From Sphingopyxis sp. H050 (GTDB lineage Bacteria; Pseudomonadota; Alphaproteobacteria; Sphingomonadales; Sphingomonadaceae), in contig NZ_LNRZ01000004.1 of assembly GCF_001468265.1 (NCBI RefSeq), forward strand, positions 186,001 through 250,000: 64,000 nt of DNA, in the 5' to 3' direction. The notes under the pieces are model-generated. The model worked only from the letters and a program-made list of their open reading frames with translations, was not told the DNA's origin and did no database searches. The position numbers and the translations under genes are program-made. Shown piece after piece: positions 1 to 64,000 of this stretch (position 1 is the first letter of the stretch; every line of letters starts with the position of its first letter).

Positions 1-35
1 CGCCATCGGCTTTCGCCGATATGAGGCGGAAGACC

Positions 36-1481
36 ATGAGCGACGAGCTGATTTCCTTCGAACCCGCGACCGGCAACGAGCTGTGGCGCGGCCGGGTGAG
101 CGACGTCGATCAGGAGGTCGAGGTGGCGCGGCGCGCCTGGCCCGAATGGGCCGCGAAAGCTGTCACCTTCCGCTCCGAGACGCTCCGTCGCTTCGCCGAC
201 CGGGTGAAGGCCGAGAGCGAAACACTCGCCGACCTCATCGCGCGGGAGACCGGCAAGCCGCTTTGGGAAGCGCGTACCGAGGTCGAATCGGTTGCCAACA
301 AGGTCGATATTTCGATCAAATCCTATGGCGAGCGCACACCCAACCGGCGGATCGAAGGCGCGATGGGCCTTCGCAACGCCGTGCGCCACAAGCCGCACGG
401 CGCGCTGGCCGTGCTGGGTCCCTATAATTTCCCGGCCCACCTGCCGAACGGCCATATCGTCCCCGCATTGCTCGCTGGCAATTCGGTGGTGTTCAAGCCG
501 TCCGAAAAGACGCCGGCGGTTGGCGCTAAGCTGGTCGAACTGTTCCACAGCGCAGGCGTTCCGCAAGAGGTGCTGCGCCTGGTCATCGGCGGGCCCGAAG
601 TGGGCAAGGCGTTGGCCGCGCACGATGGCCTCGACGGGCTGCTCTTCACCGGCTCGGCGCGCACGGGGCTCGCGCTCAATCGGCAATTCGCCGACAAGCC
701 CGGCAAAATCCTCGCGCTAGAGATGGGCGGTAACAATCCGATCGTCGTGTGGGACACGGCCGACATCGCGACCGCTGCGATCCTGGTCGTTCAGTCGGCG
801 TTTCTTAGCGCCGGGCAACGGTGCAGCAATGCGCGCCGCCTGATCGTCAAGGATGCGATGGCCGACGCGTTGATCGAAGAGGTCAGAACCCTTGCGAGTA
901 GGCTGATCGTCGACCATCCGCATGCCGACCCCGCGCCCTATATGGGGCCGGTAATCGACAATGAGGCGGCCGATCATCTGACCGAGAGCTTCCTGATCCT
1001 GATGTCGAACGGCGGCCAGGTGATCCGTCATATGTCGCGGCCGGTAACGGGGCGGCCTTTCCTGACCCCCGGCATCATAGATGTGACGTCGATGCCCGAA
1101 CGTCCCGACATTGAGCTGTTCGGGCCGCTGTTGCAGGTCGTCCGTGTCGAAACCTTCGAGGCGGCGATCGCCGAGGCGAACAACACCAGCTTTGGCCTGT
1201 CGGCCTCGCTGATTGGGGCTACACCGAAGCTTTACGACCAGTTCTGGGCAAATGCCCGCGCGGGCGTTATCAACTGGAACCGGCCGACCAATGGCGCCTC
1301 CTCAGCTGCGCCCTTCGGCGGTATCGGCCTGTCGGGCAACCACCGCCCCAGCGCCTTCTATGCCGCCGATTATTGCGCTTACCCCGTGGCAAGCGCCGAG
1401 AGCGACGCGATCCGCGCCTCGATCGGGGTGGGGTTGCGCGATCCCGAGGGATCGCAGCTGATCACGAAAAAGTATCTGTAA
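36..1481 (+). CDS. astD: N-succinylglutamate 5-semialdehyde dehydrogenase
   Basis: This NAD-dependent aldehyde dehydrogenase oxidises succinylglutamate semialdehyde to succinylglutamate, the fourth step of the arginine succinyltransferase pathway in the cytoplasm. The 481-residue chain shows the family's GPYNFPAHLPNGH segment, the general-base Glu in ALEMGGNNP near residue 229 and the catalytic Cys in AGQRCSNARR near residue 263. I chose the ATG at 36 over the in-frame ATG at 21 because AstD proteins begin close to this point and a GGCGGAAGA stretch precedes it. Other ast genes are probably upstream of the window. It could be a generic aldehyde dehydrogenase, but the overall pattern is that of AstD. 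Confidence 0.9.
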   Translation: MSDELISFEPATGNELWRGRVSDVDQEVEVARRAWPEWAAKAVTFRSETLRRFADRVKAESETLADLIARETGKPLWEARTEVESVANKVDISIKSYGERTPNRRIEGAMGLRNAVRHKPHGALAVLGPYNFPAHLPNGHIVPALLAGNSVVFKPSEKTPAVGAKLVELFHSAGVPQEVLRLVIGGPEVGKALAAHDGLDGLLFTGSARTGLALNRQFADKPGKILALEMGGNNPIVVWDTADIATAAILVVQSAFLSAGQRCSNARRLIVKDAMADALIEEVRTLASRLIVDHPHADPAPYMGPVIDNEAADHLTESFLILMSNGGQVIRHMSRPVTGRPFLTPGIIDVTSMPERPDIELFGPLLQVVRVETFEAAIAEANNTSFGLSASLIGATPKLYDQFWANARAGVINWNRPTNGASSAAPFGGIGLSGNHRPSAFYAADYCAYPVASAESDAIRASIGVGLRDPEGSQLITKKYL

Positions 1482-1506
1482 TTTTCGGCATTGCGAGGAG
1501 CCGAAG

Positions 1507-1553
1507 GCGACGCGCCAGTCCAGAGTCGCCTAAACCGCTCTGGATCGCGTCGC
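1507..1553. repeat. Intergenic palindromic repeat
   Basis: The 179-bp gap between astD and the SUMT gene holds nested inverted repeats: GCGACGCG at 1507 pairs with CGCGTCGC ending at 1553, and TCCAGAG at 1519 pairs with CTCTGGA at 1538. It resembles the dispersed palindromes common in sphingomonad intergenic regions. It could also act as a transcript end for astD, but there is no T-run. Confidence 0.5.
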
Positions 1554-1660
1554 TCCGCTCGCGATGAAGAGCGAGAAGAAATCAGCGCCCAAATTTACCT
1601 TCATCAGCGTCAATAAAGCCTGCTTTGCCATTCGCGGCATGCGGGGCCACCTATGCTCCG

Positions 1661-2458
1661 ATGGAAAAGTCCCTCCCCTCCGCGGGCAAATTATGGCTCG
1701 TCGGTGCCGGTCCCGGCGATCCCGACCTACTGACGGTGCGCGCCGCGCGGTTGCTGTCGATGGCCGACCTCGTCGTTCACGACGGGCTGGTCGGTGACGG
1801 CGTGCTCGCGCTGATTCCGGACGGCGTCGAACGCATCTCGGTCGCCAAGCAGCGCAGTCGTCACACGATGAGGCAGGAGTTGATCAACGAGCTCCTCGTC
1901 CGCGAAACGCTCGCGGGCAAGCAGGTTGTGCGGCTGAAGGGCGGCGATCCGTTCATTTTCGGCCGCGGCGGCGAGGAACTCGAGGCTGCACGCGAAGCGG
2001 GTGTCGCGTGCGAAGTCGTGCCAGGCATCACAGCGGCAGCGGGCTGCGCCGCGCAGGCGGGCCTTCCGCTGACCCACCGCGAAGATGCGAGCGCTGTCAG
2101 CTTCGTCGCCGGCCAGTGCAAGGATCTGAGCGATCAGGACTGGTCGGGCCTCGCAGGGCATGGCCGCACTTTGGTGATCTACATGGGCCTCGCGACGGCC
2201 GGCGCGATCACCGATAAGCTGATTGCCGACGGCGTTTCGCCCGATCTGCCGGTCGCGGTCGTCGAGCGCGGCACGACTGCGGACTCGCGCGTCCTTCGCA
2301 CGCTGCTTACCGACCTCGGCGACCTCGTCGCGCGCGAGCAGGTCGCCAGCCCCGCGCTGATCATCGTCGGCAAGGTCGCGGCGCGCGCCGATGCGCTCGA
2401 CTGCCTCGGCGCGCCGGGCGCAGCCAAAAACATGCAAAAAATTGGGGACTTCACATGA
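1661..2458 (+). CDS. cobA: Uroporphyrinogen-III C-methyltransferase (SUMT)
   Basis: It adds two SAM-derived methyl groups to uroporphyrinogen III to make precorrin-2, the precursor of siroheme (and cobalamin). The protein has the SUMT N-terminal glycine-rich signature VGAGPGDPDLLT, the VRLKGGDPFIFGRGGEE motif and the VVPGITAAAGCAAQAGLPLTHR motif. At 265 residues it is the methyltransferase domain alone; the dehydrogenase/ferrochelatase half of a CysG fusion is missing. I start at MEKSLPSAGK because the upstream in-frame ATG at 1625 adds sequence outside the family. It opens the sulfite-reduction operon and overlaps the next gene by 4 bp (ATGA), which fits siroheme supply for CysI. Confidence 0.88.
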   Translation: MEKSLPSAGKLWLVGAGPGDPDLLTVRAARLLSMADLVVHDGLVGDGVLALIPDGVERISVAKQRSRHTMRQELINELLVRETLAGKQVVRLKGGDPFIFGRGGEELEAAREAGVACEVVPGITAAAGCAAQAGLPLTHREDASAVSFVAGQCKDLSDQDWSGLAGHGRTLVIYMGLATAGAITDKLIADGVSPDLPVAVVERGTTADSRVLRTLLTDLGDLVAREQVASPALIIVGKVAARADALDCLGAPGAAKNMQKIGDFT

Positions 2459-2751
2459 AACTGCTCACGGGCAACGACCTGAAGACAGGATTTGTCACTT
2501 GGTGGACCGGCGCCGACTGGTCGCTGCACATCGAGGATGCGGCCGACGTCGGCGAACATGGCGAGGCAATCCTGGCCGTCGAGGAAGCCGCGCGGCGGGT
2601 CAACGCGCCCTATATCATCGCGGGCGAGCAGACGGCCGACGGCCCGCGCCCCGCGCATATCAAGGACCGCATCCGCGCGTTGGGTCCGACCGTGCGCCCC
2701 GACCTGACACTGAAACCCGCCGATCCTGCGGCCGGCGACTGGGTGATCTGA
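2455..2751 (+). CDS. DUF2849 domain protein of the sulfite reductase operon
   Basis: A 98-residue cytoplasmic protein of the DUF2849 family, which is typically found between the siroheme methyltransferase and cysI in alphaproteobacteria. The motif LLTGNDLKTGFVTWW near the start and a short basic/hydrophobic body are visible; there are no cysteines, signal peptide or membrane segment. Its ATG overlaps the SUMT stop codon and its own stop is followed after one base by the cysI start, so the genes are very likely co-translated. The biochemical role is unknown; a helper role in sulfite reduction or siroheme insertion is inferred from position only. Confidence 0.8.
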   Translation: MKLLTGNDLKTGFVTWWTGADWSLHIEDAADVGEHGEAILAVEEAARRVNAPYIIAGEQTADGPRPAHIKDRIRALGPTVRPDLTLKPADPAAGDWVI

Positions 2752-2752
2752 C

Positions 2753-4384
2753 ATGTATAAATATGACGAATATGACCATGCGATGGTCGCCGCCCGCGTT
2801 GCCGAGTTCAGCGATCAGGTGAAGCGCCGCCTCGCCGGCGAAATCACTGAGGACCAGTTCAAGCCGCTGCGGTTGATGAACGGCCTCTATCTCCAGCTTC
2901 ACGCCTATATGCTGCGCGTGGCGGTGCCCTATGGCACGCTCGACAGCCGCCAGATGCGCATGCTCGCGCATATCGCGCGCAAATATGACCGCGATTACGG
3001 CCATTTCACCACGCGCCAGAACATCCAGTATAACTGGATCAAGCTGGAGGATGCGCCCGCGATCCTCGAGGATCTGGCATCGGTCGAGATGCATGCAATC
3101 CAGACGAGCGGCAATTGCATCCGCAACATCAGCTCGGACCAGTGGGCCGGCGCCGCCGCGGACGAGATTACCGATCCGCGCCCTTGGGCCGAACTGCTCC
3201 GCCAATGGTCGAGTTTCCACCCCGAATTCAGCTATTTGCCGCGCAAGTTCAAGATCGCCGTCATCGCCGCTAACGAAGACCGCGCCGCGATGCGCCTGCA
3301 CGACATCGGCATCCAGATCGTCGAGAAGGACGGAGAGCATGGCGCCGCTTTCTACGTCGGTGGCGGTATGGGCCGCACCCCGATGATCGCGCCGCTGATC
3401 AAGGATTTCGTGCCGCTGGGCGACATGTTGAGCTACGCCGAGGCGTGCCTGCGCGTCTACAACCGCTATGGCCGCCGCGACAATATCTACAAGGCGCGGA
3501 TCAAGATCCTGATCCACGAACTCGGCGCGGACGAATACCGCCGCCAGGTCGAGGAAGAATTCGCGCATGTGAAGTCGCTGGGCATCGACCCGCCCAAGGC
3601 CGAGTTCGACCGCATCGCCGAGCAGTTCGCACCGCCTGCGCTCGACGCATCGGCGCCCGACGCCATCGACCGCAGCGATCCCGATTTCGCGGTCTGGGTC
3701 GACCAGAATGTCGCCGCGCACAAGGTGCCGGGCCATGCCATCGTCAACATCAGCCTGAAACCCATCGGCGGCATTCCCGGCGACGCCAGCTCGGCGCAGA
3801 TCGACCTGATGGCCGACTTGGCCGAAAAATACAGCCACGACGAACTCCGCGTCACCCATGCGCAGAACATCGTGCTGCCGCATGTTCGCAAGGCCGACCT
3901 TTACGCCGTCTGGCAGGCGCTCGACGGTGCGGGGCTCGCGACGCCAAACCTCGACCTGATCAGCGATATCATCGCCTGCCCGGGGCTCGATTATTGCAGC
4001 CTTGCCAATGCGCGCTCGATCCCGGTCGCGCAGAAGATTGCGACGCGCTTCTCGGACCTTGGCCGCCAGAAGGAACTGGGTGAGCTGAAGCTCAAGATTT
4101 CGGGCTGCATCAACGCCTGCGGGCATCACCATGCCGGCCACATCGGCATCCTCGGCGTCGACCGCAAGGGCACGGAGAATTACCAGCTGCTGCTTGGCGG
4201 GTCGGGCGCGGAGGACGTGTCGCTCGGTACGATCACCGGCCCCGGCTTCGACGAAGACGGCGTCGTCGACGCGATCGAACGCGTCACCGACAAATATCTA
4301 GCCGAGCGCAGCGAAGGCGAGCGTTTCGTCGACACCTTCCGCCGCGTCGGCATGGCCCCCTTCAAGGAGGCGATCTATGGTTGA
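2753..4384 (+). CDS. cysI: Siroheme-[4Fe-4S] sulfite/nitrite reductase hemoprotein
   Basis: It carries out the six-electron reduction of sulfite to sulfide in cysteine synthesis. The 543-residue protein has the duplicated ferredoxin-like/siroheme fold: an RQNIQYNWI segment in the first half, and in the second half the cluster cysteines CPGLDYC (C409 and C415) and CINAC (C452 and C456) that hold the 4Fe-4S cluster and siroheme. No CysJ flavoprotein is present in the window, so the electron donor could be ferredoxin. The gene lies 1 bp after DUF2849 and overlaps DUF934 by 8 bp. A nitrite reductase role cannot be excluded from sequence, but the cysH neighbour argues for sulfite. Confidence 0.92.
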   Translation: MYKYDEYDHAMVAARVAEFSDQVKRRLAGEITEDQFKPLRLMNGLYLQLHAYMLRVAVPYGTLDSRQMRMLAHIARKYDRDYGHFTTRQNIQYNWIKLEDAPAILEDLASVEMHAIQTSGNCIRNISSDQWAGAAADEITDPRPWAELLRQWSSFHPEFSYLPRKFKIAVIAANEDRAAMRLHDIGIQIVEKDGEHGAAFYVGGGMGRTPMIAPLIKDFVPLGDMLSYAEACLRVYNRYGRRDNIYKARIKILIHELGADEYRRQVEEEFAHVKSLGIDPPKAEFDRIAEQFAPPALDASAPDAIDRSDPDFAVWVDQNVAAHKVPGHAIVNISLKPIGGIPGDASSAQIDLMADLAEKYSHDELRVTHAQNIVLPHVRKADLYAVWQALDGAGLATPNLDLISDIIACPGLDYCSLANARSIPVAQKIATRFSDLGRQKELGELKLKISGCINACGHHHAGHIGILGVDRKGTENYQLLLGGSGAEDVSLGTITGPGFDEDGVVDAIERVTDKYLAERSEGERFVDTFRRVGMAPFKEAIYG

Positions 4385-4790
4385 ATATCTGCAAACGGGC
4401 GGCGAAGAACCCGCGGTCACCCTCGACGCCTTTCTTGAGCAGTCGAACGCGACCGCGGTGCGGCTTGAACCCGATGAGGATGCGCGCGCGCTGATCCCCT
4501 TTCTCGACCGGCTCGCGCTGATCGAGGTGGCGTTCCCGAAGTTCCGCGACGGCCGCGGCTATTCGTCGGCGCGCATCCTGCGCGAGGCGGGCTACACCGG
4601 CGAGCTGCGCGCGCAGGGCGACGTGCTCGTCGATCAGATCGCCTATATGAAGCGGTGCGGCTTCGACAGCTTCGCGCCCGAAAAGCCCCTCAATCCCGAC
4701 GATGTCGAGGCGGCGCTGACCCGCTGGCCCGCACATTATCAGGGCGCCGCCGACGGCGCGGTGCCGATATGGAAGTTAAGGCATGGCTGA
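4377..4790 (+). CDS. DUF934 domain protein of the sulfite reductase operon
   Basis: A 137-residue cytoplasmic protein of the DUF934 family, described in databases as an oxidoreductase-like partner encoded next to cysI. It carries the family pattern KFRDGRGYSSARILRE and a C-terminal FDSFAPEKPLNPDDVEAAL region. It has a single cysteine in this copy and no obvious cofactor motif. The start codon lies inside the end of cysI (8-bp overlap) and the end overlaps cysH by 8 bp, a strict translational chain. The function is unknown; involvement in electron delivery to CysI is inference from conserved context. Confidence 0.82.
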   Translation: MVEYLQTGGEEPAVTLDAFLEQSNATAVRLEPDEDARALIPFLDRLALIEVAFPKFRDGRGYSSARILREAGYTGELRAQGDVLVDQIAYMKRCGFDSFAPEKPLNPDDVEAALTRWPAHYQGAADGAVPIWKLRHG

Positions 4791-5583
4791 CGTGAAAACC
4801 TCTCCCCCTGAAGCCGCCGACCGCACCCGCGACCGGATCGACGTCGCGCCGCGCTTCACGCAGGCCGATGTCATTCGCCTCAACAACCTCTTCCGAGGCC
4901 AGGACGCCGCCGAGGTGGTCGCGAGCGTGATCGGCGCAGGGCTGCTCGGCGAAACCGCGATCGTCTCCAGCTTCGGCGCCGAAAGCGCGGTGCTGCTCCA
5001 TCTGGTCAGCCGCGTTGCGCCCGACATGCCCGTGCTCTTCCTCGACACCGGCAAGCATTTTCCCGAGACGCTCGCCTATCGCGACGAACTCGCCGCGAAG
5101 CTCGGCCTCAACATCGTCAACCTGACCCCCGATGCCGAAGAACTGGCAAGCAAGGACGCGACCGAGCTGCGCTGGTCTTACGACCCCGACGGCTGCTGCG
5201 AAATCCGCAAGGTGAAGCCGCTCGAAAAGGCGCTGACCGACTTCGACACCTCGATCACCGGCCGCAAGGGCTTTCAGTCCTCGACCCGCACCGGCCTGCC
5301 GCGCTTCGAACTCGACGGCAGCACCGGCCGCCTGAAGTTCAACCCGCTCGCCAACTGGAGCCGCGACGACCTCGACGCCTATTTCGACGCGCACGACCTG
5401 CCGCGCCATCCGTTGGAATCGCAAGGCTATCCCTCGATCGGCTGCTCGCCCTGCACGTCGAAGGTCCAGCCGGGCGAAGACCCCCGCTCGGGCCGCTGGC
5501 GCGGCTGGGACAAGACCGAATGCGGCATCCACGAGGCGGTCACCCCGATCGACGATAATCCCGCGAACGACCCGGCGTTCTGA
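4783..5583 (+). CDS. cysH: Assimilatory adenylyl-sulfate reductase, 4Fe-4S type
   Basis: It reduces activated sulfate (APS, possibly PAPS) to sulfite with thioredoxin as donor. The ATP-pyrophosphatase-like N-terminal motif SSFGAESAVLLHL is followed by the CC pair at C138-C139 and CSPC at C221-C224. These four cysteines bind a 4Fe-4S cluster and mark the APS-reducing bacterial branch. The redox-active Cys is C247 in KTECGIH. The length of 266 residues is normal. It is the last gene of the SUMT-DUF2849-cysI-DUF934-cysH operon and is followed by palindromic repeats. Confidence 0.92.
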   Translation: MADVKTSPPEAADRTRDRIDVAPRFTQADVIRLNNLFRGQDAAEVVASVIGAGLLGETAIVSSFGAESAVLLHLVSRVAPDMPVLFLDTGKHFPETLAYRDELAAKLGLNIVNLTPDAEELASKDATELRWSYDPDGCCEIRKVKPLEKALTDFDTSITGRKGFQSSTRTGLPRFELDGSTGRLKFNPLANWSRDDLDAYFDAHDLPRHPLESQGYPSIGCSPCTSKVQPGEDPRSGRWRGWDKTECGIHEAVTPIDDNPANDPAF

Positions 5584-5606
5584 GAAACGCCTCCCGAACC
5601 CTCTTT

Positions 5607-5634
5607 CGTCATCCCAGCGAAAGCTGGGATCGCT
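5607..5634. repeat. Left 28-bp inverted repeat flanking GIY-YIG gene
   Basis: This copy is the exact reverse complement of 5999-6026. Its core is itself a hairpin, ATCCCAGC-GAAA-GCTGGGAT (5611-5630), flanked by CGTC and CGCT. It lies 25 bp before the nuclease start codon. Confidence 0.9.
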
Positions 5635-5659
5635 GGCAATCTTGCGCTAAGCCGTAGGC

Positions 5660-5950
5660 ATGAACCGGGGCGGGTATGTTTACATCATGACCAACAAGTC
5701 GCGCGGTGTGTTATACATCGGCGTCACGAGCCAGATCGAAGCCCGGACCTTTCAGCATCGCAACGGAACGGGTTCCGCCTTTTGCAAGAAATATGGGTTG
5801 GACAAGCTCGTGCTTGTCGAGACCTTTCCGACGATCGAGGAAGCCATCGCGCGCGAGAAGGCCATGAAGGCCTGGAAACGCCAGTGGAAGATCGAGTTGG
5901 TCGAGGCATCCAATCCGAGCTGGGAAGATTTGACGGCACACATTTTATAG
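5660..5950 (+). CDS. GIY-YIG family nuclease
   Basis: A 96-residue stand-alone GIY-YIG domain of the UvrC/URI type, cutting DNA by a single-metal mechanism in known relatives. Visible landmarks are YVYI (residues 6-9), LYIGVT (the YIG element, residues 18-23), the Arg in the EARTFQHRNG segment, and the conserved Glu in AIAREKAMKAWKR, followed by the NPSWEDL tail typical of this small family. There is no specificity domain. The gene sits alone between cysH and dnaB, boxed by perfect inverted repeats, an arrangement that recalls repeat-associated nuclease or transposase genes. A role in moving or maintaining the repeat is inference; a housekeeping repair role is the alternative. Confidence 0.88.
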   Translation: MNRGGYVYIMTNKSRGVLYIGVTSQIEARTFQHRNGTGSAFCKKYGLDKLVLVETFPTIEEAIAREKAMKAWKRQWKIELVEASNPSWEDLTAHIL

Positions 5951-5954
5951 CCAT

Positions 5955-5979
5955 CGTCACAGCGAATGCTGGGACCGCT
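5955..5979. repeat. Degenerate copy of the flanking repeat
   Basis: CGTCACAGCGAATGCTGGGACCGCT has the orientation of the left copy at 5607 but is three bases shorter and carries point changes that spoil the hairpin. It starts 4 bp after the nuclease stop codon. Confidence 0.7.
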
Positions 5980-5998
5980 ATCGTTCATCAATCTCGCT

Positions 5999-6026
5999 AG
6001 CGATCCCAGCTTTCGCTGGGATGACG
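5999..6026. repeat. Right 28-bp inverted repeat flanking GIY-YIG gene
   Basis: Perfect reverse complement of 5607-5634, with hairpin core ATCCCAGC-TTTC-GCTGGGAT (6003-6022). It lies between the nuclease gene and the end of the convergent dnaB gene, 17 bp from the dnaB stop. Confidence 0.9.
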
Positions 6027-6043
6027 AGATAGCTTAGGCGCCC

Positions 6044-7555
6044 TCACTCATAATCGGCGTAGGCCATACTCTCGTCGGCCAGATCGCTGAACTTCGTCGT
6101 CTTCGCCTCGAAGTGCATGCGAATCTTGCCCGTCGAGCCGTGGCGTGATTTGGCGACGATCACCTCGGCGAGGCCGAAGACGCGCTCCATCTCGGCCGCC
6201 CACTCTTCGTGCTGCGCGTGGATCTTCACATCGTCACCCTCGACCGGGCGCTTGGGTTCGCGCGCGGCGACATAATAGTCCTCACGGAACACGAACAGCA
6301 CCATGTCGGCGTCCTGTTCGATCGAGCCCGATTCACGAAGGTCGGAGAGCTGCGGGCGCTTGTCCTCGCGGCTTTCGACCTGACGGCTGAGCTGCGACAG
6401 TGCCATCACGGGGACGTTAAGTTCCTTCGCCAATGTCTTCAAACCGCGGGAGATTTCGGAAATTTCCTGAACGCGATTGTCGCCGCTCTTCGACGAGCCC
6501 TGCAGCAGTTGCAGATAGTCGACGATGATGAAGCCGATGCCGTGGCGGCGCTGCAGGCGGCGCGCGCGGGTACGCAGGCTCGCGATCGTCAGGCCCGGCG
6601 TATCGTCGATGAACAGCGGCAGGGTCTGGAGCGCCTGCGCGGCGCGGCTGAGCTGCTGAAACTGCTCCTTGCTGATCTTGCCCATACGCAGCGCCTCGCC
6701 CGACACTCCCGACTGTTCGGCGAGGACGCGCGTCGCGAGCTGATCGGCGGACATTTCGAGGCTGAAGAAGGCAACCTTCGCGCCCATATTCTTTTCAGGC
6801 GGGATGCCGTCTTCCTCGTCGCGGCGGAAGCGTTCGGCGGCGTTATAGGCGATGTTGGTCGCGAGCGAGGTCTTGCCCATGCCGGGACGACCCGCGAGGA
6901 TCATCAAGTCCGAATTGTGCATACCGCCGATCTTGGCGTTCATGCTGCCGATGCCCGTGGTGATACCCGACAGGTGTCCGCCCGAATTGAGCGCGCGCTC
7001 GGCCGCCTGCAACGCGGTCAGGCTGGCGGCGCTGAAGCTCTTGACCGATCCCATCTCGGCCTCGCCGCCCGCAACGCGATAGAGCGCGGTTTCGGCTTCC
7101 TCGATCTGCGCCTGCGGATCGACGCTCTCGCTCGTGTCGAGCGCGCTGTCGACGAGGGTGCGGCCGACACCGACGAGTTCGCGGAGCAATGCGAGGTCGT
7201 AGATTTGCCGGGCAAAATCGCGCGCGCCGATCAGCCCCGCGCCGCTGCCGGTGAGCTGCGCCAGATAACCGACCCCACCGACCGCCTTCATCGCCTCGTC
7301 GGCCTCGAAGAATGGCTTTAGGGTGACCGGCGTCGCAATGCTGTTGCGCTCGATCAACGCCATCGTCTGCTGGAAGATGCGGCCGTGGAGCGGCTCGAAG
7401 AAATGCGCGGCATTCAATTGAACGGGCAGATCCTCGACGACTCGGTTGTCGATCAGGATCGCGCCCAAAAACGCGGCCTCGGCCTCGATATTACGGGGTA
7501 ATTGGCGTTCTTCCCCGGCAGGGGCCGGGGTCGGAAAGAGTGCGAGTTCAGCCAT
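6044..7555 (-). CDS. dnaB: Replicative DNA helicase DnaB
   Basis: The ring helicase that unwinds DNA at the replication fork using ATP. The N-terminal DnaB domain (PRNIEAEAAFLGAILIDN) is followed by the RecA-like C-terminal domain with Walker A GRPGMGKTSLATNIA, Walker B FIIVDYLQLL, SQLSRQVE and the DLRESGSIEQDADMV region. At 503 residues from the start at MAELALF it has the family's normal length and no intein. An in-frame start 12 bp earlier (MKIAMAEL) is possible. It is transcribed away from UPF0262, and the 130-bp gap between them must hold both promoters. Confidence 0.95.
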   Translation of the reverse strand: MAELALFPTPAPAGEERQLPRNIEAEAAFLGAILIDNRVVEDLPVQLNAAHFFEPLHGRIFQQTMALIERNSIATPVTLKPFFEADEAMKAVGGVGYLAQLTGSGAGLIGARDFARQIYDLALLRELVGVGRTLVDSALDTSESVDPQAQIEEAETALYRVAGGEAEMGSVKSFSAASLTALQAAERALNSGGHLSGITTGIGSMNAKIGGMHNSDLMILAGRPGMGKTSLATNIAYNAAERFRRDEEDGIPPEKNMGAKVAFFSLEMSADQLATRVLAEQSGVSGEALRMGKISKEQFQQLSRAAQALQTLPLFIDDTPGLTIASLRTRARRLQRRHGIGFIIVDYLQLLQGSSKSGDNRVQEISEISRGLKTLAKELNVPVMALSQLSRQVESREDKRPQLSDLRESGSIEQDADMVLFVFREDYYVAAREPKRPVEGDDVKIHAQHEEWAAEMERVFGLAEVIVAKSRHGSTGKIRMHFEAKTTKFSDLADESMAYADYE

Positions 7556-7685
7556 GGCGATCTTCATGCGTCGAAGCCGGACGTGGCGCAATCGACGATG
7601 TCGCCCGGCATATCATAACTGTGGAATGCTGTGAATAAGTCGCCCTCTTGCCCTTCGCGGCGCGGCAAGTAGAAGCCGTAGCAGC

Positions 7686-8183
7686 ATGACCGACGCCGAT
7701 CCTTCCAAACAGCGCATCATCTCAATCGACCTCGACGAAGGGTCCATTGTCTGGCGCAATCCCGACGTCGAACAGGAACGGCGCGTCGCTATCTTCGACC
7801 TGCTCGAGGAGAACAAGTTTGTGCCGCAGCGCGGCCACCCCGATAGCTATGCGGGGCCTTATCGCCTGAAACTTCGCGTCGAAGAGGGCCGACTGGTCTT
7901 TGAAATCAGCCGCGAGGACGGCTCACCCCTCGAAGCAATCATTCTTGGCCTCGGCCGTTTCCGCCGCCCGATCCGCGATTATTTCGCGATCTGCGATTCC
8001 TATTATCAGGCGATCAAGACCTCGACCGCACAGCAGATCGAGACGGTCGACATGGCGCGCCGCGGGCTCCACAATGAAGCCGCCGAAATGCTGATGGACC
8101 GGCTGGACGGCAAGATCGCGGTCGATTTCGACACCGCGCGAAGGCTGTTCACGCTGATCTGCGTGCTCCACATCAAGGGCTGA
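7686..8183 (+). CDS. UPF0262 family protein
   Basis: A 165-residue cytoplasmic protein of the UPF0262 family, which is restricted largely to alphaproteobacteria. It matches along its whole length, with [23 protein letters not shown] at the start (only in part unique), [19 protein letters not shown] in the middle and [14 protein letters not shown] at the end. Its function is unknown. It starts a close-packed row with the GH25-like gene (2 bp apart) and cdd, so it is probably the first gene of that operon. Confidence 0.88.
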
Positions 8184-8185
8184 CG

Positions 8186-8935
8186 ATGGCGGCGGGGCTG
8201 GCCAATCGAGCGGGCAACGCGCTTCGCGACTGGCGAAGCGCGGCGATGCGCCTCCTCCGCCGCATCCTTGGCTGGTTGCTCGTCCTTGTCTTGCTCGCGG
8301 GACTGGCGATGTGGTGGGCGGCGCGCTGGACGCCGACGCGCGATGCCTTTCCGATCCAGGGCGTGACAATCAGCGCCGACAACGGCGAGGTGCATTGGGG
8401 ATCGATCAAGGCGGCAGGCGCAGATTTCGCTTACGTCGCCGCAACCGATGGGGCGGGCGGGGTTGACCCCCGGTTCGCGAAGAATCTTTCCGCCGCGCGC
8501 GCGATGGGCGTGCAGGTCGGCGCGATGCATCGGTACAGCCTGTGCCAGCTTGCGACCGATCAGGCCGCGAATTTCATCCGCCACGTCCCGCGCCGCGCCG
8601 ACGCGCTGCCCGCCGTCGTCTGGCTCGACTATGACGACCGCTGCCCCGATCGGCCGACACGCGCACTGCTGCTGTCCGAACTCGCCACCTTTCTGGCGCA
8701 GATCGAGGCGCATACCGGCAAGCGCAGCCTCATCGCTCCCGGCCCCGCTTTCGAGGCCGATTACAAGGTGACGCAGGGGATCGCGCGAACGACATGGCTG
8801 CGCCGCGATTTTTTCGAGCCCGATTATGGCGCGCACCCCTGGGCGATGTGGCAGGCGAATGACTATATCCGTTTGAACGGCGCCGACGGGACGGTCGGCT
8901 GGAACGTACTGCGCCCGCAAGGAGACATGCCATGA
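8186..8935 (+). CDS. GH25-type (lysozyme-like) membrane-anchored protein
   Basis: The protein has one N-terminal membrane segment (ILGWLLVLVLLAGLAMWW, about residues 26-43) and a periplasmic domain resembling glycoside hydrolase family 25 muramidases. The barrel pattern is visible in GVTISADNGEVHWGSIKAAGADFAYV and VVWLDYDDRC, read as separate strands. Active GH25 enzymes carry an Asp in the first strand (GIDVS) and an Asp-x-Glu pair on the fourth. Here these read GVTIS and LDYD, so the first acid is missing and the Glu has become Asp. It may be a weak, altered or non-catalytic member. A start at 8246 (MRLLRRIL) is equally plausible. Its stop overlaps the cdd start (ATGA). Confidence 0.72.
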   Translation: MAAGLANRAGNALRDWRSAAMRLLRRILGWLLVLVLLAGLAMWWAARWTPTRDAFPIQGVTISADNGEVHWGSIKAAGADFAYVAATDGAGGVDPRFAKNLSAARAMGVQVGAMHRYSLCQLATDQAANFIRHVPRRADALPAVVWLDYDDRCPDRPTRALLLSELATFLAQIEAHTGKRSLIAPGPAFEADYKVTQGIARTTWLRRDFFEPDYGAHPWAMWQANDYIRLNGADGTVGWNVLRPQGDMP

Positions 8936-9381
8936 GCGATACCCGCGACGCCCTGATCGCCGCCGCGCGCGATGCCGCGAGCCGGGCCTATGCACCCTAT
9001 TCGGGCTTCCATGTCGGGGCGGCGCTGTTGCTGAAGAACGGCGACGTCGTGACCGGCGCCAATGTCGAGAATGCCAGCTACGGGCTCACGCTTTGCGCCG
9101 AAACGGCGGCGGTGGCGAAGATCGCCAACGAAGGCTGGATCGGCGAACTCGCCGAGGTAGCCATCGTCGGCGGACGGCCCGATGGCGACGACCTGATCGG
9201 CAGCGCCCCGGTCAACCCGTGCGGACGTTGTCGCCAGATCCTCAACGAGGCGGCCGAGCGGTCGAAGACCGACATCCTGATTCATTGTGCATCGGGTGAC
9301 GGCATGTCGGTGCACAGCTACCGGCTCAGCGAGCTACTCCCCGCGGCCTTCGGGCCTAAGGATCTCGACCTCATCGACTGA
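8932..9381 (+). CDS. cdd: Cytidine deaminase
   Basis: It hydrolyses cytidine and deoxycytidine to the uridine forms in pyrimidine salvage. The zinc site is complete: C55-A-E57 (the Glu is the proton shuttle) and C97-x-x-C100 in PVNPCGRC. NVENASYG is the ribose-binding motif. The 149-residue length is that of the small tetrameric class. It overlaps the GH25-like gene by 4 bp and precedes dcd by 39 bp; together they form a pyrimidine deoxynucleotide pair. Confidence 0.93.
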   Translation: MSDTRDALIAAARDAASRAYAPYSGFHVGAALLLKNGDVVTGANVENASYGLTLCAETAAVAKIANEGWIGELAEVAIVGGRPDGDDLIGSAPVNPCGRCRQILNEAAERSKTDILIHCASGDGMSVHSYRLSELLPAAFGPKDLDLID

Positions 9382-9420
9382 CCGCTTGCGCAAGGCCGAC
9401 AGGACCGACAAGACAATCGC

Positions 9421-9975
9421 ATGAGCATTCTTTCCGACAAATGGATTCGCGAAGCTGCCCGGACGCAGGGCATGATCGAGCCCTTCGTGGAGGCGCAGCG
9501 CCGCGACGGCTGCATCAGCTACGGCCTCTCCTCCTATGGCTATGACGCCCGCGTCGCGCCCGAGTTCAAGATCTTCACCAATGTCGACAGCACGATCGTC
9601 GATCCCAAGGCGTTCGATCCGAAGAATTTCGTCGATCGCGAAACCGACGTCTGCATCATCCCGCCGAACAGCTTCGCGCTCGCCCGCACGGTCGAATATT
9701 TCCGTATCCCGCGCGACGTGCTCGTCATCTGCCTCGGCAAGTCGACCTATGCGCGCTGCGGCATCATCGTGAACGTCACTCCGCTGGAGCCCGGCTGGGA
9801 AGGCCATGTGACGCTCGAGTTCTCGAACACCACTCCCCTGCCCGCCAAAATCTACGCTAATGAAGGCGCGTGCCAGTTCCTGTTCCTGCAGGGCAATGAG
9901 CCATGCGAGACGAGCTACGCCGACCGCGCGGGCAAATATATGGGACAGAAGGGCGTCACCCTCCCCAAGCTCTAG
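9421..9975 (+). CDS. dcd: dCTP deaminase
   Basis: It converts dCTP to dUTP, the main supply route for dTMP in proteobacteria. The family is recognised by [11 protein letters not shown] at the start, [20 protein letters not shown], the catalytic-loop region [34 protein letters not shown] (seen in pieces) and [17 protein letters not shown] with the catalytic Glu. At 184 residues it is of normal length. It has the deaminase-only form, since the bifunctional dUTPase-type variants differ around the C-terminal loop. Confidence 0.93.
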
Positions 9976-10058
9976 ATACCGCGGCATATGGCAACGCGCT
10001 TGCCCTCGCCGCGAAAATTGATAACGTTCCCAAAAAATCAAAAATTGGGGATGAGGTC

Positions 10059-11779
10059 ATGAAATTCGTTCCGCTTGCACTGGCTGGCGCAGCTCTGCTT
10101 TCTTCCGCCCCGGCGCATGCCGAAGGCTGGTTGAAAGTCGACGGCACGCAGATCGTCGACGAAAGCGGCAAGCCCGTCATCCTTCGCGGTATGGGCCTCG
10201 GCGGCTGGATGCTGCAGGAGGGCTATATGCTGAAGCTCGGCGAGGTGGAGCAGCAGCACAAAATCCGCGCGAAGCTCGTCGAACTGGTCGGCGAGGAGCG
10301 CACCGCCGCATTCTACCGCGCCTGGCTCGACAACCACACAACCAAGGCCGACATCGACCAGATGGCGAAGTGGGGCTTCAATTCGGTGCGCCTGCCGATT
10401 CACTTCGACCAGCTCACCCTGCCCGTCGACAAGGAACCGAGCCCGGGCCAAGACACTTGGCTGGAGGAAGGTTTCCGGCGCATCGACCGCCTGCTCGCAT
10501 GGAGCAAGGCGAACCGCATCTACCTGATCCTCGACCTCCACGCCGCGCCAGGCGGCCAGGGCAACGACCTCGCCATTTCCGACCGCGACCCCACGAAGCC
10601 TCGCTGTGGGAGAGCGAGGAGAATCAGCGCAAGACGGTCGCGCTTTGGAAGAAGCTCGCGGCGCGCTACAAGGACGAGCCGTGGATCGGCGCCTATGACA
10701 TGATCAACGAGCCCAACTGGAGCTTCGCGACCCCCGGCAAAGGCAATGGCTGCGACGAGACCCAGAACAAGGGCGTATGGGATCTGCAACAGCGCATCAC
10801 CGCCGCGATCCGCGCGGTCGACACCAGGCATATCGTCATCATCGAGGGCAATTGCTGGGGCAATAATTACAAAGGCCTGCCGTCCGCGTGGGACGCCAAT
10901 CTGGCGATCAGCTTCCACAAATATTGGAACCGTAACGACGAAGCGAGCATCGCCGATATCACCGCCCTGCGCCAAAGCTACAACCGCCCGATCTGGCTCG
11001 GCGAGTCGGGCGAGAACAGCAACGTCTGGTATCGCGACGCGATCGCGCTGGTCGAAGGCGCAGGCATCGGCTGGAATTTCTGGCCCTTGAAGAAGATCGG
11101 GTTCAACCAGCCGCTCGAAATCGATCCCGGCCCCGGCTGGGCGAAGATCGTCGACTGGGCGACCGACAAGGGACCGAAGCCCGATGCCGACGAGGCATAT
11201 GCGGCGATGATGACCCTCGCGCGCAACAGCCGCTTCGACCGCAATATTCCGAAACCCGACGTCATCGACGCCATGTTTCGCCAGCCGCACGACGCCATTT
11301 ACCGGCCGTTCGTACAGCGGACGCTCGACAACGCGCCGCTCGTCATCCGAGCCGCCGACTATGACCTCGGCCCCGCCGGGGTCGCCTATCAGGACAACGT
11401 CGACGCCAATTATCATGTCGCGACTGGCGGCGAGCGGACGCCGTGGAATAATGGCACGACCTACCGCAACGACGGCGTCGACATTGCGCGCGACACCGAC
11501 GGCAGGCCCTATGTCACCGATTTCGTGACCGGGGAGTTTCTGCGCTACAGCGCCAACGTAGCGAAGGCCGGCCGCTGGACCGTCACCGTACGCGTGCGAT
11601 CGGCCGAGGGCGGCCGCATCGGGATCGACGAACTCGGGGTCGCCGTTCCGGCCGGCACCGCGTGGCAATCGATCAAGCTTGCCGACGTCGACTTGCCCGC
11701 CGGTCCTGGTTCGGCGATATTGCGCGCGATCGAGTGCAGCGACTGTGCAATCGAGAGTCTGACCTTCACGCCGCGCTAA
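10059..11779 (+). pseudogene. Secreted GH5 glycosidase with CBM6-like tail, frameshifted
   Basis: It starts at MKFVPLALAGAALL with a clean signal peptide ending ...APAHA, and a GGGGATGAGG leader precedes the ATG. The catalytic domain has GGWMLQEG, VRLPIHF, LILDLHAAPGGQ, acid/base Glu in DMINEPN and nucleophile Glu in WLGESGE, as in glycoside hydrolase family 5 endo-glucanases. The last 140 residues (VIRAADYDLG to SLTFTPR) look like a CBM6/35 carbohydrate-binding module. The reading frame changes near 10600: frame 1 reads DRDPTKP and then fails, while frame 2 continues SLWESEENQRK. One lost base at about 10599-10602 explains this. Both halves otherwise look under selection, so a recent mutation or a sequencing error is likely. 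Confidence 0.82.
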
Positions 11780-11862
11780 CGCCGAATGCGGACAGCGGGA
11801 ACCCATCGCCGCCCCGCGCGTCCTCTTTGCACAGCGGACGGGGCGCGACTGGAGGATTCCCT

Positions 11863-12351
11863 ATGTCCATGATCGCCGTCTTCATCGGCCGCCTGTTCAT
11901 CGCCCTGATCTTCATCGTATCGGGGATCAACAAGCTGATCCACGTCAACGATACGACCGCACTGATCAACGCCGCCGAACTGCCGGGCTGGCTGGCCGTG
12001 CCGACGGGACTGTTCGAACTGGTCGCCGGCATCTGCATCGCGCTCGGCATTCACACTCGGCTCTTCTCGATCCTGCTCGCAGGCTTCGTGCTGGTGACGA
12101 TACTTTTCTTCCACCGCGATTTTACCAATCCCGAGCAGGCGATGGCGGCGATGAAGAATCTGGCGATCGCGGGCGGGCTGCTTTGCCTCTTCGGCTATGG
12201 CAACACACGTTGGAGCTACGATGCGCTGCGCCGCAAGCGCCGCGACGAGATTGCCGCGCATGAGGCGGAGCTGCGCGCCGCACGCGCCGAGGGCCGCGCC
12301 GAAGCCGTCGACGCGCCGGTGGTCGTCAAGCGCCCTTGGTGGCGCCGCTGA
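11863..12351 (+). CDS. DoxX family membrane protein
   Basis: An inner-membrane protein of 162 residues with four predicted helices: MIAVFIGRLFIALIFIVSGINKL, the segment around WLAVPTGLFELVAGICIALGI, RLFSILLAGFVLVTILFF, and a helix around MKNLAIAGGLLCLFGYG. The GRLFIALIFIVSGINKL pattern is typical of DoxX/DoxD. A charged cytoplasmic tail rich in Arg, Glu and Ala follows. I start at ATG 11863, which has GGAGG 9 bp upstream. The family is linked to redox or thiosulfate chemistry in some organisms, but the exact role here is unknown. Confidence 0.82.
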   Translation: MSMIAVFIGRLFIALIFIVSGINKLIHVNDTTALINAAELPGWLAVPTGLFELVAGICIALGIHTRLFSILLAGFVLVTILFFHRDFTNPEQAMAAMKNLAIAGGLLCLFGYGNTRWSYDALRRKRRDEIAAHEAELRAARAEGRAEAVDAPVVVKRPWWRR

Positions 12352-12393
12352 CGCTTCGCGCTTGGCATCGCCCGCGGTCTGCGCTAGCCTCCA

Positions 12394-12411
12394 CTTAACG
12401 TTTACGTAAAG
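12394..12411. promoter_or_regulatory. Palindromic operator CTTAACGT-TT-ACGTAAAG
   Basis: An 8-2-8 inverted repeat with one mismatch, ending 12 bp before the start codon at 12424. The same palindrome in perfect form lies at 32947-32964 before an enoyl-CoA hydratase gene. The ACGT-centred half sites resemble boxes reported for LiuR-type MerR regulators of acyl-CoA/branched-chain catabolism in proteobacteria. The identity of the regulator here is inference. Confidence 0.55.
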
Positions 12412-12423
12412 GGAGGGTTTGCC

Positions 12424-13590
12424 ATGGCGTCCCGCGATCTCGACATCATCGTCTACGGCGCGACGGGCTTTACCGGTCGCCTCGTCGCCGAATATTTCGC
12501 GCACCATTACAAGGGCCGCAAGGACGCGCCGAAATGGGCGATGGCGGGGCGCAGCCTCGCCAAGCTGGCCGATGTCCGGGACCTGATCGGCGCCGACGAG
12601 GAGACGCCGCTGATCCTCGCCGACGCGAGCGATCCCGCCAGCCTAGACGCGATGGCGGCGAGCACGAAGGTCGTGCTGACAACGGTTGGCCCTTACCAGC
12701 TTTATGGCAGCGAGCTCGTCGCCGCCTGTGTCCGCGCGGGCACCGCCTATGCCGACCTCTGCGGCGAGCCCGGCTGGATGCGCGAGATGATCGACGCGCA
12801 TGAGGCGGCGGCCAAGGCATCGGGCGCGCGCATCACCTTCAGCTGTGGATTCGACTCGATCCCCTTCGACCTCGGCGTCGCCTTCCTCCAGGCCGAGGCG
12901 GTCAAGCGCCACGGCAAGCCTGCTCCGCGCGTCAAGGGCCGCGTCCGCAAGATGGCGGGCGGCGCGTCGGGCGGCACGATTGCCAGCCTGACCGAGACGC
13001 TGAAAGCCATCGCGAAGAAACCATCGCTCGCGCTGCTGCTCAAGTCGAGCTTTGCGCTGACCCCGGGCTTCGAGGGGCCGTCGCAACCGACCGGGCTGAT
13101 CCCCGAATATGACAGCGCGACCGGAACTTGGACCGCGCCGTTCGTGATGGCGCCGATCAACACCAAAAATGTCCATCGCACCAACCTCCTGCTCGGCCAT
13201 CCGTGGGGCGAGGACCTCATCTATGATGAGATGGTGATGACGACGATCGGCGAAGCCGGAAAGGCGATGGCCGAAGCGATCGCGAAGGCGAACCCCTTCG
13301 ACCCCAGCATCAAACCCGGTGAAGGTCCGAGCAAGGAAGAACGCGAAAACGGCTTCTACGATGTTCTCTTCATCGGCGAATATCCGGACGGCACCACCGT
13401 GCGCGCCAGCGTTCAGGGCGACCGTGACCCCGGCTACGGCTCGACGTCGAAGATGCTCGCCGAGACGGGGATGGCGCTGCTCGAAAACAAAGGCAAAGGC
13501 GGCGTGTGGACACCGGGAGCGCTGCTCGGCGATGCGCTGGTCGAGCGGCTGACCGCCAACGCCGGCCTGACGTTCCAGATCGAAGAATAA
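12424..13590 (+). CDS. Saccharopine dehydrogenase-like / trans-acting enoyl reductase family protein
   Basis: The protein has an N-terminal Rossmann fold with GATGFTGRLVAEYF (about residues 13-26) and a body matching the saccharopine-dehydrogenase NADP-binding/trans-acting enoyl reductase family (388 residues; AGRSLAKL, VGPYQLYGSELVAAC, GFDSIPFDLGV). Mycobacterial relatives reduce enoyl intermediates in complex-lipid synthesis, and eukaryotic relatives are the SCCPDH proteins. The substrate here is unknown. No membrane segment is clear. It sits directly behind an ACGT palindrome that it shares with the enoyl-CoA hydratase at 32994, suggesting co-regulation with acyl-CoA metabolism. Confidence 0.8.
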   Translation: MASRDLDIIVYGATGFTGRLVAEYFAHHYKGRKDAPKWAMAGRSLAKLADVRDLIGADEETPLILADASDPASLDAMAASTKVVLTTVGPYQLYGSELVAACVRAGTAYADLCGEPGWMREMIDAHEAAAKASGARITFSCGFDSIPFDLGVAFLQAEAVKRHGKPAPRVKGRVRKMAGGASGGTIASLTETLKAIAKKPSLALLLKSSFALTPGFEGPSQPTGLIPEYDSATGTWTAPFVMAPINTKNVHRTNLLLGHPWGEDLIYDEMVMTTIGEAGKAMAEAIAKANPFDPSIKPGEGPSKEERENGFYDVLFIGEYPDGTTVRASVQGDRDPGYGSTSKMLAETGMALLENKGKGGVWTPGALLGDALVERLTANAGLTFQIEE

Positions 13591-13596
13591 CCACTT

Positions 13597-13680
13597 CCGT
13601 TCGTGCTGAGCTTGTCGAAGCACCGTCCTTTCCTTCCCGCGGAAAAAGAACGGCCCTTCGACAGGCTCAGGGCGAGCGGG
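13597..13680. repeat. Dispersed inverted repeat (CTGAGC-TTGTCGAAG type)
   Basis: The left arm is CCGTTCGTGCTGAGCTTG followed by TCGAAGCAC (13597-13623). The right arm (13654-13680) is its approximate reverse complement, CCCTTCGACAGGCTCAGGGCGAGCGG read in pieces. Such pairs are common between genes in sphingomonads. They could fold into a long hairpin at the end of the 12424 transcript. Confidence 0.75.
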
Positions 13681-13693
13681 GTTTGAAAATGAA

Positions 13694-14506
13694 ATGGCAG
13701 AAATGACCTCCACCTCTCCCAGCGCGCTCGACGCGCTTCTCTCCACGCTGCGCGTCGACGGCGATGCCGCGACCGCGCATATCGATGACGGCTGGATGCA
13801 GGGCCGCACCGCCTATGGCGGGATCAGCTCGGCGGTCGCACTGGCCGGCACGATGGCGCTCCACCCCACCGAGACGCCGCTGCGCTACGCGCAGATCAGC
13901 TTCGTCGGCCCGGTCGGCGGCGATTGCACCGTCAACACGCGGGTGCTGCGCCAGTCGAAATCCTCGCTGTTCATCGACGCCGGCGTGTCGAGCGACCAGG
14001 GCTTCGGGACCTCGGCGGTCTTTGCCTTTTCCGGCGAGCGGGCGAGCCATCTCGATCACAACCGCCTGACGATGCCCGAAGCGCCTGATCCGGAGACGCT
14101 GCAGCCGGTGCCCGAGCACAGGGCGCGTCCGTCCTTCACGCGCCATTTCGACATGCGTCCGACCACGGGCCCCCGCTTCAATTGGAAGAGCGAGGTCGGC
14201 GAATATCTGACCTGGGTCCGCTTCGTCGAGCAGCCCGAATGCCATCCGGCGATCCAGCTGCTTGCGCTCGGTGATGCGTTGCCGCCGGCCGCGATGGCGC
14301 TGTTCAGCGAGTTCGGCCCGATCAGCTCGATGAACTGGACGGTGAACATGCTCGGCGGCACGCCGACGACCGACGGCGGCTGGTGGCTTCTGTCAGCCAA
14401 GACCGGCTATGCCCGCGGCGGGCTGTCGGTGCAGGACATGATGCTGTGGAACCGCGCCGGCGAGCCGGTACTGAGCGGCAGCCAAGCGATCGCGATCTAC
14501 GCCTGA
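13694..14506 (+). CDS. Acyl-CoA thioesterase family protein (double hotdog)
   Basis: A 270-residue protein of the thioesterase-like superfamily with two hotdog halves. The first half contains the QGRTAYGGISSAVALAG helix region (compare QG..YGG in TesB-like enzymes) and the second half the GPISSMNWTVNMLG and GWWLLSAKTGYARGG segments that end the second hotdog. It probably hydrolyses acyl-CoA esters in the cytoplasm; chain length cannot be read from sequence. It converges on the histidine kinase gene and overlaps its end by 10 bp. Confidence 0.8.
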   Translation: MAEMTSTSPSALDALLSTLRVDGDAATAHIDDGWMQGRTAYGGISSAVALAGTMALHPTETPLRYAQISFVGPVGGDCTVNTRVLRQSKSSLFIDAGVSSDQGFGTSAVFAFSGERASHLDHNRLTMPEAPDPETLQPVPEHRARPSFTRHFDMRPTTGPRFNWKSEVGEYLTWVRFVEQPECHPAIQLLALGDALPPAAMALFSEFGPISSMNWTVNMLGGTPTTDGGWWLLSAKTGYARGGLSVQDMMLWNRAGEPVLSGSQAIAIYA

Positions 14507-15852
14507 AGCGGCAATCTGATCACGGCGTCAAGACCGCCCCCGGCCCGGTTGGCGAGCGTCAGCATGCCGCCCTCGCCGTTCGCAATCTCGCGCGCGATCG
14601 ACAGTCCTAAGCCGGCGCCACCGGTCGCGCGATTGCGCGATTGCTCGCCGCGGGCGAAGGGTTCGATCAGCGTGCGAATCTGATCGTCGGTGAGACCCGG
14701 GCCGTCGTCCGAAACAACGATCCGCGCCTCGCGATCCGACGGCTCTAGGGCGACCGACAGCCGTGCGCGGACGCCGTAGGCCAGCGCATTGTCGATCAGA
14801 TTGCGGAGCGCGCGGCGGAGCAGCATCGGACGCGCGAGAACGGCGGCCTCCGCGGTTTCCCCGATGCGGACATCCTTGCCCTGCTCGCGGTAATCCCCCG
14901 CAAGCTCGCCGACGAGCGCGCTCAGATCGATCCGTTCCTGAACCTCGGTCCCCGCGCCCGACCGCGCGAGCGCCAATATGTCGGCAAGCATCGCGGTCAT
15001 TTCATCGATGCTCGCGATCATCTTTTCGCGCAGCTTGTCGTCGGCCACCCCCTCGACGCGCACCCGCAGGCTGGCAAGCGGCGTGCGGAGGTCATGGCCG
15101 ACGGCGCCGAGCATCCGATCCTTGTCCGAGAGCATCGTCGCGATCCGCGTGCGATAGGCGTTGAACGCCGCGATCAAGTCACGGACGTCGGACGGTCCCT
15201 CTTCGGGCAGCGGGGTCGTGTCGCGCAGCGCCGGGTTCGCCCGCGCGGCGCGCGTCAGATCGCGCAGCGGCCCTGCAGCCCGATAGGCGATCACCATGAT
15301 CGGCACCAGGATCAGGAGGTACAGCGTCAGCGTCTGCCAGACGAGGAAGCCTTTGAGGCGACTGCCACCGGCGGCTATACGCGTCCGCACCGCAAAATAG
15401 CGGTCGTCGACCTTGGCGACGACGATCACGGCGCGATCGGGCAAAGCCGGGCGCCGGAGCCGTTGGCGCGGTGGCAGCGCCCATGCATCGACCGTCTCGG
15501 CACGAATATTGGTTTCGCTCAGCAGGTCGCCTACATAGGCGGACAGATCGGGCAGCCGAACCGCGCCGGCAGGAAGCGGTGGGCGCGTGGCCGTGATGCT
15601 CATCTTCTCGGCACGTTGGCGGGCCAGATGTCGCTCCTCCTCGTTCCGCGGCGGCCGAAAGTCACCGCGGCGGTCACGCTCGATCGCGTCGATGATCCGC
15701 GCGACCGCCATCCCGCCGCCGTGCGCCAGCGTCTGCTGGCGCTGACCGCGGACGAGCATCGCGAAGTTGATCGCCTGCGCGACGAACAACATCACTGCGA
15801 CCGCAAAGACCAGCTGGCCGACAAGACTTTTGGGCCAAAGACGGATTTTCAC
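14497..15852 (-). CDS. Two-component sensor histidine kinase
   Basis: An inner-membrane kinase of 451 residues. TM1 lies at about residues 10-32 and TM2 at about 172-192, with a periplasmic loop of about 140 residues between them. A HAMP region follows, then the H-box GAVGHDLRTPLAS (His near 252), N-box LRNLIDNALAYG, G1 VVSDDGPGLTDDQI and G2 GGAGLGLSIAREIANGEGG. I start at the GTG (15850-15852) whose GTGA overlaps the stop codon of the response regulator. This is standard coupling for such pairs; the longer frame upstream is the regulator's shadow. The signal is unknown. The co-directional EF-hand protein upstream may be a target or sensor partner. Confidence 0.9.
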   Translation of the reverse strand: MKIRLWPKSLVGQLVFAVAVMLFVAQAINFAMLVRGQRQQTLAHGGGMAVARIIDAIERDRRGDFRPPRNEEERHLARQRAEKMSITATRPPLPAGAVRLPDLSAYVGDLLSETNIRAETVDAWALPPRQRLRRPALPDRAVIVVAKVDDRYFAVRTRIAAGGSRLKGFLVWQTLTLYLLILVPIMVIAYRAAGPLRDLTRAARANPALRDTTPLPEEGPSDVRDLIAAFNAYRTRIATMLSDKDRMLGAVGHDLRTPLASLRVRVEGVADDKLREKMIASIDEMTAMLADILALARSGAGTEVQERIDLSALVGELAGDYREQGKDVRIGETAEAAVLARPMLLRRALRNLIDNALAYGVRARLSVALEPSDREARIVVSDDGPGLTDDQIRTLIEPFARGEQSRNRATGGAGLGLSIAREIANGEGGMLTLANRAGGGLDAVIRLPLQA

Positions 15853-16577
15853 GCCGACGGGCCCATGCGCCTGACCTCGCAAGCGAGCGTATACCCCCCA
15901 CCCCAGACGGTCTTGACGATCTGCGGATGTGCGGGGTCGTCCTCGATCTTCTTGCGGAGGCGGCTGACAAGATTGTCGATCGCCCGATCGAAGATGTCGG
16001 CCTCGCGCCCGCGAACCAGGTCGAGCAGCCGGTCGCGGCTCATGACCTGCCGCGGATGGCGAAGAAGCGCCTGCAGCAGATGATATTCGCCGGAGGACAG
16101 CGCGACCTCCTGCCCTTGCGTGTCGACGAGGACGCGCTCGACCTCGCGCAGCACCCAAGGGCCGAAGGCATAGCTTGCCCCCGCACTGTCGAGCGCGACC
16201 CCGCCCGCCTGTGTCCTGCGCAGCACGGTGCGAATGCGCGCGACCAGTTCGCGCGGATTAAAAGGTTTGACGACATAGTCGTCGGCCCCGATTTCCAGTC
16301 CGATGATCCGTTCGGTATCCTCCGCGCGCGCGGTCAGCAGGATCACGGGAATGCCGCTGGTCTCGCGGAGGTGGCGGGTCAGCGACAGGCCATCTTCGCC
16401 GGGCATCATGATGTCGCTGACGACCAGGTCGACCGACTGCGCGCGCAGCACCGACCGCGCCTCGGCCGCGCTCGCTGCGTCGGTCACGGCGAAGCCCTGC
16501 GCCGCCAGATATTCGGACAGCGGCTCACGGATGGAGGGTTCGTCGTCGATCAGCAAAATGCGCGGCGTGTCGGTCAT
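15849..16577 (-). CDS. OmpR-family response regulator
   Basis: A 242-residue DNA-binding regulator. The receiver domain (residues 1-120) shows the acidic pocket LLIDDEPSIRE, the phospho-acceptor Asp in LVVSDIMMPGEDG, and the Lys in DYVVKPFNPRELVARIR. The winged-helix domain contains SSGEYHLLQALLRHP and VSRLRKKIEDDPAHPQIVKTVWGGGYTL. It starts at MTDTPRILL and overlaps the kinase gene by 4 bp, so the two form an operon. Confidence 0.92.
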   Translation of the reverse strand: MTDTPRILLIDDEPSIREPLSEYLAAQGFAVTDAASAAEARSVLRAQSVDLVVSDIMMPGEDGLSLTRHLRETSGIPVILLTARAEDTERIIGLEIGADDYVVKPFNPRELVARIRTVLRRTQAGGVALDSAGASYAFGPWVLREVERVLVDTQGQEVALSSGEYHLLQALLRHPRQVMSRDRLLDLVRGREADIFDRAIDNLVSRLRKKIEDDPAHPQIVKTVWGGGYTLACEVRRMGPSA

Positions 16578-16602
16578 GATGTGTCCGTAAAAATCACTAG
16601 TT

Positions 16603-16632
16603 CGCCCGCCGGTCGAATGGGACCGGCGGGCG
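16603..16632 (-). terminator. Hairpin after the EF-hand gene
   Basis: A perfect 12-bp stem, CGCCCGCCGGTC paired with GACCGGCGGGCG around a 6-nt loop, lies 82 bp past the EF-hand stop and 26 bp before the regulator start. Read on the minus strand, a GATTTTT tract follows about 7 nt after the stem. It may partly end the EF-hand transcript before the regulator genes. Confidence 0.5.
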
Positions 16633-16713
16633 ATGCTGGCAGGGGCGGACGGCAAAGGCAATGCCGGGAGGGGGAAGGATAGCCTGCCTTTCGCCACCGC
16701 CCCGCGCCATGTC

Positions 16714-17322
16714 TTATTCGCTGGCGGGAGCCGGCGGCGGCGCGGCGCGTTTCGCGCGCCATTCCCCGGCCTTTGCCTTCCACGCGTCGCGCTGCGCCTG
16801 ACGTTCGGCGGCGGTCACCTGGCCGTCCTTGTTTGCGTCGGCCGCATCGAAGCGTGCAAGCGCCGCGGTCTGAAACTCCGCTTGGCTGATCGCCTTGTCG
16901 CCGTCGATGTCTGCACGGCCTGCCATCAGGCCATGATGGCCTCCACGCTTGCCGTAATGGCCGCGCATTCCCCGCTTGCCTTCACCGGCGTCGGCGCGCC
17001 TCTCGCCGCGCTTCGCCGCGCGATCGCTGGCGGCCTGATCCCATTCGGCCTTGCTGATGTTGCCATCCTTGTCGGCGTCGAAGCGCTCGAAGGCCTTCGC
17101 GTGCATTTCGCTGCGCTTGACGGCGCGATCGGCCGCGTCGAGCTTTCCGTCCTTGTTGGCGTCCAGCTTGGCGAATCTCTCGGCGGCGTGCGCCTGCACT
17201 TCGGTGCGGGTCAGCGTGCCATTGCCGTCGGCGTCGCCCTTGGAGCCGGCGCCGGGGGCGGCAAGAACAGGCACGGCGATCAACGCTGCGCCCAGGGTCA
17301 GGAAAGTGAGCTTCTTCTTCAC
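16714..17322 (-). CDS. Secreted EF-hand calcium-binding protein
   Basis: A 202-residue periplasmic protein. The signal peptide KKKLTFLTLGAALIAVPVLA is followed by five EF-hand-type loops: GDADGNGTLTRTE, LDANKDGKLDAAD, FDADKDGNISKAE, ADIDGDKAISQAE and ADANKDGQVTAAE. A His/Gly/Arg-rich linker (GHYGKRGGHHG) separates loops three and four, and a Pro/Ala-rich tail ends the protein. The start is a GTG with GAGGAG 8-9 bp upstream. It lies upstream of the response regulator/kinase pair in the same direction, so it may belong to that regulon. Its function beyond calcium binding is unknown. Confidence 0.87.
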   Translation of the reverse strand: MKKKLTFLTLGAALIAVPVLAAPGAGSKGDADGNGTLTRTEVQAHAAERFAKLDANKDGKLDAADRAVKRSEMHAKAFERFDADKDGNISKAEWDQAASDRAAKRGERRADAGEGKRGMRGHYGKRGGHHGLMAGRADIDGDKAISQAEFQTAALARFDAADANKDGQVTAAERQAQRDAWKAKAGEWRAKRAAPPPAPASE

Positions 17323-17333
17323 GTAACGAACTC

Positions 17334-17361
17334 CTCATGGGGAACCGGGGGTTCCGATGAG
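17334..17361 (-). promoter_or_regulatory. Leader hairpin next to the EF-hand ribosome binding site
   Basis: CTCAT-GGGGAACC and GGTTCC-GATGAG form a near-perfect inverted repeat. On the minus strand its 3' arm (ATGAG) runs into the GAGGAG ribosome binding site of the EF-hand gene, so folding could limit its translation. The rest of the 390-bp gap up to 17711 holds one more imperfect hairpin (GCCCCGTCGCA...TGCGGCGGGGC, 17483-17508) and no gene that I can support. Confidence 0.4.
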
Positions 17362-17711
17362 GCTGTTCTATGCCCTGTTTGTCCCAATCCGTTGCCGGAT
17401 GGACGAAAATTTGTCTCAAAATGTCGCAAAATCGCCTGGCCGTTCATATCGGCGCAAGCCGCAGGCCCCCTGAGCCAGATAAGCCCCGTCGCATTTCTGC
17501 GGCGGGGCTCCCTAGCTTCCGTCCGAGGACAGGAAGCAAATTCTACCGTCTCTTTCGATCGAGCAGGTAATTGAAGCGACCGGCGGCAGATATGGTTCCA
17601 GGTTCCGCGCACAATTTTTTGATCCGCCAGCATTCGCGTTGGACAAGCGGCCGTGATCGCGGGACGATCCACCGGGCGTCGCCAGAGTCGATGCGCGCCA
17701 GGAGGGGGCTT

Positions 17712-18956
17712 ATGGTCACGCAGCCGTTTCAGTTTACAGGGTCCACCGGACAAACTTTGTCGGGACGCATGGAAATGCCCGGCGGCCGCGTGCGCGGCTG
17801 GGCAATCTTCGCGCATTGCTTCACCTGCGGGAAGGACAATCGCGCCGCGGTGCGCATCGCGCGCCTGCTCGCACGGCACGGGATCGGCGTGCTCCGCTTC
17901 GACTTTGCCGGGCTCGGCGAGAGCGAAGGCGATTTCGCCGACAGCCGCTTCTCGTTCGATGTTCAGGATCTGCGAGCCGCGGCCGAGGCGCTGGAACAGC
18001 AAGGCAGGACGGCATCGCTGCTGATCGGTCATAGCCTCGGCGGTGCGGCGGCGATCGCGGCGGCGGCCACCCTGCCCTCGATCCGCGCGGTCGCCACGGT
18101 CAATTCGCCCTTCGACGTCTCGCATACGCTGCATCAGTTCGATCCGGCCTCGCTCGCGGTCATCGATGCCGAGGGCGCGGCAGACGTGTTGCTCGCCGGC
18201 CGGCGATTTCGCGTTGGCCGCGGGCTGATCGACGATCTGCGCGAGCAGGACCAGGGCGCGCGGATCGCGGCGCTGCGCCGACCGCTTCTGGTCATGCACG
18301 CGCCGCTCGACGACACCGTCGGGATCGAGAATGCGACCAAAATCTATGTCGCGGCGCGTCATCCCAAGAGCTTCGTATCGCTCGACGACGCCGATCATCT
18401 GCTCAGCCGTCCGCAGGATGTCGAGCGCGTCGGATCGATGATCGCCGCCTGGGCCGCGCCCTACCTCACCGCGCCGGCATCCGCACCCGAGCCCTCGGTC
18501 GATGCCGAGGCGGAGGAAACGCGCGACGGCAAGTTCCAGGTCGCGATCACGTCCGGCGACCATGTCTTCCTCGCCGACGAACCCGTCAGCGTCGGCGGTC
18601 TCGGTTCGGGGCCAAGTCCGTTCGATCTGCTGTCGGCGGCGCTTGCGGCCTGCACGACGATGACGCTCCGCCTCTATGCCGACAACAAGAACTGGCCGGT
18701 TTCGCGTATCCGCACCGCGGTCGGACACCAGAAGGAGGCCGGCCATCCCCAGCCCGACCTGTTCAATGTCCGCATCGCGGTGGAAGGCGCGCTCGACGAC
18801 GAACAGCGTGCGCGCATCCTGGAGATCGCCGAACGCTGCCCCGTTCACCGCACGCTCGAACGCGGCGCACGCTTCAGTACCGTCGCGGGCGATCCGCCGG
18901 CCCCGTGCGAACGGCCCGAGGCGCATATGGACGCCATGGACCGGGCGGTGGAATGA
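17712..18956 (+). CDS. Bifunctional alpha/beta hydrolase - OsmC family protein
   Basis: A fusion of two domains in 414 residues. Residues 1-255 are an alpha/beta hydrolase with the oxyanion-side AHCFTCGKDN segment, nucleophile elbow GHSLGGAA (Ser near 107), Asp in MHAPLDDTVG and His in DADHLL. Residues about 275-405 are an OsmC/Ohr domain with the peroxidatic Cys in LAACTTMTL (C314) and the partner in RCPVHRTL (C376). OsmC/Ohr domains reduce organic hydroperoxides with dihydrolipoamide; the hydrolase may release acyl groups. This fusion is a known architecture. The start at 17712 has GGAGGGGG 5 bp upstream. The gene is the left chromosomal neighbour of the integrated element. Confidence 0.9.
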   Translation: MVTQPFQFTGSTGQTLSGRMEMPGGRVRGWAIFAHCFTCGKDNRAAVRIARLLARHGIGVLRFDFAGLGESEGDFADSRFSFDVQDLRAAAEALEQQGRTASLLIGHSLGGAAAIAAAATLPSIRAVATVNSPFDVSHTLHQFDPASLAVIDAEGAADVLLAGRRFRVGRGLIDDLREQDQGARIAALRRPLLVMHAPLDDTVGIENATKIYVAARHPKSFVSLDDADHLLSRPQDVERVGSMIAAWAAPYLTAPASAPEPSVDAEAEETRDGKFQVAITSGDHVFLADEPVSVGGLGSGPSPFDLLSAALAACTTMTLRLYADNKNWPVSRIRTAVGHQKEAGHPQPDLFNVRIAVEGALDDEQRARILEIAERCPVHRTLERGARFSTVAGDPPAPCERPEAHMDAMDRAVE

Positions 18957-18974
18957 CGATGTTCGGGGAAAGAG

Positions 18975-18996
18975 CTTGGAGCGGGTAGCGGGAATC
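18975..18996. repeat. attL: direct repeat of the tRNA-Gly 3' end
   Basis: CTTGGAGCGGGTAGCGGGAA plus TC is identical to 28431-28452, where it forms the 3' end of tRNA-Gly(UCC) including the encoded CCA. Identity stops sharply on both sides (AGAG|...|TCAAAG here, GGGC|...|GAACCC there). It marks the distal end of the integrated element. Confidence 0.88.
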
Positions 18997-19118
18997 TCAA
19001 AGTCTCAATAATCGCCTTTTGTGCGATCATTGAAGGGCAGCAGCGATAATCAGGCCCCGCGATATGCCCCCATAATTTCCCTCTAGCGCGTCGACTGGCG
19101 CCGCCATACCCTCGCGCC

Positions 19119-19571
19119 ATGCAGGCCGACCCAAAGACGCCAACAGAGCCGATCGCCCGCCATTTGGCAGCGATCACCCGCGAAGCGGCGGGCCGGGCCT
19201 ATGAAGCTGATGCCGCAACTGCCGGAAAGATCACGACTTGGCTAATAACTGTCCTGACCACACTTCACGCTGGCGGGTTTTTGGCCGCGATCGATAACGC
19301 GGACAAGATTGCGAACCCCTTTGAGGTAAAGCTGGCGCTATTGGCTGGACTCATAAGCACCATTTCGGGAGGCGCGGTCGGGATGGTGCACTACAATTAC
19401 TTAGCTGAGAGATGGCGCTTAGAGATGCACATGGAGATCGAGGGCAGTAAGGAAATTGGGACAGCCGCTCAAGCCGCTCAGAAGCTCGCTGACGTCGCCG
19501 ATCGACTAGCCGTCAGCCTGCTCGCCGTCTCCGTGATTTGTCTCGGCATAGCAGGCGCCCACGCGTTCTAG
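19119..19571 (+). CDS. Unknown small membrane protein of the element
   Basis: A 150-residue protein with three hydrophobic stretches: around TTWLITVLTTLHAGGFLAAI (residues 42-62), LALLAGLISTISGGAVGMVHY (about 74-95) and LAVSLLAVSVICLGIAGAHAF at the C-terminus. A charged N-terminus and an amphipathic stretch (HMEIEGSKEIGTAAQAAQKLADVADR) lie between. I do not recognise a family. It begins 123 bp inside the left att site and is followed 2 bp later by the next gene. Possible roles such as exclusion or toxin activity are speculation. Confidence 0.6.
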   Translation: MQADPKTPTEPIARHLAAITREAAGRAYEADAATAGKITTWLITVLTTLHAGGFLAAIDNADKIANPFEVKLALLAGLISTISGGAVGMVHYNYLAERWRLEMHMEIEGSKEIGTAAQAAQKLADVADRLAVSLLAVSVICLGIAGAHAF

Positions 19572-19573
19572 TC

Positions 19574-19858
19574 ATGCCCTACGAGCGTCAACCCTTGGAT
19601 GAGATCGAAAGCGACCCGCAGCGACCAGCGCGCGCTGCCATCTATCACCTCGCGCTCGCAATGGTCCGATCGGGCGGGCTTGCGCCAGAGGAATTGGTGG
19701 CGGCGGCATCCAGATTGGAGCGCGAAGGCCGGGAAAGTGACGAACCCGAGCTTGAGGACTGGTCGGACATCGCGCATTTGATGCGCCTGGCTGCGCTCGA
19801 CATCGAAGGCGACGATCGCCCGTCGCTTGGCGTGATCGACGGGGGCAAGGATGGCTAA
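19574..19858 (+). CDS. Unknown 94-residue acidic protein of the element
   Basis: A soluble, acidic protein starting MPYERQPLDEIESDP, 2 bp after the preceding membrane protein gene and overlapping the next gene by 8 bp. It contains helical, charged segments (LVAAASRLEREGRESDEPELEDW) and no motif I recognise. The tight spacing on both sides supports it as a real gene in a three-gene operon. Confidence 0.6.
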   Translation: MPYERQPLDEIESDPQRPARAAIYHLALAMVRSGGLAPEELVAAASRLEREGRESDEPELEDWSDIAHLMRLAALDIEGDDRPSLGVIDGGKDG

Positions 19859-20159
19859 GAAACCGACCCTGCTTGAACGAATGCAATCGGCGAGCATCGC
19901 TCAATGGCTCGATAGCGAGGCTGGCCGGTTGACGACTTCACTCGATGATATTTTGAACCCGAGCCGTGCCTATCTAAAAAAGCATTCAGACGAAGAGCTC
20001 GCCGAGCTGATCGTCGCCAAGCCGAACACCCGTGAGGCGGAATTGTGCCGCAGCATCATGCGCGAGCGCGAGGCTTGGAGAACGCCGGCTAAGTGGGCGC
20101 TATATATTGCCCTTGCGTCGCTGGCGATCGGAACGTCCGCGTTCATTCGGACCCTTTAG
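19851..20159 (+). CDS. Unknown 102-residue protein with C-terminal anchor
   Basis: MAKKPTLLERMQSASIAQWL opens a helical cytoplasmic part, and the last 20 residues (WALYIALASLAIGTSAFIRTL) form a single membrane segment. The start codon overlaps the previous gene by 8 bp. Its end overlaps the end of the convergent zinc-ribbon gene by 17 bp. The family is unknown. With its two upstream partners it forms the plus-strand cargo at the left end of the element. Confidence 0.6.
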   Translation: MAKKPTLLERMQSASIAQWLDSEAGRLTTSLDDILNPSRAYLKKHSDEELAELIVAKPNTREAELCRSIMREREAWRTPAKWALYIALASLAIGTSAFIRTL

Positions 20160-20532
20160 AAGAAGCCACCGCAGCGACGATCGCGCCGACGCCCATGGAC
20201 AGCACACCCATCGCAGCGAGGAATAGGCTCACCGCGAGCGCAACACCCTTCTGGAACATGAGATCGAGATTCACGACGTCCGAATCGTAGGACGAAACCG
20301 ATATCTCCATGAAGAATGACAGCGCAAAGCCGATTACGCCGATCCCGACGAGCGCCATGCCCCAGCCGTTCCAGTTGTCGCCCGGCGATGACGTGCCGCC
20401 CATGTCCGGCGTCCAGTCGACGGCTTCACCTCCGATACCGGCGACGCTGGCGAAGCTGTAGCCGCACTGGCACTTTGTCGCATCGGCGGCTGCATCGGTT
20501 CCGCACATCGGGCATGATTTCGTTTCGGCCAT
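20143..20532 (-). CDS. Zinc-ribbon membrane protein
   Basis: A 129-residue protein. The N-terminal zinc ribbon has C-P-M-C-G-T and C-Q-C-G-Y (four cysteines within residues 7-25), followed by a Gly/Ser-rich linker and two membrane segments (WGMALVGIGVIGFALSFFM and VALAVSLFLAAMGVLSMGVGAIVAAVA). The start ATG has GGGGAGAGA just upstream. It is the last gene of the minus-strand operon of the element. The function is unknown; zinc ribbon plus two helices is common in small phage-island and host membrane proteins. Confidence 0.65.
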   Translation of the reverse strand: MAETKSCPMCGTDAAADATKCQCGYSFASVAGIGGEAVDWTPDMGGTSSPGDNWNGWGMALVGIGVIGFALSFFMEISVSSYDSDVVNLDLMFQKGVALAVSLFLAAMGVLSMGVGAIVAAVASSKGSE

Positions 20533-20596
20533 AGTCTCTCCCCTTTCGCATGGGGCTATCGCAGCGCAAGGATCCGCGCAATGCGAAGCAGATCCG

Positions 20597-20881
20597 CTAT
20601 AGAGGGATGCCGTTAGCTCGGCCGGCGATGACTTCATCGACCTTGCTGAGTGCCGCGGCGGACATATCATGGAAAAGCTCAGGAATGGTTCGCACGCCGT
20701 TGCTCGCATCGGTCGCCTGCAGGATTGCTTCTTCGAAGTGCTGCGCGATAGTCCAGGTATCACCTGGGTGCGGTCGCAGTTCAAAGATTGTCGGATCCAG
20801 AACCTGCAGCGCGGCACGAATAACCTGCAACTGCTCATTCCCCGTTAGCTGCGGCTGGTCGGGCTTCGGTTCGATATTCAT
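20597..20881 (-). CDS. Unknown 94-residue protein after the tape-measure gene
   Basis: It starts MNIEPKPDQPQLTGNEQLQ with AGGAG 7 bp upstream. The chain is soluble and helical, with one Trp in PGDTWTIAQHFEEAILQA. It follows the tape-measure gene by 20 bp in the same direction. No family is recognised; position suggests a phage-derived gene. Confidence 0.55.
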   Translation of the reverse strand: MNIEPKPDQPQLTGNEQLQVIRAALQVLDPTIFELRPHPGDTWTIAQHFEEAILQATDASNGVRTIPELFHDMSAAALSKVDEVIAGRANGIPL

Positions 20882-20901
20882 GTTCACTCCTAACAATAAC
20901 C

Positions 20902-23163
20902 TTACAGCCGCGGCGTCGAAAGCTGGTTCAAGGCCTTCTGTGCGCCCAAGTCGCTGACTTCTCCCGCTGTGGCGCGCACGACTTCAACCGCCACGCTGGC
21001 ACTGCGCTGATCGATGCGCGCGTCGATGTCACCGGAGAGCGCGAGGCGCACCGTTGTGACCCCGCCACCTTGCACCGCGGGCTGGGTAGCGCGCTGGTTG
21101 ATTTGGCCGAGCGGAATGACGGTCCCGCCCTGCGAGCCCATGCGCAGATATTCGGCCCCGCCCCGCTGTTCATTGACGCGCACTGTTTGGCCCGGTGCGA
21201 CATAGCCGCCAGAGGCGCGGCCGAAAAAGCCTGCGACGCCTTTGGCAATTCCCGCGGCCGCGCTGGCCTCACTGCCTCCACCGCCACCGCCGCTCATGTT
21301 GAACGCGGATGCCAGCGAGTTCACGATCGTCTGTTGAATTGCGATCCGAATGAGATCCGCGATGATCGCCTTCGCGACCGACTTGAAGACGTCGCCGAGA
21401 TTTTTCGAGTTCATGATCGCGTCGGTGAGCCCGTCGTTCAAGCTCTGCAGCCCGTTGACGGCAACCTTCTCGAATTCGTCGTCCATGTTGAGGCCGACCT
21501 TGCGGATATCGTCGAGATACTGCCCGAGCGGTCCCTTGCTGTCGCGATCGAAACCAGCCGTGTCGGCGGCCTGTTTGCGAGCAAGCGCGGCGCGTGCGGC
21601 GGCGGCATCCGCAACGTCGCCGCGAGCAATCGCCTCGTCGAGCAACTTGCGCTCGATATCCTGCTGAATTTCGAGCATCCGGCGCTCGATCTCGACGCGA
21701 GCCTTGCGCACGTCGGTAACGCCTGACTCGGCGCCGAGGGCCGCAAGCTCATCGCGCATCGCATCGGTCTGCTGCCGGGCGAGGCGTTCCTGCTCCTCGC
21801 GCGCAATGGCCTGCCCATAGAATGACTTCTGCTTTTCGACGATGATATCGCCGGTATCGTCCTCGGTGATGCGCTGGCCATACAGGGCGTCGAGGATCTT
21901 ACGCTGCTCCGCCGCCTGATCCGCCGTCAAGGCCTTTGCCTTGACCTTCGCTTCGATATCGGATTCGCGCATGGCGCGTTCCTCGGCGAGAATTTGGCGT
22001 TGCAAATCAGCGCGCGCGGTTGCGTCGTCCGTCAGCCGCTCCTCCGCGCGCAGCCTTTCGATGCGAAGGTTTGCTTCCTCGTCAGCGGCGCGGGCGTCCT
22101 TTTCTGCCTGCGTCGGCCCTGATGGTCCTCCGGACGTGCGCGAGCGGACGGGCTTGGTAGGCGCCGTGCTGGCTTTCGGCGTCGAGCTTGGGTCAAGGTC
22201 AACGCCAGCATCATTCGCGGCGGCAATCACTTGAATCCGAACGCGCAGGCCAGCCTCGAGCCGCCGCTCGGCACCGAGCTTCTCTTCGGCCTGTCGAAGC
22301 TGCGGAGACCGACGCCCCTCGCGGACGGCGCCCGGGTTGGCTGCACGCGCAGCGCGGATGTATTCGACGAGATTGGCCTGTCGATTCTGCGACGCGCGGA
22401 TATCGTCATTCAGGGTTTGAAGCTTGCCGCCCGCCGTACCCTGACTGAACTTGCGGGCCTCGATCAGAGCCTGCCTGTAGGAATCGGCGAGGCCATCGAC
22501 CGATCCCTTTGCTCGATCGGCGGCAGCGGCCAATTCGTCGGTCTGGACGCCCGCGGCCTTGAGCTTGGCGATCATGCCGTCGAGTTCGGCCGCATTCTGG
22601 CTGTTCGCGTCGCGCAACTCGTCGATCGACTTGCTGGCGTTGTCGCTCTGGCCAACGAGATAGTACAGACCTGCGCCAACCGCGGCGATGGCGAGCACGA
22701 CGCCGCCCGGGCCGCTGAGGACACCGGTAAGTCCGCCGAACGCAAAGGTCGCTGCCTCCGCAGCCGTCGCAGCGCCTCCCATTGCCGCGGTGAGCGCGAA
22801 GAATGCACGCGAGCCTGCTATGGCGTTCACGACAAGTGATGTGCCCATGAGGGCTGAGATCGTTGCGATCGCGGGGATGATGACGTCGAGATTATCGGCA
22901 AGCAGCGCCAACCCATCGGCTAGAGCCCCGGTTACACCATTGGCCGACGACGCTGATCCGACGTAGACAGTCAGGCGGGCAGCGTCTGCCCGATCGTCAT
23001 CGCTCAAAGCAAAGTCGATACTTTCGCGATCGTGATGCTGAGCCGATCCTAGAAGCCGGTCGCGCTCAGCCGTGGCGTCCGCAATAAGCTGCTCAAGGTC
23101 GGTGATCCGAATTCCGTCATTCTGGCGGGCGCTGAGGATGCGCTCTGCGATAGTTTTGGCCAT
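20902..23163 (-). CDS. Tape-measure-like phage tail protein (probably chimeric)
   Basis: A 753-residue protein. After a charged N-terminal stretch (residues 1-66), a hydrophobic region at about 72-180 (LLADNLDVIIPAIATISALMG, GPGGVVLAIAAVGAGLYYLVG) resembles the membrane-active part of siphophage tape measures. Long Ala/Arg/Glu-rich coiled-coil stretches follow at about 240-560. The C-terminus has the typical GGYVAPGQTVRVNEQRGGAEYL segment. Tape measures set tail length and help DNA entry. The N-terminal 66 residues look like the start of another small phage protein, suggesting an internal deletion fused two genes. No other tail gene is nearby, so it probably does not build a tail. Confidence 0.72.
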   Translation of the reverse strand: MAKTIAERILSARQNDGIRITDLEQLIADATAERDRLLGSAQHHDRESIDFALSDDDRADAARLTVYVGSASSANGVTGALADGLALLADNLDVIIPAIATISALMGTSLVVNAIAGSRAFFALTAAMGGAATAAEAATFAFGGLTGVLSGPGGVVLAIAAVGAGLYYLVGQSDNASKSIDELRDANSQNAAELDGMIAKLKAAGVQTDELAAAADRAKGSVDGLADSYRQALIEARKFSQGTAGGKLQTLNDDIRASQNRQANLVEYIRAARAANPGAVREGRRSPQLRQAEEKLGAERRLEAGLRVRIQVIAAANDAGVDLDPSSTPKASTAPTKPVRSRTSGGPSGPTQAEKDARAADEEANLRIERLRAEERLTDDATARADLQRQILAEERAMRESDIEAKVKAKALTADQAAEQRKILDALYGQRITEDDTGDIIVEKQKSFYGQAIAREEQERLARQQTDAMRDELAALGAESGVTDVRKARVEIERRMLEIQQDIERKLLDEAIARGDVADAAAARAALARKQAADTAGFDRDSKGPLGQYLDDIRKVGLNMDDEFEKVAVNGLQSLNDGLTDAIMNSKNLGDVFKSVAKAIIADLIRIAIQQTIVNSLASAFNMSGGGGGGSEASAAAGIAKGVAGFFGRASGGYVAPGQTVRVNEQRGGAEYLRMGSQGGTVIPLGQINQRATQPAVQGGGVTTVRLALSGDIDARIDQRSASVAVEVVRATAGEVSDLGAQKALNQLSTPRL

Positions 23164-23173
23164 GATCGCCCCC

Positions 23174-23761
23174 TCAGCCGTAGTGGTGCGCGCGCGCATA
23201 GTCGCGGACGGCAGCGCCCGCATCGGGAGCGCTATCGCCAATGCGGCATTCGCTACCGGCGCGCCCCTTGGCCACCAAAGCAATGTGGTCGCCCCGAATG
23301 CGCGACATCGTTGCCTGATACTTGGTTCCGTCGGGTGCAATCCCGTCCCCCCAAGTGATCGTGCTCGAATAGCCGGCGCTGAGCTGATTCACCCCGCTGT
23401 CATAGGCCTTCACGGCAGACGCATCTGCGAGCATGAGCGGGATTTCGACAAAATCGCCGTCGCGCGCGACCTTGCCCTCGGTCCAGCCAGCCGCGACCTG
23501 TTTCCAGTTGTCGACGGTGACGCCGCCAGGCGGATGGTCGACCGTAATCGCCTTGTGCGCAAAGCTGGCCATCGCGGCTTCGTCAAAGACCTCGCTTTCG
23601 GGACGGTAAACCGTCACCGTCGCAAGATCGGACCGCCCCATTTCGTGCCCGGCATATTCGTAGCACCCGCTGCGCGCGAATTTGCAGACCGCGGCGATGC
23701 GGCCATCGGCGAGGCGGCGCACTTTTTCGAGCGGCGCGCGGTCATGGAAGGTCATTTGCAT
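23174..23761 (-). CDS. DUF2213 phage head-region protein
   Basis: A 195-residue protein of the DUF2213 family found in the head gene cluster of many siphophages. The pattern KAITVDHPPGGVTVDNWK, VARDGDFVEIPLMLADASAVKAYDSG and NQLSAGYSSTI is visible. The His of DHPP and the Ser of QLSAGYS occupy positions reminiscent of prohead proteases, but catalysis is not established. The start has GAGGAG 8 bp upstream. It lies 10 bp before the tape-measure-like gene, whereas a portal and capsid gene would normally surround it; these are absent. Confidence 0.75.
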   Translation of the reverse strand: MQMTFHDRAPLEKVRRLADGRIAAVCKFARSGCYEYAGHEMGRSDLATVTVYRPESEVFDEAAMASFAHKAITVDHPPGGVTVDNWKQVAAGWTEGKVARDGDFVEIPLMLADASAVKAYDSGVNQLSAGYSSTITWGDGIAPDGTKYQATMSRIRGDHIALVAKGRAGSECRIGDSAPDAGAAVRDYARAHHYG

Positions 23762-23772
23762 ATCAGGGCTCC

Positions 23773-24066
23773 TCAGCGTTTCGGACGGGGCATAGGGATG
23801 GGATCGTGGCGCGGGAGGCGCCGGCCCTCGGCGAAGAGGGCATCGAACATGCCGTGGATGTAATCGGCGCTGCGATCGGTGACGTCGGAGCCCATGGCTT
23901 TGCAGGCAACGGCGCGGATCTCGGTCGGCGTCATTGCGAGCGAAACATCGAGATCCGTGCCGCACATCATCAAGGCGTGCGTGACGGCGACGACGCGGGC
24001 CTTTTCATCTTCGGTGATGGGGAGCGCTTCATCGGAGGGAAGGCTAACCTCGGGGTCGTTCGTCAT
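23773..24066 (-). CDS. Unknown 97-residue protein of the phage operon
   Basis: It starts MTNDPEVSLPSDEALPITEDEK with GGAGACGAGA upstream. The body is helical (ARVVAVTHALMMCG) with a basic Pro/Arg C-terminus. It ends 11 bp before the DUF2213 gene, supporting co-transcription. No family is recognised. About 200 bp upstream (24067-24265) I see no further gene. Confidence 0.55.
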   Translation of the reverse strand: MTNDPEVSLPSDEALPITEDEKARVVAVTHALMMCGTDLDVSLAMTPTEIRAVACKAMGSDVTDRSADYIHGMFDALFAEGRRLPRHDPIPMPRPKR

Positions 24067-24265
24067 TCTCGTCTCCATGAGCCCGGCAAATGCGAGGGCG
24101 GTGGTCGAGGTGGAGAATGACAGAGGGCCTCCGGGCCGCGTCATGTAAAAATTGCGGAACCGTGCGCACCGATGGGGCCGTTATCGGGGGCCTAATTTCT
24201 TAAAGGCCGCCTGTGATCCTCACAGAAAACCGATTGGCGAGATCTATTCGATTCCCTGTAAGGTC

Positions 24266-24712
24266 TCAGCGCGCGCTATGGAGGGGTCGGCGGCCGTGCT
24301 CGCGGATGTAGGCCGCCCGCGCTTCCCGCAACTCGGTGCGTCCGGTTTCGTCGATCCACCTCGCCACGACCCGCCAGTTGGTCGCATAGTGCTCCATGAT
24401 CCCGTCCCAGCCCATGCGGATGTACGTCTGCCGAAAATCGGCAGGGCAAGTCCGATATGGGCGCTCCCGGCCTTCCCGGGTCATGGTTCGCGATCGATCA
24501 TCTGGTGCATGCCCGCGCAGCCGATCGAGTGACGGGTGGCGATCATCCTCGCCGCCGCTGCAGTCCTGCTCGTCGCCGTTGGGCTCGAGGTCGGGATCGC
24601 CGTCCAGCTCGTCGAGCCGTTCGATCATTCGCGCCACCATGCGGGCGAGTAGCGGACGAGGCAGCGACGGGATGATATCGAGCGCCAGGTCGAGAGGCAG
24701 CCGAGCGGCCAC
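24266..24712 (-). CDS. Unknown 148-residue protein of the phage operon
   Basis: It starts with GTG (AARLPLDLALDIIPSLP), preceded by GGAGTGAGGGG. An acidic, low-complexity linker joins a helical N-terminus to a C-terminal part (IRMGWDGIMEHYATNWRVV, then RWIDETGRTELREARAAY). The latter looks like a small helix-turn-helix-like module, but I would not call a DNA-binding domain on this alone. It lies 29 bp after the 38-residue gene and reads the same way. Confidence 0.5.
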   Translation of the reverse strand: MAARLPLDLALDIIPSLPRPLLARMVARMIERLDELDGDPDLEPNGDEQDCSGGEDDRHPSLDRLRGHAPDDRSRTMTREGRERPYRTCPADFRQTYIRMGWDGIMEHYATNWRVVARWIDETGRTELREARAAYIREHGRRPLHSAR

Positions 24713-24741
24713 CCCTCACTCCATGATATGCCCGAGCGCGC

Positions 24742-24858
24742 TCATCGCAGCACCCGTGTCGCGAGGTCGGCGACGGCAAGCATTACGACTGCCAGAGTCA
24801 CCGCCGCGAAGATGATGGCGGCCTCGCAAGCGCGGGAAGGATCGCGAGGCGGGGTCAT
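24742..24858 (-). CDS. Very small membrane protein (38 residues)
   Basis: It reads MTPPRDPSRACEAAIIFAAV followed by TLAVVMLAVADLATRVLR and a stop, giving one clear membrane helix. Its ATG overlaps the stop codon of the upstream gene (ATGA, 24855-24858), the same coupling used between the two genes before it. Length, hydrophobicity and coupling support a real gene. The function is unknown; holin-like or host-modifying roles are possible but unproven. Confidence 0.5.
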   Translation of the reverse strand: MTPPRDPSRACEAAIIFAAVTLAVVMLAVADLATRVLR

Positions 24859-25178
24859 GATGCCACCGCCTCTAAGCGCCGGGCGTCGTCTATCACCAAG
24901 TCGAGCAGATCAGCGACGTCCTGATATTCATACATCTCTTCGGAACGAAATATTTCGATCTTCTCGGCGAGCTCGTGGATCGATGCCGCGGGGCATTTGA
25001 CGACGGCCAGCCCGGTATCTGTCATAGCGCTTACCAGCGGCAAATACGCGGCCTCGTAGGCGCGCTGTTCGTGGTCCGGCGCTTCATTGTTGGGAGCGAA
25101 GTCCTTGCTGAAACGGGTAAAGGCTGCTTTTGCTATGCGAAAGGCCGAGGCCTTCATTGCGAATGGCGTGATGCTCAT
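24855..25178 (-). CDS. Unknown 107-residue protein of the phage operon
   Basis: It starts MSITPFAMKASAFRIAKAAF and is mostly helical, with an acidic C-terminal half (EYQDVADLLDLVIDDARRLEAVAS). It overlaps both the upstream gene (ATGA at 25175) and the downstream 38-residue gene (ATGA at 24855). No known family; soluble. Confidence 0.55.
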   Translation of the reverse strand: MSITPFAMKASAFRIAKAAFTRFSKDFAPNNEAPDHEQRAYEAAYLPLVSAMTDTGLAVVKCPAASIHELAEKIEIFRSEEMYEYQDVADLLDLVIDDARRLEAVAS

Positions 25179-25576
25179 GCTTCACCTCCCATCGCGCGCA
25201 GCGATCGAATTGCTTGCAGGGCGACCCGCGTCGACCAGTCCAAATGTTCATCGAGACCATCGAAAGCGGAGATGTCGCGGCGAAATACTGCCAGCTCCCA
25301 TTCCCATTGGGGGACGTCGTGTGAAACGATGCACCAGAGCTGGATTTCAACGCCGAGCAGAGTCTTGGCGGTGCTTTCGCCGATAAAGACCTCGTCGGCG
25401 TGAACCGCAGCCCACAGGCGTTCCTCTTTCGCCTCGTAGCCCGGTGTTTCTTCGCGCAATTCGCCGACGGCTTTGCGATTGGCAGCGAAGCGCTCCCAAG
25501 CGGCGAGGATTGCGGCGTCATTTTTCGTGGTTAAATCGGTGGCGCCATCAGGCGCACGGGTGCTATCGGCATCCAT
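25175..25576 (-). CDS. Unknown 133-residue protein, first gene of the phage operon
   Basis: It starts MDADSTRAPDGATDLTTKN; AAGGGAATA upstream of the ATG could serve as ribosome binding site. The body contains AAILAAWERFAANRKAVGEL and a Trp-rich stretch (QLWCIVSHDVPQWEWELAVF) seen in small phage-island proteins of unknown role. It is divergent from the ribbon-helix-helix gene, and the 92-bp space between them should contain both promoters. Confidence 0.58.
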   Translation of the reverse strand: MDADSTRAPDGATDLTTKNDAAILAAWERFAANRKAVGELREETPGYEAKEERLWAAVHADEVFIGESTAKTLLGVEIQLWCIVSHDVPQWEWELAVFRRDISAFDGLDEHLDWSTRVALQAIRSLRAMGGEA

Positions 25577-25668
25577 AGTCGTATTCCCTTCTACTCAGGG
25601 TTGCGATCAGAGCCGATGTGAGGGTGCCAGCCCTTGCATCGGTTCGCCGTTTCTGGCACACGTTAACT

Positions 25669-25911
25669 ATGACGTCAAGCAATAATGGCACACAGAAACG
25701 CAAGCCCGGTCGTCCGGCGACCGGAGAAAGCCCGCGCGTTCCTGTTCGCATCGCTCCGGAAATGCTGGCAGCCGTCGATTATTTCGCAGGCCACGCGAGC
25801 TGTAGCAGGTCGGACATTCTGCGCGAGGCGCTGGACGACTGGGCGCTAAAGCATGATCGAGTTTTTCCCGACGACTGGCCACGCCCGATCGGAACGACGC
25901 GCTCCGAATAG
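25669..25911 (+). CDS. Ribbon-helix-helix DNA-binding regulator
   Basis: An 80-residue protein. A basic, Pro-rich arm (KRKPGRPATGESPRVPVRI) leads into a ribbon-helix-helix fold: strand VPVRIAP, helix EMLAAVDYFAGHA, turn, helix SRSDILREALDDWA. Such CopG/Arc-type proteins bind operators as dimers of dimers. I start at MTSSNNGTQK; no strong ribosome binding site is seen, so a leaderless or weak start is possible. Placed divergently from the phage operon, it is the best candidate for the element's repressor. Confidence 0.72.
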   Translation: MTSSNNGTQKRKPGRPATGESPRVPVRIAPEMLAAVDYFAGHASCSRSDILREALDDWALKHDRVFPDDWPRPIGTTRSE

Positions 25912-26069
25912 ATCCAAATCGGATGCAGTTTAGATTGTGACGGGCGCAAGTTCGTCCGAGCTTCGCGAGGCTGGTCGGCAGGGCGATTTGAGACGTCACG
26001 GCCTCGGGGCGGGAGCTTGAGACTACCCGCCCGCCAGTCCGCCGGTTGCCGAATCGGCGCACGAATGCG

Positions 26070-26900
26070 ATGCCGCTGCGAATGTACAGACTCTATGTCG
26101 ACGAGGTAGGCACAGACCACCTCACAAACCTCACCGACGATAAGGCGAGATACTTGAGCTTGACCGGTGTGGTCATGAAAATCTCAGATGCTCGCGATGT
26201 GCTTGAGCCGGCATTTAACTCGATCAAGGCGGACCTCTTTAAGCACGATCCGGACAGCCCTCTGATCTTTCATCGAAAAGAGATCATGGGCGGCAATGGG
26301 TTATTTCAGAAGGTGCGGGAGGATGCCGAATTTCGCAGCGCCTTTGATGCGCGGATACTACCTTGCTTTTCGGATACGCCGTACGTCGTGATCACGGCGC
26401 TAATCGACAAGAATTGGATGATCCGGCAAACGCATTGGTCGGAACGCCATCCCTATCATTGGTTGATGGAAATTCTGGTCGAGAAATATGTGCAGTTTCT
26501 CGAGCGTAAAACCTCGATCGGCGACATCATGCCGGAGAGCCGGCAGGGCAAAGACGCGCTGCTGCAGTCGGCATTCCTCGCCGTGCGAAAACGCGGAACT
26601 CAATTCGTCGATTCCGATAGAATCGCCTCCAAGCTACGCGGCGAAAAGCTGAAATTCAGAAAGAAATCCGACAACATCGCCGGTCTGCAGCTCTGCGACC
26701 TCGTTGCCCATCCCAGCCATATGTTTGTGAGGGATAAAATGGGCCACGATGTTAACCGCGGCCCTTTCTGTAAGCAGGTCTGTGATATCCTTTGGAACGC
26801 GAAGTATGATCGGTCGCCATATAACGGCAAGATCAAGGGATATGGCTATAAGCACCTGCCAGATACACAAAGGGCGGCCAACGCCGCCCCGATGGGTTAA
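26070..26900 (+). CDS. DUF3800 family protein
   Basis: A protein of about 276 residues of the DUF3800 family, which is predicted to have an RNase H-like fold. The two hallmark elements are present: YRLYVDEVGTDH at the N-terminus and the GLQLCDLVAHP segment near residue 210. Other conserved pieces are LIFHRKEI and KRGTQFVDSDR. The acidic residues of these motifs suggest a metal-dependent nuclease, but activity is unproven. The family is common on prophages and in defence-gene clusters. Codon use is less G+C-rich than in flanking chromosomal genes. It is preceded by about 150 bp with no other gene and converges on the integrase. An alternative start lies at 26082. Confidence 0.8.
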   Translation: MPLRMYRLYVDEVGTDHLTNLTDDKARYLSLTGVVMKISDARDVLEPAFNSIKADLFKHDPDSPLIFHRKEIMGGNGLFQKVREDAEFRSAFDARILPCFSDTPYVVITALIDKNWMIRQTHWSERHPYHWLMEILVEKYVQFLERKTSIGDIMPESRQGKDALLQSAFLAVRKRGTQFVDSDRIASKLRGEKLKFRKKSDNIAGLQLCDLVAHPSHMFVRDKMGHDVNRGPFCKQVCDILWNAKYDRSPYNGKIKGYGYKHLPDTQRAANAAPMG

Positions 26901-27000
26901 TGTACCATCTGTGTACCGACCGCCGTGGCATCGGATTGGTTTTTTCTTACGCGATCCGCGTCACTAAGTCAAAGGCCGCGCGGGCCATATAAAGTCTGCC

Positions 27001-28245
27001 TTATGTCCGAGGGGCGGATGAGTTTGCCCTCCCGCCCCCGATGGGAACCACGTCGCCACCCTTCCGCAGCTGATCGAGATAGTCCGACCACCATTGCGCC
27101 ATCTCGACGCGCTCCGACCAATATTGGGACCGATCATAGGCCGCGCGCACTTTATCCGGCTCACCATGGGCCAGCGCCCGCTCAATTGCGTCAGGGTGCC
27201 ATTTTTTCGATTCATTGAGCAGCGTCGACGCCATTGACCGAAAGCCGTGGGCGGTCATCTCGTCCGGACCGTAGCCAAGACGCCGCAGGGCCGCGTTGAT
27301 AGTGTTTTCGGACAGCGGTCGCGCCCGCGTGCGTATGCCGGTGAAAACGTAGCCGCTGGGGCCGGTGATCTGGCGGGCTTCGCGCAATATGGCGATCGAC
27401 TGGCGCGATAGCGGCACATGATGCGGCTTGCGCATCTTGGTCTTTTCGGGGCTGATCGACCAAAGCGCATTATCGAAGTCGATCTCCCGCCATTCCGCCG
27501 AACGAAGCTCGCCCGGGCGCACAAAGACATGCGGCGATAGCTGCAGCGCCAGCTTGGTCAGTGCCTGGCCCCCGAAGGAATCGATCGCGCGCATCAACTG
27601 GCCGACACCCTCCGGGTCCACGATCGCAGCGTAGTTCGTGACTTTTCTCTTCGCGAGGCCGCCGCGAATATCGCGCGTCGGGTCCGATGCCAGCCGCCCG
27701 GTCAAGATGGCGTGCCGGAATACGGCTCCGGCGAGCTGCATCGTCCGATGCGCACTTTCAACGTTCCCTGCATCCTGAATGCGCTTCACCGCGGCATAGA
27801 CGTCGATCGCCTCGATGCTCGCGACCGGCATTGGCCATAAAGATCCGCGTAGCAGCGAAAGCAGATATTCCGACCGCTTTGAGGTCGCCGGCGCCCAGCT
27901 TCCATCTTTCTTTTGCTTCGCGGTGTACTCGTCCGCGATGGCCCCGAAGGTGTTGTCGGCCGCGATCTTGGAGCGAAGCTTGCTCTTGCGCTTCTCGGCC
28001 GACGGATCGACGCCGTTGGCGATCAGGCGACGGGCGTCGTCCCGGCGCTGCCGGGCATCGGCGAGCGATACGATCGGATATGACCCGAGCGCCAGTTTCT
28101 TCTCCCGACCATCGAATCGGTACTTGAGTCGCCACAGCTTCCCGCCGGTCGGTTCGACCTGAATATAAAGCCCATGCGCGTCGCTACGCTTGTAGGCCCT
28201 ATCGCCCGGCTTCAGCGCGTCTATTTCCTTTACAGTCAGCGCCAT
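27001..28245 (-). CDS. Tyrosine recombinase (P4-type integrase)
   Basis: A 414-residue integrase. The N-terminal DUF4102 domain (ALTVKEIDALKPGDRAYKRSD, GLYIQVEPTGGKLWRLKYRF) is followed by a SAM-like core-binding domain (about residues 100-190) and a catalytic domain with Arg in VRPGELRSAEW, His-x-x-Arg in TAHGFRSMAST, His in ALAHGEPD and the Tyr in the AAYDRSQY segment. It cuts and joins att sites. Its promoter side faces tRNA-Gly, 187 bp away, as usual for tRNA-targeting elements. The start at MALTVKEID is chosen because the longer frame adds unrelated residues. Confidence 0.93.
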   Translation of the reverse strand: MALTVKEIDALKPGDRAYKRSDAHGLYIQVEPTGGKLWRLKYRFDGREKKLALGSYPIVSLADARQRRDDARRLIANGVDPSAEKRKSKLRSKIAADNTFGAIADEYTAKQKKDGSWAPATSKRSEYLLSLLRGSLWPMPVASIEAIDVYAAVKRIQDAGNVESAHRTMQLAGAVFRHAILTGRLASDPTRDIRGGLAKRKVTNYAAIVDPEGVGQLMRAIDSFGGQALTKLALQLSPHVFVRPGELRSAEWREIDFDNALWSISPEKTKMRKPHHVPLSRQSIAILREARQITGPSGYVFTGIRTRARPLSENTINAALRRLGYGPDEMTAHGFRSMASTLLNESKKWHPDAIERALAHGEPDKVRAAYDRSQYWSERVEMAQWWSDYLDQLRKGGDVVPIGGGRANSSAPRT

Positions 28246-28430
28246 GACGGTCTCCGATGCCCCCAGCGTGGGGGCCTTCTCTGCGGGCGAAATCGACATG
28301 CCCCCACCGCATGGCCCCAAAAGAGGCTAGATGCAATTTTAGGGCATTTGTCTGGATTTGCCATATTCGCCGCAGATAAGGCGGTTTCCGCGGCTGTGTA
28401 AATACAGCATTTAATGACATTTTAGGGGGC

Positions 28431-28452
28431 CTTGGAGCGGGTAGCGGGAATC
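28431..28452. repeat. attR: tRNA-proximal copy of the 22-bp direct repeat
   Basis: Identical to 18975-18996. It covers the 3' T-arm/acceptor strand and the CCA of tRNA-Gly(UCC), so the tRNA stays whole at this end. Confidence 0.88.
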
Positions 28453-28506
28453 GAACCCGCCTAGCTAGCTTGGAAGGCTAGAGCATTACCACTATGCTAT
28501 ACCCGC
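28433..28506 (-). tRNA. tRNA-Gly(UCC)
   Basis: On the minus strand the gene reads GCGGGTA...TACCCGC T CCA, giving a 7-bp acceptor stem. The anticodon stem CTAGC/GCTAG encloses the loop CTTCCAA (anticodon TCC). The T-arm is GCGGG-TTCGATT-CCCGC. CCA is encoded. It is the integration target of the neighbouring element. Confidence 0.95.
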
Positions 28507-28606
28507 ATCGCCAAGGCGGCGGCGATTGCCATTTTGCCGACGCGGCGTCAAGCGCGCCCTTGCACTCGCCGTTGAGAACATTTCAGCAACATGCTAGGCC
28601 AGTAGC

Positions 28607-29737
28607 GTGGAAGACGGCGAAGACCCGATATTTGAAGAAGCCGCGGACGCATCGGTCCGCAAGATCATCCATGTCGATATGGATGCCTTTTACGCGTCGG
28701 TCGAGCAGCGCGACGATCCCTCGCTGCGCGGCAAGCCGGTCGCGGTCGGCGGCTCCTCGCGGCGCGGCGTCGTCGCGGCGGCGAGCTATGAAGCGCGCAA
28801 GTTCGGGGTCCGGTCGGCGATGCCGAGCGTTACCGCCAAGCGCCAGTGCCCAGAGCTGATCTTCGTGCGGCCGCGGTTCGAGGTCTATCGCGACATCTCG
28901 CACCAGATCCGGGCCATCTTCCGCGACTATGCCGACGAGGTCGAGCCGCTGTCGCTCGACGAGGCCTATCTCGATGTGAGCCGCGACAAGGCCGGGCTCG
29001 GCAGCGCGACCGCGGCCGCGAGGCTGATCCGCCGCCGCATCCGCCAGGAGACGGGACTCACCGCGTCGGCGGGCGTCTCGTACAACAAGTTCATCGCCAA
29101 GCTCGCGTCGGACCAGAACAAGCCCGACGGCCTGACCATCGTCCGCCCCGGCGAGGGCGCCCGCTTCGTCCAGACGCTGTCGATCCGCCGCTTCCACGGC
29201 ATCGGTCCGGTGACGGCCGCCAAGATGGAGGGGCTCGGCATTTTTTCGGGCGCCGATCTGGCGGCAAAGGATATGGCGTGGCTCGCCGAGCATTTCGGCA
29301 ACAGCGCCGAATGGCTGCAAAACCTCGCCCAGGGTATCGACCATCGCCGCGTCAAATCGAATCGACCGCTGAAGTCGCTGGGCGGCGAGCGGACCTTCTT
29401 CAACGACCTGATCACCGATACCGAAATCCGCGAGGCGCTGGCGCATGTCTGCACCGTTGTCTGGGACCGCGCGGCCAAGAAAGGGGCGCGCGGGCGGACG
29501 GTGACACTGAAGCTGCGCTACGCCGATTTCCAGACGATCACGCGCGCAAGGACCGTCCCGCGCCCCATTCTCGACGGCGCCAGTCTGCTCGCGGCGGGCG
29601 ATGCAATCCTTGGCCCGCTGCTGCCGACCCAACAGGGCATTCGCCTGCTCGGCATCACATTGAGCAAGTTCGAGGGCGAAGAGGATGAAGACGAAGGCGC
29701 GGCCGCGGCGCCCACCGATCTGCTCAGCCTTATTTGA
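28607..29737 (+). CDS. dinB: DNA polymerase IV (Y-family)
   Basis: An error-prone translesion polymerase of 376 residues. The first catalytic motif is IIHVDMDAFYASVEQRDDP, the second is VEPLSLDEAYLDV (two adjacent carboxylates). A helix-hairpin-helix thumb (IRRFHGIGPVTAAKMEGLGI) and the little-finger domain follow. It starts 100 bp from tRNA-Gly on the opposite strand and converges with the next gene, overlapping it by 8 bp. A beta-clamp-binding peptide is plausible near the end (PTDLLSLI), but I cannot confirm it. Confidence 0.92.
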   Translation: MEDGEDPIFEEAADASVRKIIHVDMDAFYASVEQRDDPSLRGKPVAVGGSSRRGVVAAASYEARKFGVRSAMPSVTAKRQCPELIFVRPRFEVYRDISHQIRAIFRDYADEVEPLSLDEAYLDVSRDKAGLGSATAAARLIRRRIRQETGLTASAGVSYNKFIAKLASDQNKPDGLTIVRPGEGARFVQTLSIRRFHGIGPVTAAKMEGLGIFSGADLAAKDMAWLAEHFGNSAEWLQNLAQGIDHRRVKSNRPLKSLGGERTFFNDLITDTEIREALAHVCTVVWDRAAKKGARGRTVTLKLRYADFQTITRARTVPRPILDGASLLAAGDAILGPLLPTQQGIRLLGITLSKFEGEEDEDEGAAAAPTDLLSLI

Positions 29738-30188
29738 CCGCGAGCGCGGGCGCGAGTTTCTGGAGCGCCTGCTTCATCTTGGGCGACAGGGCAGCATAGT
29801 CGCACTTGATCAGCTGGTCGTCCATCACCTGAATGCCCTCGGGTCCCGGCGCGCCGGTGCGCAGGATAACGCGGGCCGGGCCGACCGGCTTCAGATGGAA
29901 ATAGCCCGCGCCCTGAAAGTCGCCGAGCTGCATGTTGGTGAAGCCGCCGGGAACCGGGTTCGTGCGCCCGATCTTTTCCATCTCGGCGACCGGGCCCATG
30001 CTGGCGTTCGGACCATAATAATAGACCGCGCCCCAGCGCGCGCCGTCATAGGCGTAGCCGTTGGTCGCGGTGGCGCATTTGGCGGTCGCGGCGATCCAGA
30101 AGCCCTTGGCGATCGGCATCTTGATCGTCTGCGCCGCTGCCGGCACGCTGCCCGCGATCACCGCGAGCGCCAAAACCCATCCGCGCAT
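29730..30188 (-). CDS. Unknown secreted protein
   Basis: A 152-residue protein with a signal peptide (MRGWVLALAVIAGSVPAAAQ) and a mature domain rich in Gly, Tyr and Ala (YDGARWGAVYYYGPNASMGP). Two cysteines (ATAKCATATNG and LIKCDYAAL) may form a disulfide in the periplasm. I do not recognise a family. It is convergent with dinB and lies downstream of prfC in the same direction, 56 bp apart. Confidence 0.7.
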   Translation of the reverse strand: MRGWVLALAVIAGSVPAAAQTIKMPIAKGFWIAATAKCATATNGYAYDGARWGAVYYYGPNASMGPVAEMEKIGRTNPVPGGFTNMQLGDFQGAGYFHLKPVGPARVILRTGAPGPEGIQVMDDQLIKCDYAALSPKMKQALQKLAPALAVK

Positions 30189-30244
30189 CGATTTCCCCCA
30201 CCATGATCGACCCGGCGTCATGGTGGCGGAGTTCGCCGATGCGA

Positions 30245-31852
30245 TCAACCCGCGTCGGCGAACACGCGCTCTTTCGTGGCGGTAAAGCGGATGGCGGGGT
30301 GTCGCTGGGTGACATAGCCCACTTCCCACGCGTCCTTCGCCATGAACACCGGCGCGCCGTCGCGGTCGGTCGCGCTGGCGCCGCGATGATCCGCCTGAAA
30401 CGCCTTTAGCGCGGCGGGATCGTCGCTCGCGATCCAGCGCGCCGTATCCCAAGGCGACGCCTCCAGCTTCGCCTCGACCTTATATTCGGCCTCGAGCCGG
30501 CTGATCAGCACTTCGAGTTGCAATTGGCCGACGACGCCGACGATCATGTTCGACCCGATCTCGGGGTAGAAGACCTGGATGATCCCCTCTTCGGCCATGT
30601 CGTCGAGCGCCTTGCGAAGCTGCTTGGTCTTCGTCGGATCGACCAGCGCAACGCGGCGCAGGATCTCGGGCGCAAAATTCGGCAGGCCGGTGATCGTGAC
30701 ATCGGTGCGCTCCGACAAGGTGTCGCCGACGCGCAACGTGCCATGGTTGGGGATGCCGATAATATCGCCCGGATAGGCTTCCTCGGCCATTTCGCGGTCC
30801 TGCGCGAGGAACAGCATCGGGCGGCTGATCGCGATCGCCTTGCCCGTCCCGCCCTGCATCAGCCGCATCCCGCGCTCGAACTTGCCCGAGCAGAGGCGCA
30901 TGAAGGCGATGCGGTCGCGATGCGCGGGGTTCATGTTCGCCTGCACCTTGAACACGAAGCCGGTCACCGCCTCGTCGCCCGGCTGCACCGGCGCGGGCTC
31001 GGCGGGCTGCGGCTGCGGGCCCGGCGCATGGCTGGCGAGCGCGTTCAGCAGGTCGACGACGCCGAACTCCTTGAGCGCCGAGCCGAAATAGACCGGCGTC
31101 AGGTCGCCATTGCGATACGCGGCGGCGTCGAAAGGCGCGTAGCAGGCGGAGGCGAGCTCGGTCTCTTCCTTGAGGTGCGCGAGCCCGTCGGCGCTGAGCT
31201 CGGCCGCGAGCGCGGCATCGTCCAGCCCCGACACGCTAAAGCGGTCGCCCTCATACATGCGCGACGCGTCGCCGCCGGGCTTCATGATCGCCGGGTCGAC
31301 GAGATCGTAAATGCCTTCGAACTGCCCGCCCATGCCCGCGGGCCAGTTCATCGGGCAGACGTCGAGCGCCAGGCGGTCGGCGACCTCGTCGAGCAGCTCG
31401 AACGGCGGCAGGCCCTCGCGGTCGACCTTGTTCACGAAGGTGATGATCGGCACCGAACGCAGGCGGCACACCTCGAACAGCTTCAGCGTCTGCGGCTCGA
31501 TGCCCTTCGCGGCGTCGATCACCATCACCGCGCTGTCGACCGCGGTGAGCGTGCGGTAGGTATCCTCGCTGAAATCCTCGTGCCCCGGGGTGTCGAGCAG
31601 GTTGAAGACGAGCCCCGCATGTTCGAAGGTCATCACCGACGAGGTGACCGAAATCCCGCGCTGCTGTTCGATCTTCATCCAGTCGGAGCGGGCGCGCCGC
31701 GCCTGCCCGCGCGCCTTGACCTCGCCGGCCATATGGATGGCGCCGCCCGCAACGAGCAGCTTCTCGGTCAGCGTCGTCTTTCCCGCGTCCGGATGCGAGA
31801 TGATGGCGAAGGTACGGCGTTCGGGATGTGCCTGGGAGATGTTCTGGGACAT
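30245..31852 (-). CDS. prfC: Peptide chain release factor 3
   Basis: A translational GTPase that removes RF1/RF2 from the ribosome after termination. The G domain is complete: P-loop SHPDAGKTTLTEKLL, switch II DTPGHEDFSEDTYR, and VNKVDREG (NKxD). The EF-G-like domain II and the C-terminal RF3 domain follow, with the family-specific QLQLEVLISRLEAEY segment. At 535 residues it has the normal length. It is transcribed divergently from the secreted protein at 31930 (77-bp gap). Confidence 0.95.
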   Translation of the reverse strand: MSQNISQAHPERRTFAIISHPDAGKTTLTEKLLVAGGAIHMAGEVKARGQARRARSDWMKIEQQRGISVTSSVMTFEHAGLVFNLLDTPGHEDFSEDTYRTLTAVDSAVMVIDAAKGIEPQTLKLFEVCRLRSVPIITFVNKVDREGLPPFELLDEVADRLALDVCPMNWPAGMGGQFEGIYDLVDPAIMKPGGDASRMYEGDRFSVSGLDDAALAAELSADGLAHLKEETELASACYAPFDAAAYRNGDLTPVYFGSALKEFGVVDLLNALASHAPGPQPQPAEPAPVQPGDEAVTGFVFKVQANMNPAHRDRIAFMRLCSGKFERGMRLMQGGTGKAIAISRPMLFLAQDREMAEEAYPGDIIGIPNHGTLRVGDTLSERTDVTITGLPNFAPEILRRVALVDPTKTKQLRKALDDMAEEGIIQVFYPEIGSNMIVGVVGQLQLEVLISRLEAEYKVEAKLEASPWDTARWIASDDPAALKAFQADHRGASATDRDGAPVFMAKDAWEVGYVTQRHPAIRFTATKERVFADAG

Positions 31853-31929
31853 GGCGCGGGCGCCTAGCAGGTGGGGCGAGTTGTGGAAAGGGGCTGGCGT
31901 CGGCGCCGCTGTGGCCGCATGATCGGCGC

Positions 31930-32568
31930 ATGCGCTCTTTCGTCCTTGCAGCTGCCATGATCACCGCGCCCGCCGCGGCGCAGGACTCCTCCTTCATCGG
32001 CGAATATCGTCTTGCCGAAGGGCCCGATGTCGGCGGCGGCCTGTTGATCCGGGACGACGGCCGTTTCCAATATATGCTCGCCGCGGGCGCGCTCGATGAA
32101 CGCGCCGAGGGACGCTGGGAGATGCGTGGCGATAGGATCTGCCTGACGACCGAATCCAAGCCGGTGCCGCCCGCGTTTGAGAAAGGCCCGCTGATCGAGG
32201 TCGAAGGCGCCATCCCGACGCTACTGGTTACCTGGCCGAACGGCGAAGGCGTGCCGGGCGTCGATTTCACTATCGGCTTCGCCAGCGGCGATCCGGTCGA
32301 CGACTACACTCAATATTATGGCTGGACGATGCCCGAGGACGACAAGCGCGTGCCGCGCTGGATCGAGGTCCGCGAGCCGATCTATGGCGTCACCGCGCCG
32401 CGCTATGAACTGACCGAAACCGATGGCGGCAAGCTGCGCGTGATCATCGTTCCCAACGATATGGGCATCGTCGATTTCGAGGGCGCCTGCGCAGAAAAAA
32501 CCGAGCGCGGGCTGACCTTGCATCGCACCGAGGGCGATATGCGGTTTATACGCCTGGGCAGAGAGTAG
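31930..32568 (+). CDS. Unknown secreted protein
   Basis: A 212-residue protein with a short signal peptide (MRSFVLAAAMITAPAAAQ). The mature part has a beta-rich pattern (GGGLLIRDDGRFQYML, GRWEMRGDRICLTTESK), as in small lipocalin-like or META-type periplasmic domains, but no family is firmly recognised. It stands alone and is followed by about 425 bp of repeats. Confidence 0.68.
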   Translation: MRSFVLAAAMITAPAAAQDSSFIGEYRLAEGPDVGGGLLIRDDGRFQYMLAAGALDERAEGRWEMRGDRICLTTESKPVPPAFEKGPLIEVEGAIPTLLVTWPNGEGVPGVDFTIGFASGDPVDDYTQYYGWTMPEDDKRVPRWIEVREPIYGVTAPRYELTETDGGKLRVIIVPNDMGIVDFEGACAEKTERGLTLHRTEGDMRFIRLGRE

Positions 32569-32606
32569 CGGCGGCTTTGGGGTGGGGAGCTGCCGTTCAA
32601 TTCTCC

Positions 32607-32705
32607 TCATGCTGAACTTGTTTCAGCATCCATGGGCTGAGCTCGAATGAAATGCCGCGCTGAAGGAAACGGCAGACCATGGATCCTGAAACAAGTTCAG
32701 GATGA
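32607..32705. repeat. Inverted pair of hairpin repeats with covarying stems
   Basis: The left arm (32607-32635) carries the hairpin TGCTGAAC-TTG-TTTCAGCA. The right arm (32677-32705) is its reverse complement except for two positions, where G/C is exchanged for C/G so that each arm still pairs internally (CCTGAA...TTCAGG). A 41-bp spacer separates the arms. Confidence 0.8.
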
Positions 32706-32741
32706 CGAAGCTATAGGTCGTTAGCGGTCACCCCCCTTTTC

Positions 32742-32850
32742 CGTTCGTGTCGAGCGCAGTCGAGACACCCATCAACCTCGCGCCACGCCGAGGGGCATCT
32801 CGACTTCCGGCGCAGCCGGAAGTTTATCCTGAGCGCCTGGCAAGGCAGTC
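32742..32850. repeat. Further dispersed palindromes
   Basis: CGTTCGTGTCGAGCGCAGTC at 32742 and TATCCTGAGC...GTCGAAGGGCTCG at 32825-32850 belong to the same dispersed type as 13597-13680. Between them ACTTCCGGC-GCA-GCCGGAAGT (32803-32823) is a perfect 9-bp hairpin. No gene is visible in the 425-bp gap 32569-32993. Confidence 0.6.
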
Positions 32851-32946
32851 GAAGGGCTCGATGCCAACGGCGGTAGGTTAGGCCGCAACCAGTCGCTATC
32901 TGCCTCCCGCCTTCCCTCTTGCACTCGCCCTCCAAATGAGTCACAA

Positions 32947-32964
32947 CTTTACGTGAACGTAAAG
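32947..32964. promoter_or_regulatory. Perfect palindromic operator CTTTACGT-GA-ACGTAAAG
   Basis: A perfect 8-2-8 inverted repeat 29 bp before the enoyl-CoA hydratase start. It shares both ACGT half sites with 12394-12411. It resembles motifs known for LiuR-like MerR regulators of acyl-CoA catabolism; the regulator itself is not in the window. Confidence 0.65.
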
Positions 32965-32993
32965 GTAAAGCGCCTGCGAGAGGATAATTCCCC

Positions 32994-33797
32994 ATGACCC
33001 TTCCGACCTTCGACACGATCAAGCTCGAAATCGCCGACCATGTCGCGACGATTACGCTCAACCGCCCCGACCGGCTCAATTCGATGCCGCCGGCGATGGC
33101 CGACGACATTCGCGAGGCGCTCGACCATCTGCCGGGCCTCGGCGCGCGGGCGTTGCTGATTACCGGCGAAGGCCGCGGCTTCTGTTCGGGTGCCGACCTT
33201 GCGGGCGACCGATCGGCGGGCGGCGCGGTCAGCGGCGGGGCACGCAGCCGTAACGCGCTGCGCGGCCATTATAATCCAATGCTGCTTTCCCTATCCAATC
33301 TCGACATCCCCGTTGTCGTCGCGGTCAACGGCCCTGCAGCAGGCGTTGGGTGCAGCTTTGCCTTGTCGGGCGATTTTACGATTGCGGGCAAGAGCGCCTA
33401 TTTCCTCCAGGCCTTCGTCAACATCGGCCTCGTCCCCGACGGCGGATCGTCGTGGCTGCTGCCGCGCCTGGTCGGCGTGCCGCGCGCGCTCCAGATGATG
33501 ATGCTGGGCGAGAAGATTTCGGCCGATCAGGCGGCCGATTGGGGCATGATCTACAAAAGCGTCGAGGACGCCGACCTTTTGGCCGAAGCCACGGCGCTGG
33601 CGACGCGCCTCGCCAACGGCCCAACGATCGCGCTCGGCACGATGCGCAAGGTCCTGCGCGACGGGCTGACCCAGGATTTCGCGACGACGCTCGATGCCGA
33701 AGCGAAGGGCCAGTTCATCGCGGGCGGCACCGCCGATGCGATGGAGGGCATCATGGCGTTCCAGCAGAAGCGCAAAACCGAGTTCAAGGGGAAGTAG
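32994..33797 (+). CDS. Enoyl-CoA hydratase/isomerase family protein
   Basis: A crotonase-fold enzyme of 267 residues acting on acyl-CoA thioesters. The N-terminal ATITLNRPDRLNSM, the oxyanion-hole segments GRGFCSGADLAGD and NGPAAGVGCSFALSGDF, and LVPDGGSSWLLPRLVG (with an acidic residue at the catalytic loop, as in hydratases of the PaaG type) are present. The stop is followed by an inverted repeat pair. Regulation by the palindrome at 32947 is likely. The exact substrate (fatty acid, branched-chain or phenylacetate route) cannot be read. Confidence 0.87.
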   Translation: MTLPTFDTIKLEIADHVATITLNRPDRLNSMPPAMADDIREALDHLPGLGARALLITGEGRGFCSGADLAGDRSAGGAVSGGARSRNALRGHYNPMLLSLSNLDIPVVVAVNGPAAGVGCSFALSGDFTIAGKSAYFLQAFVNIGLVPDGGSSWLLPRLVGVPRALQMMMLGEKISADQAADWGMIYKSVEDADLLAEATALATRLANGPTIALGTMRKVLRDGLTQDFATTLDAEAKGQFIAGGTADAMEGIMAFQQKRKTEFKGK

Positions 33798-33802
33798 CAC
33801 CT

Positions 33803-33879
33803 CGTCGCCCCCGCGAAGGCGGGGGCCGCTGGAGGGTCAGCGCAACGCCGATAGCGGCCCCCGCCTTCGCGGGGGCGAC
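33803..33879. repeat. Inverted pair of GC-rich hairpin repeats
   Basis: The left arm (33804-33830) and right arm (33853-33879) are perfect reverse complements of 27 bp, separated by 22 bp. Each arm is a hairpin: GCCCCCGC-GAAG-GCGGGGGC. The layout (GTC, stem, GAA-type loop, stem, CGCT) equals that of 5607/5999 with different stem bases. It separates the enoyl-CoA hydratase from the convergent HD-domain gene and could serve as a terminator for both. Confidence 0.88.
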
Positions 33880-33886
33880 CAACTGG

Positions 33887-34489
33887 TTACTCCGCCGCTT
33901 CCGCGACCATGATCTTCTTGTAGATGCTCGTTTTCGGATACGAGCAGATCCGCATCACCATCGGTTCGAAGAATTCCAGCGGCTCGCTGTCGTATTCGGG
34001 GTCGAACGCCGGCGCGTCATATTTTTCGCAGAATTCGGCGCAGGCGGCGTAATAGGAACTATCCTTGAACTGGTCGCGCATGTCGCGGTCGAGGCCGAGA
34101 TAGTGAAAGAAATAATGGCCCTGAAAGATGCCATGATGCTGCACGATCCAGAGATTCTCCTCTGACAGGAAGGGCTTGAGGATCGCGGCGGCGACATCGG
34201 GATGGTTGAACGCACCCAGCGTGTCGCCGATATCGTGGAGCAGCGCCATCACGACATATTCCTCGTCACGGCCATCCCTGTGCGCGCGCGTCGCGGTCTG
34301 CAGGCAATGTTCGAGCCGGTCGACGGGAAAGCCGCCATAATCGCCGCCGAGCAATTTCAGATGATCGAGGATGCGCTTGCCATTTTGCGGCGCGAATTCT
34401 TTTTGTTCGCGCGCGATAATGTCCCAATCTTGCTGCGTCCCGTCGATCATCGAACGGAAGGTCGCATGGTCATGCGTCATATCGGTCAT
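33887..34489 (-). CDS. HD-domain protein (PhnZ/MIOX-like)
   Basis: A 200-residue HD-superfamily protein with the metal-ligand pattern H61, H85-D86 (ALLHDIGD), H118-H119 (VQHHGIFQ) and a later Asp near 160. The extra His pair and the QHHGIFQGHYF segment resemble the diiron oxygenase branch of HD proteins (PhnZ, myo-inositol oxygenase) more than simple phosphohydrolases. The substrate is unknown; no phosphonate genes are nearby. It is monocistronic and convergent with the enoyl-CoA hydratase. Confidence 0.78.
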   Translation of the reverse strand: MTDMTHDHATFRSMIDGTQQDWDIIAREQKEFAPQNGKRILDHLKLLGGDYGGFPVDRLEHCLQTATRAHRDGRDEEYVVMALLHDIGDTLGAFNHPDVAAAILKPFLSEENLWIVQHHGIFQGHYFFHYLGLDRDMRDQFKDSSYYAACAEFCEKYDAPAFDPEYDSEPLEFFEPMVMRICSYPKTSIYKKIMVAEAAE

Positions 34490-34524
34490 GGCAGCCTCTC
34501 TCCTCTTACGAAGATCAGCCTACC

Positions 34525-35241
34525 CTATTCGTTGTTATTTGCAACGTTATAGGTTTTGACCTCGGCCTGCGTCAGGCAGCGGCGCGTCGATTTGTCCTCG
34601 GCGTTCGCCAAGGCCTTTTGCCGATACATCACCTCGGTCAACAACTTGCGCGACACGCCCATGCGGATCAGGAAGTCATTGTCCTCGCTCGCCAGCAACG
34701 CGGCGTCCTGTTCGATGTCGCCGATCAGTTCCTTGGTTGCTTCGGTCCCCATCGCGACGCTCATGTCGATCGACTGGCGGTCGCCCGTGCGTGTGAACAT
34801 ATGGACGATGAACAGCCCGCCGGGATCGATCACGCGCGGCTGGCCGCCCATGAAGATGAAATTGCAGGCGCTGAAACAGGCCCAGCCGGCCGGGATGCGT
34901 GTCGTCAGCCCGAAGTTCGACCGGATGATCCGCCCCGCCGCATTGCCCGCGCGCGCGTCGCCGCCGGGCGAGCGCAGCCACACTTCGGCAACGTCGGGAT
35001 TGGCCTCGAGCGCCTTCTTGAGCCGATCCGGCGCACCCGAATCGATCCGTCCCTCGGCGAGCAGCACTTTGGTATTGCCCTTCTTCACCGGTGTGAAGAT
35101 CATGGTGGTGTTCGCCGACCAGTCGGGATTGAGCGGACAGGTCGGATTCGCGGGGTCCGTCTGGACCTTCGCGGCACCGGTCAGGCAGGCGAGCGCCGCA
35201 CCCGCAACTGCGATACGGACGAGTTTACGCGGCAAGGACAT
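34525..35241 (-). CDS. Secreted ClpP/crotonase-fold protease-like protein
   Basis: A 238-residue protein. The signal peptide RKLVRIAVAGAALACLTG precedes a ClpP/SppA-like fold. The key pieces are EVWLRSPGGDARAGNAAGRIIR, GWACFSACNFIFMGGQPR (nucleophile Ser in SACN) and GGLFIVHMF (catalytic His); the family usually needs an Asp or Lys that I cannot assign. It is probably a periplasmic peptidase or a degenerate relative. Its start lies inside the end of the upstream secreted-protein gene (17-bp overlap), so the two are co-expressed. Confidence 0.75.
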   Translation of the reverse strand: MSLPRKLVRIAVAGAALACLTGAAKVQTDPANPTCPLNPDWSANTTMIFTPVKKGNTKVLLAEGRIDSGAPDRLKKALEANPDVAEVWLRSPGGDARAGNAAGRIIRSNFGLTTRIPAGWACFSACNFIFMGGQPRVIDPGGLFIVHMFTRTGDRQSIDMSVAMGTEATKELIGDIEQDAALLASEDNDFLIRMGVSRKLLTEVMYRQKALANAEDKSTRRCLTQAEVKTYNVANNNE

Positions 35242-35782
35242 AGCGCGACTGGCCCGGCCCACGGCACATCTTCTTGGAAACGCGCGTTTCCTCGCCCTCG
35301 ACGATGACGATGTCGGTAACATTCATGCAGCTCGAGCCGTCGGCGAGCTGGTTCTTCGACGCGACGGTCGATGACCCGCTGACATTCTCGCGCGTTTCGC
35401 TCGTCCAGTTGGCGGTCGATCCGATCTCGCCCTCGCGCGTGATCTCTTCGGTCGCGGCGGCCGCCTGCACCTGCTCGGCGGGATCGAGCTTGCAGGCGAT
35501 GGCGTTGGTTAGCGTCCCGCTGACCTCGGCGATCGGCACATAGCTGTAAACGCCTGCCCGGCTCGCCGCGCTGCCGATCGCCTCGTCCAGCACGCCGCCG
35601 ATGATCTTGCGGCCTGCGCCGCTTCCCTTTTTGCCCTTGGGGCAGCCGCCATTATCGTCTTCGCTGGGCTTGGGCGTCGGGGTCGTCACCTTGCGCAAAA
35701 TGCTGCCGAACTGCGCCTGCGCCGGCGAAACCGCCAGCATGCAGGCCGCGAGGACCGCCGGTGCACACAACATCCTCTGCAT
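35225..35782 (-). CDS. Unknown secreted protein upstream of the ClpP-like gene
   Basis: A 185-residue protein with a signal peptide (MQRMLCAPAVLAACMLAVSPAQAQ). A Pro/Thr/Lys linker, a Gly-rich hydrophobic stretch (KIIGGVLDEAIGSAASRAGV) and a C-terminal beta-rich part with two Cys (SSCMNVTDIVIVEGEETRVS, KKMCRGPGQ) follow. It may be a periplasmic or surface protein; no family recognised. It is the first gene of the pair and starts 153 bp from the divergent Rrf2 regulator gene. Confidence 0.68.
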   Translation of the reverse strand: MQRMLCAPAVLAACMLAVSPAQAQFGSILRKVTTPTPKPSEDDNGGCPKGKKGSGAGRKIIGGVLDEAIGSAASRAGVYSYVPIAEVSGTLTNAIACKLDPAEQVQAAAATEEITREGEIGSTANWTSETRENVSGSSTVASKNQLADGSSCMNVTDIVIVEGEETRVSKKMCRGPGQSRYVLAA

Positions 35783-35935
35783 ATCGAAATCCCACCCTTG
35801 TCGCTGCCGGAACGGCCAGCTGCGCGACCCCTCTAAGGTCCATTCATGCCACTCGCTGTGATTTTCATCAACAACGCTGCATAATCTCGGCCAGATAGGT
35901 TGAATTAGGACTGAATATGTAACACTAACCGGATC

Positions 35936-36382
35936 ATGCTGTCGCAAAAGACCCGCTACACGATCCGTGCCTTTCAGCATCTTGCCGATCATTGGGGCAA
36001 GGGGCAGGTCCAGCTCGCGGATATTGCCGATGCGCAGAATATTCCGCCCAAGTTCCTGACGGTCATCCTCTCGGAAATGGCGCGCGAAGGCCTGCTGATC
36101 TCGCAGCGCGGCCGCGATGGCGGATACCAGCTGGCGCTGCCGCCGATCGACATCAGCTATGGCGACCTCGTCCGCCTGACTCGCGGATCGCTGGCGCTGG
36201 TGCCTTGCGCCGCGCGCAACGCACATGAGCATTGCAAGAATTGCCTGCCCGAGGCCGAATGCCGGCTGCGCAGCCTGATGCTGAAGGTCCGCGACGAGAC
36301 CGCGTCGATCCTCGACCGCATCACCCTCGCCGACCCGATCGAGCTGGAACCCCTGTTCGAGAAGGACGAGGCGGCCGAATAG
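35936..36382 (+). CDS. Rrf2-family transcriptional regulator
   Basis: A 148-residue regulator. The winged helix-turn-helix lies at the N-terminus (MLSQKTRYTIRAFQHLA, QNIPPKFLTVILSEMAREGLL, RGRDGGYQLA). It is followed by a cysteine patch C91, C100, C103, C109, which could hold an iron-sulfur cluster as in RsrR/IscR/NsrR-type proteins. Signals such as iron, NO or redox are typical. No isc, suf or nitrite genes adjoin it, so the target is unknown. It is followed by a strong hairpin terminator. Confidence 0.85.
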   Translation: MLSQKTRYTIRAFQHLADHWGKGQVQLADIADAQNIPPKFLTVILSEMAREGLLISQRGRDGGYQLALPPIDISYGDLVRLTRGSLALVPCAARNAHEHCKNCLPEAECRLRSLMLKVRDETASILDRITLADPIELEPLFEKDEAAE

Positions 36383-36402
36383 CCGGTCGCCATCGGCGCA
36401 AC

Positions 36403-36435
36403 AAAAAAAGGCCCGCTTTCGCGGGCCTTTTTTTT
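36403..36435. terminator. Bidirectional rho-independent terminator
   Basis: AAAAAAA-GGCCCGC-TTTC-GCGGGCC-TTTTTTTT: a 7-bp GC stem with A- and T-tracts on opposite sides, so it can stop the Rrf2 transcript (plus) and the tRNA-Ala transcript (minus). Confidence 0.92.
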
Positions 36436-36440
36436 GCAAA

Positions 36441-36516
<76 letters not shown>

Positions 36517-36636
36517 GTGCCATTTTGCGGGTCGCCCTGGGTGGTGCGACCGGGACGCCGCCTTTACCAGCGCACGTCCGTTATGCAAGGGGCCAAATGC
36601 ATCGGGCGATGCTTTTTTGGGCCCCGACCAGAATAA

Positions 36637-36960
36637 TCAGACTTCGTCTTCGTTGTCGTCGCCGGTGTCGACGCCCAGATCGTCGTCGCCGCCGAGATCG
36701 ACGTCGTTATCGGGCGAATCGCTGTCCTCGTCGACATCGACGTCCAGATCCAGATCCTCGTCGACGCCTTCTTCCTTGACGACCTTGCCAGGCTTCTCGA
36801 CCTGCTCGAACGGCATCGGCTGCTTCGACTTCAGCACCGATTCCGGAATCCAGCTATAGCCGCAATTGATGCAGCTGACCGGATCATCCTTGGTCAAATC
36901 ATAGAATCGGGTCGCACATTTTGGGCAGCTACGCTTCGTGCCCCATTCAGCCTTGATCAT
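36637..36960 (-). CDS. TIGR02300 family protein (FYDLN acid protein)
   Basis: A 107-residue protein. A zinc-ribbon-like head, with C-P-K-C and C-I-N-C in the first 35 residues and RFYDLTKDDP between them, is followed by an extremely acidic Asp/Glu tail (DLDLDVDVDEDSDSPDND). This is the alphaproteobacterial TIGR02300 family of unknown function. I start at MIKAEWGTK. It is divergent from aroA, 124 bp away, a common neighbourhood in this class. Confidence 0.88.
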   Translation of the reverse strand: MIKAEWGTKRSCPKCATRFYDLTKDDPVSCINCGYSWIPESVLKSKQPMPFEQVEKPGKVVKEEGVDEDLDLDVDVDEDSDSPDNDVDLGGDDDLGVDTGDDNEDEV

Positions 36961-37018
36961 ATTGCCTCGTAACCTTCTGGAAACAGGATAGAAATATCGG
37001 AAAAGCGACGGCACCTGA

Positions 37019-39076
<2,058 letters not shown>

Positions 39077-39093
<17 letters not shown>

Positions 39094-40363
39094 TCTCGGG
39101 CAGCGTCCGGCGCTTGGGCGCCGGGCCGGCGTGATAGACGCAGGTCTCACCCACGCCCTTCAGCATCTCGGTATGTGGCGGGCCGAAGGCGGCGCGATCC
39201 TTCGCGCGGAGCCAGGTGCTCTCCGAAATGGCCATGCCGTTGACCGGCGCTGTGCTTTCGAGGCGCGCCGCCATGTTCACCGTCTCGCCCCAATAATCAT
39301 AGGCCATGCGCGTCGCCCCGATCACGCCGCCGACCACCGGGCCGCTGTGGATGCCGACACGAAGGCCGACGTCGGTGCCCGCGACTGCCCGTAACTCCGC
39401 GACGCCTGCGAGAACGTCGCGCGCGAAGGCGATCGCGGCGTCCGCGCTGTTGCCGCTTGTCACATTGCCGCCTGCAATGGCGAGATAGGCATCGCCGATG
39501 GTCTTGACCTTCTCGACCCCATGCTTCGCCGCGCAGGCGTCCGCATGGTTGAAGAAGGCGTTGAGCACCTCGACCAGATGCCCCGGCGACACCCGCTTGG
39601 TCAGCCCCGTGAAGCCGACCATGTCGATGAAGATGACGCTCGCGTCGGCATAGGCGTCGGCAACCACCCGCCCGTCGCGGATGCGCTCGACCGCCGCTTG
39701 GGGCAGCATATTGTAAACCAGCGCCTCATTCTTCGCACGCTCGGCCTCGAGGGCCTCGGCGAGCGCAAAGGCGCCGCGGCTTGACCGGTCGATCGCGACG
39801 TTGATCGCGACCATGATCACCGCCCCGCTCAAATAGCTGAGCAAGGCGTATGACAGTCCCGCGCTGTGGCTCTGCACCGGCATCACCGTCGCCAGGAAAA
39901 CAGTGAAGTCGAGGGCCAGCCAGAGCAGGAAAAGCCGCGGCCGGCCGGCGAGCGCAACCGCCGCGAAGGCGCTGACCGACAGGCGGTTGATGACGCCGAC
40001 GGCATGCATTTTTTCCTGCATGTCGATCAGCTCGTCGAACAGGATCAGGTTGATATGCCCGACGAGGAAGACGATGCCCAGCAACGCCGCGAAATCGATG
40101 GCAGGCTGCTCGACATAGCGCGGCCAGAAGGTCGAGCCGATGTAGGTGCCCGCGAGCAGCAGCGTACAGCCGAGCAGCAGCGCGAGCCGCGCCGTATCGT
40201 GCGGATGGACAAAGATCGGGTTCGCGATCGTGTAGGCCAGCGCGACGAGCATGAAGAGCACGCCATAGATGCGCACGAAGGGCAGCCGCAGCGTGCGCGC
40301 CGTTTCCTGGAAACGCGCCTCGACCGCCGGGTCGGCGAACCTGCCGTGCGACACCATCTGCAT
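39077..40363 (-). CDS. Membrane-bound class III adenylate/guanylate cyclase
   Basis: A 428-residue protein with a six-helix membrane domain (about residues 30-190) joined by a coiled helix (AEALEAERAKNEALVYNMLP) to a class III catalytic domain. Catalytic residues are visible: the metal Asp pair in ASVIFIDMVGFTGLTKR and IGDAYLAIAGG, substrate Lys in EKVKTIGDAY, and the Asn/Arg transition-state pair in YWGETVNMAARLES. Lys with the YDYWG segment favours ATP as substrate, giving cAMP. It reads against cmk and rpsA; its promoter region abuts that of rpsA. The signal sensed by the membrane part is unknown. Confidence 0.88.
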
Positions 40364-40432
40364 AGGAGACCCCTCTCGATTGGGCGAATCTACAAGCCCA
40401 GGTCTTACGATGGCGTTTACCGGCCTTTCGCC

Positions 40433-40461
40433 TTGCTTTTCGGGACATTCCGCCATATAGG
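40433..40461 (+). promoter_or_regulatory. Candidate rpsA promoter
   Basis: TTGCTT (40433-40438) and TATAGG (40456-40461) are 17 bp apart, about 230 bp before rpsA, leaving a long leader. The 329-bp gap 40364-40692 holds no gene that I can support, and several GC-rich inverted segments. Ribosomal protein S1 leaders are known to carry autoregulatory structures; I cannot fold this one reliably. Confidence 0.35.
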
Positions 40462-40692
40462 CCCGCTCGTCCGACGGGCTTTCAGCCGGTCGAGGCAGGA
40501 CAAGCCGCCGCTCAATATAAGAGCGTCGGGCGTGACGGGGCTTCCCTGCCGCGCCCTTTTTGCTTTGCCCCTGCCCCGACCCAAGCAGGCCCCGACGACG
40601 TTCTGCATCGCATCCGGCGGGCAGGACAGATCGGCCAAAAGACCAGCGGAACCAACCGCTTGGCCGGAACAAATGAAGTAAGGAAACCCAAT

Positions 40693-42411
40693 ATGGCCTC
40701 TACGGCTTTTCCGTCGCGCGACGATTTCGCCGCGATGCTCGACGAATCGCTAGGTGGTGCTGATGGCGGCTTTGAAGGCCGCGTCGTCAAGGGCACCGTG
40801 ACCGCGATCGAAAACGACCTGGCAGTGATCGACATCGGCCTGAAGAGCGAAGGCCGCGTGCCGCTTCGCGAATTCGCCATGCCGGGCCAGAAGGCCGACA
40901 TCAATGTCGGTGACGAAGTCGAAGTCTATGTCGACCGCGTCGAAAACGCCAATGGCGAAACCATGCTGTCGCGCGACCGTGCTCGCCGCGAAGCCGCCTG
41001 GGACCGCCTGGAAGAAGAATTCAACAAGGAAGCCCGCGTCGAAGGTGTCATCTTCGGCCGCGTCAAGGGCGGCTTCACCGTCGACCTCGGCGGCGCCGTG
41101 GCGTTCCTTCCGGGTTCGCAGGTCGACATCCGCCCCGTGCGCGACGTCGGCCCGCTCATGGACCTGCCGCAGCCCTTCCAGATCCTCAAGATGGATCGCC
41201 GCCGCGGCAACATCGTCGTGTCGCGCCGCGCCATCCTCGAGGAAACGCGCGCCGAACAGCGTTCGGGCCTGATCCAGAACCTGGAAGAAGGTCAGATCAT
41301 CGAAGGCGCGGTCAAGAACATCACCGATTATGGTGCGTTCGTCGACCTCGGCGGCATCGACGGCCTGCTCCATGTCACCGACATGAGCTACAAGCGCGTC
41401 AACCACCCGAGCGAAGTCATCAACATCGGTGACACCGTCCGCGTCCAGATCATCCGCATCAACCGCGACACGCAGCGCATCAGCCTGGGCATGAAGCAGC
41501 TCGAAAGCGATCCGTGGGAAGGCGTCGCCGCCAAGTACCCCGTGGGCGCGAAGCTGTCGGGCACGGTCACGAACATCACCGATTATGGTGCGTTCGTCGA
41601 ACTGGAAGCCGGCATCGAAGGCCTGGTCCACGTCAGCGAGATGTCGTGGGTCAAGAAGAACGTCCACCCCGGCAAGATCGTCTCGACCAGCCAGGAAGTC
41701 GACGTCATCGTCCTCGAAGTCGACAGCGACAAGCGCCGCATCTCGCTCGGCCTCAAGCAGGCCCAGTCGAACCCCTGGGGCGCTTTTGCCGAAGCTCACC
41801 CGGTCGGCTCGGTCGTCGAAGGCGAAGTCAAGAACGCGACCGAGTTCGGCCTGTTCATCGGCCTTCCCGGCGACGTCGACGGCATGGTTCACATGTCGGA
41901 CATCGCATGGGGCATCTCGGGCGAAGAAGCACTGCACCTCCACCGCAAGGGCGAGGCCGTGCAGGTCGTCGTTCTCGACGTCGACGTCGAGAAGGAACGC
42001 ATCAGCCTTGGCATCAAGCAGCTTGAAAAGGGTGCTCCGGCCGTCGGCGGCGGCGCCGCAGCTGTCGGCTCCGGTTCGCTGAAGAAGAACGACGTGGTCA
42101 CCGTGTCGGTCCTCGAAGTCCGCGACAACGGCCTCGAAGTCCAGGCGGGCGAAGATGGCGCCACCGGCTTCATCAAGCGCGCCGACCTTGGCCGCGACCG
42201 CGACGAACAGCGCGCCGAACGCTATCAGGTCGGCCAGAAGTTCGACGCGATGGTCATCGGTTTCGACCGTTCGAAGAAGCCCAGCTTCTCGGTCAAGGCG
42301 ATGCAGATCGCCGAAGAAAAGGAAGCCGTCGCGCAGTACGGTTCGTCGGATTCGGGTGCGTCGCTCGGCGACATCCTCGGCGAAGCGCTGAAGGCCGGCA
42401 AGAAGGACTGA
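40693..42411 (+). CDS. rpsA: 30S ribosomal protein S1
   Basis: A 572-residue protein with six S1 RNA-binding repeats. Characteristic repeat segments are GTVTAIENDLAVIDIGLKSE, VEGVIFGRVKGGFTVDLGG, then two very similar ones (ITDYGAFVDLGGIDGLLHVT and ITDYGAFVELEAGIEGLVHV) and two more distal ones. It brings mRNA to the ribosome. The start at MASTAFPSRDD has TAAGGAAA upstream. Strong codon bias (GGC, CGC, GTC, AAG) agrees with high expression. A hairpin terminator follows. Confidence 0.96.
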   Translation: MASTAFPSRDDFAAMLDESLGGADGGFEGRVVKGTVTAIENDLAVIDIGLKSEGRVPLREFAMPGQKADINVGDEVEVYVDRVENANGETMLSRDRARREAAWDRLEEEFNKEARVEGVIFGRVKGGFTVDLGGAVAFLPGSQVDIRPVRDVGPLMDLPQPFQILKMDRRRGNIVVSRRAILEETRAEQRSGLIQNLEEGQIIEGAVKNITDYGAFVDLGGIDGLLHVTDMSYKRVNHPSEVINIGDTVRVQIIRINRDTQRISLGMKQLESDPWEGVAAKYPVGAKLSGTVTNITDYGAFVELEAGIEGLVHVSEMSWVKKNVHPGKIVSTSQEVDVIVLEVDSDKRRISLGLKQAQSNPWGAFAEAHPVGSVVEGEVKNATEFGLFIGLPGDVDGMVHMSDIAWGISGEEALHLHRKGEAVQVVVLDVDVEKERISLGIKQLEKGAPAVGGGAAAVGSGSLKKNDVVTVSVLEVRDNGLEVQAGEDGATGFIKRADLGRDRDEQRAERYQVGQKFDAMVIGFDRSKKPSFSVKAMQIAEEKEAVAQYGSSDSGASLGDILGEALKAGKKD

Positions 42412-42445
42412 TAATTTCAGCCTTCCGCCGTCAGGCAAAAGAAAA

Positions 42446-42475
42446 GGCCCGCAGAGTGTCTCTCTGCGGGCCTTT
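42446..42475 (+). terminator. Rho-independent terminator of rpsA
   Basis: GGCCCGCAGAG (42446-42456) and CTCTGCGGGCC (42462-42472) form an 11-bp stem directly followed by TTTTT, 35 bp after the rpsA stop. Confidence 0.92.
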
Positions 42476-42618
42476 TTATTTCAGTGATATATTTTGACCG
42501 AACAGTGATTCATGATAATCTGCGGTACGCGTTGGGAGGGGTCCTCACGCAAATCGCAACCGGCAACGACCGGATGGAAGCATCCGTTGGATGCGCGTGA
42601 CTATAATAGGGGAAGCCC

Positions 42619-42897
42619 ATGATCCGGTCGGAACTGGTGCAGAAAATCGCAAGCGAAAACAGTGATTTGCGCCTCGAAGAGGTGGAACGAATTGTCGACG
42701 CCTTCTTCGATTCGATCGTGGACCAGCTCGCCTCCGGCGGGCGTGTCGAATTGCGCGGATTCGGAGCCTTCTCCACCCGCAGCCGCGAGTCGCGCACCGG
42801 CCGCAATCCGCGCACCGGCGACCCGGTCGCGGTGAACGCCAAGAACGTTCCCTATTTCAAGCCGGGTAAGGAAATGCGCGAGCGACTGAACGGTTGA
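42619..42897 (+). CDS. ihfB: Integration host factor subunit beta
   Basis: A 92-residue DNA-bending protein of the HU/IHF family. It starts [19 protein letters not shown]; the DNA-arm segment [12 protein letters not shown] with the intercalating Pro and the ending [14 protein letters not shown] identify the beta subunit. It works as a heterodimer with IhfA and is required by many integrases of the type found at 27001. The rpsA-ihfB order is conserved in proteobacteria. Confidence 0.95.
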
Positions 42898-42918
42898 TCC
42901 GCACTGCCCCTTGTCCCT

Positions 42919-42941
42919 GAAGCGGGGAACGACCCCGCTTC
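42919..42941. terminator. Hairpin between ihfB and the ABC permease gene
   Basis: GAAGCGGGG-AACGA-CCCCGCTTC is a perfect 9-bp stem between two convergent genes. No strong T-run on either side, so efficiency is uncertain. Confidence 0.5.
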
Positions 42942-42965
42942 GCCATAACCTGGATCAAGAACCCG

Positions 42966-43733
42966 TCAGTTTTTGAGCCGGTAGCCCGTGCGGAACATCC
43001 AGAAGATCACCGCCAGGCACAGCGCCAGAAACAGCGCCACCGCGCCCATGCTGACGCCGATGCCGACATCGCCCTGTCCGAAGAAGGTCCAGCGAAAGCC
43101 GCTGATCAGATAGACGACGGGGTTGAACAGCGTCAGCGTGCGCCACGCCGCAGGCAGCATGTCGAGCGAATAAAAGGCGCCGCCGAGGAAGGTCAGCGGA
43201 TAGACGACGAGCAGCGGGATAACCTGCAACTGCTCGAAGCTTTGCGCCCAGATGCCGATAATGAAGCCGAACAGGCAGAAGGTTACCGCCATCAGAATCA
43301 TGAAGGCGACCATCAGCAAGGGATGCGCGACCTGCACATCGACGAACAGGTGCGCGGTCGCAAAGATGATGGCGCCGATGATCACCGACTTCGTCGCGGC
43401 GGCGCCTACATAGGCGATGAGCAATTCCAGCGGCGACATCGGCGACGACAGCATCTCGTAGATCGTCCCCGTCCATTTCGGCATGTAGATGCCGAAGCTC
43501 GCGTTGCTGATGCTTTCGGTGAACATCGTCAGCATCATCAGCCCCGGCACGATGAAGGCGCCATAGGGCACCGTGCTGACGTCGCTCATCCGGCTGCCGA
43601 TCGCTGATCCGAAGACGACGAAATAAAGCGTTGTCGTGATCACGGGCAGCATCAGGCTGGTCCAGAAGGTGCGCCCGAAGCGCGCCATTTCGAAGAGGTA
43701 GATCGAGCGGATACCGCGGACATTCTGGATCAT
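42966..43733 (-). CDS. ABC-2 type transporter permease
   Basis: An inner-membrane protein of 255 residues with about six helices, for example [35 protein letters not shown] and [20 protein letters not shown]. The ABC-2 signature region ([29 protein letters not shown]) is clear. It pairs with the ATPase encoded upstream, whose stop overlaps its ATG (ATGA). The pair probably exports a drug, lipid or polysaccharide; the substrate is unknown. Confidence 0.9.
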
Positions 43734-44686
43734 GCGGGTTGCCCCAATTCTTGTTCGCCGGCCTTGGTTTGGTGCACCAGCCCGACGAAAATATCCTCCA
43801 GCGAGCTTTGCCGGGTGTTGAGATCCTTGAATGCGATCCCGATGTCGCTCATCCGCCGCAGCAGCGATGGGACGCCCGTCGCTTCGGCCTGGCTGTCGAA
43901 TTCATAGACGAGCTCGTGGCCCTCGTCTGCCAGCTGAAGATTCCACTGCGCCAGTTCCGCGGGCACCACCTCCAGCGGCTCGGCGAGGTTCAGCGTCAGC
44001 GTCTTGCGCCCCAGCTTCTTGATCAGCTCGTCCTTCTCCTCGACCAGGATCAGCTTGCCCTTGCTGATCACGCCAACGCGGTCGGCCATTTCCTCGGCCT
44101 CCTCGATATAGTGGGTGGTCAGGATGATCGTGACCCCGCGCTCGCGCAGGCCGCGGACCATGTTCCACATGTCGCGGCGCAGCTCGACATCGACGCCCGC
44201 GGTCGGCTCGTCGAGGAAGAGAATCTCGGGCTCGTGGCTGAGCGCCTTCGCGATCATCACGCGGCGCTTCATACCGCCCGACAGCTCCATGATCTTTGCG
44301 TTACGCTTGTCCCAGAGCGACAGATCCTTGAGCAACTGCTCGATGAAGCGCGGATCCTTGGGCTTGCCGAACAGCCCGCGCGAAAAGGTGACCGTCGTGA
44401 TCACCTTCTCGAACGCGTCGGTATGCAGTTCCTGCGGCACCAGCCCGATCATCGAGCGCGCGGCGCGATAGTCGCGGGCATGGTCGTGGCCGCCGACGGT
44501 CACCGTCCCGGCGCTCGCCGTCACGATGCCGCAGACGATACTGATCATCGTCGTCTTACCCGCGCCATTGGGCCCGAGCAGCGCGAAGATTTCGCCCTTG
44601 TTGATGGTCAGGTCGACGCCCGAAAGCGCTTGATGCCCGCTTTTGTAAGTCTTTCCGAGGCCGGAAATTTCGAGGACTGGAGTCAT
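43730..44686 (-). CDS. ABC transporter ATP-binding protein
   Basis: A 318-residue ATPase of the DrrA/NodI/CcmA type. Walker A is [14 protein letters not shown], the Q-loop LVPQELHTD, the signature [16 protein letters not shown], Walker [16 protein letters not shown], and the H-loop [15 protein letters not shown]. The C-terminal domain of about 90 residues is typical of exporters. I start at [11 protein letters not shown], dropping an unrelated N-terminal extension. It forms a two-gene operon with the permease. Confidence 0.92.
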
Positions 44687-44775
44687 GCGCTGCGGTCTAG
44701 CCGAGCGATCCGCCGGGGAGAAGCGCCAAACATCACTTGACCTCCTCCCGGCCATCGGCTTGACCGGGCACCCGT

Positions 44776-44861
44776 GCGGACGTGGCGAAATCGGTAGACG
44801 CAGCAGACTTAAAATCTGCCGGCCTAGTGTCATGCGGGTTCAAGTCCCGCCGTCCGCACCA
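44776..44861 (+). tRNA. tRNA-Leu(UAA)
   Basis: It begins GCGGACGTGGCGAAATCGGT and ends CGTCCGC-A-CCA. The anticodon stem GCAGA/TCTGC encloses CTTAAAA (anticodon TAA). A long variable arm (GGCCTAGTGTCATG) marks it as class II. CCA is encoded. Its last base is immediately followed by the stop codon of the opposite-strand crotonase. Confidence 0.95.
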
Positions 44862-45701
44862 TCATTCCGCCTTGGTGCGATAATCGCCGAACTTGCCGTC
44901 GCGATCGCTGAGCGCCGTCGTCAACCGGCCCTCCCGGACCGATGCGTAAAAGGCGCGCGCGCTGTCGGTCATCGCGCTCATCGCCTGCAGTTCGGTGCCC
45001 GCGCGGATGCCGGCGCGAATGCCCATCGCCTCCATCTGGCGATGCACCGCGCGTTTGTTGATCTGCTGCACGTCGGTCGGCACCATCGCGACGCGCGCCG
45101 CCATGTCGAGCACCGTCGCCTCCAGATCCCCGAGTGGGACCGCGCGGTTGGCAAAGCCATAGTTCGCCGCCTCGATCCCGCTGATCGTGTCGCCGGTCAG
45201 CATCATCTCCATCGCGCGGCGCATGCCGATGAACCAGGGATAGAATTGATTGTCCGGCGGGCTGATCGAGCGCACGACCGGATAGCCGATCATCGCATCC
45301 TCGGCGACATAGAGCAGATCGCAGGCCGCGGCGAGCTCGGTGCCACCGGCGAGGCAATAGCCATGGACCTGCCCGATCACGGGCTTTGCCATGTCCCAGA
45401 TGCGGAAGCAGCCGTCGGTCACATGGCGTGGCCAGTTGCCAATGCCGCCCGCAGTGTACCAAGGCTGCTCTTCACCGACCTCCGACGACAGGTCGTAGCC
45501 AGCGCTGAAACAACTTCCCGCGCCGCGCAGCACGATCACCGATATGTCGGGGTCGCGATCTGCCACCTCCAGCGCCGCGAACAGCTGCGTCCGCAACGCG
45601 TTCGACATGGCGTTGCGCTTGTCCGGCCGATTGAGCGTCAGCCTTGCGACACGCTCTCGGGGCCGATCGACCAGCATGAGCGCGGGTAGCGTAGTGTCCA
45701 T
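44862..45701 (-). CDS. Enoyl-CoA hydratase/isomerase family protein
   Basis: A crotonase-fold enzyme of 279 residues. VARLTLNRPDKRNAMS, GSCFSAGYDLSSE and HGYCLAGGTELAAACDLLY show the CoA-binding and oxyanion-hole segments. The catalytic-loop residues are changed compared with simple hydratases (RSISPPDNQFYPWFIG), so the reaction is unknown. I start at MDTTLPALM because AGGAG lies 9 bp upstream; MAVMDTT is an alternative. Its stop codon abuts the tRNA-Leu 3' end. Confidence 0.82.
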   Translation of the reverse strand: MDTTLPALMLVDRPRERVARLTLNRPDKRNAMSNALRTQLFAALEVADRDPDISVIVLRGAGSCFSAGYDLSSEVGEEQPWYTAGGIGNWPRHVTDGCFRIWDMAKPVIGQVHGYCLAGGTELAAACDLLYVAEDAMIGYPVVRSISPPDNQFYPWFIGMRRAMEMMLTGDTISGIEAANYGFANRAVPLGDLEATVLDMAARVAMVPTDVQQINKRAVHRQMEAMGIRAGIRAGTELQAMSAMTDSARAFYASVREGRLTTALSDRDGKFGDYRTKAE

Positions 45702-45822
45702 GACCGCCATCTCCTCTCCCGCCGTGGCTAAAGCAAAAGCCGCCCGGCGCGCCACTATCCAAAGCGCCCGCGGCGGATAAGGCATGGCCATGCCCGCGCC
45801 GCCGTCCTAAGGGTGCTTCGCA

Positions 45823-47316
45823 ATGCCGCCCGTTCGCGCCTTCGCAGCCTTCACCTTCACCGCCACCCTTGCGCTCGCGCTGACCGGCTGCGGCCTGTTC
45901 AGCGTGCGCGGCCCGGTGAAGATCGCCGCGGTCGGTCCACTCAACGCAGCCGCGACCCCGCTTTCGGGCGAGCTTTCGGCCGCCAACGCCGCGCTGCTCG
46001 ATACGACATCGCAGGGTCTCGTCAGCTTCGACGGCGAAGGCCAAATCGAACCGGGGCTCGCCGAGCGCTGGACGGTCACCGCCGACGGGCGCAGCTATAT
46101 CTTCCGCCTGCGCGAGGCAAAGTGGACGAACGGCCGCAAGGTCACGGCGAACGATGTCGCCGCGGTGCTGCGCACCTATCTGGCGCCGGCGAGCCGCCAT
46201 ATACTCCGCGACGATTTTCCCGAGGTCGAGACGATCAAGGCGATGACCGACAGCGTCATCGAGATCCGCCTGTCCGTGCCGCAGCCGGGAATGCTCGAAT
46301 TGCTCGCACAGCCATCGATGGCGGTCGTCAACAAGGGGATGCGCTGGGGCCCGATGCGCGCCAAGAAGATCGGCCGGGCGATGTTGTTGTCCCCCGTTCC
46401 CGACCCGCTTGCAGAGGATCAGGAGGCGGCCGAGGCGGCAGCGGCCGACCCTGCCGCCTCGGTCGAACTGGTAGGCACGTCCCCCCAAGGGGCCCTCGCC
46501 CGGTTCAAGAATGGCTATGCTGACGGCGTGATCGGCGGGCGCTTTTCCACCCTGCCCTATTTCGCGGCATCGAACATCGGCCGCCCGCTGCTGGTCGTCG
46601 ATCCGGCGCCGGGGCTGTTCGGCCTGTCCTTCACCCACGCAGACGGCTTTCTCGCCACCGACATCAATCGCGATGCGTTGTCGCGCGCGATCCGCCGGGA
46701 GCGGCTGGTCGATGCGTTCGGCCTCACCGAGTGGCAGCCGCAGGTTGCGCTGCGCCCGACCGTCTATCGCCGCGATGCCGGCCCTCAGCCGCTGCTCCCC
46801 CCGTGGGCCGACTATGACGACGATTCGCGCCTGGTGCAGGCGAAGCGCGTCGTCGATGCGTGGCGCGCGGCGGGGCGCGAGATCGGGCCGCTGCGCATCG
46901 CGGTTCCGGACTCGCCCGGCGGCCGGATCCTGTTCGCCTACGTCGCTGCCGATTTCGCGCGGCTGGGGATCGAAAGCCGGCGCGTGAACATGGGCTCAAC
47001 AGCCGACCTTCGCCTGATCGACGAGGTCGCGCCGAACGACGATCCGCTGTGGGCGCTTCGCCGCCTGTCGTGCCAGCGCGACACGCTGTGCAACCGCGAA
47101 GCGCAGGAATTGATCGAGCGGACGATGATGAATATCGACCTCGGCCAGCGCCTTGTCCAAGTGGGCGAGACCGAGGCGGTCCTCGCGCGCTACACGCCGT
47201 TCATCTCCTTGGCATCGCCGCTCCGCTGGTCCGTGGCCTCGCAGCGGCTGACGGGACTGCGCCCGAACGCCCGGGCGGCCCACCCATTGAATCGCCTGAT
47301 CGCTTTACCTAAGTAA
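45823..47316 (+). CDS. Peptide-type ABC transporter substrate-binding lipoprotein (SBP family 5)
   Basis: A 497-residue lipoprotein. The signal peptide ends in the lipobox LTGC (Cys near residue 22), so the mature protein is membrane-anchored in the periplasm. The SBP_bac_5 fold is seen in QGLVSFDGEGQIEPGLAERWTVTADGRSYIFRLREAKWTNGRKVTANDV (given in pieces) and later in DSPGGRILFAYVAADFARLGIESRRV. It probably binds peptides or similar solutes. No permease or ATPase genes adjoin it, so it may work with distant ones or act alone. Confidence 0.85.
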   Translation: MPPVRAFAAFTFTATLALALTGCGLFSVRGPVKIAAVGPLNAAATPLSGELSAANAALLDTTSQGLVSFDGEGQIEPGLAERWTVTADGRSYIFRLREAKWTNGRKVTANDVAAVLRTYLAPASRHILRDDFPEVETIKAMTDSVIEIRLSVPQPGMLELLAQPSMAVVNKGMRWGPMRAKKIGRAMLLSPVPDPLAEDQEAAEAAAADPAASVELVGTSPQGALARFKNGYADGVIGGRFSTLPYFAASNIGRPLLVVDPAPGLFGLSFTHADGFLATDINRDALSRAIRRERLVDAFGLTEWQPQVALRPTVYRRDAGPQPLLPPWADYDDDSRLVQAKRVVDAWRAAGREIGPLRIAVPDSPGGRILFAYVAADFARLGIESRRVNMGSTADLRLIDEVAPNDDPLWALRRLSCQRDTLCNREAQELIERTMMNIDLGQRLVQVGETEAVLARYTPFISLASPLRWSVASQRLTGLRPNARAAHPLNRLIALPK

Positions 47317-47356
47317 TACAGTGGCGCCGATTATGGTGCCGCTTGAAAGGACCCCG

Positions 47357-47779
47357 ATGGCCCCTTCGTCCCCGAATCCCGATGCGATCTTCGAAGCCCT
47401 GATTCCGAACCCCCGCGATCCCGCGGCGCTCCGCAAGCGCGTCGAGACGCTGGAGCTGCTGCTCGAACGCAGTTTCGTCATTCCCGGCATCAACCGCCCG
47501 ATCGGTCTCGATGCCATTGTGGGGCTGGTGCCGGTGGTCGGCGACGTGATCACCGCGACGATGGGCGCCTATATCATCTGGGAGGCGCGCAATCTGGGCA
47601 TGTCGAAATGGCACATCTGGCGCATGGTCGGAAATCTTGGCGTCGATACCGCGCTGGGCGCAATCCCGCTCGTCGGCGACGCGTTCGACTTCCTGTTCCG
47701 ATCGAACACGCGCAATCTGAAGATCATCAAAAAGCACCTCGACAAGCATCATCCGGGGACGATCATCATCGAGCAATAG
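47357..47779 (+). CDS. DUF4112 membrane protein
   Basis: A 140-residue protein of the DUF4112 family. The conserved core IGLDAIVGLVPVVGDVITATMG and VDTALGAIPLVGDAFDFLFRSN places two hydrophobic hairpins in the inner membrane, followed by a short basic tail. It starts at MAPSSPNPD with AAAGGA upstream. Function unknown; DUF4112 genes are usually single, as here. Confidence 0.85.
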   Translation: MAPSSPNPDAIFEALIPNPRDPAALRKRVETLELLLERSFVIPGINRPIGLDAIVGLVPVVGDVITATMGAYIIWEARNLGMSKWHIWRMVGNLGVDTALGAIPLVGDAFDFLFRSNTRNLKIIKKHLDKHHPGTIIIEQ

Positions 47780-47852
47780 GGCCGCCGCCCCCTTCCCTTG
47801 CGGTGTCTGATGGTGCTAGCACAGCGCCTCCACACCCCAGGGAGATGTCCGA

Positions 47853-49964
47853 ATGATCCGCGCCAGCCTTGCCGCGTTAGCCCTTACCTGTTCGATCGCC
47901 GCCGTTGCGGCGGCCGCACAGGACGCCAAGGACCCGTACCTCTGGCTCGAAGATATCGAAGGCGGGAAGGCGCTCGAATGGGTCAAAACGGAAAATGCCG
48001 CGACCGACAAACTGATCGTCGGCCGCCCCGGTTTCGAGCGCGACCGCCAGCGCGCCAAGGCGATCCTCGACGACGACCGCCAGATCGCCGAGCCCGGCGA
48101 AGTGATGGGCGATATCATCACCAACCTGTGGCGCGATGCGAAAAACCCGCGCGGCGTATGGCGGCAGAGCCCGCTCGACGCCTATCTGGCAGGCAAGCCC
48201 GAATGGACGGTGCTGATCGACGTCGACGCGCTGGGCAAGGCGGAGAAGCAGAGCTGGGTATGGCACGGCGCCGATTGCCTCGCGCCCGAATACAAGCGCT
48301 GCCTCGTCTCGCTGAGCCCCGGTGGCACCGATGCCGACATCGTTCGCGAATGGGACCGCACGACGAAGAGCTTCGTCGATGGCGGTTTCACTTTGCCGCA
48401 GGCGAAGAGCAGCGTCACATGGGAAAATGCCGACACGCTGCTGGTCGCAACGGACTATGGCAAGGACAGCATGACCGCATCGGGCTATCCGCGCATCGTC
48501 AAGCGCTGGAAGCGCGGCACGCCGCTGACTTCCGCCGAGACGGTCGCCGAGGGTGAGCCTGAAGATGTCGGAATGAACGTTTTCGCGCTGGTTGACGGCG
48601 ACAAGCGCTGGCCGATGATCAGCCGCGGCAAGACTTTCTACACTACCGACTATCTGCTGCCGAACAGTGATGCGTCGCGCTACATCTCGACGACCATCCC
48701 CGATACCGCCAGCGTTCGCGACGTCATCGACGGACAGGCGATCATCTTCCTCAACAAGGAATGGGCCGGCGTCCCCGCGGGCTCGCTCGTGTCGCTGTCG
48801 CTCGCCGATATGTCCGCCGCCCGCCAAGTGCCGATCGTCACGGCGATGACGCCGACGCAGGCGCAGGCGATCGAGAATGTCGCCGCCACCGAGAATATCC
48901 TGTGGGTGAAGGCACTCGACGATGTCGAGGGCAAGCTGTTCGCGCTGCGCCGCGATGCCAAGAGCGGCAAGTGGAGCCAGAAAGAAGTGCCGCTCGCCGA
49001 CAATGCCACGGTCACCATCGCAGGCACGATCGGCAAGCGCGATGCCATCTTTGTGACCGCCGAAACGATGCTGATGCCGCCGACGCTCTATGCGGTGTCC
49101 GAGCGGAAGGCGCCGCAGACCGTCCAGAGCCTGCCCGCCACCTTTGATGCCAAAGACATGAGCGTCGAGAAGCGTTTCGCGACATCCAAGGACGGAACCA
49201 AAGTCCCTTATTTCCTCGTCCGCAAGAAGGGCGCGACCGGCCCCGTCCCCGCGCTCGTCCACGCTTATGGCGGGTTTCGCTCGGCACAGACGCCGGGCTA
49301 TCTGACCGGCCAACCCTATCGCGCCGGACCGCTCGGCCTGTTCTGGGTCGAGGACGGCAACGCCTATGTTCTCGCCAATATTCGCGGCGGCGGCGAATAT
49401 GGACCAGCCTGGCATCAGGCGGCGCTGCGCGAGAAACGCCAAAACAGCTTCGACGACCTGCACGCCGTCGCCGAGGATTTGGTGAAAACCGGCGTCAGCG
49501 CGAAAGGCAAGATCGCGATCTCCGGCCGCTCGAACGGCGGCGTCCTTGTCGGTGCTGCGATGACGCAGCGGCCGGACCTCTATGGCGCGGTCATCTCAGG
49601 TTCGCCGATCAAGGATATGTGGCGCTATGACAAGATGCTCGCCGGCGCGTCATGGGTCGCCGAATATGGCGATCCCGACGTGCCCGAGGACTGGGCCTTC
49701 CTGTCGAAATACTCGCCCTACCAGAATGTGAAGAAAGGCGTGAAATATCCGCCGATTTTCCTCTATCTCTCGACCAAGGACGACCGTGTCCACCCCGGCC
49801 ACGCCCGCAAATATGCGGCGCGGCTGCAGGAATATGGCAACGACGTCTATTATCACGAATATCTGGAGGGCGGCCATTCGGTCGGCGCCGATCATGCCGA
49901 AGACGCGGTGCGCGCGGCGATGCTGCACGCCTTCCTGCTGCGCGAACTCGTCGAGAAGAAATAG
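47853..49964 (+). CDS. Secreted prolyl oligopeptidase family serine peptidase (S9A)
   Basis: A 703-residue periplasmic peptidase. The signal peptide (MIRASLAALALTCSIAAVAAAA) is followed by the family's DPYLWLEDIEGGKALEWV opening, a beta-propeller (about residues 80-420) and an alpha/beta-hydrolase domain. The catalytic Ser is S560 in SGRSNGGVLVG, the Asp lies in TKDDRVHPGH near 644 and the His in GGHSVGAD near 681. It cuts short peptides, often after Pro. It fits the peptide-utilisation genes to its right. Confidence 0.92.
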   Translation: MIRASLAALALTCSIAAVAAAAQDAKDPYLWLEDIEGGKALEWVKTENAATDKLIVGRPGFERDRQRAKAILDDDRQIAEPGEVMGDIITNLWRDAKNPRGVWRQSPLDAYLAGKPEWTVLIDVDALGKAEKQSWVWHGADCLAPEYKRCLVSLSPGGTDADIVREWDRTTKSFVDGGFTLPQAKSSVTWENADTLLVATDYGKDSMTASGYPRIVKRWKRGTPLTSAETVAEGEPEDVGMNVFALVDGDKRWPMISRGKTFYTTDYLLPNSDASRYISTTIPDTASVRDVIDGQAIIFLNKEWAGVPAGSLVSLSLADMSAARQVPIVTAMTPTQAQAIENVAATENILWVKALDDVEGKLFALRRDAKSGKWSQKEVPLADNATVTIAGTIGKRDAIFVTAETMLMPPTLYAVSERKAPQTVQSLPATFDAKDMSVEKRFATSKDGTKVPYFLVRKKGATGPVPALVHAYGGFRSAQTPGYLTGQPYRAGPLGLFWVEDGNAYVLANIRGGGEYGPAWHQAALREKRQNSFDDLHAVAEDLVKTGVSAKGKIAISGRSNGGVLVGAAMTQRPDLYGAVISGSPIKDMWRYDKMLAGASWVAEYGDPDVPEDWAFLSKYSPYQNVKKGVKYPPIFLYLSTKDDRVHPGHARKYAARLQEYGNDVYYHEYLEGGHSVGADHAEDAVRAAMLHAFLLRELVEKK

Positions 49965-49993
49965 CGGCGCGGCGGCCGTACGCTACGGCTGGG

Positions 49994-50119
49994 TCAACCG
50001 AGGCAGCGTCCGGCGAACGCCCAGAACAGCGCTTTCTCCGCAGATTCGCTTTTGAGGTCAGCGCTGCCCTGATGCCCGCTGTCCATGTCGGTGCGCACGC
50101 CCGAGACGAGCTTCGTCAT
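49994..50119 (-). pseudogene. C-terminal relic of an S9-type peptidase
   Basis: Only about 41 residues remain (KLVSGVRTDMDSGHQGSADL and ALFWAFAGRCLG). TDMDSGHQGS matches the His-containing end of S9 peptidases (compare D-GHGG). No start or catalytic Ser is present. It ends at about 50120, where the AraC relic on the other strand begins, indicating a deletion joint. Confidence 0.6.
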
Positions 50120-50123
50120 CCCG

Positions 50124-50286
50124 CCACTCCGCGCGGTGTGGCGCCAGCAGATCCGCCTGATGGAGGCGCTGTCGCTGGTCGCCGCGGGCGCGTCGATCAC
50201 AGGTGACCTATGACGTCGGCTACGACAGCCCCAGCGGCTTCGCGGCGATGTTCCGCCGCGCCTTCGGCGTGCCGCCGAGTATCTGA
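50124..50286 (+). pseudogene. C-terminal relic of an AraC-family regulator
   Basis: Two frames together spell the AraC helix-turn-helix tail: WRQQIRLMEALSLVAAGASIT in the first, then VTYDVGYDSPSGFAAMFRRA and FGVPPS in the second. A 2-nt loss near 50200 changes frame, another indel removes the last residues, and the rest of the gene is missing. The gap 49965-50314 otherwise contains only the peptidase relic. Confidence 0.75.
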
Positions 50287-50314
50287 AACCCTGACCGCTG
50301 CCCCGGCAGCGGCG

Positions 50315-53098
50315 CTAGAAATCGACCCGCGCGCCGACGGTGACGTAGCGGCCGACGACGTCGTACAAAGTGCTGTTTACGGTGATCAGCGGCGGATCGC
50401 GGTCGAACACATTGTTCACGTTGCCGAACAGCACGAAGCGATCGTCTACTTTGAAGCGCACGCCGAGGTCGACATAGGTTCGCGACGAGATTCTGTTGTT
50501 GATCAACGTCGTGCGCGTCCGGTCGAAATTGCCGCCGTCGATATAGCGCGCGCGGATGTCGAAGCCGACATTGGCGTCGTCGTAGGTCGCACTGAGCGTC
50601 CCGCGCCATTTCGGCGTCGCACGCAGCACCGAATCGCCGACATCGCCCGCGGTCTCGACGCGGGTGAGGCCAGTATCGAACACCAGCTTGTCGACATAGG
50701 TCGCCAGCGCGCGGAGCCGGATGCTGCCCCCCGCCGCCAGCCTGGCGACATAAGATGCCTCCATGTCGAGGCCGCTCGTTTCGAAGCTGGCTATGTTCTG
50801 CTGGTTTGCGGCGACCTGAATGACCGTCCCCGTCGAATCGCGGGTAATGCGGTCGCAGGCCGCGGTGCTGCCGCGGAAGCAGGCAAGGGTCAGGCTCGTT
50901 CCGTTCAGCGCGGTGATCGCGCCGCTGATCTTGATCCTGTAATAATCGACCGATGCGCTGAACCCGCGGAGATAGGACGGCGAATAAGTCGCACCGATCG
51001 AGGTCGTGTAGCTCACCTCGGGCACCAGGTCGGGGTTGCCGCCGGTGAAGGTCGTGACCGTTGACGGCGTCGGGTTATAGGCGGCGTTGGCTGCCTTGCG
51101 CGCCACCGGATTGTCCTGGTCGTTGAGCGGACCGATGTTGATCGAGCGGACGGCGAACAATTCGCCGATGCCCGGCGACCGGATATCGCGCGACCGGGTT
51201 GCGCGTAGCAGCAGGTCGTTGAACAGGCGGGCGGTGCCGCCGGCCTTCCACGTCCAGATACCGCCGCTGGTGCTGTAATCCGAATAGCGCGCCGCCCCGC
51301 TCAGGTCGATCTCGACCGCATTTTCAAGCTTGAGCAGCGGCAACAGCACTTCGCCGAAGGCTTCCTTGACGTTGAATCCGCCCGACGTCGGCGTCGAAAA
51401 GACGAGGATCCCGAAGTTGCTGGCGTTCGCGATCGTGAAAGCATCGCGCGACGATATTTGCTCTTCCCAGCGCGCTTCCGCGCCGAGCGCGACGGTCACC
51501 GGCCCGGCCCACAGGGAGAAGAGATCGCCTTGGATTTCGGCGCCCGCCGAATCGAGTTTAGAAGTGCTGAACGCACGCTGGGTTCCGGTGACATAGGCGC
51601 GCGCTTCGGCCGATGCATTCAGGGCGCCGAACGGATTCAAGGGCCGGCAAGCAGGATCGTCATTGGCGGGGTTTGCGTCGGCGTTGATGCCGCAGACGAT
51701 CTGTCCGCCGCTCGACACCGCGTTGATCGCATTGTTGAACTGCCGAACGAGGCGTGAGTTGCTCATCGCCTGGTCGCTTTCGACCTCGCCATGGCTGTAC
51801 CAGGCCTTGTAGCGGAAGCCGTTGCCGAACGTGCCATCGACGCCGATCGCGCCTTCCTTGCTGGTCCGCTCGCCGCGGAATTGCAGTTGCAGAATGTCGT
51901 TGAAATAGCGGCCGAGGGTAAAGCTCGTCTCGCCGGCGGCGGCCAGACGATCACGGACCGCGGTCGACAGATAAGGGTTGGTCGCCTGGATCGTGAGATA
52001 AGGCAGGCCCAGCGCTCCGCCGACCGTATAGTCGCCGAAGAAGGGCGCGTTCGACAGCGAGCGAGCATAGCTGCCCTCGACCCAGAAGGTCGCGTCGCCG
52101 ACCTCATAGCTCAGCCGGGCAAAGGTGCTCAGCCGCTCGAACGGCGAGGAAACGGGGATCGTGTCGTACAGATTGATGCCGTCGGCGCCGCCGACCATTC
52201 GCAGCGGGAAGGCGCCGGCCCCGACGTTCGTACCGCGCGCGAAAGGCCGCAGCGTGCCGTCGGAGTTGAAGGTCTGTCCGGCGAGCACCCCGCTGGTGAT
52301 CAGGCCGCCGAGCGTCACATTGCCGAAATTCACATCGCGGACGAGCTCGGACCCCGTGCCCGAGGGAATGAAATCGGGACTGTTGAGCTGTGGGCGGGTG
52401 CTCCGCTGGATCACGCCGTCGTCTTTTACATATTCGCCGCCGATGATGAAATGGCCGCGCCCGTCGGCGAAGCCGGTGCCGAATTTCGCGTTGAAGCCAT
52501 AGCGGAAGCCATCGCCGCGCGACGAAGTGCCGACATTGCCGCCGATCGACACGCCCTCATAATCCTTGTCGAGCAGGATGTTCACGACGCCGGCGACTGC
52601 CCCCGAGCCCCACGCGGCCGAGGCGCCGCCGGTTACAACCTCAACCCGCTCGACCAGGTTCGTCGGAATGAAATTCAGATTGCCCTCGCCGACGAAACGG
52701 CGGCCGTCGAGCAGCACGAGCGTGCGGTTCGAACCAAGGCCGCGCATGTCGACGGGCGCGGTGCCGGTCGATGTGTTGCCGTTGGATACGGTCGGCGTTG
52801 TCGTCGGGCGTATTTGCGGAAGATCGTTCAGCACCTGCTGGATGTTCGGCCGCGCACCGAGGCGCAAATCCTCTTCGCCGACCACCGTCGTAGGCGTGGG
52901 CTGATCGAAGCCGGCGCGCGCGATGCGCGATCCTGTTACGAGAATCTCCTCATCGCCTGCGATGTCCGTGCCGGACGCAGTTTCTGTATCGGGCGCGGTC
53001 TGGGCCGCGGCCGGCACCGCGAGCAATAATCCAGCGGCCAAGGCGGCAATGCTGCTGCCGCGCGCGATCCGATCGAGTTTCCCGCTATCCTGACGCAT
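50315..53098 (-). CDS. TonB-dependent outer-membrane receptor
   Basis: A 927-residue outer-membrane protein. The signal peptide (SSIAALAAGLLLAVPAAAQ) is followed by a TonB-box-like DEEILVTGSRI, a plug domain (about residues 65-180, with VDMRGLGSNRTLVLLDGRRF and VEVVTGGASAAWGSGAVAGVVNI), and a 22-strand barrel ending in ...GARVDF with terminal Phe. The QxTPTTVVG and LNDLPQ patterns fit the sphingomonad oligopeptide/carbohydrate-type receptors rather than siderophore ones. It is divergent from the M19 gene cluster and is likely the uptake gate for its substrate (inference). Confidence 0.93.
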   Translation of the reverse strand: MRQDSGKLDRIARGSSIAALAAGLLLAVPAAAQTAPDTETASGTDIAGDEEILVTGSRIARAGFDQPTPTTVVGEEDLRLGARPNIQQVLNDLPQIRPTTTPTVSNGNTSTGTAPVDMRGLGSNRTLVLLDGRRFVGEGNLNFIPTNLVERVEVVTGGASAAWGSGAVAGVVNILLDKDYEGVSIGGNVGTSSRGDGFRYGFNAKFGTGFADGRGHFIIGGEYVKDDGVIQRSTRPQLNSPDFIPSGTGSELVRDVNFGNVTLGGLITSGVLAGQTFNSDGTLRPFARGTNVGAGAFPLRMVGGADGINLYDTIPVSSPFERLSTFARLSYEVGDATFWVEGSYARSLSNAPFFGDYTVGGALGLPYLTIQATNPYLSTAVRDRLAAAGETSFTLGRYFNDILQLQFRGERTSKEGAIGVDGTFGNGFRYKAWYSHGEVESDQAMSNSRLVRQFNNAINAVSSGGQIVCGINADANPANDDPACRPLNPFGALNASAEARAYVTGTQRAFSTSKLDSAGAEIQGDLFSLWAGPVTVALGAEARWEEQISSRDAFTIANASNFGILVFSTPTSGGFNVKEAFGEVLLPLLKLENAVEIDLSGAARYSDYSTSGGIWTWKAGGTARLFNDLLLRATRSRDIRSPGIGELFAVRSINIGPLNDQDNPVARKAANAAYNPTPSTVTTFTGGNPDLVPEVSYTTSIGATYSPSYLRGFSASVDYYRIKISGAITALNGTSLTLACFRGSTAACDRITRDSTGTVIQVAANQQNIASFETSGLDMEASYVARLAAGGSIRLRALATYVDKLVFDTGLTRVETAGDVGDSVLRATPKWRGTLSATYDDANVGFDIRARYIDGGNFDRTRTTLINNRISSRTYVDLGVRFKVDDRFVLFGNVNNVFDRDPPLITVNSTLYDVVGRYVTVGARVDF

Positions 53099-53265
53099 AT
53101 CTTTGCCCCCTTTTGTGCTGCGCCGCTCGATGGCGGCCTTTTTGCTTCCTCATCCATCAAGCTGCCATAATGTCCTGTTTCGGACAATATATTTCTTTTA
53201 AGAGAAATTTGACCCGTAATTGACATCGGGTATGGGTTCAGGTCTGTTGCGTCAGGGGTCGAATC

Positions 53266-53619
53266 GGTCCCGGAGCCTGGGAAGACGACTTTGCCGATTT
53301 TGCGCTTTTGCTCGCCACCGACTGGATCATCGGAGACACGATTTTCCGCGCGCGCTATCGCGATGGCTTCGACAAGTCCGCGATGATGCGCCCAGGCGAC
53401 GTGTACATGATCAAGCCATCGCCGATCGCTGCGAGCATCCGCTTCGGCGCCGGCCATCGCATCCGCATCGAGGTCACGTCGTCGAACTTTCCGAAATTCG
53501 TCCGCAACCTCAACACCGGCGGCCCGAACGAGCGCGAAAGCAAGGGCGTCGTCGCGACCAACATGATCCATCACGCGCCGGGGCAGCTCTCCTATGTCGA
53601 GCTGCCGATGGTGCGGTAA
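53266..53619 (+). pseudogene. C-terminal relic of a CocE/NonD-type hydrolase
   Basis: The readable sequence WEDDFADFALLLATDWIIGD through SNFPKFVRNLNTGGPNERES to LSYVELPMVR corresponds to the beta-rich C-terminal domain of CocE/NonD X-Pro acyl-peptidases and esterases. The catalytic N-terminal part (about 450 residues) is missing and no start codon of suitable type exists. The 603-bp gap 53099-53701 otherwise holds the receptor promoter region and nothing else recognised. Confidence 0.75.
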
Positions 53620-53701
53620 AGGCCGTCAGCGCCAGGGACTCGAAACTACGGATTGACCACGCCCTACTGGGATAATAATGTCCTGATTAGAAAATTATTG
53701 G

Positions 53702-54856
53702 ATGGGGATGACGATGCTATTTTCTCGACGCCAAGCGATCTGCGCCGCGGGCGCGGCGCTCGCTGCTCCTCTCGCCGCGCCCTATGTGGCGCGCGCCAAT
53801 GTCCAGATCAGCCCGTTCACCAACCGCGCCTATTCGAAGCGCGCGATCGAGCTGGTCCAGCGCGCGGTGGTCGTCGACATGCTCGCCCCGATCAAGATCG
53901 ACTTCGAGCCGAGCTATTATGCCAAAGCGCTCAGCGAAAAGGAAACCGCGGACTTCCGCGCCAGCGGCATCAACGCCATCCATCATGCGGTCGGCATCGG
54001 CGGCCCAACGGCGAAGGAACAAGCGCTCAGCTTCTTCGCGATCTGGGGTAATTTCGTCGCGCGCAACAGCCATGTGTTCACCGGCGTCGACAAATTCGCC
54101 GACATCCTGCGCGCCAAGCAGGACGGCAAGGTCGCGGTGATCATGGGCTTGCAGAACGCCGACCATTTCCTGCGTCCGGCCGACGTCAAGACCTTCTACG
54201 AGATCGGCCAGCGCTGCGCGCAGCTGACCTATAATTCGCAGAACCGCATCGGATCGGGATCGACCGACCGCGTCGACGGCGGCATCAGCGATTTTGGCGT
54301 CGAGATCATCAAGGCGATGAACGAGGTCGGGATGCTCGTTGACGTGTCGCACTCCGGCGACCGCACGATGCTGGACGCCATCGAGATTTCGCCGAAACCG
54401 ATCGCGATCACGCACAGCAATTGCCGCGCGCTGATCGACCACCCGCGCGTGAAGACCGACGAAGCGATCAAGGCGCTCGCCGCCAAGGGCGGGGTGATGG
54501 GCATCACCGGGGTGCGCAATTTCGTCAGCAAGACCGACCCGACGACGATCGTGAACTATGTCGATCATATCGACCATGTCGTGAAGCTGGTCGGGATCGA
54601 CCATGTCGGCGTCGGCACCGATTCCGACCTCTATGGCTATGACGACACTTCGCCCGAGATGAACAAGATGCTGCGCGGCGCCTATAAGGACAGCTACGCC
54701 TTTCGCGAGAAAATCGACATCGACGGGTTCGACCATCCGCGGAAGATGTTCGACCTGACCGAAGAATTGCTGCGCCGCAATTATTCCGATGCAAACATCC
54801 TCGCGATACTCGGCGGCAATTTCCAGCGGCTGCTGACCGCGACCTGGGGCGGCTGA
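53702..54856 (+). CDS. Secreted M19 membrane-dipeptidase-like protein
   Basis: A 384-residue protein with a twin-arginine-like signal (SRRQAICAAGAALAAPLAAPYVARA). The M19 TIM-barrel is recognised by the two late His ligands (LVDVSHSGDRTML and AITHSNCRALIDHPR) and the Asp in GVGTDSDLYG. Active members open with HxD (DGHND) and have a bridging Glu (G-x-E-G). Here these read VVVDMLAP and MGLQNADHF, so three of the usual ligands are missing. It may use one metal or another substrate. Its stop overlaps the DUF1611 start (TGATG). Confidence 0.8.
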   Translation: MGMTMLFSRRQAICAAGAALAAPLAAPYVARANVQISPFTNRAYSKRAIELVQRAVVVDMLAPIKIDFEPSYYAKALSEKETADFRASGINAIHHAVGIGGPTAKEQALSFFAIWGNFVARNSHVFTGVDKFADILRAKQDGKVAVIMGLQNADHFLRPADVKTFYEIGQRCAQLTYNSQNRIGSGSTDRVDGGISDFGVEIIKAMNEVGMLVDVSHSGDRTMLDAIEISPKPIAITHSNCRALIDHPRVKTDEAIKALAAKGGVMGITGVRNFVSKTDPTTIVNYVDHIDHVVKLVGIDHVGVGTDSDLYGYDDTSPEMNKMLRGAYKDSYAFREKIDIDGFDHPRKMFDLTEELLRRNYSDANILAILGGNFQRLLTATWGG

Positions 54857-55896
54857 TGAACGCCCTCGCCGATCGCCTCTCCGGCGCGCTGGGGCTGCCG
54901 CAACCTTATGTGCTGTTCCTCGGCGACACCACGATCGCGGGTTATGCGAAAACCGCCTTTGGGCTGAAGGACTGGGCGCCCGAGAAGTGCGTCGGGGAGT
55001 TGCGGCTGCCCGGCGCCACGGTGACCACCGGGCTCGACGCGCTCACCGCCGCCGAGGCGCATGCGCGCGGTGCACGGGCGCTGGTGATCGGCGTCGCCAA
55101 TGCGGGCGGCGTGATCCCGGCCAGCTGGCGCGCGTCGCTGGTCGAAGCGCTGGAGGCTGGGCTCGACCTGATCGCCGGCATGCATATGCGCCTGGCCGAC
55201 ATCCCCGAACTCGCCGAAGCTGCGCGCCGGCTCGGTCGCCAGTTGATCGACGTGCGCGTACCGCCGCCGCAGATCCCGATCGGCACAGGCCGCAAGCGCA
55301 GCGGCAAGCGGCTGCTGACTGTCGGCACCGATTGCGCGCTCGGCAAAAAATATACCGCGCTGGCGCTCGCCCGCGCGTTCGAGCAGCGCGGCATCGACGC
55401 CGATTTCCGCGCGAGCGGCCAGACCGGCATCATGATCGCTGGCGGCGGCATCGCTATGGACGCGGTCGTCTCGGATTTCGAGGCCGGCGCGGCCGAACTC
55501 CTCTCGCCCGACGCGCCAGCCGATCACTGGGACGTGATCGAGGGCCAAGGCGCGCTGACGCACCCCGCCTATGCCGCGGTGTCGCTGGGACTGCTCCATG
55601 GCAGCCAGCCCGACGTTTTCGTCGTCTGCCACGAGCCCGGCCGCACCGAGATGCTAGGCACCGCGGGCTATAAGCTGACCAGCGTCGAGGAAATCGTCGA
55701 GCTCACCCTGTTGCTCGGCCGGCGGACCAATCCCGCGATCCGTTGCGGCGGCTTTGCCTTCAACACTTCGTCGCTCGATGAAGCGACGGCGCACGAGCTG
55801 ATGGTGCGCGAGAGCGCCCGCCTCGGCTTGCCGGTCGCCGATCCGATCCGCGGCGGGCCCGCATTCGACGCGCTCGTCGACAGTTGCCTCGCATGA
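54856..55896 (+). CDS. DUF1611 family protein (DgcN-like N-acyltransferase)
   Basis: A 346-residue cytoplasmic protein of DUF1611, a P-loop family. The nucleotide-binding segment VGTDCALGKKYTALALARAF is at about residues 155-175, and QTGIMIAGGGIAMDAVVSDF plus the Asp/Glu-rich VIEGQGALTHPAYA segment follow. DgcN, a family member described in marine bacteria, N-acetylates D-glutamate for catabolism together with the epimerase-like DgcA. No DgcA is nearby here. Context with a D-aminoacylase-like gene suggests a role in D-amino acid or acyl-amino acid metabolism (inference). Confidence 0.78.
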   Translation: MNALADRLSGALGLPQPYVLFLGDTTIAGYAKTAFGLKDWAPEKCVGELRLPGATVTTGLDALTAAEAHARGARALVIGVANAGGVIPASWRASLVEALEAGLDLIAGMHMRLADIPELAEAARRLGRQLIDVRVPPPQIPIGTGRKRSGKRLLTVGTDCALGKKYTALALARAFEQRGIDADFRASGQTGIMIAGGGIAMDAVVSDFEAGAAELLSPDAPADHWDVIEGQGALTHPAYAAVSLGLLHGSQPDVFVVCHEPGRTEMLGTAGYKLTSVEEIVELTLLLGRRTNPAIRCGGFAFNTSSLDEATAHELMVRESARLGLPVADPIRGGPAFDALVDSCLA

Positions 55897-55921
55897 ACCC
55901 CCTGGCTTTCGGAGACCTTGC

Positions 55922-57406
55922 ATGACCCGACTCCCGGCCCTGCGCCGCACCGCCTTCGCCGCCGCGCTGCTGGCCTCGATCGCCCTGTCCTCCGTCGCCA
56001 CCGCGCAGTCCGCCGCCGAACCCAGCTATAGCATCCCGGCGGACCGGATCGGCGGGCTTGCCGATTTCGTCGACGGCGTGATGGCGCAGCAGATCGCGAC
56101 GCGCGAGGTCGCGGGCGCGCTCGTCACCGTCGTCTACCGCGACAAAGTGCTTTTCTCGCGCGGCTACGGCTTTGCCGATATCGACAAGGGCATCGAGGTC
56201 GACGGCCAGCAGACCCTGTTCCGGCCGGGCTCGGTGTCGAAGATGTTCACCTGGAGCGCGCTGCTGCAACAGGTCGAGGCGGGGCGCGTCGACCTCGACG
56301 CCGACGTGAATACATATCTCGATTTCAAAATTCCTGAATTCGAGGGCAAGCCGATCCGCGTGCGCGACCTCTTGTCACACACCCCGGGAATGAGCGACGT
56401 CGGCGGCCTGACCGCGCCGACGCCCGACAAGATCACCCCCTATGTCGAGTGGACGAAGACGCATATTCCGGTGCGCCACTGGGCCCCGGCAACCGAAACC
56501 TCCTATTCCAACTATGGCTCGGTGCTTGCGGGCTATATCGTCGAGCGCGTGTCGGGCGAGGCGTTTCCCGACTATGTCGAAAAGCATATCTTCACGCCGC
56601 TCGGCATGACCTCCACCACCTTTCGCGAACCGCTGCCCGCCGCGCTCGCGCCGCGCATGGCGTCGGGTTATCAGGTCAAGGACGGGCGGCTGGTCGCCGA
56701 GCCGTTCGAACTGTTCAGCCCGGTGATGCCCGCGGGATCGGGAACGAGCAGCGGCCCCGACATGGCGCGCTTCATGATGGCGATGATGAACGGAGGCGCG
56801 CTGGGCAAGGCGCGCATCCTGAAACCCGCGACGGTCAAGCTGCTGATGACCGACTCGGTCGCGAACGCGCCCGGCCTGCCCGGCATGGCGCACGGCTTCT
56901 TCGTCGTCCGCGAAAAAGGCCCGCGCATGGTCGGCCACGGCGGCAACACCGGCGATTTCCATTCGAACATGATCCTCGCGCCCGAGGCCGGGCTCGGCTT
57001 CTTCGTTTCGGAAACCGGCGGCCAAGGCAGCTATGGCGGACGCACCGAACTGACCGAGGCGCTGATCGGCCGGCTCTTCCCGGTCGCCCCGGCCCCACGC
57101 GTCGCCGCGCCTGCCGGCGAGACACTGCCGCTCGGCGCCTATCGCGTAAACCGGCGCGACTATACGCGCGCCGCCAATCCCGAGCGCGACCTGAAGATCG
57201 CAGCGGCGGGCCCGAACGCGGTCACCGTCACCACCGACGGCAAAACCACCTACTGGGAACGCGTCGGCCCGATGCGCTTCGAACAGGCCACCGGCGCCCG
57301 CGCCGGCGGCCCTTATGAGCAATTGCTGTTCCACGGCGCCGAGGGCCGCTGGCGCCTGTCCTTCACGTCGCAGCCGCATGTGCTTTATCATTTCGTCCAG
57401 CCCTGA
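55922..57406 (+). CDS. Secreted serine hydrolase, beta-lactamase class C fold
   Basis: A 494-residue periplasmic protein with a signal peptide (LRRTAFAAALLASIALSSVATAQ). The catalytic S104-V-S-K107, the Tyr-Ser-Asn of SYSNYGSVLAG and the HGG of VGHGGNTGDF mark an active serine hydrolase of the DD-peptidase/aminopeptidase DmpB/esterase group. A C-terminal domain of about 100 residues follows. Relatives include D-aminopeptidases, which would suit the locus, but substrate is not predictable. It starts 25 bp after DUF1611. Confidence 0.85.
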   Translation: MTRLPALRRTAFAAALLASIALSSVATAQSAAEPSYSIPADRIGGLADFVDGVMAQQIATREVAGALVTVVYRDKVLFSRGYGFADIDKGIEVDGQQTLFRPGSVSKMFTWSALLQQVEAGRVDLDADVNTYLDFKIPEFEGKPIRVRDLLSHTPGMSDVGGLTAPTPDKITPYVEWTKTHIPVRHWAPATETSYSNYGSVLAGYIVERVSGEAFPDYVEKHIFTPLGMTSTTFREPLPAALAPRMASGYQVKDGRLVAEPFELFSPVMPAGSGTSSGPDMARFMMAMMNGGALGKARILKPATVKLLMTDSVANAPGLPGMAHGFFVVREKGPRMVGHGGNTGDFHSNMILAPEAGLGFFVSETGGQGSYGGRTELTEALIGRLFPVAPAPRVAAPAGETLPLGAYRVNRRDYTRAANPERDLKIAAAGPNAVTVTTDGKTTYWERVGPMRFEQATGARAGGPYEQLLFHGAEGRWRLSFTSQPHVLYHFVQP

Positions 57407-57418
57407 GGAGAAGCCATC

Positions 57419-59368
57419 ATGAAGCTGTTGATCGCCCTCGCGCTCTCCTGCGCGCCCGTCGCCGCCCTTGCGCAGACCGTCCCGGCCGACACGCCCGGCA
57501 CCCTCGCCAGCGGCGTGCAATATGTGCAGCCGAAGGACTGGACCGCATCGAAGCAAGGCCCCGCGCTCGTCTTCACCTCGCCCGAGGGGGATCTGCGTAT
57601 CGTCGTCGCCGAAATCGGCACCGCCACCGATGCCGCCGACGCCGCCGCCAAGGCGTGGGCGATCATTCGCCCGGGCGCCGTACCGACCCAGCGCACCAGC
57701 ACCGCCGCGCCGCCCGCCGACGGCTGGGACGAGCGCGTGAGCTTCGCCTATGAAACGCTGCCAACCGAGCGCGCCGCGCGCTCGGCAAGCGCGCTGCGCA
57801 AAGGCACCGCCTGGACCGTGCTGATCGTCGACGGTTCGGCGGGGACCGCCGCCAAACGCTCGGCCGCGATGTCGGTCGTCGCACAGGGACTCCGCCCCGC
57901 CGGCTTCCAGAAGGAAAGCTTCGCGGGCAAGACCGCGCACGAACTCACCCCCGAACGCATCAAGCTGCTCACCGATTTCGTCGAGCAAAGCCGTCAGGAA
58001 CTCGAGGTTCCTGGCGTCGGCTTCGCGCTGATCGACGATGGCAAGATCTTGTGGCAGGGCGGCTTCGGCGTCCGCGCGCTCGGCTCGCCTGAAAAGGTCG
58101 ACGAGCATACCAAATTCATGATCGCGTCGAATACCAAGGGGATGACGACGCTGCTGCTCTCAAAGCTTGCCGACGAGGGCAAACTGCGCTGGGACGAAAA
58201 GGTCGTCGATCTTTATCCCGAGTTCCGGCTCGGCAATGACGAAGTCACCAACTCGGTGCTCGTCAAACATCTGATCTGCGCCTGTACCGGCCTGCCGCGC
58301 AAGGATTTCGGTTTCATCCTCGCCGACAAGGGACAGCCCGCGGCGGACACCTTCAAACAGCTTGCCGCGACGATGCCGACCAGCAAGTTCGGCGAGCTGT
58401 TCCAGTATAACAACCAGCTCGCCTCGGCCGCCGGCTATGTCGGCGGGCATATCCTCTATCCGAAGATGGAATTCGGGGCCGCCTATGACCGGGCGATGGA
58501 AGAGAAGGTCTTCGGTCCGCTCGGCATGAAGGACAGCACCTTCGATTATGCCGAGGGCATGGCCGGCAATTGGGCGGCGCCGCACGGGCTCGACATCAAC
58601 GGCAAGGTGACCTTGATGTCGAACGACTTCAACTGGTCGCCCTATCCCTATCGTCCCGCGGGCGCCGCCTTCTCCAGCACCGCCGACATGGTGCGCTACG
58701 TGCAGCTCGAACTCGGCAAGGGCATGCTCGACGGCAAGCGCATCGTGAGCGAAAAGAACCTGCTCGCGCGGCGTGAGAAGGGCGTGCAGGTCGGGCCCGA
58801 TAGCTGGTATGGCATGGGCCTGTTCCAACGCGACGCCTCGGGCGTGCAGGTCGTCACCCATGGCGGCACCTTGGTCGGCTATCACAGCACCTGGTTTGCG
58901 CTTCCGGAATCGGGCGTCGGCATGGTGATCCTGACCAACAGCGATCCGGGCGCCTCGATGCTGGCGCCAACGCTCCGCCGCCTGCTCGAAATATTATACG
59001 ACGGCCAGCCCGAGGCGGCGCGCGATGTCACCGCGGCCGCCACGCGGATCAAGGAGCAGGCCGCTGCCAAGCGCGAGCGGCTGACCTATCCGGGCGACCC
59101 CGCGACACTCGCCAATCTCGCCGGTCATTACCGCGACCCGACGGTCGGACAGATCACGATCAGCGAGAAGAACGGCCAGAAATGGATCAAGGCCGGCTTC
59201 GTCGAGGGGCCGATCGCCACCCGCAAGAATGCCGATGGTAGCGTCTCGATCGTCTCGGTCGGCCCGGGCAGCATCGGCGTCGACGCGCTGGTCGGCACCA
59301 AGGGCGGCAAGCGGACGCTTGCGATCAGCGACGGGCAGCAGACGCAATATCTGTACGTCGAGGACTGA
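57419..59368 (+). CDS. Secreted serine hydrolase, beta-lactamase fold with extra N-terminal domain
   Basis: A 649-residue periplasmic protein. The signal peptide (MKLLIALALSCAPVAALAQ) is followed by an extra domain of about 160 residues (GVQYVQPKDWTASKQGPALV...), then a beta-lactamase-type domain with S237-N-T-K240, Tyr-Asn-Asn in FQYNNQLASAAG and HGG in VTHGGTLVGYH. A C-terminal lipocalin-like domain starts near residue 550 (LANLAGHYRDPTVGQITIS). It is the tandem partner of the previous gene (12-bp gap) but differs in architecture; substrate unknown. Confidence 0.83.
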   Translation: MKLLIALALSCAPVAALAQTVPADTPGTLASGVQYVQPKDWTASKQGPALVFTSPEGDLRIVVAEIGTATDAADAAAKAWAIIRPGAVPTQRTSTAAPPADGWDERVSFAYETLPTERAARSASALRKGTAWTVLIVDGSAGTAAKRSAAMSVVAQGLRPAGFQKESFAGKTAHELTPERIKLLTDFVEQSRQELEVPGVGFALIDDGKILWQGGFGVRALGSPEKVDEHTKFMIASNTKGMTTLLLSKLADEGKLRWDEKVVDLYPEFRLGNDEVTNSVLVKHLICACTGLPRKDFGFILADKGQPAADTFKQLAATMPTSKFGELFQYNNQLASAAGYVGGHILYPKMEFGAAYDRAMEEKVFGPLGMKDSTFDYAEGMAGNWAAPHGLDINGKVTLMSNDFNWSPYPYRPAGAAFSSTADMVRYVQLELGKGMLDGKRIVSEKNLLARREKGVQVGPDSWYGMGLFQRDASGVQVVTHGGTLVGYHSTWFALPESGVGMVILTNSDPGASMLAPTLRRLLEILYDGQPEAARDVTAAATRIKEQAAAKRERLTYPGDPATLANLAGHYRDPTVGQITISEKNGQKWIKAGFVEGPIATRKNADGSVSIVSVGPGSIGVDALVGTKGGKRTLAISDGQQTQYLYVED

Positions 59369-59387
59369 CCATCAGGGAGATTTCCGT

Positions 59388-61013
59388 ATGACCCGGCCGT
59401 TCGCGCTTGCCTTTGCCTCGGTGCTGCTGGTCGGCGCCGCCGCGCCGCCACCCGCCGCCTATGACATCGTCATTCGCGGCGGTCGCGTGCTCGACGGCGC
59501 AGGCAATCCGTGGGTCGCCGCCGACGTCGCGATCAAGGACGGCCGTATCGCGCGCGTCGGCGTGATCGAGGCCAAGGGCAAGCAGGAGATCGACGCCAGC
59601 GGTCGCTATGTCTCGCCCGGCTTCATCGACATGCTCGACCAGTCGGGGCGCGTGCTGCCGCGCGACGGATCGGCCGCGAACAAGCTGCGCATGGGCGTCA
59701 CCACGCTGATCGCCGGCGAAGGCGGCACCGCGGTCCCCGCGGGCGAACTTGCGGGCTATTTCAATATGCTCGAGACGCAGGGCATCGCGGTCAATTTCGG
59801 CACCTATTATGGCGCGATCCAGGCGCGCGTGAAGGTGATGGGCGACGGCGCGGGCGCCCCGAGCGAAGAGCAATTTCGCGCGATGGAAGACGAGGTGCGC
59901 ACCGCGATGAAGGCGGGCGCGTTCGGCATTTCATCGGCGCTGATCTATTCGCCCGCCAGCTTTCAGGCGACGGACGATCTGGCCCGCCTCGCGGCGATCC
60001 CCGGCAAGTGCGGCGGCTTTTATGCAACCCATATGCGCGACGAGAGCGACAAATTGCTTGCGGCGATCGACGAGGCGGTGGCGATCGGCGAGCGCAGCGG
60101 CGCGAAGGTCGAGGTATTCCACATCAAGGCCGCCTATGCGCCGCTGTGGGGCAAGCTGATGCCGCAGGCGATCGCGCGGATCGAGGCGGCGCGGACGCGC
60201 GGTGTCGACATCGGCGCGAACATCTATCCCTATCGCGCCGGCGGCACCGGGCTCGACGTGACGATACCGACGCATGTCTTCGCCAAGGGCCGCGAGGCCG
60301 CGCATGCTGCGCTGCGCGACCCAGCCGTCCGCCAACAGCTCAAGCAGGAGCTTGCCGCCGGACCGCAGGCGGACTGGTCGAACCTCGTCCACGCGTCAGG
60401 CGGCTGGAAGAATGTCGTGCTCGCGAACGGCCAGGCCGAACAATATAAGCGCTTCAACGGCCGGAATTTCGCCGACATCGGCAAGGCGCTGGGCAAGGAT
60501 CCTGCCGATGCCGCGTGGGACATCTGGCTCGCTGCGCTGCCCGCGCGCGCATCGGCGCTCTATTTCATGATGGACGACAAGGACATCGACCTCGCGATGA
60601 AACAGCCGTGGGTCAGCGTCGGCACCGACGCCTCGGCAACTGACAGCACGGCGGACCCCGAAAGTGCGGGGCGGCCGCATCCGCGCTCCTATGGCACCTT
60701 TCCGCGCATCATCGCCGAATATGTCCAGGCACGCCCGGTGCTGACCCTGCCCGACGCAATCCGCAAGATGACCGGCTGGCCCGCGCAGCGGCTGGGCCTC
60801 GCCGATCGCGGGCTGCTGCGCGAAGGCATGCGCGCCGACATCGTCGTCTTCGATCTGGCGACGATCAAGGACCGCGCGACCTATGAGGCCCCCACCGCCG
60901 CGCCGGAAGGCATCGGTGACTTGATCGTCAACGGCGTGGTCGCGCTGGCCAAGGGACAGCCGACAGGGTCGCGGAGCGGTATGGTTCTGCGTCACGCATG
61001 CACGACGGCCTGA
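59388..61013 (+). CDS. Secreted D-aminoacylase-like amidohydrolase
   Basis: A 541-residue protein. The signal peptide (RPFALAFASVLLVGAAAP) leads to a composite urease-like barrel: IVIRGGRVLDGAGNPWVAADVAI, GFIDMLDQSGRVLP, GVTTLIAGEGGTAVPAGE, YATHMRDESDKLLAAIDEA, EVFHIKAAYAPLW, SVGTDASATDS. This is the N-acyl-D-amino-acid deacylase family. The HxH metal motif normally after GFID is replaced by M-L-D, and the GNCG Cys by GEGG, as in a distinct subfamily. Two His and the late Asp remain. It starts 19 bp after the second serine hydrolase gene. Confidence 0.83.
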   Translation: MTRPFALAFASVLLVGAAAPPPAAYDIVIRGGRVLDGAGNPWVAADVAIKDGRIARVGVIEAKGKQEIDASGRYVSPGFIDMLDQSGRVLPRDGSAANKLRMGVTTLIAGEGGTAVPAGELAGYFNMLETQGIAVNFGTYYGAIQARVKVMGDGAGAPSEEQFRAMEDEVRTAMKAGAFGISSALIYSPASFQATDDLARLAAIPGKCGGFYATHMRDESDKLLAAIDEAVAIGERSGAKVEVFHIKAAYAPLWGKLMPQAIARIEAARTRGVDIGANIYPYRAGGTGLDVTIPTHVFAKGREAAHAALRDPAVRQQLKQELAAGPQADWSNLVHASGGWKNVVLANGQAEQYKRFNGRNFADIGKALGKDPADAAWDIWLAALPARASALYFMMDDKDIDLAMKQPWVSVGTDASATDSTADPESAGRPHPRSYGTFPRIIAEYVQARPVLTLPDAIRKMTGWPAQRLGLADRGLLREGMRADIVVFDLATIKDRATYEAPTAAPEGIGDLIVNGVVALAKGQPTGSRSGMVLRHACTTA

Positions 61014-61101
61014 CCCGTCCGCTCGGCGATTTGGACATTTCCGCTATTCGGCTAGGGAAGCGCAGCGACAAATCCTTTCGACCTTATGGAGCCCGTTCGC
61101 C

Positions 61102-62271
61102 GTGCCGATCGACATTGATCCCTTTCACGCCATCGCCATCAGCCGTCTCGCGCATCGGATGCGCGCCGAGGGGCGTTCGGTGATCCATATGGAATTCGGC
61201 CAGCCCTCGACCGGTGCCCCCGCGGCGGCGATCGAGGCCGCGCACCGCATCCTTGATGCCGACGGCATGGGTTATTGGGAAAGTCCGGGTCTCAAGGCGC
61301 GCATCGCCGCGCATTATGGCGAAACCTATGGCGTCGCGGTCGATCCGGAACAGATCATCCTCACCTGCGGCGCCTCGCCCGCCTTTGTGCTTGCCCTCTC
61401 GTGCCTCTTTTCCCCCGGGGACAGGGTCGCTCTCGCGCGGCCCGGCTATGTTGCCTATCGCAATACGCTGAAGGCGCTCCATCTCGTGCCCGTCGAGCTC
61501 GCCTGCGGCGAAGCCGAACGGTTCCAGATCACCGCGGAAGCGGTCGCGCGCCTCGATCCCGCGCCCGATGGGCTGATCATCGCGAGCCCGGCGAACCCCA
61601 CCGGCACGATCATCCCGCCCGAAGAGCTCCGGGCGCTGGCGGAGGTGTGCCAGCGGCGCGGCATTGCCCTCATCTCGGACGAAATCTATCACGGGCTCAG
61701 CTATACGCTGCCCGCCGACACGATGTTGCAGCACGCGCCGGATGCGCTCGTCGTCAACAGCTTCTCCAAATATTTCAGCATGGCGGGCTGGCGCCTTGGA
61801 TGGCTTGTCGTGCCAGAGACGCTGATCGACGCTGCGCGCGCCCGGATGGGCAATCTGTTTCTGACGCCGCCCTCGCTCGCGCAGCACGCCGGACTGGTCG
61901 CGTTCGACTGCCGCGACGAACTCGAGGGTCATATCCGGACCTATGCGCGCAATCGCGAACTGCTGCTCGACGCGCTTCCGCAAATGGGCCTTCGCCGGAT
62001 CGCCCCGCCCGATGGCGCCTTTTACATCTACGCCGATGTCGGCCATCTCACCAATGACAGCCTTTCGTTCTGCGAAGCGCTGCTCCGCGAGACCGGCGTC
62101 GCCGTGGCGCCCGGACTGGATTTCGACCCGGTCGACGGCAACAGCTTCATACGCCTGAGCTTTGCGGTCTCCACCGATCTGGTCGAAGAGGCGATACGCC
62201 GCCTTGAGCCATGGATAAGGGCCCGAGGGATCGCTACCGCCGCATCGTCACAATCGGTTGCTCTCCATTGA
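61102..62271 (+). CDS. PLP-dependent aminotransferase, class I/II
   Basis: A 389-residue fold-type I enzyme. GMGYWESPGLKARIAAHYGE, the PLP-contact region CGASPAFVLALSCLF, NPTGTIIPPEEL, and the PLP-lysine K223 in NSFSKYFSMAGWRLGW are present. It probably removes the amino group of an amino acid released by the upstream hydrolases. The start is GTG at 61102. It is in line with the cluster (88-bp gap) but could be separately expressed. No signal peptide, so it acts in the cytoplasm. Confidence 0.88.
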   Translation: MPIDIDPFHAIAISRLAHRMRAEGRSVIHMEFGQPSTGAPAAAIEAAHRILDADGMGYWESPGLKARIAAHYGETYGVAVDPEQIILTCGASPAFVLALSCLFSPGDRVALARPGYVAYRNTLKALHLVPVELACGEAERFQITAEAVARLDPAPDGLIIASPANPTGTIIPPEELRALAEVCQRRGIALISDEIYHGLSYTLPADTMLQHAPDALVVNSFSKYFSMAGWRLGWLVVPETLIDAARARMGNLFLTPPSLAQHAGLVAFDCRDELEGHIRTYARNRELLLDALPQMGLRRIAPPDGAFYIYADVGHLTNDSLSFCEALLRETGVAVAPGLDFDPVDGNSFIRLSFAVSTDLVEEAIRRLEPWIRARGIATAASSQSVALH

Positions 62272-62299
62272 CGCAAAGGCTGCTGGCCGCCTTCGCTCG

Positions 62300-62596
62300 C
62301 TATCGATGCAATTGAGAACTGGATTCCGGGACAGGCATCGGTAAGCGCCGCCAGCGTTCGGAAACCTCGACGGTTTCCCACAGTCCCGGACCAATCAGCA
62401 AAAGCGCGCTGCCTGCGCTGCCGCAGAGGAAGGTGGCCGCAGAGAGGGCGAGCGTCAGGGGAGCAGCTTCGCGGACCGGCGCGCCGAGCGCCATGTGGTG
62501 AAGCCTCATGGCAACCGCCCAGCCGAAGCCGAGCAAGAGCATGCCGCCGGCGCGCAACCCGACATTCGCAGCTAGAGTTTGATGCCAGTTTTTCAT
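62300..62596 (-). CDS. Unknown small membrane protein
   Basis: A 98-residue protein starting MKNWHQTLAANVGLRAGG with GGAGG upstream. Two membrane segments are likely (GGMLLLGFGWAVAMRL and LTLALSAATFLCGSAGSALLLIGPGLW). The family is not recognised. It converges with the aminotransferase and lies downstream of the kdp regulators in the same direction (132 bp apart). Confidence 0.65.
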   Translation of the reverse strand: MKNWHQTLAANVGLRAGGMLLLGFGWAVAMRLHHMALGAPVREAAPLTLALSAATFLCGSAGSALLLIGPGLWETVEVSERWRRLPMPVPESSSQLHR

Positions 62597-62728
62597 GGAG
62601 CGCCTCCGCAGAAGGCCTCCCATCTACGCAGCGCCGCGTAGGAATTCGAGATCGCGAAACCCGGCCGCGCGTTGAAATGTCATATGATCGGGTCTCCGCC
62701 GCCCCAGGTCACGAAGACCATATGGCGA

Positions 62729-63451
62729 TCAGCCTGCGCCGCCGTCAGCGGGCAAGCTGTCGACGCCGAGCCGCAGACGATAACCGATCCCCAGTTCGTT
62801 GCTGATGATCCGCGGCTGCTGGGGGTCCGTCTCCAGCTTATGGCGCAAGGTCCGGATCAGGACGCGCAGATACTCGACATGATGCTCATGCTCGTGCGGC
62901 CAGACCTCGTTCATGATCTGCTTGTGCGTGATGACCCGGCCGGGGAAACGCGCAAGCTGTTCCAGCACGGCATATTCCTTGGGCGTCAGATGCACTTCCC
63001 TGCCGCCCTTGGTCACGGTGCGCGCAATCAGGTCGATCGTGACATCGCCGACCGAGAGGCTGAGGTTGCCTCCGTCGCGCGTCAGCCGGTTGCGGAGCGC
63101 GACGCGGACGCGCGCGAGCAACTCGTCGGTATCGAAAGGCTTGGTGAGATAATCGTCGGCGCCGAGATCGAGGGCTGCAACCTTTTCCTCGGTCGCATCG
63201 CGCGCCGAAACAACGATCAGGGTCGTATCCGATTGCTGCTTGAACAACGGAACAAGCTCAAGGCCGTCACGATCGGGCAGTCCGAGATCGAGCAGGACGA
63301 TGTCGGGCCGCTCCTCGCGGAGGCGCTCTACCGCCTCGCGCGCATTGGCGGCTTCGACGATCGCATAGTCGGCGCGTTCGAGCGCGGCGCGGATGAGCCG
63401 GCGGATGTGGAGTTCGTCATCGATGACCAATATCTTGTGACGCACCTTCAT
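62729..63451 (-). CDS. kdpE: Response regulator KdpE
   Basis: A 240-residue OmpR-type regulator. The receiver pocket (ILVIDDELHIRRLI, Asp in IVLLDLGLPDRDG, Lys in DYLTKPFDTDELLARVRVAL) is followed by the winged helix (HLTPKEYAVLEQLARFPGRV, HVEYLRVLIRTLRHKLETDP, GIGYRL). KdpE proteins carry the FDTDELLARVRVALRR and EHHVEYLRVL segments seen here. It controls the potassium transporter KdpFABC, which must lie outside the window. It overlaps kdpD by 4 bp. Confidence 0.92.
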   Translation of the reverse strand: MKVRHKILVIDDELHIRRLIRAALERADYAIVEAANAREAVERLREERPDIVLLDLGLPDRDGLELVPLFKQQSDTTLIVVSARDATEEKVAALDLGADDYLTKPFDTDELLARVRVALRNRLTRDGGNLSLSVGDVTIDLIARTVTKGGREVHLTPKEYAVLEQLARFPGRVITHKQIMNEVWPHEHEHHVEYLRVLIRTLRHKLETDPQQPRIISNELGIGYRLRLGVDSLPADGGAG

Positions 63452-64000
63452 GGATTATCCTCGCCGGTGGGGTGGGTGATGATCAGCGCCTGGGGAATGC
63501 AGATCGTGAAGCGCGCGCCGTGCGGATCGCTGGCGTTTGCCGCCTCGACGGTCAGCCCCATCGCCTCGGCAAAGCCCTTCACGATCGCCAGGCCGAGCCC
63601 GGTGCCATGCTTGGCGCGGTCGCTGCCCTCCAGCCGGGTGAAGGTTTCGAAGACGCGTTTTTCATTGCCCGGCGCGATACCGGGTCCTTGGTCGATGACC
63701 GACAGCAGGATCGCGTCGGCGGTGCGGTTGGCGCGAATGGTGATCGGCGTATCGGGGTCGGCGTAGCGCCCGGCATTGTCGAGCAGGTTGATGAGGCAGT
63801 GATGAAGCAGCACCGGATCGACACGCACGAGGGGGATGCTCGAATTGATGTCGATACGGACGTCATGCCCGGCGAGCGAGGCACGGGTATCGTGCGCCGC
63901 GCTCGCTGCGGCGTCGAACAGCTCGGTCGCCTCCACCTTCATCGGCAGCGCGCCGGCCTCCACGCGCACCATATCGAGGAGGTTCGACACGAAGCGGTTC
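63448..64000 (-). CDS. kdpD: Sensor kinase KdpD, C-terminal part (cut by window end)
   Basis: About 183 C-terminal residues are inside the window. They comprise the end of the dimerisation domain (NRFVSNLLDMVRVEAGALPM) and the ATP-binding domain with N-box HHCLINLLDNAGRYAD, G1 VIDQGPGIAPG, F-box VFETFTRL and G2 GTGLGLAIVKGFAEAMG. The rest (USP, four helices, GAF) should lie beyond 64000. The 4-bp overlap with kdpE confirms the pair. Confidence 0.9.
   Translation of the reverse strand, partial: NRFVSNLLDMVRVEAGALPMKVEATELFDAAASAAHDTRASLAGHDVRIDINSSIPLVRVDPVLLHHCLINLLDNAGRYADPDTPITIRANRTADAILLSVIDQGPGIAPGNEKRVFETFTRLEGSDRAKHGTGLGLAIVKGFAEAMGLTVEAANASDPHGARFTICIPQALIITHPTGEDNP

Follow-up and report, generated by a model that had tools for sequence, protein, structure and literature searches.

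A GIY-YIG nuclease gene enclosed by CGTC-tagged REP hairpins in Sphingopyxis, a candidate counterpart of the REPtron

Results

A nuclease gene between inverted hairpins

We analysed a stretch of 64,000 nucleotides of DNA from Sphingopyxis sp. H050, which is called the window throughout. Two convergent genes of the window, cysH (4783-5583, + strand; phosphoadenylyl-sulfate reductase) and dnaB (6044-7591, - strand), flank a unit of 420 bp, the parts of which are listed below.

5607..6026, strand not applicable: entire 420-bp unit, consisting of REP, nuclease gene and REP dimer
5607..5634, + strand: left CGTC-type REP hairpin (tag CGTC, stem ATCCCAGC, loop GAAA, tail CGCT)
5660..5950, + strand: gene of a GIY-YIG nuclease of 96 aa (PF01541)
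5955..5979, + strand: degenerate REP lacking 3 nt of its 5' arm; first half of the downstream head-to-head dimer
5999..6026, - strand: right REP hairpin, which reverse-complements 5607-5634 exactly and forms the second half of the dimer
5955..6026, strand not applicable: head-to-head REP dimer (REPIN-like), a layout also seen at 19 of the 20 type-A sites of genome G028

We observed that the left 28-mer is CGTCATCCCAGCGAAAGCTGGGATCGCT and that positions 5999-6026 are its exact reverse complement over 28 nt. Both outer REPs consist of an 8-bp stem and a 4-nt loop, just as a preliminary description of this DNA had claimed for inverted repeats around a GIY-YIG gene. The degenerate third copy, which the same description had placed after the gene, was found at 5955-5979 and is the dimer partner of 5999-6026. 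Folding with DNA parameters gave z-scores of -3.5 and -3.9 for the outer hairpins and of -6.3 for the dimer (5955-6026). The inverted similarity of the left and right repeats reaches 44 nt at 86%. With up to 3 mismatches, the 25-nt core occurred twice in the 64 kb, while 0.00 occurrences were expected (100 shuffles).

The nuclease

The window protein matched PF01541 with an E-value of 1.6e-14. Ten residues (Y8, N12, G21, R29, H33, F41, L50, E54, K70 and N85) were invariant in 48 aligned homologues and E66 was nearly so; we take some of the invariant residues to be those of the GIY-YIG active site. The AlphaFold model of the nuclease had a pLDDT of 93.9. Foldseek returned no PDB match to this model at E 0.001, and the best solved folds, UPF0213 (1zg2, E 0.0014) and Slx1, had weak E-values; 1zg2 was also retrieved by sequence search. 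The UPF0213 or YhbQ-like GIY-YIG proteins (PDB 1zg2, 1ywl) resemble the window nuclease in size and fold but are only distantly related to it (31% identity over the fold match). NCBIfam returned no name for the window protein. An identity as a GIY-YIG homing endonuclease was rejected because the gene occupies the space between the cysH and dnaB stop codons, outside any intron or intein.

The repeats fit the CGTC-tagged REP superfamily

Di Nocera 2013 (PMC3733652) describes CGTC REPs as repeats with a terminal CGTC (or TGTC/CCTC) tag, arranged mostly in head-to-head dimers and known from five phyla. Their stem is 8-9 bp long with A-T pairs at the first and second positions, the loop has 4-5 nt, and the unpaired tail of most of them, not all, fits CCA. 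Neisserial dRS3 (CGTC-1) and rickettsial RPE-6 and RPE-4 are members. As judged from their sequence, the window repeats fit this superfamily: they share the CGTC tag, an 8-bp stem starting with A and T, the 4-nt loop and the head-to-head dimers. Their tail is CGCT instead of the usual CCA, which does not exclude them, since CCA is described for most CGTC REPs and not for all (PMC3733652); several other nuclease clades of the genus do carry the CCA tail. A further difference is that Di Nocera 2013 found no transposase associated with CGTC REPs, whereas a GIY-YIG gene is associated with the repeats here.

The tag itself is not universal. By a simple test, 61 of the 102 genus repeats parsed among the matches listed had CGTC, 13 had another GTC and 28 had neither, which is a point against the nuclease as partner of CGTC REPs, and clades E and F have mostly GTG or TGT at the tag position.

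We counted the repeats in the genome of the window's own strain (G000, 4.36 Mb). The 28-mer, with up to 3 mismatches, gave 6 matches and its reversed-pattern control none. A looser pattern of the same design gave 139 matches against 2 for the control; these are matches and not elements, because some hairpins match on both strands. Many of the looser-pattern matches come in inverted pairs spaced by about 50 bp.

The commonest of the stems counted in this genome was TCATCCCGGCGNNNGCCGGGATC (CCGGC), with 40 matches at up to 1 mismatch. The matching clade-I nuclease was absent among the own-genome matches listed, which speaks against a nuclease cognate to its repeats, and the TCATCCCGGCGNNNGCCGGGATC repeats may be an orphan family.

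Nuclease genes are generally linked to inverted repeats

For each locus the two 300-bp flanks of the gene were compared in inverted orientation without gaps (+1/-2), and a best score of at least 14 was taken as positive; in the final run flanks were measured from the homology match. Inverted repeats across the gene were present at 126 of 130 genus homologues (30 + 100 regions from the top of the list, among the matches listed). Of 295 named loci the best 80 were examined, and 48 of these had inverted repeats across the gene as well; this set partly overlaps the genus set (e.g. L013, L094). Positives numbered 19 among the 20 nearest named loci and 29 among the other 60, which are more distant and come from many phyla. 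Controls were rarely positive: 2 of 215 among the other ORFs at the named loci, and none of 55 in the window. The preliminary description had named homologues generally unlinked to such repeats as a finding that would speak against it; on the contrary, the homologues are linked, and the association of the nuclease with inverted REPs is general.

The remaining 32 of these best 80 named loci were below the threshold, which we count against a nuclease cognate to its repeats, and some of them carry repeat fragments, e.g. TGTCATTGCGAG. The own genome carries five small GIY-YIG genes, four of them flanked; the fifth (L002) was not, and it was also not matched by the window protein. In an earlier run, with gene ends taken from ORF calls, 107 of 129 genus loci among the matches listed scored at least 14. 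That run missed L004 and L005 of the own genome because the chosen start was upstream of the REP.

The stem type follows the nuclease

We built a tree of 102 genus nucleases with a parsable hairpin, drawn from the 107 positives of the ORF-call run (among the matches listed). The apical stem type required 16 changes on this tree, with a minimum of 12 and a shuffled mean of 65.9 (0 of 200 shuffles as low). The tree rests on a short alignment and leaves 46 of its 98 inner branches open, and near-copies that share a site add to the clustering. In the same tree one change each was sufficient for CCAGC (13 rows, the window's type), CCGGA (9) and CTGAA (3). CCCGC needed 8 changes and CCGGC 4; therefore both stems recur in separate clades, and this was counted against the cognate-nuclease reading. 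The Mantel correlation between protein and repeat distance was 0.26, and the largest value in 500 permutations was 0.10.

Stem type and nuclease also coincided between genomes. Beyond the unit itself, the median number of type-A REPs was 2 in the 15 unit-bearing genomes and 0 in those without it (p = 0.002, kinship ignored). Type-A REPs were nonetheless found in 29 of the 65 genomes without the unit, a further point against a cognate nuclease. Nucleases of clade I and clade C accompanied their own stems (p = 0.001 and p = 0.03, respectively, kinship ignored), where the genome sets scored as being without a clade may hide unlisted paralogues. For four mismatched pairings, also with kinship ignored, three p values were 0.08-0.21 and one was 0.03 (unit-bearing genomes with type-C REPs), the last being a point against the cognate-nuclease reading.

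The cysH–dnaB site across the genus

We compared the cysH–dnaB junction across 80 genomes of the genus. A match to cysH was obtained in 79 of them, two of the matches being weak; 77 junctions were read, 74 of them at both ends. The site was filled by the unit in 15 of these 74 genomes. The open 96-aa frame was retained in 13 of the filled copies, one was frameshifted (G051) and one was internally deleted between the REPs (G048). Four of the 15 copies were inverted (G008, G051, G060 and G063).

The other 59 junctions had a spacer of up to 20 bp (12 junctions), 32-140 bp (39) or 263-760 bp (8). A perfect 7-bp hairpin was contained in 19 of the 39 mid-length spacers, and several more hold CGTCATTGCGAG-type repeats by eye. 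In four genomes (G030, G019, G043 and G062) the gene was absent and the site contained just one type-A hairpin, symmetric and with a tag at each end. To judge from its sequence, such a scar is what a deletion between the outer REPs, or of a plain dimer, would leave. In G018 the gene was absent as well and a type-A dimer lay at the site.

The absence of empty sites from every relative had been named as a second result that would contradict the preliminary description, and 59 of the 74 junctions are without the unit. Sites without the unit do exist, but divergence of the short spacers has left their joints blurred at single-base resolution. By eye we did not observe any target duplication, as expected of an insertion sequence or MITE, at the window site or at the G028 sites.

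All 15 type-A unit copies found in the genus occupy this one site, which we again count against the cognate-nuclease reading. Among ten clades (97 units, among the matches listed), seven were at one site, clade B1 was at 2, clade C at 5 in 10 units and clade H at 6 in 9; flanks were short for most loci, and the numbers of sites are possibly too high. Gene movement is rare at best, since the type-A copies share one site and seven of the ten clades are single-site. The preliminary interpretation is supported in part: sites without the unit exist, but all 15 copies sit at one site and no target duplication was evident by eye. We regard the evidence for mobility of the 420-bp unit itself as only suggestive.

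On a dnaB tree the unit was scattered: its presence required 13 changes, against a shuffled 13.8, and 190 of 500 shuffles required no more. The identities of nuclease and dnaB did not correlate in 14 genomes (rho = 0.06, p = 0.33). These values gave no support to simple vertical inheritance of the type-A unit together with its site; the test is weak, because dnaB varies little (median identity 89%) and many tree forks are open. Exchange of the unit between lineages fits the scattered presence, but dnaB resolves species poorly.

The junction is a hot spot in its own right, as several unrelated repeat families or longer inserts were seen there among the relatives (L153-L229). Inserts of 359-360 bp were present at the junction in G033, G029 and G045, two of them with an open frame of 119 codons.

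REP dimers are dispersed and differ between relatives

Genome G028 has 20 type-A sites besides the unit, and at 19 of them the REPs form a head-to-head dimer of roughly 72-84 bp. We compared three of these dimer sites with 14 genomes, of which 14, 14 and 12 were readable. The type-A dimers recurred in one, two and two relatives, respectively. In the remaining relatives the place was taken by dimers from a different family, by a short hairpin or by other DNA, or was empty. At the L346 site, the extracted stretch measured 53 bp in G000 against 140 in G028. On the basis of these sequence comparisons, the REP dimers look mobile.

The type-A dimers of G028 are mostly hetero-dimers, in which an ATCCC half is paired with a GCCCC or GTCCC half (16 of 19; L330-L349). 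At the L332 site, two further repeat types take the position that REP dimers have in other relatives, in G001, G011, G063 and G026 and in G032, G071 and G055; one has GTGTCGAGCGAAGTCGAGACAC arms and the other is longer and starts near CTCCCCCTTGATGGGGGAGG.

Homologues in Neisseria and in plasmid and phage records

The window protein matched 43 plasmid and phage records, and surroundings were read for four of them. A homologue of 43% identity in N. gonorrhoeae lies within an array of 16 dRS3-like hairpin repeats. Flanking repeats were also present at the homologues of Novosphingobium pNL2 (score 31) and of an Aeromonas record (score 22). The homologue of a Rhizobium phage had no flanking repeats (score 8), which we count against the cognate-nuclease reading. 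By their size, two PLSDB "plasmids", L398 (N. gonorrhoeae, 2.17 Mb) and L400 (Aeromonas caviae, 4.9 Mb), look like mislabelled chromosomes.

Discussion

The GIY-YIG nuclease as a partner of CGTC REPs

We consider it probable, at about 0.6, that the GIY-YIG nuclease is the cognate enzyme of the CGTC REPs that bracket it, and that the unit is the GIY-YIG counterpart of a REPtron, which maintains or spreads REP dimers. RAYTs mobilise GTAG REPs, and their REPtron (TnpA-REP) shares with our unit one small gene between inverted hairpin REPs, a REP type that tracks the enzyme type, and head-to-head dimers dispersed genome-wide. The differences are a Y1/HUH tyrosine transposase there and a GIY-YIG nuclease (PF01541) here, and a GTAG tag there and CGTC here. 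The preliminary description had suggested the logic of REP-associated tyrosine transposases with a GIY-YIG enzyme instead. This comparison is well supported by the linkage at 126 of 130 loci (among the matches listed), by stems that follow the nuclease tree, and by dispersed same-stem head-to-head dimers, whose occurrence varies among relatives at the three compared sites.

Most likely, the nuclease would recognise the REP hairpin on single-stranded DNA and would cut at or near the CGTC tag. Through such cutting REP dimers, and now and then the gene unit as a whole, might be copied, retained or exchanged, and repair and joining would be left to the host. A bolder proposal is that these nucleases are the missing dedicated mobilisers of CGTC REPs across phyla and that the unit of about 400 bp is itself mobile, spreading horizontally into favoured intergenic sites without a transposase or recombinase of known type. 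We put it forward tentatively, as possible rather than probable.

If each repeat type is matched to a nuclease, the question of how the repeats spread or persist becomes a simple test of cleavage and genetics. A second chemistry, that of GIY-YIG enzymes, would be added to a role so far assigned to tyrosine transposases, and the many natural pairs of nuclease and hairpin make a recognition code open to study. The pairing also suggests that a widespread class of bacterial repeats, for which PMC3733652 reported no dedicated transposase, has a partner enzyme after all.

Relation to Ssn and alternative explanations

The repeats of Neisseria are relevant here for another reason. A 2025 article in Nature Communications reportedly described, from work in Neisseria, the Ssn family of GIY-YIG nucleases, which cut single strands at specific sites, and the enzyme is said to act on a Neisseria repeat present in hundreds of copies. 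As reported, Ssn would resemble the window nuclease in being a small GIY-YIG protein, and the neisserial homologue of the latter sits among dRS3 repeats. If that description is correct, the window locus would be a member of the Ssn family in a REPtron-like arrangement. The pairing of a GIY-YIG enzyme with a repeat is then probably known in part; the link to CGTC REPs, the matching of stems and the dynamics of the unit seem to be new. A literature search of partial coverage, in titles and the openings of abstracts, found no report of GIY-YIG genes paired with REPs, and PMC9465073 names both a RayT and a GIY-YIG gene in a list of clade-specific genes.

Ssn also suggests the best of the other explanations, namely that the nuclease tunes DNA uptake or recombination by site-specific cutting of single strands, as is said of Ssn. 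The REPs would then be target marks spread in another way, e.g. by recombination, and the unit would not be transposable. The neisserial homologue (43% identical) among dRS3 repeats, the single site kept by most clades (among the matches listed) and the type-A REPs in 29 of 65 unit-less genomes all agree with this. We nevertheless find it unlikely, because gene units flanked by their own repeats, stems matching the nuclease tree and dimers at sites where relatives lack them are expected of a system that spreads repeats.

The gene might instead be a selfish one that rides the REPs. Homologous recombination, in the REPs themselves or in cysH and dnaB, would then swap it between lineages, and it would not drive the REPs. 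Its scattered presence on the dnaB tree (13 changes, shuffled 13.8), the uncorrelated identities of nuclease and dnaB (rho = 0.06, p = 0.33) and the inversion of 4 of the 15 copies could be read in this way. So could the four empty sites with a single symmetric type-A hairpin, as a deletion between outer REPs would leave. This explanation leaves unaccounted for a stem sequence that follows the nuclease tree at different sites, and we judge it improbable.

There is very little to be said for hairpins that are mere transcription terminators or junction hairpins, with an unrelated nuclease beside them. The site does lie between the convergent cysH and dnaB, and in some relatives it is taken by unrelated hairpins. 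Terminators alone were rejected on account of the linkage, as inverted repeats were found at 2 of 215 other ORFs against 126 of 130 nuclease homologues (among the matches listed), and of the finding of no terminator-like site at the window locus.

Mobilisation of the REPs in trans by a RAYT or another Y1 transposase, as RAYTs do for GTAG REPs, is the least credible alternative, and a RAYT was rejected as the mobiliser, since PF01797 (Y1) had no match in the own genome, was matched in only 15 of 80 genomes, and a search with one narrow pattern found no CGTC-REP-like hairpin at any of 17 Y1 loci. PF01797 was likewise without a match in G028 and G071. Three of the 17 Y1 loci had an inverted-repeat score of 14-20, with unrelated sequences. 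Y1 loci L410, L414 and L417 share AATTACGGTGACAG inverted repeats, which are distinct from CGTC REPs.
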